Source: an uncultured Jannaschia sp. (GTDB taxonomy: Bacteria > Pseudomonadota > Alphaproteobacteria > Rhodobacterales > Rhodobacteraceae). Taken from it: a stretch of 64,000 nt of DNA. Shown piece after piece: positions 1-64,000 of the stretch (position 1 is the stretch's first letter; the number at the start of each line of letters is the position of its first letter). Location of the stretch: contig CANLTZ010000003.1 in assembly GCA_947494145.1 (NCBI GenBank), positions 186,001 through 250,000 on the forward strand, read 5' to 3'. A program made the position numbers and the translations under genes. The notes under the pieces are model-generated. The model worked only from the letters and a program-made list of their open reading frames with translations, did no database searches and was not told the origin of the DNA.

Positions 1-1
1 C

Positions 2-262
2 CCTGCGCGGTGCCTGGGCAACCGCTTCACCGCCTGGGATGCGGGCAATTTGCCACCGGTGCCAGATTACCCCATCACTTATGACGCGGGAAAAGCGCTT
101 CACGCTGCGGCAGCCGCGAACGGGGACCATGGCTACGGTGCCCATTGGGCGGGTCAAGGCGCGCCCCTTGCCCGCAGACTTCCCGCTGCCGAGTTGATGA
201 CCCAACTTGCCGTCGAGCTTCGCGACCACCTGCCAGAGGCGCACGATTATTCGGCCGAATAA
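2..262 (+). CDS. Nitronate monooxygenase, C-terminal fragment
   Basis: Only the last 86 codons are inside the window; the gene begins upstream. The visible part matches the end of FMN-dependent nitronate monooxygenases (2-nitropropane dioxygenase family), which oxidise alkyl nitronates to carbonyl compounds and nitrite. Family landmarks seen are the segment PDYPITYDAGKAL and, after it, AHWAGQGAPLAR followed by LPAAELMTQL, the usual C-terminal helix. The frame is open to the window edge, so no start can be assigned. It lies just upstream of the ilv leader on the same strand. Assignment rests on the tail only; the exact substrate cannot be judged. Confidence 0.8.
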   Translation, partial: PARCLGNRFTAWDAGNLPPVPDYPITYDAGKALHAAAAANGDHGYGAHWAGQGAPLARRLPAAELMTQLAVELRDHLPEAHDYSAE

Positions 263-412
263 TCGGAGCAGGCCCGTTAGATGCCAGCGCCCCGCCCGAC
301 CGGCGCACGCAACATTCGGAATAATCCCACATCCTGCGAGAAACTTTCTCTTGCCCTGTTGACGACCCCCGCGCGATCCGTATGGTCCCTGCCACGAACA
401 AAGGAAACCGTG

Positions 413-460
413 ATGGCCACGCTTCTCGTAATTGTAGGATCAGGGTGCATGGGTCGCTAA
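413..460 (+). CDS. ilv operon leader peptide (15 aa)
   Basis: A short reading frame with a clear ribosome site (AAAGGAAA, about 6 nt before the ATG) encodes MATLLVIVGSGCMGR. It contains Leu-Leu-Val-Ile-Val in a row, using CTT, CTC, GTA, ATT and GTA, which should be less-used codons in this GC-rich genome. It ends 28 nt before a strong intrinsic terminator and 88 nt before ilvI. This is the classic layout of a branched-chain amino acid attenuator: ribosome stalling at the Leu/Val/Ile run when charged tRNA is scarce should prevent terminator formation. The role is inferred from layout; the peptide itself is read directly. Confidence 0.85.
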   Translation: MATLLVIVGSGCMGR

Positions 461-488
461 CCGCGACGGCCATATCGGCAACCATGCG

Positions 489-518
489 CCCCCGGAGTTG
501 ACCCCTCCGGGGGTTTTT
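489..518 (+). terminator. Attenuator terminator of ilvI
   Basis: A perfect 9-bp stem (CCCCCGGAG pairing with CTCCGGGGG) with a 7-nt loop is followed by five T. It sits between the leader peptide stop and the ilvI ribosome site. It is the transcription stop arm of the attenuator. An upstream pairing, GTCGC with GCGAC around the leader stop codon, is a possible part of the alternative fold. Confidence 0.85.
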
Positions 519-548
519 CGTGGGACGCCGCAGAAAGGAACAGGACAG

Positions 549-2303
549 ATGACCAAGCAGATGACCGGCGCACAGATGGTCGTGAAAGCGCTCAAGGACC
601 AGGGCGTCGACGTCGTGTTCGGCTATCCCGGCGGCGCGGTCCTGCCGATCTATGACGAGATCTTCCAGCAGAACGATATTCGCCACATCCTGGTCCGCCA
701 TGAACAGGCCGCCGTCCATGCGGCCGAAGGCTACGCACGCTCCACCGGCAAGGTTGGCGTCGCGCTCGTTACTTCTGGACCCGGTGCCACCAACGCGGTC
801 ACGGGGCTGACCGACGCGCTGATGGATTCGATCCCGATCGTCGTGCTGTCAGGCCAGGTGCCCACCTTCATGATCGGCTCGGACGCGTTCCAGGAAGCCG
901 ACACCGTGGGCATCACGCGGCCCTGCACCAAGCATAACTGGCTGGTCAAGGAGACGGATCGGCTGGGCGCTGTCGTGCATGAAGCGTTCCATGTCGCCCA
1001 ATCCGGTCGCCCCGGCCCGGTACTGGTCGACATCCCGAAGGATGTCCAATTCGCCTCGGGCGCCTATGTCAGCCCGGACGAGGCCGAGACGTCCCATTAC
1101 CAACCGCGCCTGCGCGCCGACCCAGACGCCGTGGCCCAGATGGTCGAGTTGATGGAAACCGCCGAGCGGCCGGTCTTCTATACCGGCGGCGGCGTCATCA
1201 ATTCCGGCCCGGCCGCCAGCACGCTTCTGCGCGAATTCGTCGAGGCCACGGGCTTTCCCATCACATCGACCCTGATGGGCCTGGGCGCCTATCCGGCGTC
1301 GGGTGAACATTGGCTGGGCATGCTGGGGATGCATGGTCTCTATGAGGCCAATATGGCGATGCATGGTTGCGATCTGATGATCAATATCGGCGCGCGTTTT
1401 GATGACCGGATCACGGGCCGCATCGACGCGTTCAGCCCCAAATCGCAGAAGGTCCATATCGATATCGACCCGTCCAGCATCAACAAGGTGGTCAAGGCCG
1501 ATGTCCCCTTGCTGGGGGACGTCTCCCACGTGCTGGAAGACGCGCTGCGCCTTTGGAAGGAACGCGGCCGCAAAGTGAACCGGGAAGGCTTGCAAAAGTG
1601 GTGGGCCCAGATCGAAACTTGGCGCGAAGTGCGCTGCCTGGCCTTCACCCAAGACGGGCCCACGATCCGGCCCCAGCACGCCGTGGCCCGGCTGGAAGCG
1701 CTGACCAAGGGGCACGACCGCTACATCTGCACCGAAGTGGGCCAGCACCAGATGTGGGCCGCGCAATATATGGGCTTTGAGGACCCCAATCGTTGGATGA
1801 CGTCTGGCGGCTTGGGCACCATGGGCTACGGCCAGCCTGCCGCCATGGGCGTTCAGGTGGCGCACCCCGATGCACTGGTCATCAACGTCGCAGGCGAGGC
1901 GTCGTGGCTGATGAACATGCAGGAAATGGGCACCATGGTGCAGTACCGCCTGCCCGTGAAGCAATTCATCCTTAACAATGAACGCCTTGGCATGGTCCGC
2001 CAATGGCAGGAATTGCTGCACGGAGAGCGCTATTCCCAAAGCTGGTCCGAAGCCCTGCCCGATTTCGTCAAATTGGCCGAGGCCTTTGGCGCAAAGGGCA
2101 TCCAATGCGCCGACCCCGCCGATCTGGATGACGCGATCATGGAGATGGTGAACCATGACGGCCCGGTCATCTTCGACTGCCTGGTGGAAAAGCACGAAAA
2201 CTGCTTCCCCATGATCCCGTCGGGCAAGGCCCATAACGAGATGCTTCTGGGCGACGCCCCGACCCAAGGCGCCATTGATGCGAAGGGGTCTGTGCTGGTT
2301 TAG
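549..2303 (+). CDS. ilvI: Acetolactate synthase large (catalytic) subunit
   Basis: This thiamine-diphosphate enzyme condenses pyruvate with pyruvate or 2-oxobutyrate, the first committed step of valine, leucine and isoleucine synthesis. The 584-aa protein has the expected length and three-domain order. The catalytic Glu is E52 in RHEQAAVHAAEGYAR. The FAD/central domain contains GARFDDRITG. The C-terminal TPP/Mg region has AGEASWLMNMQEMG, a variant of the usual GDGSFQMN signature. I chose the ATG at 549 because AGGAACAGGACAG precedes it; an upstream in-frame start would lie inside the terminator. The gene is controlled by the leader attenuator directly upstream. The regulatory subunit ilvN lies 1.4 kb downstream. 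Confidence 0.97.
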   Translation: MTKQMTGAQMVVKALKDQGVDVVFGYPGGAVLPIYDEIFQQNDIRHILVRHEQAAVHAAEGYARSTGKVGVALVTSGPGATNAVTGLTDALMDSIPIVVLSGQVPTFMIGSDAFQEADTVGITRPCTKHNWLVKETDRLGAVVHEAFHVAQSGRPGPVLVDIPKDVQFASGAYVSPDEAETSHYQPRLRADPDAVAQMVELMETAERPVFYTGGGVINSGPAASTLLREFVEATGFPITSTLMGLGAYPASGEHWLGMLGMHGLYEANMAMHGCDLMINIGARFDDRITGRIDAFSPKSQKVHIDIDPSSINKVVKADVPLLGDVSHVLEDALRLWKERGRKVNREGLQKWWAQIETWREVRCLAFTQDGPTIRPQHAVARLEALTKGHDRYICTEVGQHQMWAAQYMGFEDPNRWMTSGGLGTMGYGQPAAMGVQVAHPDALVINVAGEASWLMNMQEMGTMVQYRLPVKQFILNNERLGMVRQWQELLHGERYSQSWSEALPDFVKLAEAFGAKGIQCADPADLDDAIMEMVNHDGPVIFDCLVEKHENCFPMIPSGKAHNEMLLGDAPTQGAIDAKGSVLV

Positions 2304-2314
2304 CGCGCGGCTTC

Positions 2315-2632
2315 ATGAACTGGATCTGGCCACTTCTCCCGAAGATGCCCCTGGGTTTCTGGGTGGTGGTGGCCGGGTCCGTATCGCTGGGGCAACTGAC
2401 AGCATATCTTGGCCTCACCCGCATCTTGTCGCTCGCGCGCAGGACCTGTTGGGTCATAGCCGTGCCCCTGGTTACGCTGGTGACGGCCTATGCCCATGCA
2501 GCTTTTGAAACCGGCTGGCTTGCCGGTATGTTCATGGACAACCGCTTCGCGTTTCTGCTCGTAGCCCACGGTCTGGTCGCCCCGCCCTTGCTTGCGCTTT
2601 GGCTAATCATGGGACATCGGAAGAAACCATGA
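2315..2632 (+). CDS. Small integral membrane protein, unknown function
   Basis: A 105-aa, strongly hydrophobic protein with about three membrane spans (roughly residues 13-33, 43-63 and 75-100) and a basic C-terminus (GHRKKP). It starts 11 nt after ilvI on the same strand, so it is probably transcribed with it. I recognise no domain. Position between ilvI and the EF-hand gene gives no functional hint. Confidence 0.65.
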   Translation: MNWIWPLLPKMPLGFWVVVAGSVSLGQLTAYLGLTRILSLARRTCWVIAVPLVTLVTAYAHAAFETGWLAGMFMDNRFAFLLVAHGLVAPPLLALWLIMGHRKKP

Positions 2633-3027
2633 CCTTGGAAGCGATTGTACGCTGCGCACGAAATCCGTTTTTCTTCCGCCCGCTATCTGCGTTTGTTCTC
2701 TATACAATGGGGCTTGTCCCACGGGCGTATTGCCGGAGGACAAGGTGGGCCTGAACCTGTACCGCTTTTCAGCCGCCTCAGTTGCTTGTTCGAGCCCCTT
2801 GCGTTCCAAAGCGAAGGGTTTTTATCCAGTTTAATGCTCAAGTGGTTGTCGAAAAGCCAATAGCTCAGGTTTGTCGAGAACCGTTGTAGATGTCGGTGGC
2901 GCGGACCATAGCAGTCATCAGTGTGTTTGACGATTGGCGTGCCAGCGGCGTTTTGATTTGCAAAGCACCGCCGACATATCAGGTCGTCCTTGATAGATGA
3001 GGGGCGCCAGCGCCCCCCAAGCCGAAC
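2633..3027. other. Intergenic stretch, no supported gene
   Basis: About 395 bases between the small membrane gene and the end of the EF-hand gene. Short frames exist on both strands, but none has a convincing ribosome site or recognisable product. A 7-bp inverted pair (CTTGTCC at 2713, GGACAAG at 2738) could form a hairpin. A GGGGCGC-CA-GCGCCCC hairpin at 3001-3016 sits just past the EF-hand stop codon without a clear T tract, and may act as its 3' end. Confidence 0.5.
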
Positions 3028-3411
3028 CTATCGCGCCAGCATGCCGTCCGGGGCAAGGTCGGCATCGATGCTTGCCATCTCGGCCTGCTCGATAGCGCCC
3101 GTGCCATCCGTGTCATAGCGGTTGAACAGCAGCGCATTGTATTCCGCCTCGTCCACGCCGCCATCGCCATTGAGATCCATGTTCGCGTATTCGCCCACTG
3201 GCGTAAGGCCCGAATCCCACTCTGTGGCATCCAGCGAGGCCGAGGCATCGCCATCAAAGGTCGAAAACGTTCCCAACGATCCGAAACCAGCCACGAATTC
3301 GTTGGGGTCGATGGCCGCGTTGCCGTCTAAGTCCCATGTCGCGGCGCTGTCGGCGCTAGCGATCCCGGCGAAAGCGGTTGCCAGTACGGCAAAAGTCAGG
3401 TGCTTGATCAT
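3028..3411 (-). CDS. Exported EF-hand calcium-binding protein
   Basis: A 127-aa protein that begins with a signal peptide (MIKHLTFAVLATAFAGIASA, cleavage likely after Ala20). Four EF-hand-like loops follow: DLDGNAAIDPNEF, DGDASASLDATEW, DLNGDGGVDEAEY and DTDGTGAIEQAE. The third is the most canonical; the second lacks some oxygen ligands. It is therefore probably a periplasmic Ca2+-binding protein. The start at 3411 has AGGAGAGACAAG in front of it; the frame continues upstream, but that part lacks any family feature. It lies between ilvI and ilvN on the opposite strand. Confidence 0.85.
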   Translation of the reverse strand: MIKHLTFAVLATAFAGIASADSAATWDLDGNAAIDPNEFVAGFGSLGTFSTFDGDASASLDATEWDSGLTPVGEYANMDLNGDGGVDEAEYNALLFNRYDTDGTGAIEQAEMASIDADLAPDGMLAR

Positions 3412-3748
3412 CTTGTCTCTCCTGTCAGGGTGGGCTGGACGGTGCGCCCAGGCCTCTGCCCGTCGCGTGCCCTGCGCGCGGCGCCCCCGCCAGACGGACC
3501 CCGCTATCCCTGCCATTCCGAACGCGCACCCGCTCAAGCGCTGGCAAAACCCTGCACGAAGCGGCCCCCAGTTCCGCCGACGCCCCCACGCTCGGCAAGG
3601 GCTTGCCATGGCTCGGCGACAAGGGGCCGATGGCGCCGGCACAGCAGACGCGCCACAGCCGCGTCCGCACGGCCCGCCAGACCTTTCCTCCACCGCGTGA
3701 TCGGGGCACAAGACGACCGGAGCCCGCGCAACCACAAGGACGAAGGCC
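3412..3748. other. Intergenic stretch between divergent genes
   Basis: About 337 GC-rich bases separate the EF-hand gene (leftward) from ilvN (rightward). It should carry both promoters, but I could not pick out convincing -35/-10 pairs. Open frames cross it on both strands with no ribosome site or recognisable product, so I call no gene. Confidence 0.5.
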
Positions 3749-4315
3749 ATGTCACCGCTCAAACTCAAAAAGGGCTCCAGCAGCCATTCCGCCTACAACC
3801 TGCGCCCCACCTTCTCTGACGTGCAGGAGCGACACACCCTGGCACTGCTGGTCGACAACGAAGCGGGCGTCCTGGCCCGCGTCATCGGGCTCTTTTCCGG
3901 GCGCGGCTACAACATCGAAAGCCTAACGGTGGCCGAAGTGGACCACGAGGGCCACATGTCCCGCATCACCGTCGTCACCGTGGGCACGCCCCAGGTAATC
4001 GAGCAGATCAAGGCCCAGCTTGGCCGCATCGTCACGGTGCGCGAAGTCCACGATCTGACCGTCGAAGGCCCGGCGGTGGAACGGGAACTGGCGCTCTTCA
4101 AGGTCCACGGCACCGGCGACAAGCGCATCGAAGCGCTGCGCCTGGCCGAGATTTTTCGGGCCAACGTGGTCGATAGCACGCTCGACAGCTTCGTCTTCGA
4201 GATCACGGGCGATGTGGGCAAGATCGATGCCTTCGCCGAGCTGATGCGCCCCATCGGCCTCGTGGAAATGGCGCGTACCGGGGTCGCCGCCCTCAGCAGG
4301 GGCGGCGGCAGCTGA
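3749..4315 (+). CDS. ilvN: Acetolactate synthase small (regulatory) subunit
   Basis: This is the regulatory partner of IlvI; it activates the catalytic subunit and gives valine feedback inhibition. The 188-aa length fits the family. An N-terminal ACT domain (about residues 28-100) is visible in RHTLALLVDNEAGVLARVIG and GYNIESLTV, followed by the C-terminal ALS domain with HGTGDKRIEALRLAEIFRA and the ending SFVFEITG. The ATG at 3749 is preceded by AAGGACGAAGG. It is separated from ilvI by two unrelated genes, one on the opposite strand, so the subunits cannot share a simple transcript. Confidence 0.96.
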   Translation: MSPLKLKKGSSSHSAYNLRPTFSDVQERHTLALLVDNEAGVLARVIGLFSGRGYNIESLTVAEVDHEGHMSRITVVTVGTPQVIEQIKAQLGRIVTVREVHDLTVEGPAVERELALFKVHGTGDKRIEALRLAEIFRANVVDSTLDSFVFEITGDVGKIDAFAELMRPIGLVEMARTGVAALSRGGGS

Positions 4316-4320
4316 CGGCG

Positions 4321-4797
4321 CTAAAGCTCGCGGACATGGGCGTCGACGCCATGTTCACGCGCCATGGCCAGCATCGTCTTGCCGTCCACGATACCTGCGA
4401 AACCGCCGCCATCGTCCAACCCGCCAATGGGCCCATAGAACACACAGAATAACTCGCAACCATCGTTGCTTACCGGTCTATGAACGTCGCCTGCGGGTTC
4501 AAAGATGTAATCCCCCGCGCGCCCGATATCGTCTTCGGTGTAGCAAATAGACCCTGACGTCACGAGGACTTCGATCCCGCCTAAATGCTGATGCACCGGG
4601 GCCACAACGCCCGGCTCGACCTTCAACATACAGGTAAAGCCGCCATGGCGGGGGTCCACACTCATCAGCTTGTAGGAAACGCCCTCCATCACCCACGGCA
4701 TCCAAGGCACTTCTGCCAAGCGGACGAATGTCGGATAGGGCAGCGTCAGCATCGCTTCGACCGGACTTCCGCCTGTGGTGTGCTCAAAATCTTTCAT
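4321..4797 (-). CDS. Cupin-fold protein, dihydroxyacetophenone dioxygenase-like family
   Basis: A 158-aa single-domain cupin. Metal ligands expected of a mononuclear site are visible: H69, H71 and E76 in PVHQHLGGIEVLV and H106 in GDVHRPVS. The sequence style resembles the 2,4'-dihydroxyacetophenone dioxygenase/ChrR-like cupin group, but the substrate cannot be read from the sequence. The start has GGAGGAGA upstream. It is transcribed away from the neighbouring AraC-type regulator across a 131-bp shared control region, which suggests that regulator controls it. Confidence 0.75.
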   Translation of the reverse strand: MKDFEHTTGGSPVEAMLTLPYPTFVRLAEVPWMPWVMEGVSYKLMSVDPRHGGFTCMLKVEPGVVAPVHQHLGGIEVLVTSGSICYTEDDIGRAGDYIFEPAGDVHRPVSNDGCELFCVFYGPIGGLDDGGGFAGIVDGKTMLAMAREHGVDAHVREL

Positions 4798-4858
4798 CGC
4801 ATCTCTCCTCCTGGATTGCCGGAGGAAGTCTGCCCGGCATTACGCGACCTCGCGTGGG

Positions 4859-4893
4859 CGATGCTGCGGAAATCGGACGATTCTGCGGAAATC
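4859..4893 (+). promoter_or_regulatory. Direct repeat, candidate AraC-type operator
   Basis: Two copies of a 16-bp sequence, CGATKCTGCGGAAATC (K = G or T), start at 4859 and 4878. They are in the same orientation and 19 bp apart. They lie in the divergent region between the cupin gene and the AraC-type regulator. Tandem half-sites about two helical turns apart are what AraC-family proteins typically bind, so this is a candidate operator. Confidence 0.5.
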
Positions 4894-4928
4894 TTGCCGC
4901 GGACGCCAAAACCGATATCTATTGGACT

Positions 4929-5807
4929 ATGGAAGCGCAGAGCCACCGCACAATCGTTGACAATGTCTCGCACGGCTTTGGGGCCGAACCTTCGGCTGCG
5001 CGCTTTCTCGACGACAAATCGGTGCCCCTCGCCGCCGCCGCCTTCCAAGGCACTGGCCAACGGATCGTGCGTTCCGCACCGGACGCGCGATACGCAATCG
5101 CCGCGATTCATTTGCATCAACCATTCGATGTGGACCTGCAACTCGATACCGATCCGGTGTTCGCAGGCCGCGTTCAGCCGGGGCAGTTCGTCCTTGTACC
5201 ACCCGGAATGCGCCCCGAGGCCGAAGTCGACGGTACGTGGTCTGTCTTGCACCTCTATCTGCCGCTTGGGGTGCTTGAAGAGCTCAATCCAAACTGGGAG
5301 GGGCATACCGGCCGCGGTCTTTGGTACGGCGCCCGCGCAGGCATCCAGCGGCTCGCCGTGCAAGCCGTCCGTGAAATGCGGGCCGAGGAACGTGCCCAAC
5401 GCTTCAAAGCCGATGGCACATTGCGGCAATTGATCGCCCGCCTTGTCCCCAACCTCAACCGGGCGCCGTCCCCGGAACGACTGGCGCCCTATGCATTACG
5501 GCGTGTGATGGCACATCTGGATGCCAATTTCGCCAAGCCGATCACCGTGGCGGACCTGGCCGATAGTGCCGGTTTGGCCGAGGCCCATTTCGCGCGGGCC
5601 TTTCGCAACAGCACGGGGCTGACGCCGGGCAACGCCATCCGCGCACGCCGGATGAAAGCCGCCTGCACCTTGCTTGCCGAGACGAACCTGCCCGTGCTCG
5701 AGATCTCGGCGGTTATCGGGTACGCTGACCCCGGCTTCTTTGCCCGCATCTTCCGCAGAGAATTCGGCGTTACCCCCGCTTCGTGGCGGCGGATGCAGAG
5801 GCGTTAG
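4929..5807 (+). CDS. AraC-family transcriptional regulator
   Basis: A 292-aa regulator with an N-terminal sensor-like region and a C-terminal double helix-turn-helix of about 100 residues. The first HTH is around ITVADLADSAGLAEAHFARAF; the second ends in the family signature with IGYADPGFFARIFRREFGVTPASWRR. I use the ATG at 4929; the frame stays open upstream, but that extension would overlap the cupin gene. It is divergent from the cupin gene, with a direct-repeat operator candidate between them. The inducer is unknown. Confidence 0.85.
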   Translation: MEAQSHRTIVDNVSHGFGAEPSAARFLDDKSVPLAAAAFQGTGQRIVRSAPDARYAIAAIHLHQPFDVDLQLDTDPVFAGRVQPGQFVLVPPGMRPEAEVDGTWSVLHLYLPLGVLEELNPNWEGHTGRGLWYGARAGIQRLAVQAVREMRAEERAQRFKADGTLRQLIARLVPNLNRAPSPERLAPYALRRVMAHLDANFAKPITVADLADSAGLAEAHFARAFRNSTGLTPGNAIRARRMKAACTLLAETNLPVLEISAVIGYADPGFFARIFRREFGVTPASWRRMQRR

Positions 5808-5839
5808 GACACGGCGAAATCCCGGCACGCTCTGGCGGT

Positions 5840-5865
5840 CAAGAGTTGTCAGTTGACAACTCTTG
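5840..5865. repeat. Perfect 12-bp inverted repeat, intergenic
   Basis: CAAGAGTTGTCA and its exact complement TGACAACTCTTG are separated by only 2 bp. It sits between the convergent ends of the AraC-type regulator and the 49-residue-repeat protein. There is no T tract on either side, so it is not a standard intrinsic terminator. The very short spacer looks more like a dimeric protein-binding site, or a cruciform between convergent genes. Confidence 0.6.
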
Positions 5866-5937
5866 GACGGCTTTAATGAAACGCTGCACCAACCAACTTG
5901 CCGGATTGAAGCCCCGCCCAGCCGGGCACCACTGATG

Positions 5938-8106
5938 TCACATCAGTGCATCGGATGGACCATCGGGCGAGACCGTCGCCAAGAGGTCGTCATCGCTGAT
6001 TTCGACGAAGGACCGCTCGGTCCCGTCGGGATTGTACTCGATCTCCCGAGAGGCCCAGTCGCGCACATCGCCTTCATCCGTGATCAACCGATGGATCAAG
6101 ACGCAATCATCGTAGCGATCAATCCGCCGTATCCCCTCATCTGAAAGGCGTTCGTAATAGCTCAGATCGCCGTTTTCATCGAATGCAGAATCCTGCCTTG
6201 CCCAATCGAAGACATCGTTTTGATCGGTGCGAGTCTGCGTGACCAATTCACCAAAGAAATAGTCCTGCCAGACATGTAATCCGTTATCGTAATCCACCAT
6301 CCGCACCTGCAATTCGCCATCGCTGTCAAAGGTGTCACGCTGGGACGTCCAATCCCAAGTATCGCCTTGATCCCAAAGCTCACGCGAAACGAGCACACCG
6401 TCGCAATATTCTTCCCGTTGCTCGACCCTGTCATCAAACGTTGTTTCGACCAGGTCCAGTTGTCCTGACGCATCAAATGTATAGGCCTTATAGTTCCAAT
6501 CCCACGCATCGCTGCGATCAAAGAATTCCCGGTATGCGATCACGCCGTTGACGTAGTCGTCATACTGATCAACACCGTCATCAAAATCAATTTCCGCTCT
6601 CTCAAGCTGCCCAAGATCATCAAATTCGTAGACCTTGTAGTCCCAATCCCTCGCATCGCCATGATCCCACAGTTCCCGGTATGCAATTACGCCATTGGCG
6701 TAGCCTTCCAACTGCTCAAGACCGTCATCAAACTCGATATACGTCACCTCAAGCTGCCCAAGGCCATCAAATTCGTAAACCTTGTAGTCCCAATCCCTCG
6801 CATCGCCACGATCCCACAGTTCCCGGTATGTAATTACGCCATTGGCGTAGCCTTCCAACTGTTCAAGACCGTCATCAAATACGATGTACACCCTGTCGAG
6901 CTGACCAACGGCGTCAAAATCGAAATACTGTTCAGACCAATCGTGCGCGTCTTTCAAGTCTTCAATCATGCGGGACGTGACCACACCGTGCAGGTATCTT
7001 CCAGATTGCACGACCCCATCATCGAAAAGGATGTAGTCGTCTGCCAGGTCACCCACCGCGTCGTAAGTTCGGTATTGCTCTGACCAATCCCGCGCGTCCC
7101 CAAGGTCCAGGTGCGTTTTGCTTCGGATTATGCCGTCCCTATATTCAATGGTCCGAACGACACCGTCATCAGCCACGCGGTCGTGCTGCACAACCTGCCC
7201 TTGCGGATCATACCACGTCACTTGCAACCACCAATCAAAGGCGTCAGCGAGATCTGTTTGGATCTCATGCGATAAGACACCACCGGTATAGGTGCCCGTC
7301 CAAATGACGCCATTGTCGAACACGGTCTCGCGAGAAACGAGGCCCCTTACGGGATCATAGATGAATTCACGACTTTCCCAGACGCGCGCGTTCTCTTCAT
7401 CGGTTTCAATCCGTGAGACGCGGTTCCCCGCCTCGAACTCCTGGACTGAGCGGACCCCGTCATCCATGACCCGCTCGAAGTATTCCAAGCGGCCGTCGTT
7501 GTCCCGGCGTATTTCCTTTGTCCGCCATGCTTCCGCATCGCCTGGGTCCGCTTGGACACGAAACGTCTCAACGCCGTCAATGAACTCCTGTGCTATGCCA
7601 CTGCCGTCATCTTCCCATCGATAGAAGTAAAAGCTCTCGTCGTTGTCTCCGTATATGTATCCGTAGGATTCCCACTCATAGATATTCGCCTGGTCGACCA
7701 AATGAGTGAATGCAGAAACACCGTCGTCATATTCGACGAAAACCTCAACGCCATCATTGCGGGTTTCCTGAGACGTCGCCAAAACACCGTCAGCCTTAAA
7801 CTTGAAACTCCGCGACTGCCAGCCTCGCGCATCTTCCGTATCCTCCAACTCGCGCGTGACCAACACGCCGTCCGAATAGGTATCCGTGCGAAAAACTCCG
7901 TTATCGGCCATGCGATCAAACCGGGTCAGCACCCCGTCCGCGTCGAAATAGGACACCATGTAAGCTACGTCCCGGCTGTCGAACACGTCGGTCAGGCGAC
8001 GGCTAACCAACACACCGTCTACGAAAACCTCAACGAGGGTGGCCCCGTCAGCCAAGATGCGAGTCTCTTCCCGCTGAGTGGATGACAGACGATCCCCGAG
8101 GGCCAT
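5938..8106 (-). CDS. Acidic tandem-repeat protein (about 14 copies of a 49-residue unit)
   Basis: A 722-aa, very acidic protein built almost wholly from a 49-residue repeat. Each unit carries a conserved Trp in a D-x-x-D-x-x-DW context, a turn like FDxxGQL, then FDDG and a Y-x-NGV segment. The pattern suggests repeated beta hairpins, loosely like YD or MORN repeats, but I do not recognise the family. No signal peptide or membrane span is visible. I chose the second ATG (8106) because AAGGAG lies 6 nt before it. Base composition looks less GC-rich than the neighbours, and two units are nearly identical in DNA, so copy number probably changes by recombination. Export by a signal-less route is possible but unproven. 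Confidence 0.75.
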   Translation of the reverse strand: MALGDRLSSTQREETRILADGATLVEVFVDGVLVSRRLTDVFDSRDVAYMVSYFDADGVLTRFDRMADNGVFRTDTYSDGVLVTRELEDTEDARGWQSRSFKFKADGVLATSQETRNDGVEVFVEYDDGVSAFTHLVDQANIYEWESYGYIYGDNDESFYFYRWEDDGSGIAQEFIDGVETFRVQADPGDAEAWRTKEIRRDNDGRLEYFERVMDDGVRSVQEFEAGNRVSRIETDEENARVWESREFIYDPVRGLVSRETVFDNGVIWTGTYTGGVLSHEIQTDLADAFDWWLQVTWYDPQGQVVQHDRVADDGVVRTIEYRDGIIRSKTHLDLGDARDWSEQYRTYDAVGDLADDYILFDDGVVQSGRYLHGVVTSRMIEDLKDAHDWSEQYFDFDAVGQLDRVYIVFDDGLEQLEGYANGVITYRELWDRGDARDWDYKVYEFDGLGQLEVTYIEFDDGLEQLEGYANGVIAYRELWDHGDARDWDYKVYEFDDLGQLERAEIDFDDGVDQYDDYVNGVIAYREFFDRSDAWDWNYKAYTFDASGQLDLVETTFDDRVEQREEYCDGVLVSRELWDQGDTWDWTSQRDTFDSDGELQVRMVDYDNGLHVWQDYFFGELVTQTRTDQNDVFDWARQDSAFDENGDLSYYERLSDEGIRRIDRYDDCVLIHRLITDEGDVRDWASREIEYNPDGTERSFVEISDDDLLATVSPDGPSDALM
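6601..6894 (-). repeat. Two near-identical 147-bp tandem units
   Basis: The segments 6601-6747 and 6748-6894 inside the repeat-protein gene differ at only a modest number of positions, while other units of the gene are far more diverged. Anchor strings recur exactly 147 bp apart (for example, at 6664 and 6811). This indicates a recent in-frame duplication of one 49-codon unit. Confidence 0.85.
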
Positions 8107-8361
8107 GGCAAGCTCCTTCATGCGAACGGTAGAAAATCACCGCGTGCCGAAGGAAACTGTCTAAATTTTGACGGCTGCCGCCGGAGTGAAACACCCTGAA
8201 ATCTCGGATATCGGGCGAACGAGACTGCTCAGAAAGATAGTAAAAACGGATACTTAAAAGGAAATCACCAATTGGAAATCGGCCTAATCCCCGCACGCCG
8301 CTATGGCCTTACAGCCACCCAGCACAGCCTTATCCAGTAGCCGCGGCGCCTTGACGTTGCG
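8107..8361. other. Intergenic region upstream of repeat-protein gene
   Basis: About 255 bases between the end of coaD and the start of the repeat protein, both leftward. The part near 8200-8270 is AT-richer than its surroundings and probably holds the promoter of the repeat-protein gene. I see no convincing gene, terminator or RNA in it. Confidence 0.45.
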
Positions 8362-8853
8362 TCATCGAAATCGCGCGACCAGCGCCTCATAGACCGGGGG
8401 CGTCACGAAGGCCGAAACATCGCCGCCAAGGCGGGCGATTTCCTTCACCAGTTTCGACGCGATGGCCTGGTGTTCGGCCTCTGCCATCAGGAACACCGTC
8501 TCCACACTGTCGTCGAGCACCCGATTCATGCCGACCATCTGGAATTCGTACTCGAAATCCGCCACGGCGCGCAGGCCGCGGATGATCATCTGCGCCCCCA
8601 CATCGCGGGCGCAATTGATCAGCAGGTTCTCAAACGGGTGCGCCACGATTTCGCAGCCGGTCTTGGCCGACCAATGGGCGGCCTCAGCCTCGACCATGGC
8701 GACCCGTTCCTCCAAGTCGAACAGAGGCCCCTTGTCACGGTTGATCGCGACGCCGATCACCAATTTGTCCACCAAGGTGCAGGCGCGTTTGATGATGTCG
8801 ATGTGGCCCTTCGTGATCGGGTCGAAGGTGCCGGGATACAGGCCGGTCCGCAT
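8362..8853 (-). CDS. coaD: Phosphopantetheine adenylyltransferase
   Basis: CoaD transfers AMP from ATP to 4'-phosphopantetheine, giving dephospho-CoA, the penultimate step of coenzyme A synthesis in the cytoplasm. The 163-aa length is standard. The nucleotidyltransferase motif is T14-x-x-H17 in YPGTFDPITKGH. Further family segments are RGLRAVADFEYEFQM and the C-terminal ASKLVKEIARLGGDV. The start at 8853 has GGAGGGG in front; a longer in-frame version would run into the next gene. Confidence 0.97.
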   Translation of the reverse strand: MRTGLYPGTFDPITKGHIDIIKRACTLVDKLVIGVAINRDKGPLFDLEERVAMVEAEAAHWSAKTGCEIVAHPFENLLINCARDVGAQMIIRGLRAVADFEYEFQMVGMNRVLDDSVETVFLMAEAEHQAIASKLVKEIARLGGDVSAFVTPPVYEALVARFR

Positions 8854-8903
8854 GGCCCCTCCGTGGTCATTCATCGCATGGGTTGCATGGGTTGGGCGCG
8901 TGA

Positions 8904-9206
8904 TCAAGCCGCGGGGCGGCGCTTGCCGCGCCAAATCAGGCTTTGGTGATTAAGCGCGACCAGATCTGCGCGGTCCTCCAGGACGTCCTCCCCCAGCGCG
9001 ATGGCATCGCGCAAAACCGTGTCGCTGGCATGGGCATAGGCTGGACGCGCAGCAATGGCGCGATACCAGACGCCACCGGTCGCGTGATCCAGCAGGATGC
9101 GCTGGAGGCAATGGTCCAGATGAACCGGCCAGTCCGGCTTCGCGGCTTTGGGTAGGTCGTCACGTGTGAGGGCGAGCCATTTGGCTTCAAGCTCCGCTCG
9201 GGTCAT
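8904..9206 (-). CDS. Conserved hypothetical protein upstream of coaD
   Basis: A small soluble protein of 100 aa (111 aa if a GTG at 9239 is the start). It has no membrane span or signal. A mostly helical sequence with several Trp/His (HLDHCLQRILLDHATGG, LNHQSLIWRGKRR) is visible. I recognise no catalytic motif. It lies 50 nt before coaD on the same strand and is probably co-transcribed. I preferred the ATG at 9206, but ribosome sites for both starts are weak. Confidence 0.65.
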   Translation of the reverse strand: MTRAELEAKWLALTRDDLPKAAKPDWPVHLDHCLQRILLDHATGGVWYRAIAARPAYAHASDTVLRDAIALGEDVLEDRADLVALNHQSLIWRGKRRPAA

Positions 9207-9414
9207 TACTCGGTCGTCTTTCTTGCCATTGAGGTCCACTTTCGGAGGGCGTGTCGATCAGGTTTGCAAGAACCGATCAAGTCCAACCGTGCCGCGCAGA
9301 CCAACGGTTTTTGTTCCATCGCGGGTCAAACCCATAGCGTCGGGGCCCCGCGCGTGAATGACCCGCGCCCGAACGGCCTTGTTGCTTTGAATGCCGTTCT
9401 ACTAAAGCTTAGCC

Positions 9415-9705
9415 ATGGGCCCCGAACTCACGATCCTCTTGGTGAACATCGTCTTCGTCTCCCTTGTCTTTGGCTGGGTCTTCCCTGCCCTGCGGGGCCG
9501 CGGCATGACGACATTCGCGCAATACGACCTCGCCGTAAGCGCGGCCGCGTTGACGGTGGCGGGCCTGCTTTACGCGGGCAAGGGGGTCGGGTTCACGCTT
9601 GTCGTCATAGATGTGCCCTGGTGGGCGTTCTCCATTCTGACCTATTCGGCGCTGGAGTTGTTGGTCTGGATCACCCGCTCCGGACGCGACCCCGATGACA
9701 CCTAA
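9415..9705 (+). CDS. Small integral membrane protein, unknown
   Basis: A 96-aa hydrophobic protein with about three predicted spans (residues 5-25, 38-56, 60-85) and an acidic C-terminus (RDPDDT). No recognisable family. Its 3' end overlaps by 4 bp the convergent CBS-domain gene. It has its own upstream region of about 200 bp. Confidence 0.6.
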   Translation: MGPELTILLVNIVFVSLVFGWVFPALRGRGMTTFAQYDLAVSAAALTVAGLLYAGKGVGFTLVVIDVPWWAFSILTYSALELLVWITRSGRDPDDT

Positions 9706-10139
9706 GCGTTGCCTGTAATCATCGCCTCCAACGCTTCTTTTTCCATCGAAACTTCGCTCAGCCGGGCCTTCACCACGTCGCCGAGCGAGATCAGCCCGAT
9801 CAGGATGCCGTCTTCTTCAACCGGCATGTGACGAAACCGTCCTTCGGTCATGGCCTGCAAAACGGCCTCCGACTTGTCGCCTGGCGCGCAGGTATGCAGC
9901 TCCGAGGTCATCAGGTCCGACACCTTTCGCGCCAGCACCTCTCCGCCCTCACGGCCCATTTCGCGCACGATGTCCCGTTCCGACAGAATGCCAGACGCTC
10001 GCCTGCCATCATTGCTGACCACAAGGGCCCCGATGCGCCGCGCCGCAAGCTCGCCCACGGCGTCGGCGATGGTGGCGGACGGATCAATGGTCAGGACACC
10101 CTGGGTGGCCTTGCCGGACAGGATCTGCGTCACGAACAT
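9702..10139 (-). CDS. Tandem CBS-domain protein
   Basis: A 145-aa protein consisting of two CBS modules: first around TIDPSATIADAVGELAARRIGALVV with SGILSERDIVREM, second around MTSELHTCAPGDKSEAVLQAMTEGRFRHMPV with GLISLGDVVKARL. Stand-alone CBS pairs bind adenine nucleotides and act as energy sensors or modulators of partner proteins; the partner here is unknown. The start at 10139 is preferred over one 15 nt upstream because GGAGGA lies at the right distance before it. Confidence 0.88.
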   Translation of the reverse strand: MFVTQILSGKATQGVLTIDPSATIADAVGELAARRIGALVVSNDGRRASGILSERDIVREMGREGGEVLARKVSDLMTSELHTCAPGDKSEAVLQAMTEGRFRHMPVEEDGILIGLISLGDVVKARLSEVSMEKEALEAMITGNA

Positions 10140-10350
10140 CTGGTGCTCCTCCATGTCGTATGCTTACCCAGCGTCCGCCCGCCGCTGCTTCAAGTCAAGC
10201 GCAGCGTTTCTCTGGCCGGCCAATCGGCCTTCCTTTCGGGACACGCCGCCAAATCAACGCCATACCGGGCCGGTGCAGTAAGATCAGAAACAGCCGCCCA
10301 GGACCGCTATTAGGTGACAACAGGTCCATCTTGCGCCATCCCTGCGGCCC

Positions 10351-11520
10351 ATGACCCGCCTTTCGCCAACCGACCTGTCCGATCTCACCGCGCTGCGCCG
10401 CGACTTGCACCGCCATCCCGAAATCTCCCGTCAGGAGGCCGCGACCGCCGCCCGTATCGCGGCGGAGTTGCGCGACCTCGGTATCGACACGGTGACCGAG
10501 GGCTTGGGCGGCCATGGCGTAGCGGGCGTCATTGACGGGGCCGCGCCTGGCCCCACCGTCCTGCTGCGCTGCGAACTCGACGCACTGCCCATTGCCGAGA
10601 CCGGCAACGCCCCCTGGCGTAGCACCATCCCGGGTAAAGGGCATCTGTGTGGCCATGACGGGCATATGGTGACGATGCTGGGCGCCGCGCGCTTGCTGCT
10701 GCGCGACCGGCCAGCCCATGGCCGCGTCGTGCTTATGTTTCAGCCGGCCGAGGAAGATGGCAGCGGCGCCATCGCCGTCTGCAACGACCCGCGCTTTGCG
10801 GCCATCGCCCCCGATTGGGCCTTTGCCCTGCATAATGAGCCCGACATCGCCCGCGGCATCGCCCATATCCCCGATGGCCTGGCCTCCGCAGCTTCTGTCG
10901 GCCTCCATATCGCGCTGAGCGGGGCCGAGGCCCATGCCTGTGCGCCCGAAACCGGCATGTCGCCCGGCCCGGCTATGGCCGCGCTGATGACCGCTCTACC
11001 CGCCATGTCATCGGGCATGTTCCCGCAGGCGAACTACCGCCTTGTGACACTGACCCACGCTGCCATGGGCGCCCCGGCCTTCGGCATCGCGCCCGGTCAG
11101 GGCAGCCTTTATATCACGTGCCGCACCACGTCAGATGTGTCCCTGGCGACCTTGGTCGATGAGGCCCGGGCCAGGGCCGAAGAGACCGCCACCGCCCATA
11201 AGCTTACCTGCCAGATCACCGAACACGACGCTTTCCTGGCCGGGATCAACGACCCCCGCGCCGCGCATATACTGCGCGAGGCCGCGCGCACTGCTGGGCT
11301 CGACGCGATCCCGGGCCTGCCGCTGCGCGCCTCGGAGGACTTCGGCCGTTTCGGTCATGATTGCCCCTCCGCGATGATGCTTCTGGGCGCAGGCCCCGGC
11401 CCCGCGCTCCACAATCCTGACTACGATTTCGACGACACCCTCATTGCCCCCGGCGCACAAACCCTCGTCAATGCTGTCCATGCGGTGACGATCGAGCACG
11501 ACGGGACAGCAGATCTCTAG
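10351..11520 (+). CDS. M20-family amidohydrolase (hippurate hydrolase-like)
   Basis: A 389-aa metallopeptidase-family hydrolase that probably cleaves N-acyl amino acids or similar amides. Binuclear metal ligands are visible: CGHDGH (Cys and His), PAEED (Glu), ALHNEPD (His) and, near the end, ALHNPDYDFDD (His). The lid domain begins near LASAASVGLHIALSG. It stands alone between convergent or unrelated genes, so the substrate cannot be inferred from neighbours. Confidence 0.9.
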   Translation: MTRLSPTDLSDLTALRRDLHRHPEISRQEAATAARIAAELRDLGIDTVTEGLGGHGVAGVIDGAAPGPTVLLRCELDALPIAETGNAPWRSTIPGKGHLCGHDGHMVTMLGAARLLLRDRPAHGRVVLMFQPAEEDGSGAIAVCNDPRFAAIAPDWAFALHNEPDIARGIAHIPDGLASAASVGLHIALSGAEAHACAPETGMSPGPAMAALMTALPAMSSGMFPQANYRLVTLTHAAMGAPAFGIAPGQGSLYITCRTTSDVSLATLVDEARARAEETATAHKLTCQITEHDAFLAGINDPRAAHILREAARTAGLDAIPGLPLRASEDFGRFGHDCPSAMMLLGAGPGPALHNPDYDFDDTLIAPGAQTLVNAVHAVTIEHDGTADL

Positions 11521-11669
11521 CTTGTCGGCCCAGCCAGGCGTTGGTGAGGGCCCGCACGTTCAAGACAGCCGCCCCCTCCCCCCGGCACGGCCTGTCTCCG
11601 AAACCCGCACCACCCCTGTTCCCTGCGGTCAGACCCCACTAAGGTCCGCCCAAATCGCAGGAGGGATAC

Positions 11670-13166
11670 ATGCAGCAGATCGGACACTGGATCGACGGCT
11701 CAGAAGTGAACGGCGCCGCGCGCCACGCCGACGTCTTCAACCCCGCCACCGGTGAGGTACAGGCCAAAGTCGCGCTGGCCGCCGCCGATGACCTCAACCG
11801 CGCCGTCGATATCGCCGCCGCCGCTCAACCCGCCTGGGGCGCGACCAACCCGCAGCGCCGGGCCCGCGTGCTCATGAAGTTCGTGGACCTACTCAACCGC
11901 GACATGGACAAGCTGGCCGAAGCGCTCAGCCGCGAACACGGAAAAACCCTGCCCGATGCCAAGGGCGATGTGGTCCGCGGCCTGGAAGTGGTCGAATTCT
12001 GCATCGGCGCGCCCCATCATTTGAAAGGCGAATTCACGGATTCAGCGGGCCCCGGCATCGACATGTATTCCATGCGCCAGCCCCTAGGCGTCACTGCCGG
12101 CATCACGCCGTTCAACTTCCCCGCCATGATCCCGATGTGGATGTTCGCGCCCGCCATCGCCTGCGGTAACGCCTTCATCCTCAAACCGTCCGAACGCGAC
12201 CCGTCCGTCCCCATGATGCTGGCCGCGTTGATGGAGGAAGCGGGTCTGCCCAAAGGCATCCTGCAAGTCGTCAATGGCGACAAGGAAGCCGTGGATGCCA
12301 TCCTGGACCATCCGGTCATCCAATCCGTGGGCTTCGTGGGCTCCACGCCCATCGCCGCCTATATCTACGAACGCGCCAGCGCCAATGGCAAACGCGCCCA
12401 GTGCTTCGGCGGCGCCAAGAACCACATGATCATCATGCCCGACGCGGACATGGATCAAGCCGCCGACGCCCTGGTTGGTGCGGGCTACGGTGCGGCGGGC
12501 GAACGCTGCATGGCTATTTCCGTCGCCGTTCCCGTGGGCGATGACACCGCGGACCGGCTGATCGAAAAGCTCGTCCCGCGGGTCGAAGCCCTGAAGGTCG
12601 GCCCCTACACATCCGGCAACGACGTCGATTTTGGCCCCGTCGTCACGGCGGCGGCCAAGGACAACATCCACCGCCTGATCCAGTCGGGCATCGACGCGGG
12701 TGCCGAGCTTATCGTCGATGGCCGGGACTTCAAGATGCAGGGCTATGAGGATGGTTTCTTCGTGGGCGCCCATCTGTTCGATCGCGTGACCAAGGATATG
12801 GAGATCTACCAGAAGGAAATCTTCGGCCCCGTCTTGTCGACCGTCCGCGCCCAGTCCTACGAGGAGGCGCTGGGCCTCGCCATGGACCACGAATACGGCA
12901 ACGGCACCGCCATCTTCACCCGTGACGGCGACACCGCGCGGGACTTCGCCAAACGGGTGAATGTCGGGATGGTCGGCGTGAACGTCCCGATCCCGGTGCC
13001 GCTAGCCTACCACACTTTCGGCGGCTGGAAGAAAAGCATGTTCGGCGACCTGAACCAACACGGCCCCGATGCCTTCCGCTTCTATACCCGCACCAAGACG
13101 GTCACCGCCCGTTGGCCCTCAGGCATAAAGGAAGGCGGAGAGTTCTCGATCCCCGTCATGGAATAG
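11670..13166 (+). CDS. mmsA: Methylmalonate-semialdehyde dehydrogenase (CoA-acylating)
   Basis: This enzyme converts methylmalonate semialdehyde and malonate semialdehyde, with NAD and CoA, to propionyl-CoA or acetyl-CoA and CO2, the last step of distal valine catabolism. Length is 498 aa. The aldehyde dehydrogenase fold is evident, with FNFPAMIPMW, the NAD-binding GFVGSTPIA and the catalytic Cys280 in AAGERCMAIS. The ending NQHGPDAFRFYTRTKTVTARWP is typical of MmsA. AGGAGG precedes the ATG. Other valine genes (acyl-CoA dehydrogenase, HIBCH, mmsB) follow about 3.5 kb downstream. Confidence 0.95.
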   Translation: MQQIGHWIDGSEVNGAARHADVFNPATGEVQAKVALAAADDLNRAVDIAAAAQPAWGATNPQRRARVLMKFVDLLNRDMDKLAEALSREHGKTLPDAKGDVVRGLEVVEFCIGAPHHLKGEFTDSAGPGIDMYSMRQPLGVTAGITPFNFPAMIPMWMFAPAIACGNAFILKPSERDPSVPMMLAALMEEAGLPKGILQVVNGDKEAVDAILDHPVIQSVGFVGSTPIAAYIYERASANGKRAQCFGGAKNHMIIMPDADMDQAADALVGAGYGAAGERCMAISVAVPVGDDTADRLIEKLVPRVEALKVGPYTSGNDVDFGPVVTAAAKDNIHRLIQSGIDAGAELIVDGRDFKMQGYEDGFFVGAHLFDRVTKDMEIYQKEIFGPVLSTVRAQSYEEALGLAMDHEYGNGTAIFTRDGDTARDFAKRVNVGMVGVNVPIPVPLAYHTFGGWKKSMFGDLNQHGPDAFRFYTRTKTVTARWPSGIKEGGEFSIPVME

Positions 13167-13181
13167 GCTGCGGACCTGCCC

Positions 13182-13583
13182 CTAGCCGCGCGGGTCGGCG
13201 CCGAACTGGTTCCGGCCCCGCATTCCCGGTTGCAAAAGCAGGATGGCGAGCCAAAGCTAATCCAAAAGGGGAACGGCAAGCAGCACGATGCCAGCCCCGC
13301 TTCCCCCGGCATCCCGAAGTCGGTGAATCATGACCAATGGCCAAAAGACGGCGAGACCGCCGGTAAGCACGTAGAAGATGATGATTGCCACCTCAACGGG
13401 CCCGGCTTCCGGGCCAGCGATCGTGCCGGTTTGCGGCGTGATCTCGACATACTGGTTGGCGAAATAACAGATCTAGCAGAACAGCCCCAGAACGGCGGTA
13501 TAGCCCCAGAAGCCGCGACGCCCGATGCGCCCGGGCCCAGGCTGGGACCCGCCTGGGGGCCCAAAATAGATGTCATCCTACAT
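13182..13583 (-). pseudogene. Broken DUF805 membrane protein gene
   Basis: Read leftward, one frame gives a coherent DUF805-like product interrupted by stops. It starts GRIGRRGFWGYTAVLGLFC, hits a TAG, continues ICYFANQYVEITP through a membrane segment (AIIIFYVLTGGLAVFWPL) and the typical IHRLRDAGGSG. It meets a second TAG after VLLAVPLLD and ends LWLAILLLQPGMRGRN then QFGADPRG. The NQFGADP tail and RLRDAG motif are DUF805 hallmarks, also seen in the intact DUF805 gene at 14590-15267. Another TAG lies just upstream of the first motif. At least two in-frame stops make this a pseudogene; the 5' boundary is uncertain. Confidence 0.7.
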
Positions 13584-13816
13584 ATCTTGGCCCCTTGCTC
13601 GAATTCAGACTTGGCCAGGCGGGTCTTCACCAACAGCCCTTCCATGGCTGGTCGGGCAGTGTCACGCCCCGAAGGCAGGAAGATGACGGCTTTCTGCAAC
13701 GATCCGCTCATTTGGCGGCCTCTGGCAAAATCGTGATCGCTACATATATTCCCGACCAGCCCGGCCGAACGTTAAGAGCTGGCTAACGATAAAACAGACC
13801 GACAGGACCGACGCCC

Positions 13817-14389
13817 ATGAGCAAGAGCCAGAATACGCGCCGCACCTTCCTTGCCGGAGCTGCCGCAACGATCGCCACACCATCCCTCGCCCTGGAAGCG
13901 GGCTTCCGCTCGGGCGAAGAGACGCGCCGCAACACATCCAGCTTCCAGATGATTGACTGGCAGGACCATTTCCCGACCCTCGGCGTGGCCACCATCATCT
14001 GTGACACGACCAGCCGCGCGCTCCATTACTGGAACGCAGATGGCAGCGATTACCGGCTCTACCCCACGTCGGTCCCCATGACCGAAGAATTGACGCGCCG
14101 TGGCTATACCGAAATCGTGCGCAAGACCGAGGCGCCAAGCTGGACGCCCACCGCGTCCATGCGCGAACGCGACCCGACCCTGCCTGTGCGCATGGAAGGC
14201 GGCGAGCCTGGCAATCCGCTGGGAACCCACGCCATGTATCTCGATTGGCCCGCCTATCTGATCCATGGGACACACGACACCCGCAAGATCGGTCGCCGGT
14301 CTTCGTCGGGTTGCATTGGTCTCTATAACGAGAAGATCGCGGAGCTTTATGCGATCACACCCGTCGGCACGCAGGTCCGTCTGATCTGA
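13817..14389 (+). CDS. L,D-transpeptidase (YkuD domain), exported
   Basis: A 190-aa protein with a Tat-like or Sec export signal (RRTFLAGAAATIATPSLA). The YkuD fold has YLIHGTHDT and the catalytic Cys166 in SSSGCIGLYN, a variant of the usual HGCIRL. Such enzymes make 3-3 crosslinks in peptidoglycan or attach proteins to it in the periplasm. It starts 45 nt after a TTAA-N7-CTAA element that resembles a weak CtrA site. Neighbours are the broken and intact DUF805 genes. Confidence 0.88.
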   Translation: MSKSQNTRRTFLAGAAATIATPSLALEAGFRSGEETRRNTSSFQMIDWQDHFPTLGVATIICDTTSRALHYWNADGSDYRLYPTSVPMTEELTRRGYTEIVRKTEAPSWTPTASMRERDPTLPVRMEGGEPGNPLGTHAMYLDWPAYLIHGTHDTRKIGRRSSSGCIGLYNEKIAELYAITPVGTQVRLI

Positions 14390-14589
14390 AGACACTGCCA
14401 GCCCGGCAATCTGAACGGGCTCGACCGGACCCGTTTTGGTGTAACGGCGATCTATCAGCGCAGCATTGCGGCTGTGGCGCCCCGCATCAAAATCACGCCT
14501 GCTGTGCATCGCGGCATCGCTGGGCCTTCCCGCGAGCCGACGACGAACCGGATTGCCCAAGGACCAGCCAGCCCCGAGAACCAAAGCGA

Positions 14590-15267
14590 TCAGCGCAACT
14601 GCTCCATCCGCGCTTTCCGCATGGCGTGCAGATCGGCGCTGGCGTTTTGCTGGTCGTCCATGCGCTCGGCCTCGGACTTGCGCGGCTTCGCCGCCTCGCC
14701 CTTCCCGAACCTGTTCATCGCCGTGTCCGAGGGCATGAACATCAGAATCCAGCAAAACGCCCAATAGCCGAAGATCAGCAACGCCAGCACAGGGGTCACG
14801 TAGCCAAGTGCAATCACCAGGTAGTACGCCGCGCCCCCCAGACCCGACAGCACACCGATAACCAACGCGACGAGCGGGATGACGAGGAGCGGCGCAAGAC
14901 AGATCAGCACGAAATAGAGCCCCGTATGCCCCACATCATGCAGCCGCCGCACGCAAAGCGCCAGCCACGCCACCCAATGCCAAACGAACAACGCCAAGAT
15001 CGCCACGACGACCCACAGCTTCAAGAAACCAAGCTGCGACACGCCAGGGATGGTCCGCTCCACCATGCGCATTGCGGATTCGAAACTCGCAAATCCGGCC
15101 ATCGCTCCGTCGATCAGGTAGCTGGACAGACCATAGGCCTGGAACTGGAACCCCCACCACAGGATAAGCGATGGGATAGTGAACCACAGAAATTCCTCGC
15201 GCCCGGTCCGACCTGAAAAGTCGAAAACCCGGACCATGGGCCGGACGATGTATTGGAAATTCTGCAT
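14590..15267 (-). CDS. DUF805 integral membrane protein
   Basis: A 225-aa polytopic membrane protein of the DUF805 family (function unknown). Family marks are FDFSGRTGREEFLWFTI at the start, VRRLHDVGHTG in the middle and a C-terminal MNRFGKGE, followed by a charged tail. About five hydrophobic segments are visible. I use the ATG at 15267; a GTG 6 nt upstream has a somewhat better-placed GAGG. The frame is open much further upstream, but that would overlap the opposite-strand ligase gene. Confidence 0.85.
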   Translation of the reverse strand: MQNFQYIVRPMVRVFDFSGRTGREEFLWFTIPSLILWWGFQFQAYGLSSYLIDGAMAGFASFESAMRMVERTIPGVSQLGFLKLWVVVAILALFVWHWVAWLALCVRRLHDVGHTGLYFVLICLAPLLVIPLVALVIGVLSGLGGAAYYLVIALGYVTPVLALLIFGYWAFCWILMFMPSDTAMNRFGKGEAAKPRKSEAERMDDQQNASADLHAMRKARMEQLR

Positions 15268-15429
15268 AAACACGCGCGCCTCATTCCCGAAACTGGGGCA
15301 CCCAAAAGGCGGGCGAAACGTGCCAACACCATGACGGCAAAGCGTTAAATCCATGGCCTCCGGCGCCACTTCAAGCGCCCACTTGCCCCCCCTGCCATCT
15401 GTGCCACAGTGGTGGGCAAAGGACCCGCC

Positions 15430-16557
15430 ATGACCGAACCCCCTTTCACCATGGGCATTGAGGAAGAATACCTTCTCGTGCACCCAGAAACCGGCGACCT
15501 GGCCGAAGCCCCCGATGGCCTGATGGCCGCCTGTCGCGACCGGCTGGACGATAAGGTGAGCCCCGAATTCCTGCAATGCCAGATTGAGGTGGGCACCGGT
15601 GTCTGCGCCGACATCGCCGAGGCGCGCGCCGATCTGTCGAACCTGCGCCGGACCGTGGCCGAGGTGGCTGAGGAATACGGCCTCGCCCCCATCGCCGCGT
15701 CCTGCCACCCGTTTTCCGATTGGAAAGACCAGCATACGACCGACAAGGAACGCTATCGCGGCCTGGCCCGCGACCTGCGCGGCGTGGCGCGGCGTATGCT
15801 GATCTGCGGCATGCATGTGCATGTGGGCATCGACGACCAGGAAACCCGCATCGACCTGGCCAGGCAAATGACCTACTTCCTGCCCCATCTGCTGGCGCTT
15901 TCCACCTCGTCGCCCTTCTGGCAAGGTGAGGATTCTGGGCTTGCCAGCTACCGTCTGACGGTCTTCGACAATCTGCCGCGCACCGGCCTGCCGCCTGCCT
16001 TCGACAGTTGGGGCGCGTTCCAGCGCTCGGTCGATATGCTGGTCGATCTGGGAATTATCGAAGACAGCTCGAAAATCTGGTGGGATCTGCGCCCTTCCCA
16101 CAATTTCCCCACGCTGGAATCCCGCATCTGCGATGTGGCCCCCCGCATCGAAGACACACTGACGCTGGCTGCGCTAATCCAGGCGACGCTTCGGATGCTT
16201 TGGCGGCTGGCGCAAAACAACCAGCGCTGGCGGGTCTACGACCGCTTCCTTGTGGCTGAAAACCGGTGGCGCGCCCAGCGTTACGGCACCAGCGAAGGAC
16301 TGATTGATTTTGGCGCAAAGGCCATCAAGCCCCTGCCCGACTTGGTCGATGAATGGCTAATGCTGATCGAGGAAGATGGCGGCCACCTGCATTCCACCAC
16401 GGAACTGGACCGCGCCCGCACGATTGCGCGCGAGGGCACCAGCGCCGACCGACAACGCGCCGTGTTTCAAGCGGGACTGGACAGCGGGGCTGACAAAGCC
16501 GAGGCCCTGCGCGCCGTCGTCACCCACCTAACGGTCGAGTTCCGCGAGGGGCTTTGA
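15430..16557 (+). CDS. Carboxylate-amine ligase, glutamate-cysteine ligase type 2 (YbdK-like)
   Basis: A 375-aa member of the GCS2 family, ATP-dependent ligases that join a glutamate gamma-carboxyl to an amine (YbdK has weak gamma-glutamylcysteine synthetase activity). The N-terminal [12 protein letters not shown] is the conserved metal/nucleotide motif; GMHVHVGI and [19 protein letters not shown] are further signatures. I chose the ATG at 15430, preceded by AAAGGAC, over one 21 nt upstream. The physiological substrate is not determined by sequence. Confidence 0.9.
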
Positions 16558-16620
16558 CACCGAGCCCACACAAGACCTAATTGAACAGGTGTTCCATTAA
16601 CGCCGGACGGAGGCACCGCC

Positions 16621-17760
16621 ATGGATTTCGCACTCACCGAAGAAAGCCAGGCCATCTTCGACATGGCCCGCGATGTGGGTCAGGCGGAAATCGCGCCCCA
16701 TGCCCGGACCTGGGAAGCCGATGGCACGATCCCCAAAGACCTTTGGCCCAAACTGGCCGAGTTGGGCTTTGGCGGGCTTTACGTCACCGAAGACCGCGGC
16801 GGCGCGAACCTCACGCGCCTGGACGCGACGCTGGTATTCGAAGCGCTGTCCATGGCCTGCCCCTCGGTTGCGGCTTTCCTGTCGATCCACAATATGTGCG
16901 CCAAGATGATCGACGCCTTCGGCTCGGACGCGCTGCGCGACAAATACCTGCCCCGTGCCGTGACATGCAACATGTTCCTCAGCTATTGCCTGACCGAACC
17001 CGGCTCGGGCTCGGACGCGGCGGCGCTGAAAACGACGGCGGTGAAGACCAACGAACATTACCGCCTGACCGGCACCAAGGCCTTCATTTCAGGCGGCGGC
17101 TATTCCGACGCCTATATCGTCATGGCGCGGACGGGCGATGCGGGGCCCAAGGGGATTTCCGCGCTGATCGTCGAAGATGGTGCGCCCGGGCTCAGCTTCG
17201 GGGGGCTGGAAGACAAGATGGGCTGGCGGTCACAACCGACCCGGCAGGTGCAACTGGACGACTGCCCGACGCCTTTGGAGAACCTGTTGGGTGAAGAGGG
17301 CCAAGGCTTTCGCTATGCGATGCAGGGGCTGGACGGCGGAAGGCTGAACATTGCGGCCTGCTCACTGGGCGCGGCCCAACAGGCGCTGGACCAAACCGTC
17401 GACTACGTGCGCGAGCGCAAAGCTTTTGGCCAAAGCCTTTCTGATTTCCAGAACACGCAATTCCGCCTGGCAGAGATGGAAATCGAGCTTCAGGCCGCGC
17501 GCACCTTCCTGCGCCAAGCCGCCTGGAAGCTGGACCAGGCGGCCCCCGACGCCACCAAATTCTGCGCCATGGCCAAGAAACTGGTGACGGAAACGGGCAG
17601 CCGCGTGGTGGATGGATGCCTGCAACTCCATGGCGGCTATGGCTATCTGAGCGATTACGGGATCGAGAAGCTGGCCCGCGACTTGCGCGTGCATCAGATT
17701 TTGGAAGGCACCAACGAAATCATGCGCCTGATCGTGGCGCGTCAGATGCTGGCGGCGTGA
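16621..17760 (+). CDS. Acyl-CoA dehydrogenase, probably isobutyryl-CoA dehydrogenase
   Basis: A 379-aa FAD enzyme oxidising an acyl-CoA to the enoyl-CoA. Family signatures are SYCLTEPGSGSDAAALKT, GGYGYLSDYGIEKLARDLRVHQILEGTNEIMR and the N-terminal FALTEESQAIFD. The clustering with mmsA, 3-hydroxyisobutyryl-CoA hydrolase and mmsB points to isobutyryl-CoA as substrate (valine pathway); sequence alone would also allow other short branched acyl-CoAs. The ATG at 16621 has CGGAGG in front. Confidence 0.9.
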   Translation: MDFALTEESQAIFDMARDVGQAEIAPHARTWEADGTIPKDLWPKLAELGFGGLYVTEDRGGANLTRLDATLVFEALSMACPSVAAFLSIHNMCAKMIDAFGSDALRDKYLPRAVTCNMFLSYCLTEPGSGSDAAALKTTAVKTNEHYRLTGTKAFISGGGYSDAYIVMARTGDAGPKGISALIVEDGAPGLSFGGLEDKMGWRSQPTRQVQLDDCPTPLENLLGEEGQGFRYAMQGLDGGRLNIAACSLGAAQQALDQTVDYVRERKAFGQSLSDFQNTQFRLAEMEIELQAARTFLRQAAWKLDQAAPDATKFCAMAKKLVTETGSRVVDGCLQLHGGYGYLSDYGIEKLARDLRVHQILEGTNEIMRLIVARQMLAA

Positions 17761-17775
17761 CGGTTTTGGCTTCGA

Positions 17776-17890
17776 ATCGACTGCGTCGATCCGACCCGCT
17801 GGGGGTCGTCCACTTGGCGCCACCGGTTCGAGCCCGGTGGACGACGCCCCCAGACCCCCGGAGTATTTTGACCAGGCTGAAGGTAGGACG
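17776..17890 (+). other. Structured intergenic element with T-arm-like hairpin
   Basis: Between the acyl-CoA dehydrogenase and the next gene lie nested inverted repeats. ATCGAC-TGC-GTCGAT is at 17776. A 13-bp arm at 17801-17813 is matched at 17837-17851 with one inserted base. Inside it, ACCGG-TTCGAGC-CCGGT (17822-17838) has the exact form of a tRNA T-arm. The element runs into CCCCCGGAGTATTTTGACC, a motif I recall as recurrent in Rhodobacteraceae intergenic regions (from memory, not checked). It may be a dispersed repeat, a processing or termination structure, or a tRNA-derived remnant. Confidence 0.5.
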
Positions 17891-17893
17891 GGT

Positions 17894-18283
17894 TTGATAC
17901 CGGCGTTCGACCCGCCCATATGGCTCCGTCAATGGTGGCTAAGAAGGGAAATAACAGCCCTGCGCGACATGGAGCTTCCGTCTGGCGACTTCGCCCTGCG
18001 CTGGTTTGAAATACTTCCGGCCTTTGCCTTTGTGGCCCTTCTCTTTGGCATGCAGATCCTAAGCGCTCTTAAGACTTTGCCCAGTGGACCCGGGGCGGCC
18101 TTTGTCATCATACTTGTAGGCCCCGCGGCCATCTACGTATGTGCCTTATTCTGGGGCTGGGGTCGTGAGCGCCGCGCCCTCTCGACCTGGCAAGCCGTTG
18201 GGCGGCGTGCAAAGAGCCAAGCCACACTCGACGCGTTTGCCCTCCGCAAGAAACGCCAAGCCGAATTGGACCTCTTGATCTAA
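17894..18283 (+). CDS. Small membrane protein within the valine gene cluster
   Basis: About 129 aa if started at the TTG at 17894, which has AAGGTAGGA before it; the frame is open back to a GTG at 17837. The product has two membrane spans (around FEILPAFAFVALLFGMQIL and AAFVIILVGPAAIYVCALFWGW) and a basic C-terminal tail (RRAKSQATLDAFALRKKRQ). No known domain. The stop codon overlaps the next ATG (TAATG), so translation is coupled to the hydrolase gene. Confidence 0.6.
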   Translation: MIPAFDPPIWLRQWWLRREITALRDMELPSGDFALRWFEILPAFAFVALLFGMQILSALKTLPSGPGAAFVIILVGPAAIYVCALFWGWGRERRALSTWQAVGRRAKSQATLDAFALRKKRQAELDLLI

Positions 18284-19305
18284 TGACCGACATCCACATC
18301 CGCAAGGAAGGCCGCGCTGGCCGCATCACCCTGAACCGGCCCGATGCGCTGAATGCGCTCACCTGGGATATGTGCCTCGCGATCGAGAACGCGTTGGATC
18401 TCTGGCGTTTGGACAGTGACGTTCATCTCCTCCTGATCGACGGCACCCCTGGCCGGGCATTCTGCGCCGGTGGCGACATCGCCGAGATGCACCGCGCCGG
18501 CACCACCGGCGACTACGCCTACGGCCAGCGCTTCTGGGCAGACGAATACCGCATGAACGCCAAGCTGTTCCGCTTCCCCAAACCCGTCGTCACCTTCCTC
18601 CATGGCTTCACCATGGGCGGCGGCGTGGGCGTGGGCTGCCATGCCTCGCACCGCATCGTGGACGACACCAGCCGCATCGCCATGCCCGAATGCGCCATCG
18701 GCCTGGTCCCCGACGTGGGCGGAACGCTGCTGCTTGCCCGCGCGCCGGGACGCCTGGGGGAATTCCTGGGCACCACAGGGCACCGCATGGGATCGGGCGA
18801 TGCCATCCATGCGGGCTTCGCTGACTACTACGTCGAAACCGACTGGGAAGCTCTCAAGGCAGAGCTTACCGCCAGCGGCGATGTCACCTGCGTCGACCGC
18901 GCCGCCAGCGCCGCACCCGAAAGTCCCCTGGCCGGGCGCCAGGACGAAATCGATGACATTTTCTGCGGCCAGACCCTCGCCGATATCTGGCGTGCCCTGC
19001 CGAATGGGCCCGACCGCGATGCCATCGCGCGCAATGCCCCGCTGGCCATGGCTTGCACCGTCGAGATGCTTCACCGTCTGGGCGACGACCCCAGCATCGA
19101 ACAGGCCTTGCAGATGGAATACCGCTTCACCTACCGCGCCCTGGAACAAGGCGATTTCGTCGAGGGCATCCGCGCCCAGATCATCGACAAAGACCGCAAT
19201 CCGCGTTGGCACCATCCCGCGCCCGATGCCGTACCGCTGGCCGACATATCAGCCATGCTTCGCCCGCTGCCGCAGGGCACACTCAACCTGGAGGACCCCG
19301 TATGA
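18283..19305 (+). CDS. 3-hydroxyisobutyryl-CoA hydrolase (HIBCH-like)
   Basis: A 340-aa crotonase-fold enzyme. The N-terminal NRPDALNALTWDM, oxyanion segment AFCAGGDI with GFTMGGGVGVG, and PECAIGLVPDVGGT are characteristic of the HIBCH subgroup, which frees 3-hydroxyisobutyrate from CoA in valine breakdown; the C-terminal extension is also typical. Its stop overlaps the next gene start by 4 bp (ATGA). Between the acyl-CoA dehydrogenase and mmsB, it fills the expected pathway step, although an enoyl-CoA hydratase for the preceding reaction is not in this cluster. Confidence 0.9.
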   Translation: MTDIHIRKEGRAGRITLNRPDALNALTWDMCLAIENALDLWRLDSDVHLLLIDGTPGRAFCAGGDIAEMHRAGTTGDYAYGQRFWADEYRMNAKLFRFPKPVVTFLHGFTMGGGVGVGCHASHRIVDDTSRIAMPECAIGLVPDVGGTLLLARAPGRLGEFLGTTGHRMGSGDAIHAGFADYYVETDWEALKAELTASGDVTCVDRAASAAPESPLAGRQDEIDDIFCGQTLADIWRALPNGPDRDAIARNAPLAMACTVEMLHRLGDDPSIEQALQMEYRFTYRALEQGDFVEGIRAQIIDKDRNPRWHHPAPDAVPLADISAMLRPLPQGTLNLEDPV

Positions 19306-20171
19306 ACATCGCCTTTATCGGCTTGGGCAATATGGGCGCCCCCATGGCCCGCAATCTGATCGCCGCGGGCCACCAGGTCACCGGCTTCGACACCGCCGCG
19401 CGGCCCGAGGGAATCCCCCTGGCCGCTTCCGCTGCCGAAGCCGCAGCGGGCGCCGACATTGCCATCACGATGCTGCCCAATGGGGCTATTCTACGCGCGG
19501 TGGCCTCCGACGTGTTGCCCGCCCTTTCCGCGGGCGTCATCCTGCTCGACTGCTCGACGGTTGATGTCACCTCCGCCCGCGCCGTCGCCGCTGAGGCCGC
19601 GACCCACAACATCCAAACGCTTGACGCACCCGTCTCCGGCGGCATCGGCGGCGCCCAGTCGGGCACCCTGACTTTTATGGTCGGCGGCGCGTCCGAGGCG
19701 CTGGCCAAGGCCGCCCCACTGCTCGATGTCATGGGCGCTCGGACCGTCCATTGTGGCCCTGCAGGCAATGGCCAGGCCGCCAAGATCTGCAACAACATGA
19801 TCCTTGGTGCCACCATGGTCGCCACCTGCGAGGCCTTCGCTCTGGCCGACAAACTGGGGCTCGACCGGCAGGCCATGTTCGACGTGGTTTCAACGTCATC
19901 GGGGCAAAGCTGGTCCATGAATACCTATTGCCCGGCCCCGGGTGTGGGCCCCCAAAGTCCGGCCGACAATGACTACCAACCGGGCTTCGCCGCCGAGTTG
20001 ATGCTCAAGGATCTGCGCCTCAGCCAAGACGCCGCCGAGGCGGCGGGTAGCCCAACCCCCATGGGCGCCGCCGCCACTGCGGAATACGCCAGCTTCGTGC
20101 AACAGGAGGACGGCCAAGGCCGCGACTTTTCAGCCATGCTGCCACGGTTTTCAGGGAAGAACCGGGACTAA
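19302..20171 (+). CDS. mmsB: 3-hydroxyisobutyrate dehydrogenase
   Basis: Oxidises 3-hydroxyisobutyrate to methylmalonate semialdehyde with NAD, feeding MmsA. The 289-aa protein opens with the Rossmann motif FIGLGNMGAPMARNL. The substrate-binding signature is DAPVSGGIGGAQSGTL, and the catalytic Lys lies in GNGQAAKICNN. GGAGG precedes the ATG, which overlaps the hydrolase stop. It closes the valine cluster. Confidence 0.95.
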   Translation: MNIAFIGLGNMGAPMARNLIAAGHQVTGFDTAARPEGIPLAASAAEAAAGADIAITMLPNGAILRAVASDVLPALSAGVILLDCSTVDVTSARAVAAEAATHNIQTLDAPVSGGIGGAQSGTLTFMVGGASEALAKAAPLLDVMGARTVHCGPAGNGQAAKICNNMILGATMVATCEAFALADKLGLDRQAMFDVVSTSSGQSWSMNTYCPAPGVGPQSPADNDYQPGFAAELMLKDLRLSQDAAEAAGSPTPMGAAATAEYASFVQQEDGQGRDFSAMLPRFSGKNRD

Positions 20172-20240
20172 GGCGTCACTCAGGCGGGGCCCACGCGACC
20201 GCCCCATCGCCAAGCTCTGGATTGGCCAAGTGATATGCCC

Positions 20241-20699
20241 TTAACGCACAGCCGCCGCCACTCGCGCCAATGCGTTGCGGGCAATCAAGACGTGGAATGG
20301 CATAATCGCCGCCAGATACACCCGCCCGCCCAGGTTATGCGTCTTTACCCAGGTCGCCAGATGAACAAAGTCGCCCTGGCAAAAGACCGATACGCGAAAA
20401 TCCAGATGCCGGTCGTCGAAGCCCAGAAGCACCTCCCGAGCGTCTTCCGCCACCACCGGAAACGGTCCCAGCTTGTCTTCCGCCTCAGGCCCGTCCTGGA
20501 TCAAGCCAAACGGTGTCGTTACCACACGCCGCACCCCTACCAGCGCCTCTGCCCAGGACGGAAAGGCCGCGATGATCTCTGCGGCAGCGCGCGGCGCCAC
20601 CTCTGCCCTAACGCGGTAACAATCCATGAAATCCCGCGCGACTCGCAGCCCATGCAACCGACTGAAATCCGGCAATTCCGCCGCTTCGACCCTGCCCAT
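20241..20699 (-). CDS. DUF2867-family protein
   Basis: A 152-aa soluble protein resembling the DUF2867 family (function unknown; often found fused to or near SDR-type proteins). Recognisable parts are the acidic DDRHLDFRVSVF strand region and the C-terminal GRVYLAAIMPFHVLIARNAL. No membrane anchor or signal. It is convergent with mmsB. Confidence 0.75.
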   Translation of the reverse strand: MGRVEAAELPDFSRLHGLRVARDFMDCYRVRAEVAPRAAAEIIAAFPSWAEALVGVRRVVTTPFGLIQDGPEAEDKLGPFPVVAEDAREVLLGFDDRHLDFRVSVFCQGDFVHLATWVKTHNLGGRVYLAAIMPFHVLIARNALARVAAAVR

Positions 20700-20800
20700 C
20701 GTGCACCCCAGATCCTCTGCCGCTTGACCTTAGGGTATCACCATCACCAAGGCCCCACGCGCGCCAAAGCGCCGCAATGAAGCTTTCTTACAGAGGAAAA

Positions 20801-20877
20801 TGGCGCGGTTGACGGGGCTCGAACCCGCGACCCCCGGCGTGACAGGCCGGTACTCTAACCAACTGAGCTACAACCGC
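20801..20877 (-). tRNA. tRNA-Asp (anticodon GTC)
   Basis: A complete 77-nt cloverleaf is read on the minus strand. The acceptor GCGGTTG pairs with CAACCGC, the D-arm is GCTC/GAGT, the anticodon stem CCGGC/GCCGG carries loop CTGTCAC (anticodon GTC), and the T-arm is GCGGG-TTCGAGC-CCCGT. Discriminator G and an encoded CCA end the gene. It lies between DUF2867 and a leucine-rich-repeat gene. Confidence 0.97.
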
Positions 20878-20977
20878 GCGTGAGGCGGCTATTAGCGGGG
20901 CACGCGCGCCCGGTCAATGGCCCTTGTGACCCTTTCTGCCCTCCATCATTCTCACCTCGGGTAATGAGGACACGCCT

Positions 20978-22102
20978 GTGGCAAATGAAGACTGGGGCGA
21001 GGCACTTCGGCGGATCGAAGACGCACTGGAGACGCAGGCCACCACCCTGAACTTGAACGAATTGGCGATTGATCACGTACCAAGCGAGATTCGTGCGCTC
21101 ACGTCGCTGAAGGTTCTTTGGCTTAGAGAGTCAAAGGTTCAGAATATTGCAGCCGTTGCGCACGTTCCGGACCTTGAAGAACTTGCGCTTACGATGACCC
21201 CGGTAGCCGATCTGTCGCCGATTGTGCACCTCAAACACCTCGCGCGCGTTGATCTCCGAGCCACGCAAATCAATGATCTTCGGCCGTTGCTGAAACTACC
21301 TCTGCTGAGCGGTTCGAAACCCGAAGGCATACGGCGAGAGGTTTTATGCCACAGCCTGGAAAGCCAGCTAGCTCCCGAACTGGCGCGGGTCGTGGCTGAA
21401 TCATGGGTCGGAGATGAGGATGATATTACCAGATTGATGGAATATCTCCGCACCCTACCCCCTTGGCCGGAGCCGCTGACAGGCGGCACCGTCACCACAT
21501 CTGAAAAGCACTCTAAAGCCTATCGCCGCCTTACGATGTCGACCGCACGAACCATTTTGGAGGAGGACTATCCCCTCGTCAAAGATCGCTGCGAAGCCGT
21601 CATCCACCACGTCGAAGAGGGCCTCGCCTACCACAGAATGCGTATCCCAAATGATCGCTACGCCTTGGAAGACCACAAACAGGTCGAGGACGCGCTGACC
21701 TTCGCGAAGGCCCTCGCCGTCAGCGTTTACGGCGCCCTCCCCGACGACTTCACTGACCGCCCGCAGACCGACGAGGCCGTCGACAGATTCCGCGACGCCA
21801 TGAACAGCATGGTAGCCAAACTCGAAGACGCCGGCCGCTACATAGACCGACCAGACCACAGCCCGACATATGGCGGCATCATGCGCCTGGGAGTTGCAAC
21901 GTCGCTCGGCGGATTGGTCGCGCTTTTTCCAAGTATATCCATCGCCGCTGCAATACCGATCATCTATTCCAGTCTTTACGGGAAGGAGGCCACAAAGGCT
22001 GCGTTGGGAGTTCTCAAACAGACCAAGGGCTCAGAGGGTTCGTGGCCAATCTTAGCGGCCTCCCACCCCGCTGCACGCTTCGGAGCGAAATCAAGCACGT
22101 AA
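20978..22102 (+). CDS. Leucine-rich-repeat protein with C-terminal membrane segment
   Basis: A 374-aa protein (GTG start, GAGGA 7 nt before). Residues about 20-110 form roughly four short leucine-rich repeats (LNLNELAIDHVPSEI, LKVLWLRESKVQNI, LEELALTMTPVADL, LARVDLRATQINDL). A helical middle of about 180 residues with no recognised domain follows, then a hydrophobic stretch near residues 305-335 (GLVALFPSISIAAAIPIIY) and a short tail. It begins about 100 bp from tRNA-Asp, transcribed away from it, a common site for accessory genes. Function unknown. Confidence 0.7.
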   Translation: MANEDWGEALRRIEDALETQATTLNLNELAIDHVPSEIRALTSLKVLWLRESKVQNIAAVAHVPDLEELALTMTPVADLSPIVHLKHLARVDLRATQINDLRPLLKLPLLSGSKPEGIRREVLCHSLESQLAPELARVVAESWVGDEDDITRLMEYLRTLPPWPEPLTGGTVTTSEKHSKAYRRLTMSTARTILEEDYPLVKDRCEAVIHHVEEGLAYHRMRIPNDRYALEDHKQVEDALTFAKALAVSVYGALPDDFTDRPQTDEAVDRFRDAMNSMVAKLEDAGRYIDRPDHSPTYGGIMRLGVATSLGGLVALFPSISIAAAIPIIYSSLYGKEATKAALGVLKQTKGSEGSWPILAASHPAARFGAKSST

Positions 22103-22183
22103 GGCGCCGGTCCAACGACCGGCCGCCCTCCGGCATACATATCCGCATACCAAAACACACCGAAGCTAACTTTCCCGCTGCCC

Positions 22184-23122
22184 CTACCGGTCCGGCGCGG
22201 GAATGAATTCCGTATCATCCCCAGGCGGCAGCTGAAAACGGCCATGGGCCCAATCGCCAGCACGCCATGCCTCCTTCGCGGCCTCGATCTTCTCTTTCGA
22301 GGAAGCCACGAAGTTCCACCAGATATGGCGCGGGCCACCCATTGTGTCACCGCCAAGCACCATGACGCGTGCGCCTTCCGGCCCCGCTTTCACGGCCAGA
22401 CGATCGCCGGGCCGAAACACCATCATCCGCCCCGCGTCAAAATCCTGCCCGCCAACGCTCACCATGCCGGACAGCACATAGATCCCACGATCTTCATGGT
22501 CGTCGGGTAATGGCAGACTGGCGCCGGGTTCCAGCAGCGCATCGGCGTAGAACATCCGGCTCGCGGTCTCGACGGGCACTTTCTCACCCCAGGCTTCGCC
22601 GAGGATCAGGCGCACTTCCTTGCCCTCCGCCTCCAACTCCGGCAGGGCCGATTTCGGGGCGTGGATGAAGTCGGGCGCCCGGTCTTCCTGATCTTCGGGC
22701 AGCGCCACCCAGGTCTGGATCCCAAACAGACTATCGCTCTGCGCGCGGTACGCCCCGTCCATCCGTTCCGAATGGGTGATGCCGTGCCCCGCCACCATCC
22801 AGTTCACCGCACCTGGCTCGATCCATTGATCGGTGCCAAGGGAATCTCGGTGATGGATCTTGCCTTTGAGCAGGTAGGTCACGGTTGCCAAACCGATATG
22901 GGGATGGGGGCGCACATCAATGCCATCGCCCGTCAGGAATTCCGCGGGGCCCATTTGGTCGAAGAAGATGAAGGGGCCCACCATCTGCCGGTGCTGCGAG
23001 GGCAAGGCCCGACGCACCTCAAACCCGCCCAGGTCACGGGCGCGGGGGACGATTACGGTTTCAATGGCATCCACCGCATCGCCGATGGGAATGGACGCGT
23101 CGAGAATGGGGTTCCAGCTCAT
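22184..23122 (-). CDS. Pirin-family protein
   Basis: A 312-aa bicupin protein of the pirin family (bacterial members include quercetinase-like or redox regulatory proteins). The N-terminal cupin has the metal motif HPHIGLATVTYLLKG followed by HHRDSLG, and AGHGITHSER provides a further His. The C-terminal cupin is less conserved, as usual. It is convergent with the leucine-rich-repeat gene. Confidence 0.92.
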   Translation of the reverse strand: MSWNPILDASIPIGDAVDAIETVIVPRARDLGGFEVRRALPSQHRQMVGPFIFFDQMGPAEFLTGDGIDVRPHPHIGLATVTYLLKGKIHHRDSLGTDQWIEPGAVNWMVAGHGITHSERMDGAYRAQSDSLFGIQTWVALPEDQEDRAPDFIHAPKSALPELEAEGKEVRLILGEAWGEKVPVETASRMFYADALLEPGASLPLPDDHEDRGIYVLSGMVSVGGQDFDAGRMMVFRPGDRLAVKAGPEGARVMVLGGDTMGGPRHIWWNFVASSKEKIEAAKEAWRAGDWAHGRFQLPPGDDTEFIPAPDR

Positions 23123-23339
23123 GGTTAGGGTCCGTTCTTAACCTGTGTTTGACCGAAGCCTAACCAGTCGCGGCGCATCTGCCTACGCGCAGGGCCGCAC
23201 CGATGCCCTGCGGCCCATCACAGTTTCGTAGAGCCATACTAGGCTCCTCCATCCGCGCGCCCGACACATGCTTGATTGCCAATCGAACAAGGATTTCCTT
23301 TACCTGTCGCCGCGCAGGTTCGCGTGGGGGGAGATACGG

Positions 23340-24089
23340 ATGACGAAAATCGCATTGGTAACGGGGGCCGCCCGCGGGATCGGACTGGCCACTTCGCAAC
23401 TATTTGCAAAGGACGGCTGGCGCGTTCTGATGCTGGACATCGACGGCGACGAACTTCACCGCGCAGCACCTGACGTTCAGGGGGCAGAACCAGTGGTCTG
23501 CGACGTGTCGGACGCCGACGCCGTTGCTCGTCTGGCGGCTGAGATGGCAGCCGGGAAAGACGGGCTCGATGCTTTGGTGAACAATGCGGGCATCGCAGAT
23601 TTCGGCCCAATCGAAGAGACCGATTTCGCCAGATGGCGCAACGTAATGGCCAACAATCTCGACGGTGTCTTTCTGATGAGCCAGGCTTTCACGCCCCATC
23701 TGAAGGCACGGCGGGGCGCCATTGTGAACATCGCCTCCATCAGCGCCCTGCGGGCCTCGACGCTGCGGGTGGCCTACGGCACATCCAAGGCGGGCGTGGC
23801 TCATCTGACCCAGCAACAGGCGGTGGAGTTGGGCGAGCATGGTATCCGCGTCAACTGCATCTGCCCCGGCCCGGTGCGCACCAAGCTTGCCATGGCCGTA
23901 CATAGCCAAGAGATCATCGACGCCTACCACGATGCGATCCCCCTGGGCCGCTACGGCAAAGAAGCTGAAATCGCCGAAGCCATCACCTGGCTCTGCTCCG
24001 ACAAGGCCAGTTTCGTGACCGGCCAACGTTTGGCGGTAGATGGCGGTTTCGAGGCCACGGGTATCGGGCTGCCCGCCTTGCGTGGTTAG
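23340..24089 (+). CDS. Short-chain dehydrogenase/reductase
   Basis: A 249-aa classical SDR using NAD(P). Motifs are TGAARGIG near the N-terminus, NNAG, the catalytic pair in AYGTSKAG (Tyr and Lys), and CPGPVRT. The ATG at 23340 is preceded by GGGGGAG; the frame is open upstream but without a ribosome site. The substrate is not evident. Confidence 0.9.
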   Translation: MTKIALVTGAARGIGLATSQLFAKDGWRVLMLDIDGDELHRAAPDVQGAEPVVCDVSDADAVARLAAEMAAGKDGLDALVNNAGIADFGPIEETDFARWRNVMANNLDGVFLMSQAFTPHLKARRGAIVNIASISALRASTLRVAYGTSKAGVAHLTQQQAVELGEHGIRVNCICPGPVRTKLAMAVHSQEIIDAYHDAIPLGRYGKEAEIAEAITWLCSDKASFVTGQRLAVDGGFEATGIGLPALRG

Positions 24090-24293
24090 GCCGTGGACGC
24101 TTGCTTCCATAGAACGAATGCCGGGCCCGCTGGGCGCCAGCCCGTCGCGGCGCGGGTCGGGTTTGAGCCAATGGCACCGCGCTGGCGACCACCTGCGGCC
24201 CTGGCAACAGACCAGTTTGGCCTCAAATGCGCCGAAGTCCGCCCCCCAAAAGTTGCGCGCGCGACAGGTCAAAATGGTAGCTAAGATATTAGC

Positions 24294-24740
24294 ATGACAC
24301 ACCAACAAGCCACGCCTATCCCCCTATATCCCACAGATGCCCCAGCCCTAATGCCCCTCGTCCGGGGCCTCGCCGCGGAGCACGGGGACCAAGTCCGCGC
24401 GACTGAAACGACGCTCGCACGGGACCTGGCCGATGGTTGGCTCTGGGGTTTTGGATTTGGCACGCCATTTCTGGGCTACGCGCTTCTGCTTCAACACGCG
24501 CGGGCGCAGTTTGGCCAACGCGGCGCAATGCTCCACCATATCTATGTCGCCCCGGACGCGCGCCGCCAGGGGATCGCCCGCAGCCTCATTTCAGCATGTG
24601 AACGGGACGCACGCGCGAAGGGATGCAGCTACCTGATGATCGCAGCACATAAAGGGAATGACGCGGCGCGGGAAACCTACATCGCCCAAGGTTACGCTTG
24701 GCGAGAACCTACATTCTGGCGTTTTCACAAAGACCTGTGA
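24294..24740 (+). CDS. GNAT-family N-acetyltransferase
   Basis: A 148-aa acetyl-CoA-dependent acetyltransferase. The acetyl-CoA binding loop is APDARRQGIARSLI (motif A), preceded by MLHHIYV; motif B is around YIAQGYAWREPTFWRF. The substrate amine is unknown. It is convergent with the short gene downstream of hisI. Confidence 0.87.
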   Translation: MTHQQATPIPLYPTDAPALMPLVRGLAAEHGDQVRATETTLARDLADGWLWGFGFGTPFLGYALLLQHARAQFGQRGAMLHHIYVAPDARRQGIARSLISACERDARAKGCSYLMIAAHKGNDAARETYIAQGYAWREPTFWRFHKDL

Positions 24741-24747
24741 AGACAGC

Positions 24748-25008
24748 CTATTGCGCCAATGGAATGACGCCGACCCAAAGGGCCAGAGCGATCAAGGCGC
24801 CAAGGATTGCCAAAATGACCCAGATTTAGCTGAGGATGGCCAAGCCAAATCTCCCGAAGCCGCGCAAATCGTCGACCTGCATCTGAACGATGGGATCATC
24901 CTTCACGAAATCGCCGATATCGCGGCCGAGCCCCTTGCCCATGCCCCTGCGCCGCCGCAGCACCGCATAGATAACCGCAGCTGCCACCAGAAGTGCGGCA
25001 TAGATCAT
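24748..25008 (-). pseudogene. Two-span membrane protein interrupted by one TAA
   Basis: The first ATG overlaps the hisI stop (ATGA), with GGAGAAAGAG upstream, so it is co-translated with hisI. It encodes a membrane span (ALLVAAAVIYAVL), a basic stretch and an acidic linker up to RFGLAILS, then TAA (24826-24828). In the same frame, a second clean span (VILAILGALIALALWVGVIPL) runs to a TAG at 24748. The simplest reading is one nonsense change in an about 86-codon gene. A functional 60-aa form cannot be excluded. Confidence 0.65.
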
Positions 25009-25367
25009 CTCTCTTTCTCCGGCACCATCAATTCAACCTCTGCGCCATCCCGCAAGGCCGTATAAAAACACGTCCGGCGTCCGGTATGGCAGGCTGGGCC
25101 GGTTTGGCGCACGGACATCAGCAGGCAATCGCGATCACAATCGAGCCGCATCTCAACCAATTCCTGCACATGACCCGAGGTCTCGCCCTTCACCCAAAAC
25201 GCTTGGCGCGACCGCGACCAATAGGTCACGCGACCCGACTCCAACGTGCGGGACACGGCCTCGGCATTCATCCAAGCCAGCATCAGCACCTCACCGGTCT
25301 CGATGTCCTGTGCGATCGCGGGGATGAGACCTGCGGCGTCGTAACGCAGACTTGCGGAATCAAACAT
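25005..25367 (-). CDS. hisI: Phosphoribosyl-AMP cyclohydrolase
   Basis: HisI opens the adenine ring of phosphoribosyl-AMP, the third step of histidine synthesis. The 120-aa monofunctional form (no HisE fusion) is complete. [19 protein letters not shown] and the Mg/Zn site [22 protein letters not shown] with its Asp and Cys ligands are clear. I chose the ATG at 25367 with AAAGG upstream. It is translationally coupled to the interrupted membrane gene and divergent from the iron-sulfur scaffold gene. Confidence 0.96.
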
Positions 25368-25434
25368 GGGGATACCTTTGCATGTGCGTCTTGGGCCGCT
25401 ACCTAAGAGGCGACGGACGGGAAAGGAAGCGACC

Positions 25435-25896
25435 ATGTCGGACGCCGATCTCATCAAGCTTTATTCGCAGCGCATTCTGGCGCTGGCCGCGGACATGCCC
25501 GCGACGGACCCTTTGGACGCGCCCATGGTGACCCACCGCAAGCGGTCGCCGCTCTGCGGCTCTACGGTGACGGTGTCGCTGGACGTCGAAGATGGTCGCA
25601 TCAGCCGCTATGCGCAGGATGTAAAGGCCTGCGCCCTGGGCCAAGCCTCGGCCGCGGTTTCTGGCGCGGTCATGGTGGGCCGCGACTTGGCCGAAGTGCG
25701 ACGCGCACGCGACGAACTGCGCGCCATGTTGCAGGCCGGCGGACCGGTGCCCGCCGCGCCGTTCGACGGACTGGAAGTGCTGACGCCCGCACGAGATTTT
25801 CGCAACAGGCACGCGTCGATCCTGCTCGCACTAGACGCGACCGTGGCCGCCTTGGAAGAGGTTGAGCGGAAAAACACGGCGTTAACCGCCCCGTAA
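25435..25896 (+). CDS. IscU/NifU-like iron-sulfur scaffold protein
   Basis: A 153-aa protein of the NifU N-terminal/IscU family, which assembles Fe-S clusters or transfers sulfur. Conserved Cys positions are in SPLCGSTV and [10 protein letters not shown]. The third usual ligand Cys is replaced in [11 protein letters not shown] by His, so its ligand set differs from canonical IscU. GAAAGGAAG precedes the ATG. A CtrA-like box overlaps its last codons, serving the next gene rather than this one. Confidence 0.85.
25882..25896 (+). promoter_or_regulatory. Candidate CtrA box before chemotaxis gene
   Basis: TTAACCGCCCCGTAA matches the CtrA consensus TTAA-N7-TTAA with one mismatch. It lies 48 bp before the ATG of the soluble chemotaxis transducer. 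CtrA control of motility and chemotaxis is established in several Rhodobacteraceae. It overlaps coding sequence, which lowers confidence. Confidence 0.4.
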
Positions 25897-25944
25897 CACC
25901 TGTTGGGATAACCCTGCGCCTGTTCCGCCGACGCAGAGGTTTCA

Positions 25945-27348
25945 ATGGCCGCTCTTCCCGCACGTAAGACTGACGATTCTCACGCCCCCAGTCTGTCCGA
26001 AGAAATCGTTCCGCTAGGCTACATGATCGCTGATCTTGCCGGGTTCGTCGATGGCATTGGCGGCACGGCCAAGGCTAACTTGGACCAAATCGAAACGCTG
26101 CGCACATTGACGCGCTCCTTCGCCGTCGCGGTCGAGGAATTGCGCGAGGGGTTCACGACCCTCGGGACAACAACCCGCGATACCCAAACGGAAGCGACGT
26201 CTCGGCTGGATGCCATTTCAGAAAATAGCGCGCGGTTTGAATCCTTGGCGGATTGGGGCACCGGCGTTGCATCGCGGACCGACAGGCTGGGCGATCTGTT
26301 GGGCGAAATCGTGTCGTCAAACGCCGAAATCGCCCGCATCGCCCGGCAAGTGAATATCTTGGCGGTCAACGCCTCGATCGAAGCTGCGCGCGCGGGCGCG
26401 GCAGGTCGCGGCTTCGCCGTGGTTGCCGAAGCCGTGAATGAATTGTCGCGCAAGACCGCGGCGGCCGCGGGTGGGATCTCGAAATCCATCGAAGGGCTCG
26501 ATGAATGGACGCGAGAAATGCGCGCCGACAGCGAGCGCCTCGCCCCGGAATTTGCCCGTGGTGCCTCCGCTGCAGCCGAAACGCGCGAAGCTGTCGCCAC
26601 GATCGCCAGTGATATGGCCTCCGCGCGTGAACAGATCGAAGCCATGGACGGGGCCGTCGATCTCCTTCGCCGGGCCGAAAGTGAAGTGGGGCCGATCTGC
26701 GATGCCATCGAAGTGGGTGCCCGCCAGACCTCCGACGGCGTGGCGGAGGCACGAGAACGGACGAGCAGCATGATGGATGGTTGCGAAACGTTGCTCCAGC
26801 ACGCCGCAGCCTATGAAGAAGACAGCCCAGATCGCCCAATGATCGACCATGCCACGAACGTCGCGGCAAAGATCACGAAGGCTTTCGAAGACGCGGTCTC
26901 TTCCGGGCGCATCGATATGGGCATGCTATTCGATACCGATTACCAGCCGATTGCGGGAACCGATCCGGTCCAACACATGGTCCCCCACGTCCCCTTCACG
27001 GATCGCGTCGTACCACCTATTATTGAAGACGCAGTCGATTTCGACCCGCGGATCGTCTTCTGTGCGCCTTGCGATCGCAACGGCTTCATCGGAACTCACA
27101 ACCGGAAGTTTTCGCACCCGCAGGGCTCGGACCCGGCCTGGAACGCCGCCCATTCGCGGAACCGCCGGATCTTCAATGACCGGACTGGTGCAAATGCCGG
27201 CGCAAACACCGCGCCCTTCCTGTTGCAAGTCTATAGACGCGACATGGGGATCGAGGGGATGGTTATGATGAAAGACCTTTCTGTCCCGATCAACGTCCAT
27301 GGCCGTCACTGGGGCGGATTGCGCATTGGCTACCGGGACAACGCCTGA
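25945..27348 (+). CDS. Soluble methyl-accepting chemotaxis protein
   Basis: A 467-aa cytoplasmic transducer with no membrane span. The coiled-coil signalling domain (about residues 20-280) contains the hairpin tip IARQVNILAVNASIEAARAG with GRGFAVVAEAVNELSRKTA, the site that contacts CheA and CheW. The C-terminal 150 residues form a separate sensor-like domain with CAPCDRNGFIGTHNRKFS and FNDRTGANAGANTAPFLLQ, similar to alphaproteobacterial soluble receptors; the ligand is unknown. A CtrA-like box lies just upstream. No other chemotaxis gene is nearby. Confidence 0.88.
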   Translation: MAALPARKTDDSHAPSLSEEIVPLGYMIADLAGFVDGIGGTAKANLDQIETLRTLTRSFAVAVEELREGFTTLGTTTRDTQTEATSRLDAISENSARFESLADWGTGVASRTDRLGDLLGEIVSSNAEIARIARQVNILAVNASIEAARAGAAGRGFAVVAEAVNELSRKTAAAAGGISKSIEGLDEWTREMRADSERLAPEFARGASAAAETREAVATIASDMASAREQIEAMDGAVDLLRRAESEVGPICDAIEVGARQTSDGVAEARERTSSMMDGCETLLQHAAAYEEDSPDRPMIDHATNVAAKITKAFEDAVSSGRIDMGMLFDTDYQPIAGTDPVQHMVPHVPFTDRVVPPIIEDAVDFDPRIVFCAPCDRNGFIGTHNRKFSHPQGSDPAWNAAHSRNRRIFNDRTGANAGANTAPFLLQVYRRDMGIEGMVMMKDLSVPINVHGRHWGGLRIGYRDNA

Positions 27349-27717
27349 CATTTGCCAATGATTGGCGACGGTGCCAGGGCGGACTACAGGCCAGGATCAA
27401 TCCGCAATCTAAACAAGAAAAAACCGCCGCGCTCCGTGGGGCGGAGGCGGCGGGGAAGTTGCGTCTCTATACGTTCAGTCGATGGTCGTTTGGCCGGGCA
27501 GGCCATGACGGGGCGCAGCTTCGGGGACAAGAAGCGGCGCAAAGCCCAGATCGGGGAGAGATGGGCGCGACCGAACGGGGACGCGGGCAGAAAACAGGTT
27601 GGCCTTTACTCCGACGCTCGAAAAATCAGACCTGTCAGTTTTTCAAGAAGGGTTCCAACATCGTTGCTCGTTGGGACCTGCCTAGAACAATCTGACTGTC
27701 ACTCTTCCGAACTTCTT
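27349..27717. other. 3' region of the 41-aa SOS-box gene; no larger gene
   Basis: About 370 bases between the chemotaxis gene and the small SOS-box gene. Its left end holds a strong leftward terminator (27418-27453). The stretch 27454-27717 is therefore probably a long 3' untranslated region of the small gene, or a separate small RNA ending at that terminator. Short frames here have no support. Confidence 0.5.
27418..27453 (-). terminator. Intrinsic terminator, leftward
   Basis: On the minus strand, a 12-bp GC-rich stem (CCGCCGC plus CTCCG on the + strand, pairing with CGGAG plus GCGGCGG, one bulged G, loop TGGGG) is followed by six T. It ends transcription coming from the 41-aa gene. Confidence 0.85.
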
Positions 27718-27843
27718 TCAGGCCAGGAAACTGGGAAGGTGCAGAAGGCTCATCATCAAGGTCACCAGCCAAACACCGCCCAGAATGTCTGTCAGGGGAT
27801 CACGCTCAATGCGAACCAGGGTCTTTTTGATCTTGCGGGCCAT
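27718..27843 (-). CDS. 41-aa single-span membrane protein with upstream SOS box
   Basis: A short gene in the gap after recG. The ATG at 27843 has a good ribosome site (GGAGG, 7 nt away). The N-terminus is basic (MARKIKKTLVRIERD), followed by one hydrophobic segment (ILGGVWLVTLMMSLLHL) to the end. Topology should be N-in with a single inner-membrane span. A perfect GTTC-N7-GTTC LexA box lies about 70 bp upstream of the ATG. Caulobacter SidA, a 29-aa SOS-induced inner-membrane division inhibitor, is the closest functional analogue I know; no sequence similarity is claimed. Role inferred only from size, topology and the box. Confidence 0.7.
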   Translation of the reverse strand: MARKIKKTLVRIERDPLTDILGGVWLVTLMMSLLHLPSFLA

Positions 27844-27910
27844 TGCGGTGCCTCCGGTGCTCGATGATCTTGTTGCACCTTTGTTCTCATACCTTGCGTT
27901 AACTTGTCGA

Positions 27911-27925
27911 GAACTTTTTTAGAAC
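27911..27925 (-). promoter_or_regulatory. LexA (SOS) box upstream of the 41-aa gene
   Basis: On the minus strand the site reads GTTCTAAAAAAGTTC, an exact GTTC-N7-GTTC alphaproteobacterial LexA box, and is nearly the same as the box in the lexA promoter of this window. A third GTTC lies 6 nt further upstream, and a perfect 8-bp inverted repeat (27932-27950, GAACAAAC-AGC-GTTTGTTC) overlaps it. Confidence 0.8.
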
Positions 27926-27963
27926 ATACGCGAACAAACAGCGTTTGTTCTCCGCAACTGTTT

Positions 27964-32453
<4,490 letters not shown>

Positions 32454-32469
32454 TCACGCCCGCCACGAC

Positions 32470-32489
32470 GGCTCCGCCCAAGCGGAGCC
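32470..32489 (-). terminator. Hairpin downstream of ctrA
   Basis: A perfect 8-bp stem (GGCTCCGC and GCGGAGCC, loop CCAA) lies 22 bp past the ctrA stop, between ctrA and ligA. There is no T tract on the minus strand, so termination would be weak or Rho-assisted; it may only protect the ctrA 3' end. Confidence 0.35.
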
Positions 32490-32511
32490 TTCCGACATGA
32501 AAGGCGCTATC

Positions 32512-33225
32512 TCAGGCCCCAACCAAGCGATCTTGTGCCGGTTTGTCGCCCTGCGGGTCGCGCAGCACATAGCCGCGTCCCCAAACCGTCTCGATATGCG
32601 TATCTCCGCCCGTAGCCTCGGAAAGCTTCTTGCGCAGCTTGCAGATGAAGACGTCGATGATCTTCAATTCAGGCTCGTCCATGCCACCGTAGAGATGGTT
32701 GAGGAACATCTCCTTCGTGAGCGTCGTCCCCTTGCGCAGGCTCAGAAGCTCCAACATCTGGTATTCCTTGCCCGTCAGATGCACCGTCTGACCGTCCACT
32801 TCCACAGACTTCGCATCAAGGTTCACCGAAACGCGCCCCGTCCGGATCACGGATTGCGAATGCCCCTTGGAGCGGCGGACGATCGCATGGATACGCGCAA
32901 TCAGTTCATCGCGATGGAATGGCTTGGTCATGTAATCATCGGCGCCGAAACCGAAGCCGCGGATCTTGTTTTCAGTATCGTCCGAGCCCGACAGGATCAG
33001 AATCGGTGTCTCGATCCGGCTGAGCCGCAACTGCTTGAGCACATCGTGGCCGTTCATATCCGGCAAGTTGAGATCAAGGAGGATAAGGTCGTAGTCGTAA
33101 AGCTTCGCCAGATCGATCCCTTCCTCCCCCATATCGGTGGAGTAGACGTTCAAATTGGCACTGCCGAGCATCATCTCGATGCTGCGCGAGGTCGTTGGGT
33201 CGTCTTCGACGAGCAGGATTCGCAT
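32512..33225 (-). CDS. ctrA: Cell cycle response regulator CtrA
   Basis: CtrA is an OmpR-type response regulator, the master transcription factor of the alphaproteobacterial cell cycle; in Rhodobacter it activates flagellar, GTA and competence genes. The 237-aa protein has a receiver domain with phospho-acceptor D51 ([10 protein letters not shown], same number as in Caulobacter), acidic pocket EDD at 7-9, and Lys in [11 protein letters not shown]. The winged helix ends in [15 protein letters not shown]. The ATG at 33225 has GGAGAAAG upstream. A CtrA-like box 51 bp upstream suggests autoregulation. Confidence 0.97.
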
Positions 33226-33275
33226 GACTTTCTCCGGCAAATCACGTTCTGTTAGCCAACCTTCGACCGAAATCG

Positions 33276-33290
33276 TTAACGATCAGTTAC
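33276..33290 (+). promoter_or_regulatory. Candidate CtrA autoregulatory box
   Basis: TTAACGATCAGTTAC matches TTAA-N7-TTAA with one mismatch. It lies in the 112-bp gap between sciP and ctrA, 51 bp upstream of the ctrA ATG. Autoregulation through such boxes is established for Caulobacter ctrA. Confidence 0.55.
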
Positions 33291-33337
33291 CTTGCGGGCG
33301 CATTTTTGCCTGAATATCACATCTTTCGCCTAAACCT

Positions 33338-33631
33338 TTACTGGTTTTCGCCCTGGTTGACGCGGTACTGCTGAATCAGCGTGGTCTTCAACCCGTTGGT
33401 TCCGAAGGCATTCATGCTGGTCATCCAGCTTTCGAACTCTTCCTCAGACAAATCATACCGCTCGATCGCCTCTTCCAACGTAATCAAGCCAGACTGAACG
33501 CCACGCACCACAGCTTCCTTGCGGCGGGCCACCCAGCGCGTGGTGCCCACAGGCGGCAAATCGGCCCGCGTCATCTGCGAACCGTCGGGCAATGTCACCA
33601 CCCGTGGACCCGGTCCCTTCTTCAAATACAT
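33338..33631 (-). CDS. sciP: SciP-like CtrA inhibitory protein (DUF1153)
   Basis: A 97-aa helix-turn-helix protein of the DUF1153 family; Caulobacter SciP binds CtrA and blocks its recruitment of RNA polymerase. Family segments are LPDGSQMTRADLPPVGTTRWVARRKEAVV and LITLEEAIERYDLSEEEFESW. It lies immediately upstream of ctrA on the same strand, the usual order in Rhodobacteraceae. That it inhibits CtrA here is inferred from the family. Confidence 0.9.
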   Translation of the reverse strand: MYLKKGPGPRVVTLPDGSQMTRADLPPVGTTRWVARRKEAVVRGVQSGLITLEEAIERYDLSEEEFESWMTSMNAFGTNGLKTTLIQQYRVNQGENQ

Positions 33632-33762
33632 CTTTCCCTCCGTTCAAAGATGCATCTGCAATGCGCGCCAATCCCTTAAGCGGAGGTGAACCCGAGCCTT
33701 GTGAATGTTTAGGATTTTCCTATATCTGGCTGCTCTTGATCGCCCTCCGGTAGAGATCGCCC

Positions 33763-34902
33763 ATGCCGCTCGACGCCAAACTCAACTCCCTCGGGATCGC
33801 AAAAACCCCCGCCGACACGCGCGTCGTGGTCGCCATGTCGGGCGGTGTCGACAGCTCGGTCGTGGCAGCCATGCTCAAGGATGAAGGCTATGATGTGGTG
33901 GGCGTCACGCTGCAGCTTTATGACCATGGGGCGGCTCTAGCGAAAAAAGGCGCTTGCTGCGCGGGTCGCGATATCCATGACGCCCGTAGAGTCGCAGAAG
34001 ATATGGGCTTTCCGCATTATGTGCTCGATTACGAAAACACCTTCCGCGAGGCCGTGATCGACGAGTTTGCAGATGCCTATCTGGGTGGCGCCACGCCGGT
34101 CCCCTGCATCCGCTGCAATGAGCGGGTGAAGTTCCGCGACCTGTTGGAAACCGCGCGCGACCTGGACGCCGATTGCATGGCCACGGGCCACTATATCCAG
34201 CGCAAGCTTGGGGCGAGTGGGGCAGAGCTTCACCGCGCCGCCGATCCCGTCCGCGACCAGTCTTATTTTTTGTTCTCGACCACGCAAGAACAGCTCGACT
34301 ACCTGCGGTTCCCTCTCGGGCACCTCCCCGACAAAGGTGCAACGCGTGCGCTTGCGGCGAAATACGGGCTGAGTGTGGCCGACAAGCCGGACAGCCAGGA
34401 TATCTGCTTCGTGCCCAACGGCGACTATGCTGCCGTCATCGAAAAGCTGCGCCCCGGCGCGGCCGAGCCGGGCGCCATCGTGGATATGGAGGGGCGGGAA
34501 CTTGCCCGCCATACGGGCGTGATTCACTATACGATTGGCCAGCGCCGCGGCCTGGGCATCGGCGGACTGTCGGACCCCCTTTATGTCGTGAAGCTCGACC
34601 CGGAGGCGCGCCACGTCGTCGTGGGCCCCAAAGCGGCGCTGGCCACCCGACTGGTGCCGCTGCGCGAGATCAACTGGCTGGGCGATGCCCCTTTCGACAG
34701 CCGGGCTGAATGGCATGTGGGGGTCAAAGTCCGCTCTACCCGCCCCCCGCGCGAAGCCATCCTACGCCCTAAGGGCCCGGATACGGCCGAGGTTGAACTA
34801 CTGACGCCCGAAGAAGGTATCTCTCCGGGTCAGGCCTGTGTGTTCTACGACATGGACAGCTCTCGTGTCTTTGGCGGTGGCTGGATCTGGCGCGGCTACT
34901 GA
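33763..34902 (+). CDS. mnmA: tRNA-specific 2-thiouridylase MnmA
   Basis: MnmA adds sulfur to U34 of Lys, Glu and Gln tRNAs. The 379-aa length is standard. The PP-loop is [16 protein letters not shown]. The catalytic Cys residues are in [14 protein letters not shown] and in [13 protein letters not shown]. The C-terminal beta barrel contains [14 protein letters not shown]. The gene is divergent from sciP. Confidence 0.97.
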
Positions 34903-35040
34903 CCCTGCTGGAAGGCCAAGCAACACTTTTTTGCCGCGCAAACCATTGTTTCTCTTTTGAACAAGCGACCCTGATGTAAATCCTTTTAACTTTTTCGCTC
35001 TCACCCCCTTGTGAACCGCAATATCCGCTCCCATCTCCTG

Positions 35041-35063
35041 TGATGTGAAACGCATTCACATCA
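35041..35063. promoter_or_regulatory. Perfect 9-bp inverted repeat before DUF2852 gene
   Basis: TGATGTGAA and TTCACATCA are separated by 5 bp and end just before the ribosome site of the next gene. No T tract follows. It could be an operator for a dimeric regulator or a 5' UTR hairpin affecting translation. Confidence 0.5.
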
Positions 35064-35080
35064 ACCAAAGGAGAAACCTG

Positions 35081-35497
35081 ATGACCCCCGCCCCCGCCCA
35101 GACCGTTCCGTCCGCCGGTGGTTTCCTGTCCCGCACCGAAGCTTGGCTTGACGCCCGCGGCAAGGGCGCCTGGATCGCTGCCATGGTTTTGGGTTTCATC
35201 TTCTTCTGGCCCATCGGCTTGGCCTTTCTCGCCTATATGATCTGGAGTAAGCGCATGTTTTCCGGCCGTAATTCGATGATGTCCTGCAATGCCCGCCGCG
35301 CGATGCGCACCACGCGCTCCACCGGGAACGCCGCCTTCGACGCCTACAAGTCCGACATGCTGCGCCGTCTGGAAGAAGAACAAACCGCCTTCGAGGAGTT
35401 CCTGCAACGCCTGCGGGAAGCCAAGGACAAGGCTGAGTTCGACCAATTCATGGACGAACGCGCCAAGCGGCGCGACGACGATACCGCCGAAGCCTGA
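35081..35497 (+). CDS. DUF2852 membrane-anchored protein
   Basis: A 138-aa protein with one strong membrane span (WIAAMVLGFIFFWPIGLAFLAYMIW) followed by a long charged coiled-coil tail (DMLRRLEEEQTAFEEFLQRLREAKDKAEFDQFM). This is the DUF2852 layout; function unknown. AAAGGAGAAACC precedes the ATG at 35081, and a perfect inverted repeat lies right upstream. Downstream on the same strand is an RDD gene. Confidence 0.85.
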   Translation: MTPAPAQTVPSAGGFLSRTEAWLDARGKGAWIAAMVLGFIFFWPIGLAFLAYMIWSKRMFSGRNSMMSCNARRAMRTTRSTGNAAFDAYKSDMLRRLEEEQTAFEEFLQRLREAKDKAEFDQFMDERAKRRDDDTAEA

Positions 35498-35566
35498 TGC
35501 CAACTTGGCGGCCCCAACGGGCCGCCGATCCCCACGTGCTTGACCCGTAAAGGACCCCCACCCCAA

Positions 35567-36016
35567 ATGAACCAGATGGCTTACTCTTCCGCCCTGCCCG
35601 ACCCCGAATTGGACCCGCGCTTCTACGATGGCGTCGTGGCGAAACGCGCGTTCGCCTGGATCGTGGACGTGGCCATCATTGCGGCCATCACTGCCGGTGC
35701 CGCCTTGGCGACGCTTGGGATCGGGCTTTTCTTCCTACCCTTAATCTTTCTCGTCACAGGCCTTCTTTACCGTATCGGCACACTTGCCGGTGGATCTTCC
35801 ACATGGGGCATGCGCTTGATGGGGATCGAACTGCGCGGCCATGACGGGCAGCACTTCGACGGGCTACAATCGGCGCTGCACGTGCTTGGCTATTATGGCT
35901 CCATGGCCTTCGTGCTGCCGCAGATCGCCTCGGTCGCTGCCATGCTGGTGACGCCCCGCCGTCAAGGTCTGACAGACCTTGTGCTCGGAAGCGCTGCGAT
36001 TAATGCGCCCCGATGA
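35567..36016 (+). CDS. RDD-family membrane protein
   Basis: A 149-aa RDD protein with three spans. The first Arg/Asp signature is seen in VAKRAFAWIVDVAIIAAI, followed by a central hydrophobic hairpin and GGSSTWGMRLMGIELR. RDD proteins are often linked to transport or envelope stress, but the role here is unknown. An intrinsic terminator follows directly. Confidence 0.88.
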   Translation: MNQMAYSSALPDPELDPRFYDGVVAKRAFAWIVDVAIIAAITAGAALATLGIGLFFLPLIFLVTGLLYRIGTLAGGSSTWGMRLMGIELRGHDGQHFDGLQSALHVLGYYGSMAFVLPQIASVAAMLVTPRRQGLTDLVLGSAAINAPR

Positions 36017-36025
36017 CCTCAGGAT

Positions 36026-36050
36026 CCTGCCGCGCCACGGCAGGGTTTTT
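36026..36050 (+). terminator. Intrinsic terminator after RDD gene
   Basis: A 7-bp stem (CCTGCCG / CGGCAGG, loop CGCCA) is followed by G and five T, 10 bp past the RDD stop codon. Confidence 0.85.
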
Positions 36051-36112
36051 GCGTTGACTGAGGATGCGGTGCCGATAGGGTGGCGGCCAATCCAACGCGG
36101 AAACGTATTCCC

Positions 36113-36946
36113 ATGCGCCACAGCCTGCCGCTGACGCCTCAATTCTATGTGACGGCGCCGCAAACCTGCCCCTATATCGAGGGCCGACGTGAGCGTAAGC
36201 TGTTCACGGCGTTACAAGGCTCGGGCGCTGCGGCGCTGAACGACAAGCTCAGCAAGCAAGGCTTCCGGCGCAGTCAGAATGTGCTCTATCGTCCATCCTG
36301 TGCCGATTGCACGGCCTGCCTGTCGGCGCGCGTCCGGGTCGCGGATTTCAAGGCCACACGGTCGCAGCGCAAGACGCTGCGCCGCAATTCCCATCTTCGC
36401 CGCGAAATAACCTCGCCCTGGGCGACAGAAGCGCAGTTCTCGCTTTTCCGGCGCTATTTGGCGGCGCGCCATGCCGATGGTGGCATGGCGGATATGGATA
36501 TCTTCGAATTCGCCGCGATGATCGAAGAAACCCCCATTCGCACCCGCGTGGTCGAATACTGGGATGACCGCCCCCGCGAGAATGGGGAAGAACCCATCCT
36601 TCGCGCCGTCTGTCTGACCGATGTTCTCGATGACGGGCTGTCGATGGTCTATTCTTTTTACGACCCCGACGTGCCCCATGACAGCCTGGGCACGCATATC
36701 ATCCTGGACCATGTCGAAATCGCCCGCGACGCATCTCTGCCCTACGTGTACTTGGGCTATTGGGTCCCCGGTTCGCCAAAGATGGGCTACAAGGCCCATT
36801 TCGACGCGCTGGAGATCTTCAAGAACCGCAGATGGCAGCCCATCGGCGACCCAGAAACCCATGGCGAGGAAACGCACCCCCTGTCGGTCGAACCCATCGC
36901 CGAACAGGTGGCCCGTATCGACCTGCCGGACGTGGAATCCACCTAA
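36113..36946 (+). CDS. bpt: Aspartate/glutamate leucyltransferase (N-end rule)
   Basis: Transfers Leu from Leu-tRNA to N-terminal Asp or Glu of proteins, marking them for ClpAP degradation through ClpS. The 277-aa protein has the ATE fold with N-terminal Cys pair ([14 protein letters not shown]) and [14 protein letters not shown], and C-terminal [15 protein letters not shown] and [16 protein letters not shown]. The ATG at 36113 is used, with GGAAA upstream; a start 33 nt further up is possible. Confidence 0.93.
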
Positions 36947-36981
36947 GGACAGTCACTTGCCGCATCGACGCTGAAGGCCCG

Positions 36982-39000
36982 TCAGCTCCCCGAAATGCTG
37001 CGCAAAACCGCCGAGACCGGTGCCACCGCCACATCATCAGACCGGTTGCCCAGCCGCCAGGAATAGAGCGCGGTCACCGTGTCGGGCGTCGTGCGCCCCA
37101 CGACGATGGTCGTCCCATCTTGGGCAGCCTCGAACGTGGCGCGGTCCAGATACCGGGCGATGACGGTTGCCCGTTCCTCATCACCGTCGAGCACCCGGTA
37201 GAGTACCGAGGCTGGAACACCTTGGCGCAGCGCCGTCGTTACCCCGGTATTGAGCCCGCTGGGATAGGCCAGAAAGCCCATACCCGCCTCGGCCAAGGTG
37301 GGCAGCAACGCGCTAAGCGCGTCACGATCACCGGCGAACCCATCATCGGGCAGGTCAAGGACACCAAGCGCCTGGGGCACCAAGGCGCGTGCCCCGCCCA
37401 TGGCGATCTCGATATCCTGAGGCGCCCCGCCACGTGGCAAGCCCGAGGCGAGAAGCAGCACCTCGTGCCCCGCTTCTCGATAAGCCGCGGCCACTTCGGC
37501 AGCGTCCGCGCGTGTCGGGTCGATGGCAAAGGTGACGGGGAAGTCAAAGGCCTTCAGACTGTCACGGTCCACGCCGCTTTCGGGATCGTCGATCAGCACG
37601 ACGGACAGAAGCGGCAGCTGGCTCGGGTTTTCGAAGGGCGTCGCGTTGGCCACCAAGGCCGATGTCGCGCTGGTGGACATGTTGACCTCAGACGATGCCT
37701 CGGCGCTGTCGGTGGGCGTGTCGGCACTTTCATCGGCATCCTCGGCGAGGCGCTCGCTGTCCAGCACCAGTCGACGCGGCATTTCCCCCGTAGTCTCCGC
37801 TTCGGCGAATTCCGTCGCCTCGGGCAGCGGCGCCTCGGGCTCGGGGCGTAACGTGGCAAAGCCTGGGATGGATTGCGATACAAGAGGCGCCGTTTCTTCG
37901 CGGATGCGCCGTGCAGCAATCCCCGCTTGGGCCGTGGCGCCTTCCCGCGTCGCGTCGGTCGTATTTGCGTCATCTGTCAGGCGCACGGTCTCGATAGGAC
38001 GCTGTTCGTTTGCATCTTCCGCCACAACGGGGGCCAGCCGCTCTGGTTGAGCAGTGTTCGGCGCGTCGCTGATTGCATCGGCCGCTTGGGCAATATCGAC
38101 ATTCGCGGTCGCCGGAATCGTCTCATCAGCCGCGGGCGCCTCCTCGCGCGAGGCGACGTCGTTGGTGCTTTCCGCCGGAAGGGTCGGCGCGATTCCGGAC
38201 ACGACAGGTGCCGTCTCAACTTCGACAACTTCGACCACATCTTCGGGCGCTGGGGCGGCGCTTTCGGCGATCACTTCGGACGGGGCAACCTCAGCCGTTT
38301 CAACTTCCGCCGGTTCGGTGGTTTCTGCTGGCAACGAACCCGGCAAAACCGTCTCGGCGACAGCATCGTCCGGTTCGCCGGCCTCTGCCCGTGCAGCAGG
38401 CTGCGCTTCCGCGACCTCAGTTTCGACAATCTTCTCAGCGGTTTCGGGTGCCTCGACCTGGGTGTCGGCCACCTCTCCGAAAGTGCGCGGCGCGGCTTCA
38501 TTGGCCTGAAGCACTGGCAAATCCGGCGCATCGCCCGCCACCGGGGCAGACAAAGCTGCCGCAAGTTCCGCCGTTGCTGGACGCGCGGCACTTTGCGTGT
38601 CGGCCAAGGGCGCAGTTGGCACTTGCAGACCGCCTACCAAACCTTCCGCCACGGGCCGTGTGACAGGATCCGCATCGGGCGTGACAACGGCACCATCTTC
38701 GCGCGGGCGGTTAAACTGGCTGCCCGCGGGCAGCGGCACGGCGTCCGACGCCACGCGACTGGCACTTTGCGTCTCGGCAGTGCTGGCCGACTGTGTTGCC
38801 GCAGGCTCCGCCCGTTCGGGCAACGGCTCTGGCAAGGTGGGCGTGGCTTCCGCCTGGTCCCGCAGCACTGGTTGTGCGGGCTGCGCCGCGACCGGTCGAG
38901 CCTCGCCACCAGGCGGCGGCGCTACCAACGAAACTGCCATCAGCATAAGCGCCGATAAGCCGAACGCGCTGAACGTTCCAAGAAGAATACCCTTGAACAT
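36982..39000 (-). CDS. Divergent polysaccharide deacetylase-family protein, membrane-anchored
   Basis: A 672-aa protein. An N-terminal hydrophobic segment (residues 4-28) anchors it in the inner membrane. A very long, acidic, Ala/Glu/Pro-rich low-complexity linker of about 430 residues follows. The last 200 residues are a divergent polysaccharide deacetylase domain (YibQ-like) with LPLLSVVLIDDPESG, FPVTFAIDP and GMGFLAYPSGLNTG. Catalytic residues of true deacetylases are not obvious. The ATG at 39000 has AAGGGGGCAAG before it. It is divergent from trpG. Confidence 0.82.
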   Translation of the reverse strand: MFKGILLGTFSAFGLSALMLMAVSLVAPPPGGEARPVAAQPAQPVLRDQAEATPTLPEPLPERAEPAATQSASTAETQSASRVASDAVPLPAGSQFNRPREDGAVVTPDADPVTRPVAEGLVGGLQVPTAPLADTQSAARPATAELAAALSAPVAGDAPDLPVLQANEAAPRTFGEVADTQVEAPETAEKIVETEVAEAQPAARAEAGEPDDAVAETVLPGSLPAETTEPAEVETAEVAPSEVIAESAAPAPEDVVEVVEVETAPVVSGIAPTLPAESTNDVASREEAPAADETIPATANVDIAQAADAISDAPNTAQPERLAPVVAEDANEQRPIETVRLTDDANTTDATREGATAQAGIAARRIREETAPLVSQSIPGFATLRPEPEAPLPEATEFAEAETTGEMPRRLVLDSERLAEDADESADTPTDSAEASSEVNMSTSATSALVANATPFENPSQLPLLSVVLIDDPESGVDRDSLKAFDFPVTFAIDPTRADAAEVAAAYREAGHEVLLLASGLPRGGAPQDIEIAMGGARALVPQALGVLDLPDDGFAGDRDALSALLPTLAEAGMGFLAYPSGLNTGVTTALRQGVPASVLYRVLDGDEERATVIARYLDRATFEAAQDGTTIVVGRTTPDTVTALYSWRLGNRSDDVAVAPVSAVLRSISGS

Positions 39001-39107
39001 ACTTGCCCCCTTAGCCTCACCTTGACCCAGCCCCCCGGCCTTGGGCATGTATAGCGGCGGCCTCGGGCTTTCACACCCCCGACCGCTTACGCGACGGAGG
39101 GACCGGC

Positions 39108-39689
39108 TTGCTTCTGCTGATCGACAATTACGACAGTTTCACATGGAATTTGGTCCATTACGTCTCGGAACTTGGCACAGATGTGAAGGTCGTCCGCAAC
39201 GACGCCATGGATGTGCAGGAAGCCATGGGACTCAATCCCGCGGGTGTTTTGCTGTCGCCCGGCCCGTGCGACCCCGATCAAGCGGGGATTTGTCTTGCCC
39301 TGGTCGAGGCTTGCGCGGAAACCCGCACGCCGCTCATGGGCGTCTGCCTGGGCCATCAGGCTATCGGGCAGGCCTTTGGCGGCAAGGTCGTGCGGGCGGA
39401 CGATATCGTGCATGGCAAGCTGGGGCGGATGCTGAACGACCGGACGGGCGTCTTCGCCGGATTGCCCGACGCATTCGACGCCACGCGTTACCATTCCCTG
39501 ATCGTTGACCGGGCCAGTCTGCCCGACACTTTGGCGGTGAATGCCGAGTTGGAGGATGGCACGATCATGGGGTTGCGCCATCGCGATCTACCCATCCACG
39601 GCGTGCAATTCCACCCCGAAAGCATCAAGTCAGAACATGGCCATGCGCTGCTGCGCAACTTCCTCGACACGATGCCGGTGCCTGCATGA
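39108..39689 (+). CDS. trpG: Anthranilate synthase component II (glutamine amidotransferase)
   Basis: Supplies ammonia from glutamine to TrpE for anthranilate formation. The 193-aa protein has the GATase triad: Cys in [10 protein letters not shown], with His and Glu in [13 protein letters not shown]. The start is a TTG with GGAGGGACC ahead. Its stop overlaps trpD by 4 bp. TrpE is not in the window, so the trp genes are split. The fold is shared with PabA; use in both pathways is possible. Confidence 0.95.
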
Positions 39690-40705
39690 CCGACCTGAAA
39701 CCCATTCTGGCCGTGGCACCCGACCGCGCCCTGACGCGCGACGAGGCAGAGACCGCCTTTGCCGCGTTCTTCGATGGCCAAGCCTCAGATATTGAGATTG
39801 CGGGCCTGCTGATGGCGCTGCGCACACGGGGCGAGACCATCGAGGAGATCGCCGCCGCCGCCGGGGCCATGCGGGCGCGAATGAACCGCGTGGCGGCGCC
39901 CGAAGACGCCATCGATATCGTAGGCACCGGGGGCGATGGTAAGGGCACGCTCAATATCTCCACCGCCACGGCTTTCGTTGTCGCAGGCGCGGGCGTCCCG
40001 GTGGCCAAGCACGGCAACCGCAACCTCAGCTCTAAATCGGGGGCAGCGGATGTGCTGACCCAGATGGGCATTGACGTGAATGTCGGCGCGCAAGTCGCTG
40101 AAAAGGCTCTGACTGAAATCGGCATCTGCTTCATGATGGCGCCCATGCATCACCCCGCCATCCGCCATGTGATGCCGGTGCGCAGCGCCTTGGGCACACG
40201 GACGGTGTTCAACATCCTGGGCCCCCTGACCAACCCCGCGGGCGTGCACCGGCAATTGACGGGTGCTTTTTCCCGCGCGCTTATCCGGCCCATGGCCGAG
40301 GTGCTGGGCGCCCTTGGGTCGGACGCGGCCTGGTTGGTGCATGGCGCAGACGGCACGGACGAGATGTCAATCGCGGGCCCCACCTGGGTGGCGGAGTTGA
40401 AGGACGGCACCGTGGTCGAGCGGGAAATCACACCCGCGGATGCCGGCCTGCCAGCACATCCGTTCGAAGCCATCCTGGGCGGCGCACCAGAAGAAAATGG
40501 GCGCGCGTTCCAAGCCTTGTTGAACGGTGCGAAGGGCGCATACCGCGATGCCGTGCTCTTGAATGCGGCAAGCGCCTTGGTGATGGCTGGCCGGGCAGAC
40601 GCCCTCCCCGCCGGGGTTGAAATGGCGCGTGTGTCTATCGATAGCGGGGCGGCATTGGCGCGCGTAGAAGCCCTCGCGCAACTGACCAAGGACGCCGCCG
40701 CATGA
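39686..40705 (+). CDS. trpD: Anthranilate phosphoribosyltransferase
   Basis: Attaches phosphoribosyl to anthranilate, the second step of tryptophan synthesis. The 339-aa protein contains the PRPP motif [29 protein letters not shown] and [12 protein letters not shown]. Start and stop both overlap neighbours by 4 bp (ATGA), indicating translational coupling. Confidence 0.97.
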
Positions 40706-41514
40706 ACACACCGACCATTCTGGAGCGGATCAAGGCCTACAAGCTGGAAGAGGTCGCCGCCCGCAAGGCCGAACGCGACCAAGCCGCCATCGAAGATGCC
40801 GCGCGCTCTGCCTCTGCCGTGCGGCCCTTCGCGGATGCGCTGCAACGGGCTTCGATCTCCGGCTATGGGCTTATCGCGGAAATCAAGCGCGCCAGCCCTT
40901 CCAAAGGGCTAATTCGCGAAGACTTCGACCCGCCCGAACTTGCCCGCGCCTACCAAGACGGGGGCGCCACATGCCTGTCAGTGCTCACCGATGGCCCTTC
41001 TTTCCAGGGCGATGATGCCTTTCTGGTGGATGCAAGGGCGGCTGTGGACTTACCAGTTCTTCGCAAAGATTTTCTCTATGACCCCTGGCAGGTCGTCGAG
41101 AGCCGAACGCTCGGCGCCGACTGCATCTTGATCATCATGGCCAGTGTCTCCGACAGCCAAGCCGCCGAATTGGAGGCCGTCGCCCGAGAATGGGGTATGG
41201 ACGCACTCATCGAAGTGCACGACCGCGAAGAATTGGAACGCGCGGCCCGCTTGGAAAGTCGGCTGCTCGGGATAAATAATCGCGATCTCAACACCTTCGT
41301 AACCGACCTTCAAGTTAGCCGCGACCTGGCGCGTCGGGCCCCCGGCGACCGCATATTGGTGTCGGAATCGGGGCTGAATACTGCGGCGGATCTGTCCGAC
41401 ATGGCACAATACGGGGCGCGCTGCTTCCTCATCGGCGAAAGCCTAATGCGCCAGGACGACGTTGCAGCGGCGACCAGAACCCTTTTGGCCGAACCCCTGA
41501 CGGCCGGAACATGA
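40702..41514 (+). CDS. trpC: Indole-3-glycerol phosphate synthase
   Basis: Closes the indole ring in tryptophan synthesis. The 270-aa TIM barrel has the catalytic Lys in [12 protein letters not shown], then [24 protein letters not shown] and VSESGLN. It overlaps trpD and moaC by 4 bp each. It is monofunctional, with no TrpF fusion. Confidence 0.97.
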
Positions 41515-41993
41515 AGGGGCTTACGCATTTCGACGATAAGGGCGCGGCTCATATGGTCGACGTCTCGGGCAAGCCAGAAACGGCACGCGTCGCTGTGGCT
41601 GAAGGTCACGTGAAGATGTCACCCGAAACTCTTGATATCATTAAATCTGGAACAGCCAAGAAGGGTGACGTGATCGGTGTCGCGCGCCTTGCCGGGATCA
41701 TGGGGGCAAAGCGGACAGCCGATCTCATCCCGCTTTGCCACCCCCTTCCGCTGGACCGCGTCGCGCTCGAAATCGAAGTCGCGGACGACCTACCGGGCCT
41801 GCGCGTGGTTGCCACGACGGCGACAACGGGCCGGACCGGGGTGGAGATGGAGGCGTTGACCGCCGTCTCGGTGGCCTGTCTGACGATCTACGACATGGCA
41901 AAGGCCGTTCAGAAAGACATGGAAATCAGTGGATTGCGCCTACTCGAAAAGACAGGGGGCAAATCGGGCCCCTGGCGCGCGACGACCCCGTGA
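41511..41993 (+). CDS. moaC: Cyclic pyranopterin monophosphate synthase
   Basis: With MoaA, converts GTP to cyclic pyranopterin monophosphate, the first intermediate of molybdenum cofactor. The 160-aa protein shows [29 protein letters not shown] (catalytic His) and [16 protein letters not shown] with a Lys in KAVQKD. It is embedded in one operon with trp genes, overlapping trpC and moeA by 4 bp. Confidence 0.96.
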
Positions 41994-43165
41994 TTTCGGT
42001 TGAAGAAGCGCGGCAAAACCTGCTGGCTCTTGTGGCGCCCCTGCCGAGCGAAGATGTGCCCTTGCGCGAAGCCGATGGGCGTGTCCTTGCAAGATCGCTG
42101 CAATCGAAACGAGAGCAGCCGCCCTTTGCGGCCTCCGCGATGGATGGCTATGCCATTGCGCTGAATAACGTATCGCCGGGCGACCAGTTCCACGTGATCG
42201 GTGAAGCAGCAGCGGGGCATCCGTTTGATAGACCGGTAAACCCTGGCCAAAGCGTTCGAATTTTCACCGGCGCGCCTGCACCCGCGGGGACCCAACGGAT
42301 CGTCTTACAAGAAGATGTGGAGCTTGACGGTCAGGTGGCGACAATCACCGGCGAGCCAGGGCCAGGCACCCACCTGCGACCCGCCGGTGGGGACTTCAGC
42401 GAAGAAACGGTATTCCCTGCCCCGCGCCGACTTGGCAGCCGTGATATCGCACTGCTCGCGGCAATGGGGTATGGCGCGCTTCCAGTTGTTCGCCAGCCAG
42501 ACGTCGCCATCGTGATGACCGGGGATGAGTTGCGTCCCCCCGGGGCAGCGCTTGGGCCTGGCCAAATTACCGCGTCCAATGGTTACGGCTTGGCCGCCAT
42601 GATACGCGCCGTCGGCGGGCTGCCACGGCTGCTTCCCATCGCCAGTGACCGCCCCGGAAGCTTGCGCGAAAGCTTTGCACTCGCCAGCGGCGCTGATCTG
42701 ATCGTGACGATCGGAGGCGCATCCGTGGGAGACCATGATCTTGTGGCGAGCACTGCAGAAGATGCAGGCTTGGCGCTATCGTTCCACAAGGTCGCCATGC
42801 GCCCTGGCAAACCGCTGCTGGCCGGAAGACTGGGTAAATCCGCTCTGATCGGACTGCCCGGCAACCCTGTTTCATCGATGGTGTGCGGTTTGATCTTCAT
42901 GCTGCCCATGCTGGAGACGATGCTGCATCTGCCTCCGGGGCCCCGCTTACGGCCCGCGCGTCTTGCGTCACCCCTCGGTCCCAACGGGCCGCGGCAGCAC
43001 TATATGCGGGCCACCGAAACGGTCCATGGCGTAACGTCGTTTGACAATCAAGACAGCAGCTTGCTGAGCGTTCTTCAAGCAGCAGATGTGCTACTTATCC
43101 GCCCACCTCGGGACCCGGCCCGCGCTGTGGGCGACCCGGTCGAGGTGATCGACCTGCCGAGTTAA
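41990..43165 (+). CDS. moeA: Molybdopterin molybdenumtransferase
   Basis: Inserts molybdate into adenylated molybdopterin. The 391-aa protein begins with GTG at 41990, overlapping moaC (GTGA). Motifs are [33 protein letters not shown] and [13 protein letters not shown]. It is the last gene of the trpG-trpD-trpC-moaC-moeA unit. Confidence 0.95.
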
Positions 43166-43213
43166 GAAATTAGAAACCCTTTTCTTCAAGAGTCGGGTCA
43201 CGGCGCCCAATGA

Positions 43214-43242
43214 TTGACACAAAAGGGGAACTTTTCTAGAAC
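43214..43242 (+). promoter_or_regulatory. lexA promoter with LexA box
   Basis: TTGACA (43214-43219), a 17-bp spacer and TAGAAC (43237-43242) form a good sigma-70 promoter. A GAAC-N7-GAAC LexA box (43228-43242) overlaps the spacer and -10, the position expected for repression. It lies 51 bp before the lexA ATG, indicating autorepression. Confidence 0.85.
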
Positions 43243-43292
43243 AGATAGGGACAGGGGCCGATTGGACCGGCCGATAGATGGGGAAACGAACC

Positions 43293-43985
43293 ATGTTGAC
43301 GCAAAAGCAGCGCGACCTTCTGGCCTTCATTCACAAGCGAGTGCAGCGCGACGGTGTGCCGCCCTCTTTTGACGAAATGAAGGATGCGTTGGACCTGCGT
43401 TCGAAATCGGGGATCCACCGACTGATTACGGCGCTGGAAGAAAGGGGTTTCATTCGCCGCCTTGCCCATCGCGCGCGGGCCATCGAAATCACGCGCTTGC
43501 CCGAAGACATGGCGCGCGGCTCATCCTTCGTACCCCGCGTGATCGAAGGCGACGGCCCTGCGGCTGCAGCACCGCGCGACGCGCGACCGATCCAGGTCGA
43601 TGCGACAGAACTGCCCGTGATGGGCCGGATCGCCGCAGGTGTACCCATCGAAGCAATCAGCGAAGTGGCGCGCCATGTGGCTGTGCCAGGCCAAATGCTG
43701 GACCGTGGCGGCGAACATTACGCGCTGGAAGTCAAAGGCGACTCGATGATCGATGCAGGCATCAACGATGGCGACGTTGTCGTAATCCGCGAGCAGAGCA
43801 ATGCAGATACCGGCGATATCGTCGTGGCCCTGGTCGATCACAGTGAGGCGACACTGAAGCGGTACCGCCGATCCAAAGGAATGGTGGCGTTGGAAGCGGC
43901 GAATCCGGCTTACGAAACACGCGTTCTGACCGAAGACCGGGTGAAGGTGCAGGGGCGCTTGGTAGGTCTGATCCGCAGCTACTGA
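43293..43985 (+). CDS. lexA: SOS repressor LexA
   Basis: Represses DNA-damage genes and cleaves itself when stimulated by RecA. The 230-aa protein has the N-terminal winged HTH ([32 protein letters not shown]), the cleavage site A115-G116, catalytic S151 (KGDSMIDAG) and K189 (EATLKRY). I use the second ATG (43293), preceded by GGGGAAACGAA. The promoter carries a consensus box. In R. capsulatus LexA also influences GTA production via the CtrA system. Confidence 0.97.
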
Positions 43986-44009
43986 TGCCGTTTCGGTTCA
44001 GACGATATC

Positions 44010-44041
44010 GGGGGTGCCAGAGGCGCCCCCTATTCGTTTTT
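44010..44041 (+). terminator. lexA terminator
   Basis: A 9-bp stem (GGGGGTGCC / GGCGCCCCC with one G-T pair, loop AGA) is followed by TATTCGTTTTT. It lies 25 bp past lexA and overlaps the end of the convergent comEC. Confidence 0.75.
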
Positions 44042-46102
44042 GGGGACCCAGGGCCTTTGTCCTTGAACCGCGCGCGCTTCGACGATGCGAAGCGCATTTC
44101 CCGCCCGTATGGCCGCAATGGCGCCAGTGCGACGCAACCGATCCGGGTCAAAAAGGCGGCAGCGCGGGGGCGGGTTCTCGATCTCGAAAGATGAGATAAG
44201 CCAGCCAGGATCGGCTGCGCAGGCAGCGACCGTGGCCTCGATCTCAGATTTGCGGCGGATGATGTGCAGGGGCGCGCCGAGTTTGGTGATGGCGACTTGA
44301 CGGGCCGCTGCGGCATCCTGTGCGGTAAGATCGCCATCATTTTCGAGCCAGTTCTCGGCCACGAAACTCGCGCCGCTTTCGCGGTTCAGCCAACGGCCTT
44401 CGGGACCCAGCAATCCGGCAAGGCGCCCATCGTCGGAAATAAGGAGGACGGGACGCTCCACGCTCGTCCACAAAAGCAGTGCCGCCGCGGTGATGACGGC
44501 ACCGGTGGGACGGCCCAGACGGCGGCCTGCACCAAACACAGCGAAGCCCAGACCCAGCAAGGGCAACACCCAGGGCCCCGGCGAGGGCACTGCCTGGACT
44601 GCGCCTGGCAGGGCAGCCACGTGGTGGGCGACGCCGATGATCCATTCGATCCCCCAGCCCGCCACCATGAAAGGCACCGCCTCTAGCCCGATGGGCCAAA
44701 ACAGCAGGCCGATCAGCAGAAGCGGCATGACGATGAACCCCATCATCGGAACGGCCAACAGATTGGCCAACATGCCAAACTGTCCAATCCGGTTGAAATG
44801 GACGGCGGCGAAGGGTGCGGTGGCCAAGCCCGCCACCAGCGATGACAGGAACAACGACAAAAGCGCGCCGCGCCAGCCACGCAGCCAGCTTCCGCGCCCG
44901 TGACGCGACAGGGTCGAGAAGGCCAGGACCAGGGCGCCCGTGGCGGCAAAAGACATCTGGAAGCCCGGGCCCGTCAGGCTTTCGGGCCGCAAGGCCAGGA
45001 TGATTAGGGCCGCAATGGCCACGCTGCGGATCGAGAGCGCACGCTTGCCCAGGATGATCGCGCCCAGCATGACGGCGGCCATCACGAAAGCCCGCTGCGT
45101 GGCCACACTGCCGCCAGATAAGACCAGATAGAACAGCGCGAAGGGCAGTGCCACGCAGGCCGCCCAAGTGCGGATCGGGTAATGCAGCGCGATGGACGGA
45201 AAGAGGGCCAAACCGCCGCGCACGGCCCAGAAGACAAAGCCCACGAGCAGGCCCATATGGAGGCCGGAAATGGCCAGCAGATGCGCCAGGTTCGACGCCC
45301 GCAGATCCGACACGACCTCATCTGACAGGCCCGAGCGGTCGCCGACCACGATTGCCGCGGCCACCTGGCCCGCCTGCCCGTCCAACCGGGCTCGCAGACC
45401 ATCGGCCAACCACATGCGCATCCGCTCAACCACCATGCCGAACCCTTCGGCGGGCGGGGCGGACGCCACCAACGGCACGCGCGTATAGCCCACCGCACCA
45501 ATGCTTTGGAACCAGGCATGGCGTTGGAAATCGAAGCCGCCGGGCTCTGCCGGGCCCGAAGGCGGGGAAAGATGCCCCGTTGTCATGACGCGGCGGCCAG
45601 GCGTCGGCGCCGTGCCTTTTTCGCCATGGAGCGATAGGCGCACGCGGCGCGGTGTGCGGTCTGGCCCCGTGCGGTCAAGACGCACCTGGTCCAGCGTGAC
45701 GCGCACCGCACCCGACGCCGAGCGATCGACATGCACCACCCGCCCTTCGACACCGCCGTAATATCGGAAGTCGAGGACAGGACCTGCCACACGTTCTGCC
45801 CGCCATTGGGCGGCCAGGGCACCAGCGATGGTACAGGCGATCAACAAAGGCAAAAGGCCATGCCCGTCGCGCCGTGCCCAGGCCGAAATCAGCGCCATGG
45901 CCAGCAGCAGAAACGCAATCGCAGTTTGCATCCCCGTGGGCTCGACCGGCAGCGCGAAATAGGCACCCACGCCGGTCCCAAAGGCCGTCGCGATCCATGG
46001 CAGTCGGCGCCCGCGCCTGGACTGGCACATGGCGGTCAGACGCAGGGAAATCGTCTCGATCAGAGGGGGTGCGCGTGGGGCGGTCACCTCAACCGGGTGC
46101 AT
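44030..46102 (-). CDS. comEC: DNA uptake channel ComEC/Rec2
   Basis: A 690-aa polytopic membrane protein that forms the inner-membrane channel for single-stranded DNA. An N-terminal DUF4131/OB region (residues about 30-210) is followed by the competence domain with [21 protein letters not shown] and many spans. I see no C-terminal metallo-beta-lactamase HxHxDH motif, unlike many Gram-positive ComEC. AGGAGGG precedes the ATG. In R. capsulatus comEC is needed for GTA DNA receipt. A CtrA-like box lies 53 bp upstream. It is divergent from gltX. Confidence 0.92.
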
Positions 46103-46154
46103 CCTTGCCCTCCTGCATGGGGGTGCCTAGAACCACGACATTGGCGGGGCAAGG

Positions 46155-46169
46155 TTACTAAATGGTTAA
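46155..46169. promoter_or_regulatory. Candidate CtrA box between comEC and gltX
   Basis: TTACTAAATGGTTAA matches TTAA-N7-TTAA with one mismatch and is followed by C. Its complement contains TTAACCAT, a strong CtrA half site. It lies 53 bp before comEC and 48 bp before gltX; comEC is the likelier target, given known CtrA control of competence genes. Confidence 0.6.
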
Positions 46170-46216
46170 CGACCCCCGCGCAAACCCTGCTTTACCGCCC
46201 CAAGGACCACATACCT

Positions 46217-47608
46217 ATGACCGCACCCGTCGTTACCCGTTTTGCGCCGTCTCCGACCGGGTATCTGCATATTGGCGGGGCGCGGACGGCCTTGTTCAAC
46301 TGGCTTTTTGCGCGCGCGCGCGGCGGCAAGTTCTTGCTGCGGATCGAAGATACGGACCGTGCGCGCTCCGCCCAGGAAGCCACGGCGGCGATTTTCGAGG
46401 GACTTACGTGGCTGGGCCTCGATTGGGATGGGGAGGCCGTCAGCCAAGCGGCCCAAGCCGGACGGCATAGCAATGTTGCGCAGGAAATGCTTGCATCGGG
46501 CCACGCCTATAAGTGCTTCTCACCGCCCGAAGAAATAGAGGCTTTCCGCGAAGTTGCGCGGGCCCAAGGCCGCTCCACCCTGTTCCGCAGCCCTTGGCGC
46601 GATACGGACGCCGCAAACCACCCGGATGCGGCCTATGTCGTGCGCCTGCGCGCGCCCAGGGAAGGGACGACCGTGATCGCCGATGCCGTGCAGGGCGACG
46701 TGACCACCCGCAATGATCAGCTCGACGACATGGTGCTGCTGCGCTCGGACGGGACGCCGACTTATATGTTGGCCGTGGTTGTGGATGACCACGATATGGG
46801 CGTGACCCACGTCATCCGCGGTGATGACCACCTGGCCAACGCGGCGCGCCAGGCCCAGATCTATGACGCCATGGGCTGGGCTCAGCCGGTCTGGGCCCAT
46901 ATCCCGCTGATCCATGGGGCCGATGGCAAGAAGCTGTCGAAACGCCACGGCGCGCTCGGCGTCGAGGAATATGCCGCAATGGGCTATCCGGCCGAAGCCT
47001 TGCGCAACTACCTGGCGCGACTGGGGTGGAGCCATGGCGACGATGAGTTCTTCACCGACGCTCAGGCCCGGGATTGGTTCGGCCTGGACGGGATCGGGAA
47101 GTCCCCTGCCCGGCTCGACCTCAAGAAGCTTGAAAACCTATCGGGCCAGCACCTGTCGGCCATGTCTGACGACGCTGTCCTGGCGGCCACGCTCGACTGG
47201 GCGACGCGCACGGGCGAGGCGCCCGTGGACGCCGCCGCGCTCGCGCAGGCGGTGCCTTTGGTCAAAGAGGCGGCCCGGACATTACCGCAAGTGATCGAAA
47301 GGGCGCAGTTTGCCCTGGCCAAGCGTCCGATCACGCCTGATGAAAAGGCCGCGAAGGCCCTTAATGGAGACGGTCTGGGGCTGCTGGCCGAATTGACGCC
47401 GCACCTGCGAAATGCTAGCTGGAGCCGCGACGTCCTTGAGGGTGTCGTCGGTGATCTGGCGCAGTCCAAGGGCCTCGGCCTGGGCAAGCTGGCCGCGCCG
47501 CTGCGCGCCGCCCTTGCTGGGCGGACGGCCACCCCGAGCGTCTTCGACATGATGCTTGTCCTGGGGCGCGACGAGACGCTGGCGCGTCTGGACGACGTAG
47601 CGAGCTAA
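46217..47608 (+). CDS. gltX: Glutamate--tRNA ligase
   Basis: Charges tRNA-Glu. The 463-aa class I synthetase has the HIGH motif as [18 protein letters not shown] and the KMSKS motif as [15 protein letters not shown]. The ATG at 46217 has AAGGACC upstream; the frame extends left but lacks family sequence. Alphaproteobacteria often have two gltX copies, so this one may be either type. Confidence 0.96.
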
Positions 47609-47696
47609 GCACGGCACCGGAACGATCGCAGGCAATCTGCCTTGCAAACAATGGGTTGTGTCGCACTCTTTGCATAACCCCTCGGAAAGGACCGAC

Positions 47697-48998
47697 ATGG
47701 ACATGGCTAACCCCCCAAAGACCGCGACCCTGAGCATCGACGGCGAAAGCTACGATTTGCCCATCATGTCGCCCACGGACGGTCCCGACGTCGTGGATAT
47801 CCGCAAGCTTTATGCGCAGGCGGGCGTCTTCACCTACGATCCGGGCTTCACGTCCACGGCGGCCTGTGAATCGGCCATCACCTTCATCGATGGCGACAAG
47901 GGTGTTCTGCTGCACCGCGGCTATCCCATCGACCAATTGGCCGCGCAGTCCCATTATCTGGAAGTCTGCTACCTGCTGCTTTACGGCGAATTGCCCTCAC
48001 CCGCCGAGTTGGAGGATTTCGAGAACCGTGTGACCATGCACACGATGATCCACGAGCAGATGCATAATTTCTTTCGTGGGTTCCGCCGTGATGCGCACCC
48101 GATGGCGACCATGGTGGGCGTGATTGGCGCCATGTCGGCCTTCTACCATGATAGCACAGACATCAACGATGCTTGGCAGCGTGAGGTCGCATCGATCCGT
48201 CTCATCGCCAAGATGCCGACCATCGCCGCCATGGCCTACAAGTATTCCATTGGCCAGCCCTTTGTGTATCCGCGCAATGATTTGGATTACGCAGCCAACT
48301 TCCTACACATGTGTTTCAGCGTGCCCGCACAGGACTACAAGGTGGACCCTATCCTGAGCCGTGCGATGGACCGTATCTTCACGCTCCATGCCGATCACGA
48401 GCAGAACGCCTCGACCTCGACGGTCCGTCTGGCGTCGTCATCGGGTGCGAACCCGTTTGCTTGTATCGCCGCCGGCATTGCCTGTCTCTGGGGTCCGGCA
48501 CATGGTGGCGCCAATCAGGCCTGTCTGGAAATGCTACGCGAGATCGGAACGGTGGATCGCATCCCCGAATTCATCGCCCGCGCCAAGGACAAGAACGACC
48601 CGTTCCGCCTGATGGGCTTCGGTCACCGGGTCTATAAGAACCACGACCCGCGGGCGACGGTGATGAAGGAAAGCGCCGACGAGGTGCTGGAACTGCTGGG
48701 CGTCGACAACAACCCGACGCTGCAAGTCGCGAAGGAGCTTGAAAAGCAGGCCCTGGCCGACCCGTATTTCGCAGAAAAGAAGCTGTTCCCGAACGTCGAC
48801 TTCTATTCGGGCATCATTCTGGAAGCCATGGGCTTCCCGACCTCTATGTTCACGCCGATTTTTGCGCTGTCGCGCACTGTCGGTTGGATTTCGCAGTGGA
48901 AGGAACAGCTTTCCGATCCGGCGCTGAAGATCGGTCGCCCGCGGCAGCTATATACTGGGGAAGTCGCGCGCGACTATGTCGAGGTTTCCAAGCGTTAA
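47697..48998 (+). CDS. gltA: Citrate synthase
   Basis: Condenses acetyl-CoA and oxaloacetate in the TCA cycle. The 433-aa hexameric-type protein has [19 protein letters not shown], the active-site [21 protein letters not shown] and [12 protein letters not shown]. The ATG at 47697 follows AAAGGACCGAC. It ends with a strong terminator. Confidence 0.97.
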
Positions 48999-49024
48999 CA
49001 TCGTTTACCAAAGATTAATCATTG

Positions 49025-49054
49025 AACCCGGATTGGAAACAATCCGGGTTTTTT
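49025..49054 (+). terminator. gltA terminator
   Basis: An 11-bp perfect stem (AACCCGGATTG / CAATCCGGGTT) with a GAAA tetraloop runs into a T tract, 27 bp after gltA. Confidence 0.92.
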
Positions 49055-49148
49055 GCTGCGACTGATTGGTACAAATCGCCCAAAAGGCCTCAATCCGACC
49101 ACGAAAATGTGGTGATTTTGGACAAATGTCCTTGTTCCGAGTCGATTG

Positions 49149-51806
49149 ATGTCCGTCTCCGACGCCACGGCCGCTACCGCCGCACGCTGCCCGTTTCTCG
49201 CCCAACTGGAACAGATGCCCCGTTTGACCGAGGCACGGTATGAGGATGCTTTGGGCGAGCTTTATGAAGGGGCAGACCCGCTTGAGGTGGCGCAAAGACT
49301 CTTTGACCAGGATGGCAGCACGCAGAATGCCCAGGGGGCAAGTGCCCTGTTCACAAGCTGGGGCCAGTTCATCGATCACGATCTGAGCCTTACACCCGAA
49401 GGCGAAACCGAGCATTTTGACACGGATGCTTTCCCACACGATGTGCCAAGATCCGAAGTGCTGACCGGCACGGGCGAAGAAGGCCCCCGCGAATTCGGCA
49501 ACGCCATCACCTGGCAAATAGACGCCAGCATGGTCTACGGCTCAAACGACGGGCGCGAGGCTGACCTGCGCGCTTTCGAAGGTGGCCGGCTTCGCATGAC
49601 CGAAGACCCAACGGGGACACGCGGCCTGCTGCCCCAAGCCACGCCCGAGACGGTCATGGCAGGCGACACGGAAGGCGAGGATGCTGTGTTCCTGGCCGGC
49701 GATGTGCGCGCCAACGAAAACCCGAACCTGCTATCGCTCCACACGCTCATGGCGCGGGAGCATAATTACTGGGCCGACCGGCTGGCCGAGGAACACCCCG
49801 ATTGGACCGATGAACAGCTGTTCCAAGGGGCCCGTGACATCGTCGAATACACCATTCAGAAGATCACCTATGAAGAATGGCTGCCTCTGCTGGTGGGCGG
49901 CGCCACGCCCACCGACATCGAAGCGGTCGAGCACGACGCGGATGTGGATGGCCAAGTCGCGCTGGAATTTTCGACCGCCGCGTTCCGGTTCGGACACACA
50001 TTGGTGGCGTCACGGCTAGAACGGCTGAACGAAGACGGCAGCATTGCCGAGGGTGGCCATCTGGCGTTGATGGAGGCGTTCTTCAACGCAGGCATCGTGC
50101 GCGAAGGTGGCATCGACAGCTTGCTGCGTGGCCAGGCCGGGCAATCGGCCGAGGCGCTCGACACGCAAGTGATCGACGACCTGAACTTCTTTCTACAGAC
50201 GCCCGATGGTATGGCGGGCTTCTCGTTGCCTGCGCTCAACCTTTTGCGCGGTGCCGATCATGGCATGGGCAGCTACGTGGACGTGCGGGCCCAGATTCTG
50301 GGCGATATCGACCCAGCTATGCTGGACCCCCAGGATTTCTCGATCATCACGGCGGACTTGGAACTGCAGGCCGAACTGGCCGCCGTTTATGACGACGTTT
50401 TTCAAGTGGACCTGTGGGTAGGGGGTCTGGCCGAAGACCCGTCGCCAGGCGCGATGATGGGCCCGCTCTTCACCCATATCGTCAGCGATCAGTTCATTCG
50501 CACCGCGACCGCTGACGATACATTTGGGGATCTGGACCCGGGGCTTGGCGAAGACATCCTTGCGGATGTGCGGGCCAGTTCGCTCGATGACGTCATCCTG
50601 CGCAACACCGATATCGACTCGATCCAAGAAAACCCCTTCCTATGGGAAACGCGCGAATTGACGGCGTCGCTGGGCATCTCCGGCACCGGTGGCAACGACG
50701 CTATCGAGGTGGCCGCCCTGGATGTGGCGGGCAATGTGGTGGCCGGTGCGGGCGACGACGTGGTCACCGTGACCGGCGGCAGCATCATCGCCGGCAATCT
50801 GGAGCTTGGCCGCGGCGATGACCTCTTGGAGATGACATCAGGGGGGATCGAAGGGGATGTGCCCGGCGCCCATTCTGCCGGTCAAGGCAACGACAGCGTA
50901 GTGCTTGGTGGGACCGCGCGCATTGAGGGTACACTGAACACAGGCGGTGGTCGGGATTCAGTGCAGCTGGCTGATGTCGCCTATGTCTCGCGGGTGGCAA
51001 CCGGGCGCGGCGCAGATACGTTTGTGCAAACCGGGCGCGGCGCTGCCGAAAGCGTCGATCTGGGCCAGGGCAGTGATTTTGCCCAACTCAGCGGGTCGGG
51101 CGTGGGCGAAATCCATGGCGGACGTGGGCAGGACACGCTGGCCGCAGGCGACGGGACGGTCACCTTCGACGATGGCTCAGACAGAGATGGCGTGATCGAG
51201 TGGCGCGACGGAGAGATGACGCGCTTCACCGGCTTCGAAGTGGTCACTTGCTTCACCCCCGGCACGTTGATCGTCACGGCCCTGGGCAAGCGTCCCATCG
51301 AGACCCTGCGCCCCGGCGCACGGGTGATGACCTTGGATGCGGGTCTACAGCCCGTCCGTTGGATCGGGCGCAGCCGAGTGCCCGCCACGGGCCGGTTGGC
51401 GCCGGTGCGGATCGATGCCGGTGTGCTGGGCAATACGCGTCCCCTATCGGTCAGCCCGCAGCACCGAATGGTGCTGTCCTCGGGACTGGCTGAGATGCTG
51501 TTTGGCGCGACCGATGTGCTGGCCCCGGCGCTTGCGCTGACGAACCGGCCGGGGGTGACCCGGTCCGAAGGCGGGTGCGTCGAATACATTCATATCCTGT
51601 TCGACAGCCACCAGATCGTTCTCGCCGAGGGCATCCCGTCGGAGAGCTTTCATCCCGGCGTGATTGCCCTGTCTTCCCTAGAAGATGCGGCCCGGGCCGA
51701 AGTGCTGGCCCTGTTTCCCGGATTGGACAAGCAGAGTTATGGGAAGGATGCGCGGCCAGCATTGCGAGGCCGCGAAGCGCAATTACTAGCAGATCTGGTG
51801 TTGTAG
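49149..51806 (+). CDS. Heme peroxidase with repeat region and C-terminal Hint domain
   Basis: An 885-aa modular protein. Residues about 10-510 are an animal-type heme peroxidase: distal His77 in FIDHDLSL, proximal His283 in FRFGHTLV. Residues about 515-690 are Gly/Asp-rich repeats (NVVAGAGDDVVTV, LGRGDDLLEM, GQGNDSVVLGG, GGRGQDTLAAG) resembling RTX calcium-binding repeats. A Hint (hedgehog/intein) domain begins at Cys701 (CFTPGTLIVTALGKRPIETLRPG) and includes PLSVSPQHRMVLSS. There is no N-terminal signal; secretion by a type I system is the usual route for such proteins. Bacterial relatives are linked to antimicrobial or halide oxidation. The ATG at 49149 lacks a strong ribosome site. Confidence 0.88.
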   Translation: MSVSDATAATAARCPFLAQLEQMPRLTEARYEDALGELYEGADPLEVAQRLFDQDGSTQNAQGASALFTSWGQFIDHDLSLTPEGETEHFDTDAFPHDVPRSEVLTGTGEEGPREFGNAITWQIDASMVYGSNDGREADLRAFEGGRLRMTEDPTGTRGLLPQATPETVMAGDTEGEDAVFLAGDVRANENPNLLSLHTLMAREHNYWADRLAEEHPDWTDEQLFQGARDIVEYTIQKITYEEWLPLLVGGATPTDIEAVEHDADVDGQVALEFSTAAFRFGHTLVASRLERLNEDGSIAEGGHLALMEAFFNAGIVREGGIDSLLRGQAGQSAEALDTQVIDDLNFFLQTPDGMAGFSLPALNLLRGADHGMGSYVDVRAQILGDIDPAMLDPQDFSIITADLELQAELAAVYDDVFQVDLWVGGLAEDPSPGAMMGPLFTHIVSDQFIRTATADDTFGDLDPGLGEDILADVRASSLDDVILRNTDIDSIQENPFLWETRELTASLGISGTGGNDAIEVAALDVAGNVVAGAGDDVVTVTGGSIIAGNLELGRGDDLLEMTSGGIEGDVPGAHSAGQGNDSVVLGGTARIEGTLNTGGGRDSVQLADVAYVSRVATGRGADTFVQTGRGAAESVDLGQGSDFAQLSGSGVGEIHGGRGQDTLAAGDGTVTFDDGSDRDGVIEWRDGEMTRFTGFEVVTCFTPGTLIVTALGKRPIETLRPGARVMTLDAGLQPVRWIGRSRVPATGRLAPVRIDAGVLGNTRPLSVSPQHRMVLSSGLAEMLFGATDVLAPALALTNRPGVTRSEGGCVEYIHILFDSHQIVLAEGIPSESFHPGVIALSSLEDAARAEVLALFPGLDKQSYGKDARPALRGREAQLLADLVL

Positions 51807-51810
51807 CCCA

Positions 51811-52914
51811 TCAACCGTGAAGGGCAGCATAATGGGCATCCAGGCGCTGCAAGGCGATGCGCAGCACGATCTTGCCCGAGCGCGCCGCCCAACCCATGCG
51901 CTTTTCAGCGGTCTCTAACCCTTCGAGGAAGCAGCAGACCCGCAAGACCACATCGGCCAGGCCCGGCCCAAGCGCGCGCAAAGCTTCCGAGACACGCTGG
52001 CGTGCATCTTCGGGGCCATTGCAGGGGCTGCCGGCGCCCATCTGGCCACGGTCACCGGCTGTCAGGAAACGCTCCCAATTCTGGCCGACGCGGGGGCCCA
52101 TTTGTGCGCGCTCGAAGTCTTCACGCAGACGTTCTCCGGCGATGACAAGCGGCATGGATAGGAAGGGTTTTCCGTCACGGTCCTTCTTGCGCGCCAGCGC
52201 CCCGAGGGGCGATTCGGCCAAGTTGACGCGCAGCACGTCTCCGCCGTTCATCCCCGGGATCACCCGTTCGCCCATTTCCATATGCTGCGTCAGGAAGGGG
52301 CTGGGCGATTCGGCCATGCCACGCGCTTCCACCTTGCGCGCCAGCCCGTCCGACAAAAGCCGCTTAAGCGCGGCGCGCCCGGCATCGGTGATCCGGTAGC
52401 GCGTGATCCGACCCGCCTTGTAGCACGACACCCAATCCTTGAGCACGAAAGCCTGTGCTACAGCCTTCGGCACGGTCGCGGTGCGCGTAGGCGTGTCGGC
52501 GTTTTCACGCAGAACCGCGGCTTGCGGCATGCCCTGCCCCACGGCGAGAAACGCATCCCCTTCGCACAATCTGCGCAGGATTCGTTTCGCCTCCCGGTTG
52601 AGAGTGTCGTCATCGATCAGGGTGGAGGATTGGGGCATGGCTGACATAGGCTGAACGTCCTTCGAGGGTGTGGATAAGGTACCTTGATCAGCGGCTTCTC
52701 CGAGCCGCTCAATGATGTCGTCCACAAGCGGATCCTCGCGGCGTTGCTCGACCCGACGCACCTGGCGCAAAATTGTGGACGGGGCGCAGCCAGCTTCGTG
52801 AGCAACCTTACGCAGCGGCCGTCCCTGGACCGCATGGGCCAGATATACCCGCGCGGATTGCGGGATCCAGGACGGCAAATGACCGACTGGGACGGTGGCG
52901 GAAGGTGATGACAT
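51811..52914 (-). CDS. gafA: GafA-like activator of gene transfer agent (DUF6456)
   Basis: A 367-aa protein. The N-terminus has a helix-turn-helix (ARVYLAHAVQGRPLRKVAHEAGCAPSTILRQVRR). A middle winged-helix-like part follows (RYRITDAGRAALKRLL). The C-terminal DUF6456 domain (about residues 225-362) ends LADVVLRVCCFLEGLETAEKRMGWAARSG, split here, then KIVLRIALQRLDAHY. This architecture matches R. capsulatus GafA, the direct activator of the GTA gene cluster. A CtrA-like box lies 52 bp upstream, fitting known CtrA control. The neighbour is a DUF6477 gene, also conserved. The GTA structural genes are not in the window. Confidence 0.8.
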   Translation of the reverse strand: MSSPSATVPVGHLPSWIPQSARVYLAHAVQGRPLRKVAHEAGCAPSTILRQVRRVEQRREDPLVDDIIERLGEAADQGTLSTPSKDVQPMSAMPQSSTLIDDDTLNREAKRILRRLCEGDAFLAVGQGMPQAAVLRENADTPTRTATVPKAVAQAFVLKDWVSCYKAGRITRYRITDAGRAALKRLLSDGLARKVEARGMAESPSPFLTQHMEMGERVIPGMNGGDVLRVNLAESPLGALARKKDRDGKPFLSMPLVIAGERLREDFERAQMGPRVGQNWERFLTAGDRGQMGAGSPCNGPEDARQRVSEALRALGPGLADVVLRVCCFLEGLETAEKRMGWAARSGKIVLRIALQRLDAHYAALHG

Positions 52915-52965
52915 CAGCGGCTCCGGAGGGTTGTGGAAAACTCCGTCAGGACTGGCCCCGATTGG

Positions 52966-52980
52966 TTACCAACTCGTTAA
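52966..52980. promoter_or_regulatory. Candidate CtrA box upstream of gafA
   Basis: TTACCAACTCGTTAA matches TTAA-N7-TTAA with one mismatch. It lies between gafA (52 bp from its ATG) and the divergent DUF6477 gene (141 bp), where a shared control site is expected. Confidence 0.6.
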
Positions 52981-53121
52981 TCATCCACGTCTCGGAGTGA
53001 TTTGTTTCCAATTTGTAAACGCAACCTTAGGGCGAACGGTGATTCCAGCTATCACGCAACACCCGGCACGGAAGGCCCATCATCGAACTCGAATCATTCA
53101 ACCGAGTCGGAGCCCTGCCCC

Positions 53122-53403
53122 ATGTGCAAAATCACCCATGAACTCGACGCCCTTCGCCGCCCCGGTCTGCTGGTGGAAGCCGCCAGCATCGGCACTTCCC
53201 AATACCAACGCCGCCGCGACCTGCGCCGCATGTTGCGCACGGCCATTCCGCCCACGGCCCGTGCCGCGTTGGAAACGCTGCTGCCGCTGGAAGCCGCCAT
53301 CGACAAGCGTCGGCGCACCGGCGACAAGAACTATTCCATCGCGCGCCACGTGGACGTTCTGGCCGCGCTTCTCGCCGAGGCACGGGCCTTTCGGATCGCT
53401 TGA
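53122..53403 (+). CDS. DUF6477 family small protein
   Basis: A 93-aa, Arg/Ala-rich helical protein (HELDALRRPGLLVEAASIG, RRRDLRRMLRTAIPPTARAALETLLPLEA). The DUF6477 assignment comes from memory of the family and of its habitual place next to the gafA-like gene in Rhodobacterales. It is divergent from gafA. In R. capsulatus the gene next to gafA has been linked to GTA production; whether this is its equivalent needs alignment. Confidence 0.7.
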   Translation: MCKITHELDALRRPGLLVEAASIGTSQYQRRRDLRRMLRTAIPPTARAALETLLPLEAAIDKRRRTGDKNYSIARHVDVLAALLAEARAFRIA

Positions 53404-53406
53404 GGT

Positions 53407-54939
53407 CTAAAGAAACGCGTCGGGCATCGACGCCTTCTTATCGGCCACATAGGCCATCAGTGCCTCCCGGATAGCGGGGTCGAGGGCGGGTTCGATATAG
53501 TCTGCCAGCAGCTTTTCGACCCGCGCAGAAGCCAAGGCGCGGGTATCGCGACCGCCTTCGTCCGACCACGTCTCAAACGGTTTGTAATCAAGCAGATCGG
53601 ACTTCCAGAAGGCAGCTTTGAAATGGGCCTGGGTATGGGCGCAGCCAAGGTAATGGCCCCCTGGCCCGACCTCTCGGATGGCATCCATGGCCTGGGCATC
53701 GCCCGAGACGCTGACCCCTGCGGCAAGCTTGTGCAAAATGCCCAACTGGTCAGCATCCATGACGAACTTGTCGAAATCGGCCACCAGCCCCCCTTCCAGC
53801 CAGCCACAGGAATGGAGCATAAAGTTAACGCCCGCCAGCAGCCCGGCATTGAGCGAATTGGCCGTCTCATAGGCGGCTTGGGCATCGGGCAGCTTAGACC
53901 CATTGAATGCCCCCGCAGACCGGTATGGCAGCCCAAGGCGGCGCGCCAATTGCCCTGCACCATAGGTGATTTGGGCGGCTTCGGGCGTGCCAAATGTGGG
54001 CGCACCGGAATTCATGTCGATCGACGTCACGAAGGCGCCAAAGATCACCGGCGCACCGGGTCGGATCAGTTGGGAATAGGCCACGCCCGCCATGACCTCT
54101 GCCAACACTTGAGTCAGCGTCCCCGCCACTGAGACCGGTGCCATGGCCCCGCCCACGATGAAAGGTGAAATGATGCAGGCCTGATTGGCGGCGGCGTATT
54201 CTTCCAGCGCGCCCATCATTATCGAATCGAAGGTTAGCGGAGAATTGATATTGATTAAGCTGATCAATGCGGTCCGATCATCCAATCCGCCAAACAGGAT
54301 ATCGCACATCTCGACCGAATCGCGGGCGCGGCTGGGCTCCGTGACGGAGCCCATGAAGGGTTTGTCCGTCAGCGTCATATGCGCCAGCAACATGTCGTAA
54401 TGGCGCTTGTTCACCGGCAAGTCGGTTGGTTCGCAAACTGTGCCGCCGGAATGGTGCAGCCATTTCGACATATGCCCCAGTTTCACGAACGTTTCGAAAT
54501 CGGCCATCGTGGCGTAGCGGCGCCCGCCCCCGTCGCGAACAAAGGGGGGCCCATAGACAGGGGCCAGCACGAGGTTGGCACCACCGATCTCGACCGAACG
54601 GTCCGGGTTGCGGGCGATTTGAGTGAACGTGGCAGGTGCCGTCGCGCAGAGTTTGCGCGCCAGACCAGGGGGAAGCCGAACCCGGTCGCCCTCGATCTCG
54701 GCGCCCGCGGCGGCCCAAAGCTTCAAGGCATTGGGGTTTTCCGGGAAGGACACGCCGATTTCAGCCAAAACGGTTTCGGCATTGGCTTCGATAATTTCGA
54801 GCGCTTCGGTGTTGAGAATTTCGAAGTTCGGGATGTTGCGAATGATTGTGCCGGCTTGCTCGATACGGCCGCTTGTCCGCTCTGCCCTGCGGGCAGCCCC
54901 GCCGCCGCCACGCCGTCTGCGCGCCACGCGATCTGCCAT
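53407..54939 (-). CDS. MttB-superfamily methyltransferase, non-pyrrolysine
   Basis: A 510-aa protein of the trimethylamine methyltransferase (MttB) superfamily. The frame is uninterrupted, with no internal TAG, so it is a non-pyrrolysine member; characterised relatives demethylate quaternary amines such as glycine betaine using a corrinoid protein. Recognisable parts are NFEILNTEALEIIEANAETVLAEIG at the start, SGGTVCEPTDLPVN, and HYLGCAHTQAHFK toward the end. The N-terminus is unusually basic and Gly-rich (RRRRGGGGAARRA). No corrinoid protein or partner methyltransferase is nearby. Substrate unknown. Confidence 0.88.
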   Translation of the reverse strand: MADRVARRRRGGGGAARRAERTSGRIEQAGTIIRNIPNFEILNTEALEIIEANAETVLAEIGVSFPENPNALKLWAAAGAEIEGDRVRLPPGLARKLCATAPATFTQIARNPDRSVEIGGANLVLAPVYGPPFVRDGGGRRYATMADFETFVKLGHMSKWLHHSGGTVCEPTDLPVNKRHYDMLLAHMTLTDKPFMGSVTEPSRARDSVEMCDILFGGLDDRTALISLININSPLTFDSIMMGALEEYAAANQACIISPFIVGGAMAPVSVAGTLTQVLAEVMAGVAYSQLIRPGAPVIFGAFVTSIDMNSGAPTFGTPEAAQITYGAGQLARRLGLPYRSAGAFNGSKLPDAQAAYETANSLNAGLLAGVNFMLHSCGWLEGGLVADFDKFVMDADQLGILHKLAAGVSVSGDAQAMDAIREVGPGGHYLGCAHTQAHFKAAFWKSDLLDYKPFETWSDEGGRDTRALASARVEKLLADYIEPALDPAIREALMAYVADKKASMPDAFL

Positions 54940-55131
54940 GTCCGACCTCCCTCATGCGCTCGATCTGACTTGACCATTAGCCGAGGCGAAATCGCCCATA
55001 CGGCAGGTTTGCGGCGCGCCGCGCAGGAAAGCGACACCGCATCGGGTGGGAACGATAGGGCCGCGCGGAAGGTAACGGGCCGTTAAAGTCTTTCCCCTAA
55101 GACGACACCGGACATTTTTTCGAGATCGGTC

Positions 55132-56334
55132 ATGGCCCTCGTCAGTCTTTATGAATTCCTGGATGCGCCCGGCGCGACACAGGCCCAAGACAGCGCGGGC
55201 ACGGCGCAGGATGCGACCTATTCTGGCGACGTATCGTCAGATGGTGATGGCACGGCAAGTTTCGACGGCGACGGGGATTACTTGCTGATCGACCCGAGCG
55301 CCGCCCACGGATTGACGCAGGGCACGGTCGAAATGACGTTTGTGCACAATTCCCCTTCGCCGGGGAATGTGCCTTTCGGCCGGAACCCTGCGCATACCCT
55401 CTTTTCGTCGGATGCGTCGGGAGATATCGAAGGCCACCTTACGGTCTGGATCGATTCGGCCGGTGAACTGAATGTCCGGCATCAGATCGATGGGGGCAGC
55501 TCATACTACAATGGCGGCCCCATCAACCTCGGCGAAGAAGTCAGCTTCAGCTATTCGTTCGGGCCCAGCGGCAGCACGTTCGTGGTCAACGGCGTAACCA
55601 TGGATACCGGGACACAAGCCCATACGCTGGCGGGTGACAATTTTTCGATCGCGGTTGGCGCCTCTATTTCGAATTCCAGTTCGTCCGGCGTTACAGACGT
55701 CCGGGGGTTCTTCGACGGCGACATCTCCCGCGTTGCAATTTACGATGATCAATCAGGGTCTCGCGCGGCGCCGGCCTGCTTTGCGGAAGGCACCTGTATC
55801 TCGACACCAGATGGCCCGCGCGCAGTGGAAACGCTGCGCCCCGGTGATTTGGTTCACACGCGGGATGGCGGACCGCAGCCCGTCATCCGTGTTTTGACAC
55901 AGCATGTGGCCGCTGCACGACTGCTGGTGCAGCCCGAACTCCGACCAATCAAGATCGCGAAAGGCGCGCTAGGCAATCTGAGCGAACTGACCCTATCCAG
56001 GCAGCATTGCGTCTTGATGACCTTGCAGGGTCATGAGGTGTTGGTCCGGGCCGGTCACCTTGCGGATTTTGGGTCCGGTCAATTTCGACGCGCGGATGGT
56101 GCACGCTCGGCGCGCTATAAGCATTTACTGCTGGCGGATCACCACTTGGTCCAAGCCGAAGGTTGCTGGGCGGAAACCATGCGCCCCGATAGCGCGGCCG
56201 CCCCTCTGGATGCGCGCAAATCCAGTGGGGGCTCCGGCAAGCCTTGCCGCCCGATCCTATCCGGGCGCGCCGCGCGAAAGGCGTTGGAAGCCGAACTGCT
56301 CCATCCGGTCGCTCAAACCGAAATGCCCGCCTGA
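55132..56334 (+). CDS. LamG-like/Hint-domain protein, probably secreted
   Basis: A 400-aa two-domain protein. Residues about 5-205 resemble a LamG/concanavalin-type lectin fold ([24 protein letters not shown] is its start region; [16 protein letters not shown] its end). A Hint domain starts at Cys216 ([26 protein letters not shown]) with [11 protein letters not shown]. No signal peptide is visible, so export would be by type I or a similar route. This is the second Hint protein within 7 kb. It is followed closely by guaA. Confidence 0.8.
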
Positions 56335-56372
56335 TCTTGCGAGGCCGGACGGCTTGGGATAGCCGCGCCGGT

Positions 56373-57944
56373 ATGGAGATCCCCTCGCATCAGCGCCTTC
56401 TTATCATCGATTTCGGCAGCCAGGTCACACAACTCATCGCACGCCGCTTGCGAGAGCTGAACGTTTACTGCGAAATCCATCCTTTCCAATCCGTCACGCC
56501 CGATTTCCTGCGGGATTTCGCCCCAAAGGCCATCATTCTTTCCGGCGGCCCGGCAAGCGTGCCCGAGGCGGGCAGCCCCCGCCCCCCCGAAGCGGTCTTC
56601 GCGCTTGGCGTGCCAATCTTGGGCATCTGCTATGGCCAGCAAGTGATGATGCATATGCTGGGTGGTGAGGTCCTGCGCGGCGAAGGCACTGCCGAGTTCG
56701 GGCGCGCCTACGTGGACCCCAAAGGCAAGCTCGACCTGTTGGAGGGCTGGTTCGACGGCCTGGAGGCCACGGGACAAGAACAGGTCTGGATGTCGCACGG
56801 AGATCATGTCTCTCGGATCGCACCCGGTTTCGAGGTCTATGGTACATCGCCAAATGCGCCCTACGCGATCACGGCGGATACCAACCGCCACTTCTATGCC
56901 GTGCAGTTCCACCCCGAAGTGCATCACACCCCAAAAGGCGCGCGCCTTTATGAAAATTTCATCCGCCTGGCTGGCTTTACCGGCGATTGGACAATGGCTG
57001 GCTACCGCGAACAGGCCATTGCCGCCATTCGCAAGCAGGTGGGCGATGCCAAGGTCATCTGCGGGCTATCGGGCGGCGTTGACAGTTCGGTCGCGGCCGT
57101 CCTGATCCATGAGGCCATCGGTGACCAACTCACCTGCGTCTTCGTGGACCACGGCCTGTTGCGGCAAGGCGAGGCCGAAGAGGTCGTCACCATGTTCCGT
57201 GATCACTACAACATGCCGCTTATTCACGCCGATGAACAGGATTTGTTCCTTGGCGCGCTTGAAGGTGTGTCCGACCCGGAAGTGAAGCGCAAAACCATCG
57301 GAAAGCTCTTCATCGACGTCTTTCAAAAGCACGCCGCCGAAGTGGGCGGGGCGGCGTTCCTCGCCCAAGGCACGCTCTATCCTGATGTCATTGAAAGTGT
57401 GAGTTTTTCGGGCGGTCCATCGGCCACAATCAAGAGCCACCACAATGTGGGCGGGCTGCCCGAGAAGATGGGCCTCAAGCTGGTGGAGCCGCTGCGCGAG
57501 CTCTTCAAGGACGAAGTCCGGGCCTTAGGCCGCGAATTGGGCCTGCCCCCAAGCTTTATCGGCCGCCACCCGTTCCCCGGGCCGGGGCTAGCCATCCGCT
57601 GCCCGGGTGAGATTACGCGCGACAAGCTCAACATCCTGCGCAAGGCGGACGCCGTCTATATCGACCAAATCCGACGCCACGGACTTTACGACGATATTTG
57701 GCAAGCCTTCGTGGCCATCCTGCCCGTACGCACCGTGGGCGTGATGGGGGATGCACGGACCTACGATTATGCCTGCGCCCTTCGGGCCGTAACGAGCGTG
57801 GATGGGATGACCGCGGATTACTATCCGTTCAGCCACGATTTTCTTGGCGAAACGGCGACGCGTATCATCAATGAAGTGCCGGGCATCAATCGCGTGACCT
57901 ACGACATCACGTCAAAGCCGCCCGGCACCATCGAGTGGGAATAG
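56373..57944 (+). CDS. guaA: GMP synthase (glutamine-hydrolysing)
   Basis: Converts XMP to GMP using glutamine and ATP. The 523-aa protein has the GATase domain ([19 protein letters not shown], Cys in [16 protein letters not shown]) followed by the PP-loop synthetase ([16 protein letters not shown]) and the C-terminal dimerisation domain ending PGTIEWE. The ATG at 56373 is the family start; the open frame upstream overlaps the Hint gene. Confidence 0.97.
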
Positions 57945-57957
57945 ACCACGCGGCGAT

Positions 57958-60183
57958 TCAAGGCTCCCGCCGGGGGGTGCGGTTGCGGGGCGGCATGTCC
58001 AGCCGACCGGCCCCCACCTTGTCAGGGTCGGCAAAGAACGGATAGCGGCGGCGTCGGGTTTCGGCGGCAATGGCCTCCCGCATGATACGGAAGCGAAGGC
58101 GAAAATGTGCGTCGCCCCCGTGCCGCATTAACAAGACTGCCATGCGGCGGGTCATCTGCGCCACCGCAAAGCTCGTGCCTTGCATGGACCGGACCGTGCC
58201 GTCATTCGACCCGGCGGCAAGGCGGCCAAGATGGGCATAGCCGTCATCGGACGGATAGGACGCGCTTGGGATTGCCAAACTTCTGGCACGTCGGAAGATT
58301 TTACGCCCAAGTCCCGTGCTTGCATAGGGGGCGGGTTTCCCATCGCTCAGCCGGTAACCACCAACAATTGTGACGCCTGCCTGCCTATTCCCATCGGTAT
58401 TCGCCAAGGCGTTCATCGTGCCGTGCCGCCGAATTTTTCCCGCATTTTCAAGGCTGCCCGGCGTATAAGGCGAGGCGCGTTGGTCGTAGTCTTCCCGAAC
58501 GTGGTCTGGCGGGTAGCGCCCCGGTCCCGTATGGGTCGGGTAGTTGAACGTATCCCGCTGCCGCCCTGTCTGCGGGTCGTGACGTTCATATTCTGGTTCA
58601 TCGAAGTAGGAGAGCCGCGACCGCTGTCTGCCCGGTAGCTCCGACTGGTCGGTCTGCACACTCAGCGTGACGAAGACATCGCGTTTCGAGATATTTTTGA
58701 GCGTGATCGTCCATGCCCCAGACGGCGCCTCTGGACTGAGGCTGTCATGGAGGAGTGTCGGCGCCACACAGATCAAATAGCGTTTCAAACGCGGGCCTTT
58801 GGCGGGTGGAAGCGGTGTTTTCGCTTCGCAGTAGATGCGCGCAAAATCGGCCGTTCCATCTGCCTTTTCGCCAAGCCCCGTGTACCGCCCCAACCCCAAT
58901 TCCGCTGTCCCGCTGACGCGCCCCATCGGATCCGTCAGTGCAAGTTCCAATTCCGGGCCCGTGGTCAGGTCTTGGGCTTCGAACCAGACCTCGACAAAGT
59001 TCGAAGATTGATCCCCCGGCGCAATGCGCCACGCGAGAGAGCGGAGGGGTTGCTGGCCTGCCTTCGCCGCCGGAAGCGTCAAATGCGCATTGCCGCGCGC
59101 CAGGTTGTCATTGCCAGATGGCGTCACAACGAAGACGGGGTGGAAGCCCTCTGCCGCGCGAATGGCGTTCAACTGACGGATGATGCGGCTTACCTCGTCA
59201 TCGCCGTCCTTCGATCCAGCCTGCTTGGCGAAGGACAGGTTGATGAGGATGGGATAGCCCTTCAGAGCATTCGGATCGGGTCTATCTGCCTTGGCCACCT
59301 TACTTTTCGCCAGCCAATAGCGATCTGCCGTCAAGACCATCCACAGCAGACCAAGAATGACGAAGTAGCTGAGATGGCGGCTGGACAGCCCCATAATGAT
59401 GCGATCGGGCAGATTCACCACCATTGGCCGGACGCGGCGCCGGAAGGCCTCATCATCCGCGGTCGTGGTTTCTGGGTTGACCCCCGTTGCCGCATCGAAA
59501 ACGTGAGTTCCGTGGGCATAAGCGCGACCCAATTCACGGTGCCCTCGGATGTTGCGATAATCACCGGACCCGACAAGGGTGTTGAACGCCTCCACGTCGA
59601 TACCCTTGGCCGGTGTGGGCAGTTTTGAGTGCGCCAAGGCTGCGTCGATATCCGGTTTGAGCAATGCGAGCCCGAAAGGCAGCTGCCGGGTGCGGGGCGG
59701 AAAGCCATCGGATGCACGTCTATCCGCGATCTGCTGCCACGCCGCAACAAGCCGCGTCTTGCCGTCCGCAAGCCGTTGGGCCTGGTGATGCAGGGCGATG
59801 CCGCGATCGATCACGCCAACGACGACAGCGTCAAGATCGGGCGCGTCGTCGGCACTGATGGGTGGCAGCCAAGCGTCGGAAAGATCGGACGGATCTGCCA
59901 TCGCGAAATCGGGAATGCGCGGTGTCAGCCGGGTGGAATCGAGGTAGGTCTCAATCAGCCCAAGGACCTGGGACAAGACATCGTCTTGCGCGCTTTGCCC
60001 CTGCCCGCCTGCCCCGTTTTCTTGCGCGCAGGACAGCTCGACCAGCCTGTCGACGGACCCATCGACGCCGGGGTCACGCGTGGCAAACCCCTCCCCTTCG
60101 ATTGCATCGACGAAGTGCGAATACGGATCGACGCTGTCACTAAGCCACGGCGCCCAACCGCGCCAGTCGCTGCCCGATGTCAT
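57958..60183 (-). CDS. Subtilisin-family (S8) serine protease, membrane-associated
   Basis: A 741-aa S8-like peptidase with the triad in order: D126 (VVVGVIDRGIALHH), H224 (AYAHGTHVFD) and S671 (QGTSFAVAQ). The oxyanion Asn is probably in VTPSGNDNLARG. A hydrophobic span (about residues 271-287, YFVILGLLWMVLTA) sits between H and N, and a beta-rich insert of about 200 residues separates Asn from Ser, both unusual. No signal peptide. Its ATG overlaps the stop of the PAP2-like gene by 4 bp, so the two are translated together. Substrate unknown. Confidence 0.8.
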   Translation of the reverse strand: MTSGSDWRGWAPWLSDSVDPYSHFVDAIEGEGFATRDPGVDGSVDRLVELSCAQENGAGGQGQSAQDDVLSQVLGLIETYLDSTRLTPRIPDFAMADPSDLSDAWLPPISADDAPDLDAVVVGVIDRGIALHHQAQRLADGKTRLVAAWQQIADRRASDGFPPRTRQLPFGLALLKPDIDAALAHSKLPTPAKGIDVEAFNTLVGSGDYRNIRGHRELGRAYAHGTHVFDAATGVNPETTTADDEAFRRRVRPMVVNLPDRIIMGLSSRHLSYFVILGLLWMVLTADRYWLAKSKVAKADRPDPNALKGYPILINLSFAKQAGSKDGDDEVSRIIRQLNAIRAAEGFHPVFVVTPSGNDNLARGNAHLTLPAAKAGQQPLRSLAWRIAPGDQSSNFVEVWFEAQDLTTGPELELALTDPMGRVSGTAELGLGRYTGLGEKADGTADFARIYCEAKTPLPPAKGPRLKRYLICVAPTLLHDSLSPEAPSGAWTITLKNISKRDVFVTLSVQTDQSELPGRQRSRLSYFDEPEYERHDPQTGRQRDTFNYPTHTGPGRYPPDHVREDYDQRASPYTPGSLENAGKIRRHGTMNALANTDGNRQAGVTIVGGYRLSDGKPAPYASTGLGRKIFRRARSLAIPSASYPSDDGYAHLGRLAAGSNDGTVRSMQGTSFAVAQMTRRMAVLLMRHGGDAHFRLRFRIMREAIAAETRRRRYPFFADPDKVGAGRLDMPPRNRTPRREP

Positions 60184-61418
60184 GCCACAGGCCCCGATGG
60201 CGCGGGTTTAGGCCATTCAAGAGCCACGCTTTTCCAGTATCGCGCAAGGACGGGCATTGCCGGCATTTCGACCTGTCCAGCTTGTGCCAACTTGCCCGAA
60301 GCTTCGCGTAACCAGCCCGACGTGAAGTCTTGGCCGGCTTCCATGGTCACAACCTCGCCATGGTCATCCCCACCGGAGTCTTCGTCCTGTCCGTCCTGTA
60401 GGACCGGCAGCGCCAGAAAGTCGGCACGGCGAAGCTGCAACATTGCCGGTGTGTCACCATCCTCTGCGCTGGTGGCTTGCGTCGCTCGGCCCAGGGCGCC
60501 AACACCGTCCCCAATGGCCAAACCAAGCATGGCCCCCGCCGCGGAATCGACTGGGAAATGCACGCCCGCCACGGTCCTGTTCACCGCGATCCGGTGCGCA
60601 ACGCGGAACGGTATGGACCAATTCGAAAGCAAGTTGGGGACAGGCTGCCCCGGATCCAAACACTGGGCCAGCGTGGTTGCGAGCACAAAGCTTTCGGAGG
60701 CGTGACCGCTTGGAAAAGTAGAATGATCCGGCGTCTGAATCATGGGCATCACATAGGGCGAAAAGTCCACGGGCCGCGGACACCAGCAGGCATGTTTCAC
60801 CCGCATTTCGATGTCGTAGGTAAGCCTTTGCACCACTTCCAGCAGTTCGAGCGTATAGGATTTTTGGGTTGCGTCCAGACGACCGACGGCACCAAAGAAG
60901 GACAGAATATCAGAGATTTGCTGATTGATCTCCGACAGCCGATCTAGCCGCAGATCAGCGTAGTTGCGGACTTGGCGCAGCTGCTGACGAAGGAAGTCGT
61001 CATCCGGTTTGGCCAAGACACGAAAGATCGCGGCGCCCGCCATCGTCACCGTCGCGGTTCCGTCCAGAGGGTCAGGGAACGTCACGTCAATCTTGCTGGC
61101 AAGTTCGCCATAAAGAAGCGTCATCCGACGTCCGGGGCTCAGATATTTAAGCTCATCGTAGCCAACCGGTTGAGAAAGCGGTGTTCTCAGCGTTGCGACG
61201 TCGTCCGGGTCCCAGAAACCGGTCGTGCCATCGTGGCTCATGACAAGTGCGTAATTCAGTTGCGGAGATGACCCGCCACCGGCATGGCCAGCGCCACCTC
61301 CGGCACCACCGCCTGCACCGCCACCTGCGCCGCCCCCGGCACCGCCACCTGCGCCGCCCCCGGCACCGCCACCTGCGCCGCCCCCGGCACCTCCACCTGC
61401 ACCACCACCCGCTTCCAT
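60180..61418 (-). CDS. PAP2/vanadium-haloperoxidase-fold protein with Gly-rich N-terminus
   Basis: A 412-aa protein. The first about 45 residues are a nearly pure (Gly-Gly-Gly-Ala) tract. The catalytic core shows all three PAP2/vanadium haloperoxidase motifs: K208-x6-R215-P216 (KHACWCPRP), PSGH with H239, and R-x5-H-x3-D in NRTVAGVHFPVD. It could be a phosphatase or a haloperoxidase-like enzyme; there are no membrane spans, which favours the soluble VHPO-like group. Coupled to the S8 protease by a 4-bp overlap. The ATG has GGGAG upstream. Confidence 0.82.
   Translation of the reverse strand: MEAGGGAGGGAGGGAGGGAGGGAGGGAGGGAGGGAGGGAGGGAGHAGGGSSPQLNYALVMSHDGTTGFWDPDDVATLRTPLSQPVGYDELKYLSPGRRMTLLYGELASKIDVTFPDPLDGTATVTMAGAAIFRVLAKPDDDFLRQQLRQVRNYADLRLDRLSEINQQISDILSFFGAVGRLDATQKSYTLELLEVVQRLTYDIEMRVKHACWCPRPVDFSPYVMPMIQTPDHSTFPSGHASESFVLATTLAQCLDPGQPVPNLLSNWSIPFRVAHRIAVNRTVAGVHFPVDSAAGAMLGLAIGDGVGALGRATQATSAEDGDTPAMLQLRRADFLALPVLQDGQDEDSGGDDHGEVVTMEAGQDFTSGWLREASGKLAQAGQVEMPAMPVLARYWKSVALEWPKPAPSGPVA
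61317..61388 (-). repeat. 24-bp tandem repeat, three exact copies
   Basis: Three identical 24-bp units (61317, 61341, 61365) with degenerate flanking copies encode the Gly-Gly-Gly-Ala tract of the PAP2-like protein. Such perfect coding repeats can change copy number by slippage, altering tract length in frame. Confidence 0.9.
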
Positions 61419-61581
61419 CTCTCACGCTCCCTTGCCTACCGTAACGTTAACTTTGAACCGGCTAAAATAACGGTCAATCGGCGGTATCTGGTTTTGGCGC
61501 TGAATTGACGCTACGGTCCAGAAACGATTGGGAATCAGAGTCGCTTACGTGGTGCAGGCGTCGGACTAAGGGACTATTGAA

Positions 61582-63156
61582 ATGGGCCGCGTACTGACAG
61601 CGAGATTGATGGGACGCTTTCGCCTGCTTACGCCTGATGGCCAAGATCTGACCCCCAAAAGCGCTAAAGGCCAAGGACTCTTGGCTTTGATCCTCACCAG
61701 TCCTGATTTTGAACGGGGACGCAGCTGGTTACAGGACAAGCTTTGGAGCGACCGCGGCCCAGAACAGGGCGCGCGCAGCCTTCGTCAAGAGTTATCGCAA
61801 ATCAAGAAGACGCTCGGCACCTTTGCCGATCTCTTGATCGCAGATCGGAAATCCATTCGGATCGCCCGTGAAAGCATCGTCTTGACCGACGATACCCGCG
61901 TTGAGGATTGCGAGTTTCTCGAAGGTCTCGATATCAGGGATGATGAGTTTAACATTTGGCTCACCGCGGAACGGACGCGGCGCAGTGATATAACTGCGCC
62001 CGAGCTTCGATATGCGCCAATCGGCCAATCTGTTGCTCTGATCGGTCTGTCCGTACCAACCGCCGCCTGCAAAGTATTGGAAGGCCAATTAATTGAGCTG
62101 GCTCATAAGTCACTTTCGGATCTCTGCGAAGTAACAATTTACCGCGACCTTCCGTCAACGCTCGGTTCGCATGTTTTGATTGTTGGCGTCCAGGTGTTCG
62201 AAATCCCGGGCGGCGCCATGAGCACGCGGATTACGCTGGAACGCGTGTCCGACGCAGCCACGCTCTGGAGCGAGACGATAAATGGGATTGTGGCCGACCA
62301 GCTCACTGAGCTCGACTTCTCTTGCCTGCAACTGATCAACCGGCTTTTTGAGAACGTCTGCCAAACACTGGCACGCCCCGGCCACCAGGCCAGGGCCGCC
62401 AATTCCATGGCCGCCTTGGGCATTGCGAAATGCTTTACGCTGGATGGGGACCACCTTTTGGAAGCCAACAGGCTTTTTTCAAAGGCCTTCGAAATTGAGC
62501 CCCGCGGGGTCTTTTTGGCTTGGCAAGCTCAGGTCATGACCATTCAATTCGTGGAACGCTTCGCCGTTGACCCCGATCGCCTTCGTGAAAAGGGGGAGCG
62601 GTTATGCGCGGAAGCGCTCAGGCTGGACGCGACCAATTCAAACGTTCTTGCCGGGACCGCCAATTTCCGAACCATCGTTGAACGGAATATCATCGGCGGT
62701 CTTGAATTGGCCCGCTTGGCTGTGCGCGCCAACCCCGCCAATCCGCTTGCGTGGTGGGCCCTTTCGAATGCGGTGCAATATACGGGCGATGTAAAGCAAG
62801 CCTATTCGGCCGCGACGCGGGCGACACAGCTGGCCATGGGGACGAAGCTTGAATTCTGGGCCGCGTTCCAGCGGTCGCTGGCGGCCATGCTGACCGGCGA
62901 TGTGCCCGAAGCGCTTCGTTTCGGAGAGATGTCGAGCGCGCTTGCCCCAGACTTCCGTCCACCATTGCGCTATCTGGGCGCGCTTTACGCGGCGGAGGAT
63001 GACATGACGAATGGGCAGCGTGTCTTTTCGTCGTTGGAAGCGCGAGAAAAGGACTTCACCGTAGATCGGATGATCGAAGACCCCGATTATCCCGTGCGTC
63101 TGATGCGCACGACAGGCCTTCTGGAGCCGGACAAAATTCGCCGCTTCCGGACCTAA
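61582..63156 (+). CDS. SARP-like winged-helix regulator with TPR-type C-terminus
   Basis: A 524-aa protein. Residues about 5-100 form an OmpR/SARP-type DNA-binding domain (LTARLMGRFRLLTPDGQ, SAKGQGLLALILTSP, WLQDKLWSDRGPEQGARSLRQELSQIKKTL). The C-terminal half has TPR-like helical repeats (LLEANRLFSKAFEIEP, GLELARLAVRANPANPLAWWALSNAVQYTGDVKQAYSAA is part of it, in two units). No cyclase or ATPase domain is seen. It is divergent from the PAP2-S8 pair across a 163-bp gap, so it is the likely regulator of that pair. Confidence 0.78.
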   Translation: MGRVLTARLMGRFRLLTPDGQDLTPKSAKGQGLLALILTSPDFERGRSWLQDKLWSDRGPEQGARSLRQELSQIKKTLGTFADLLIADRKSIRIARESIVLTDDTRVEDCEFLEGLDIRDDEFNIWLTAERTRRSDITAPELRYAPIGQSVALIGLSVPTAACKVLEGQLIELAHKSLSDLCEVTIYRDLPSTLGSHVLIVGVQVFEIPGGAMSTRITLERVSDAATLWSETINGIVADQLTELDFSCLQLINRLFENVCQTLARPGHQARAANSMAALGIAKCFTLDGDHLLEANRLFSKAFEIEPRGVFLAWQAQVMTIQFVERFAVDPDRLREKGERLCAEALRLDATNSNVLAGTANFRTIVERNIIGGLELARLAVRANPANPLAWWALSNAVQYTGDVKQAYSAATRATQLAMGTKLEFWAAFQRSLAAMLTGDVPEALRFGEMSSALAPDFRPPLRYLGALYAAEDDMTNGQRVFSSLEAREKDFTVDRMIEDPDYPVRLMRTTGLLEPDKIRRFRT

Positions 63157-63479
63157 GCCGTTGGTTTGCGGTCGACTCCGATGTCTGGCCACGACGTGAA
63201 ATCAACGCGTTCAACCGGGTAAGACGGCTGCATCAATCAAGGCTCACAACCAAACCGTCGCACGATACCATGCACTTGGAACGACGTGACGACACCCAAA
63301 TCATCGCCGACGCCCCTGTTCGCCGCAATGCGCGCCTTCGTCTCATAATAGGTCGAGCCACTGGCGGCGTATTGCGACGCAGCCCTGTGAAAGACTGAAC
63401 AAGAAAGCTGTAAACTTTCTGGCGCTTTCTACTCTATGCTCCATCGACGGCTTACCGGCCTTGGGGGGACCAGCGGCGC
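63157..63479. other. Intergenic stretch with possible gene remnant
   Basis: About 320 bases. Leftward, a frame from about 63420 to a TGA at 63237 reads sensibly (ASQYAASGSTYYETKARIAA, then DLGVVTSFQVHGIVRRFGCEP) but has no ATG start or ribosome site and begins after a TAG. It may be the remnant 3' end of a lost gene. Its family is unknown to me. The right end should hold the antiporter promoter. Confidence 0.3.
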
Positions 63480-64000
63480 ATGACCGGATATCTGATGATC
63501 ACTGCCTTCCTGGTGATGTTCTGCATGGTCGCCAACCGCCTGTCGCGCAGCGTGCTCACTGCACCCATGGTCTTTCTTGGCTTTGGCACGGTCCTCGCGA
63601 TGCTTGGAATGGTGCCAGAGGAAGGATCGGAGGAGGTGCTGCATACCGTGGCAGAAATCGCGCTCGTGGTTCTTCTGTTCCTCGATGCGGCGCAGATCGA
63701 TCAACGGGCCCTGTTGCAGCGGCGGGTCTGGCCGTTTCGGATGCTGCTGATCGGGCTGCCGCTCGGGTTTCTTCTGGGCATCGCACTGGGCTGGCTTGTC
63801 TTGCCCGGCTGGCCCTTGGCAGCCGTGGCGCTTGTCGCAGCCATTCTGGCACCCACCGATGCGGCTTTAGGCCAAGCGGTTGTGTCGAACACCGCCATAG
63901 CCGAGCGGCCCCGCCGCGCGTTGACGGTCGAAAGCGGGCTCAATGACGGGCTGGCTTTGCCGCTGGTTTTGTTGATGGCGTCCTTTGCCGCCCCGGCGGC
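63480..64000 (+). CDS. Cation/proton antiporter (CPA1 family), 5' part
   Basis: The first 173 codons of a polytopic membrane protein, cut by the window end. The ATG at 63480 is preceded by GGGGGGACC. Successive hydrophobic helices are visible, and the ion-binding region has LAPTDAALGQAVVSN followed by LTVESGLNDGLALPLVLL, signatures of Na+(K+)/H+ antiporters of the CPA1 group. The C-terminal part, including any regulatory domain, is outside the window. Confidence 0.9.
   Translation, partial: MTGYLMITAFLVMFCMVANRLSRSVLTAPMVFLGFGTVLAMLGMVPEEGSEEVLHTVAEIALVVLLFLDAAQIDQRALLQRRVWPFRMLLIGLPLGFLLGIALGWLVLPGWPLAAVALVAAILAPTDAALGQAVVSNTAIAERPRRALTVESGLNDGLALPLVLLMASFAAPA

Follow-up and report, generated by a model that had tools for sequence, protein, structure and literature searches.

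A LexA-boxed locus for a small predicted membrane peptide and a structured 3′UTR RNA conserved across Rhodobacteraceae: a candidate SOS cassette

INTRODUCTION

Two very short inner-membrane proteins, SidA and DidA, are made after DNA damage in Caulobacter crescentus (PMC4211646; PMC12700426). SidA is 29 aa long, is controlled by LexA, and binds FtsW (PMC4211646). The LexA consensus of Caulobacter is GTTCN7GTTC (PMC12700426). RNAs can also be made under LexA control: in Klebsiella pneumoniae, the small RNA (sRNA) DinR arises from the 3′ end of the LexA-controlled dinI mRNA and binds over the ribosome-binding site of ftsZ and thereby represses this gene (PMC10907235). In Rhodobacter sphaeroides, the mRNA of the small protein CcaF1 has a 3′UTR that is processed into the sRNAs CcsR1-4 (PMC8625941), and CcaF1 itself has been described as a small RNA-binding protein (PMC10253847).

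Division arrest after DNA damage in Rhodobacteraceae, a major and mainly marine family, is undescribed in the literature that we searched, and the locus described here is a concrete, family-wide candidate for it. The locus itself is also undescribed in that literature, which lay mostly outside subscription journals. LexA sites of D. shibae have been reported, in passages that do not mention recG (PMC6473078). The 30 trans-sRNAs of R. pomeroyi, whose positions are not in the text as available (PMC4809877), could include the RNA of this locus.

RESULTS

A small predicted membrane peptide under purifying selection. The window analyzed here, a stretch of 64,000 nucleotides from an uncultured Jannaschia sp. 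(GenBank assembly GCA_947494145.1, contig CANLTZ010000003.1), carries on its minus strand a 41-codon open reading frame (ORF) at positions 27718 to 27843, with the ATG at 27843 and the stop codon ending at 27718. A GGAGG ribosome-binding site is read in the sequence 7 nt 5′ of the ATG (27851 to 27855, minus strand), and both the ORF and this site agree with the first-pass annotation of the locus, which had called a 41-codon gene with GGAGG. The upstream neighbor in the same orientation is recG (27964 to 30048, minus strand; Pfam DEAD, Helicase_C, RecG_dom3_C, and RecG_wedge).

Both the sequence and an AlphaFold2 model (helices 3-13 and 16-40, mean pLDDT 74) give the 41-aa peptide a basic N-terminal helix followed by a single hydrophobic helix. 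Under the positive-inside rule, a basic N-terminus predicts an N-inside orientation, and the N-terminus of the peptide is therefore predicted to lie inside. In an alignment of 34 diverse peptides, five positions never vary (M1, D19, G22, L26, and P37) and L34-H35-L36 hardly vary, and the family signature of the peptide reads D19, G22, L26, L34-H35-L36-P37. The median dN/dS is 0.26 (104 usable of 105 pairs) among the 15 genus loci that have exactly 41 codons, a sample that excludes loci L021 to L025. In the same 15 loci, the mean pairwise difference is lowest at codon position 2 (0.14), intermediate at position 1 (0.29), and highest at position 3 (0.49). The peptide ORF is under purifying selection.

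Searches against Pfam and PDB returned zero matches, and those against NCBIfam and PHROGs returned only stray weak matches to 1 or 2 of the 34 members (best E value 0.0029 in PHROGs; 0.055 in NCBIfam). The peptide has no known family among these four databases. Plasmid records held no match to one member of the peptide family, and phage records held no match to the window peptide.

A LexA-type operator at a probable, conserved promoter. A LexA box of the form GTTC-N7-GTTC, GTTCTAAAAAAGTTC, is located at positions 27911 to 27925 (minus strand), 38 nt past the recG stop. The bare GTTC-N7-GTTC motif is weak evidence, because the window holds 4 matches against 2.0 expected and 14 of 100 shuffles reach 4. 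In the 4.9-Mb assembly, which is 98% complete, the extended box GTTCTNNNAAAGTTC matches at only two sites, the peptide locus and lexA, with no control matches. The second site, GTTCTAGAAAAGTTC (43228 to 43242, minus strand), is situated upstream of lexA (43278 to 43985, plus strand; Pfam LexA_DNA_bind, E = 5.9e−16; Peptidase_S24, E = 1.5e−33) and differs from GTTCTAAAAAAGTTC by one base, which bears out the earlier observation that the two boxes of the window are nearly identical.

To describe the surrounding promoter across genomes, we used a DNA pattern of the promoter only, which is blind to the peptide. Scanned over genome contigs and covering part of the collection, it returned at least 118 loci; the window itself falls outside the pattern, having TCGAC in place of TTTAC. 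In the window, a third GTTC half-site is found 6 nt upstream of the box (27932 to 27935, minus strand), and among the matches listed, a third GTTC at this 6-nt spacing is present in 107 of 118 loci (72/80 and 35/38). The box is abutted by a putative −35 element, TCGACA (27905 to 27910, minus strand; TTTAC in the family pattern). At a fixed distance from the box is a conserved TGAGAACAAA (27880 to 27889, minus strand), which is probably an extended −10 element overlapping a LexA half-site. Among the matches listed, TTTAC and TGAGAACAAA are separated by 15 nt at 109 of the 118 loci; in the window, the spacing is 16 nt. From the promoter motif to the peptide ATG, the distance is short (34 to 96 nt). 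Between recG and the box, an inverted repeat GAACAAAC-3-GTTTGTTC (27932 to 27950) holds the third half-site, and similar inverted repeats are seen in several congeners.

The operator of the alphaproteobacterial LexA regulon, GTTC-N7-GTTC, is present at the peptide locus and would overlap its promoter. Because of this operator, we infer SOS induction, and we consider it very probable, as judged from the sequence, that the locus is under SOS control.

Distribution and conserved position after recG. The peptide is present in all 20 Jannaschia genomes, with the source genome counted. A single-sequence search was too weak across the family (6/198), and a profile of 25 peptides was used instead; it detected the peptide in 233 of 295 family genera (E ≤ 0.1). 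Among 385 genomes of the class, again with the source genome counted, there are 5 profile matches at E ≤ 0.01, all of them within this family, and the profile found no relative of the peptide outside Rhodobacteraceae. Each of the 25 loci L001 to L025 has both recG and a GTTC-N7-GTTC box. At the 28 top loci of the profile search, the box is found in 28 and recG is matched in 27; at the remaining locus, L054, the sequence stretch is short, and the box and the peptide are read there.

The promoter-only pattern led to the same arrangement. Among the matches listed, the end of recG is at most 700 nt upstream in 117 of 118 loci and the peptide is downstream in 116 of 118, the three gaps (recG or peptide) arising because the pattern match lies at the end of a sequence stretch. 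The listed loci come from Rhodobacteraceae-type genera, which we take to belong to this family, or from Rhodobacteraceae/Rhodobacterales bins, with 5 of 118 labeled Alphaproteobacteria only. Named genera with the locus include Ruegeria, Leisingera, Sulfitobacter, Celeribacter, and Paracoccus. The check proposed in the first-pass annotation, a search for the peptide and its box after recG in other Rhodobacteraceae, therefore shows the reading frame and the box to be conserved jointly across the family.

Twenty of the 62 profile-negative genomes were examined, of which 17 yielded the recG locus and 3 a weaker paralogue only. As inspected by eye, a small membrane ORF of the D-x-x-G type follows recG in 12 of these 17 genomes, under a GTTC-N7-GTTC operator in 10. 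Two operators deviate: at L061 (genome G037) the peptide follows recG under GTTC repeats spaced by N6, and at L076 (genome G033) GAAC-N7-GAAC replaces GTTC-N7-GTTC. In genome G033, which is 74% complete and carries the peptide, lexA was not found.

Genome G034 has no peptide after recG. Its box, promoter, peptide, and RNA lie together about 415 kb from recG (L213, 1501 to 1800; E = 1.4e−4 for the RNA covariance model R1 described below), and this joint relocation indicates that the cassette can move as a unit. The position downstream of recG given in the first-pass annotation thus holds for nearly all of the listed promoter-pattern loci but is not absolute.

No copy of the peptide was found in 4 of the 17 inspected genomes (G008, G017, G054, and G056). 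The link between the peptide and lexA is not strict, because three of these four genomes still have lexA (in G017 as two pieces). We reject strict co-occurrence with lexA, which is retained without the peptide in these three genomes and was not found alongside the peptide in G033.

A structured RNA between the peptide stop and the terminator. The first-pass annotation had noted a strong terminator after the ORF; a simple terminator scan found none. The terminator does exist, as a bulged GC-rich hairpin followed by U6 (27418 to 27453, minus strand), but it is not close, being located about 265 nt beyond the peptide stop. Most of the intervening stretch is filled by a conserved structured RNA, the arrangement of 3′UTR-derived sRNAs. 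In the window, this RNA (27454 to 27594, minus strand) has an unpaired UUUUCUGCCC, a long closing stem, and three hairpins with the loops UCCCC, UUGUCCCC, and UGCCC. Its fold has a z-score of −5.79, or of −6.38 if the terminator is included (0/200 shuffles each). Neither the window region nor five relatives gave an Rfam match at gathering score (Rfam 15), with sub-gathering matches only. The window also has an extra stretch of 123 nt (27595 to 27717), because its RNA starts 123 nt past the peptide stop; in 60 named loci, this gap is at most 78 nt, with a median of 5 nt.

Within 300 nt past the stop, the tails of the family contain GCGGTTTTTT in 84 of 126 cases and TTCTGCCTGC in 57 of 126, and the median fold z-score is −2.5 (55 of 110 RNA cores). 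An alignment-free test of the 5′ and 3′ outer arms used 110 of the 126 tails, 16 being dropped for an unrecognized terminator, a core that was too short, or the presence of N. The median energy of the arms is −26.7 kcal/mol with their own partners versus −19.2 kcal/mol when swapped between loci. The own pairing is the more stable one in 99 of 110 loci (P = 7e−18, which, like every P value in the RNA analysis, ignores relatedness), versus 50 and 51 of 110 for two control segments that share the relatedness of the test loci. Among the 18 cores of the genus Jannaschia, the corresponding arm-swap values are −24.6 and −16.9.

MAFFT alignments of the tails yielded little consensus with RNAalifold, and a structure could be derived from averaged base-pair probabilities. 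In a 20-sequence seed (A4), this structure pairs 83.3% of cells versus 28.8 to 47.4% when slid, and double changes occur in 16 of 33 pairs versus 7.5 in shuffles. Of the five measures applied to the seed, that of further pair types does not set it above shuffles (107/500). A covariance model, R1, seeded on sequences outside Jannaschia, was run on 81 sources totaling 700,883 bases, the seed members among them, and gave 60 matches. Every match is on the coding strand of the peptide and starts −1 to 78 nt past its stop (median, 5 nt). In the alignment of these matches (A5), compensatory changes are found in 32 of 33 pairs. Covariation scores 0.396 there, versus 0.145 for shuffled and at most 0.081 for slid structures; the rows of A5, being fitted to the model, favor its structure.

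When R1 was applied to another 66 sources, it matched 27 of 29 loci of other genera, with one weak match at E = 0.14, and in 289 genomes of the class it gave three matches, all in Rhodobacteraceae and each directly 3′ of the peptide. R1 did not match the window and 20 named loci among the 81 sources, or any of the 20 Jannaschia loci and the 17 profile-negative loci (L060 to L076) among the 66. In the window, the Jannaschia loci, and L060 to L076, the structure rests on folding, arm swaps, and manual reading.

C-rich loops and candidate targets of the RNA. A C-rich motif is present in 253 of 363 predicted hairpin loops versus 27% of 715 loops in shuffles, and the base composition of the loops is 48% C and 30% U. 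G-rich ribosome-binding sites are frequent pairing partners of such loops. Because DinR, a LexA-controlled 3′-end sRNA, represses ftsZ, we tested ftsZ as a target. The loop motif CUGUCC has its complement, GGACAG, in the ribosome-binding site before the ftsZ ATG in 17 of 25 family genomes (L217 to L241; counted by eye), but the same hexamer precedes only 2 to 6 of the 261 to 345 background genes examined per genome in four genomes. Whole-length duplex energies between the RNA and ftsZ were uninformative. In the background ranking, 32 of 345, 282 of 332, 6 of 261, and 69 of 319 genes equal or beat ftsZ, which is hence no preferred partner of the RNA loops and is suggestive in one genome only. 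As a specific target, ftsZ is rejected in these four genomes and remains a weak lead. A Hok-like mechanism, in which the 3′ RNA would pair with the leader or the ribosome-binding site of its own mRNA, likewise found no support (54/110 each).

Other genes of the window. Elsewhere, the window encodes an 886-aa protein with an animal heme peroxidase domain followed by a Hint_2 domain (49146 to 51806, plus strand; Pfam) and a 727-aa protein of imperfect repeats, as seen by eye, that has no Pfam match (5938 to 8121, minus strand). A PAP2-superfamily protein (60180 to 61418, minus strand; Pfam), with a long GGGA repeat at its start, adjoins a 741-aa protein without a Pfam match.

DISCUSSION

We propose that LexA occupies an operator of three GTTC half-sites that extends over the −35 region, and that its cleavage upon DNA damage would release a transcript running from about position 27875 to the terminator at 27418. 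One output of this transcript would be a single-span peptide of 40 to 41 aa, predicted to insert into the inner membrane with its N-terminus inside. It is most likely a damage checkpoint factor that would use its conserved D-x-x-G ... H-L-P helix to bind a membrane protein in the divisome or envelope, in the manner of SidA and FtsW, and by this analogy it could block division. A division or envelope checkpoint role is, in our judgment, a plausible assignment that falls just short of an even call. The other output would be the structured 3′UTR RNA, probably processed to an sRNA, whose C-rich loops may pair with the ribosome-binding sites of other mRNAs and repress their translation. That the RNA acts in trans is a view to which we moderately incline.

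Taken as a whole, a LexA-controlled SOS cassette that yields a checkpoint peptide and a trans-acting 3′UTR RNA from one short transcript seems to us evenly poised between right and wrong, because the core of the proposal (two conserved outputs controlled by LexA) is strong, unlike the targets. The operator, the promoter geometry, the selection on the coding sequence, the structure of the RNA, the joint conservation, and one joint relocation are directly supported. The first-pass annotation had proposed a Rhodobacteraceae SOS peptide; a conserved, LexA-boxed small predicted membrane protein after recG stands, and the structured RNA in the 3′UTR had been overlooked. We are doubtful of a bolder version, in which the peptide halts the divisome while the RNA loops shut down the translation of certain growth or division mRNAs.

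The same RNA could instead be a cis element for mRNA protection or clean termination, leaving the peptide as the sole trans-acting product. Its position directly after the stop codon (median 5 nt, 60 loci) and its end in a strong terminator are consistent with such a function. However, a stabilizer or terminator needs no ~140 nt with many compensatory pairs and family-wide C-rich loops, and we consider this reading possible, on the unlikely side.

The target of the peptide may also lie outside division. Many small single-span stress proteins bind non-division membrane targets, and a peptide without a known family could similarly bind a respiratory enzyme, protease, or transporter and tune metabolism during DNA damage. 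Since nothing in the data points specifically to any of these, we regard such a role as fairly unlikely.

Could the peptide be an SOS-induced toxin that depolarizes the membrane, like TisB or DinQ, with the RNA structure regulating its own mRNA? Its size, single span, and LexA control are similar to those of DinQ (PMC3567139), but it is a single-copy gene at a constant position and under purifying selection across the family. The short distance from promoter motif to ATG (34 to 96 nt) also argues against this hypothesis, as does an RNA that shows no coevolution with its own leader or ribosome-binding site (54/110 each), and we find a toxin rather improbable. Finally, despite the strong covariation in the RNA, it is highly improbable that the gene proper is the RNA and that the small ORF is incidental, a view already disfavored by the dN/dS of 0.26 and by the invariant M1, D19, G22, L26, and P37 in 34 aligned peptides.

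The bolder version, if true, would amount to a dedicated protein-plus-RNA checkpoint made from a single mRNA under LexA. The locus is also a clean test case of whether one SOS mRNA can act as both protein and RNA. SOS membrane peptides and SOS 3′UTR sRNAs are known kinds, and the family-wide conservation of both in one transcript is undescribed in the literature searched.

Several described systems share parts of this arrangement. The Escherichia coli type I toxin-antitoxin systems TisB-istR and DinQ-agr similarly have an SOS-controlled single-span peptide (PMC3567139), whereas the peptide of the cassette is conserved family-wide at one place. The CcaF1/CcsR system comes from the same family, Rhodobacteraceae, and likewise combines a small-protein mRNA with a 3′UTR RNA. 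It differs in its induction by oxidative stress, with LexA unmentioned in the main text of its description (PMC8625941), and CcaF1 is not a membrane peptide; the cassette RNA has no Rfam match at gathering score. The cassette RNA, like DinR, belongs to the 3′ part of an mRNA under LexA control (predicted for the cassette), and action on other mRNAs in the SOS response is what we propose for the cassette too. In contrast, ftsZ is the target of DinR and not a preferred partner of the cassette RNA, and the cassette encodes a membrane peptide rather than DinI. As compared by description, the peptide resembles SidA in being a very short, LexA-boxed, predicted inner-membrane peptide of an alphaproteobacterium with a GTTCN7GTTC operator, and differs in length (29 aa in SidA versus 41 aa). 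The peptide has no relative outside Rhodobacteraceae among the 385 class genomes, and its gene is followed by a conserved structured 3′UTR RNA. Its length, hydrophobic helix, and operator fit the SidA-type description, with membrane location and induction being predicted. By analogy, and with no claim of homology, we suggest that the peptide is SidA-like in kind.
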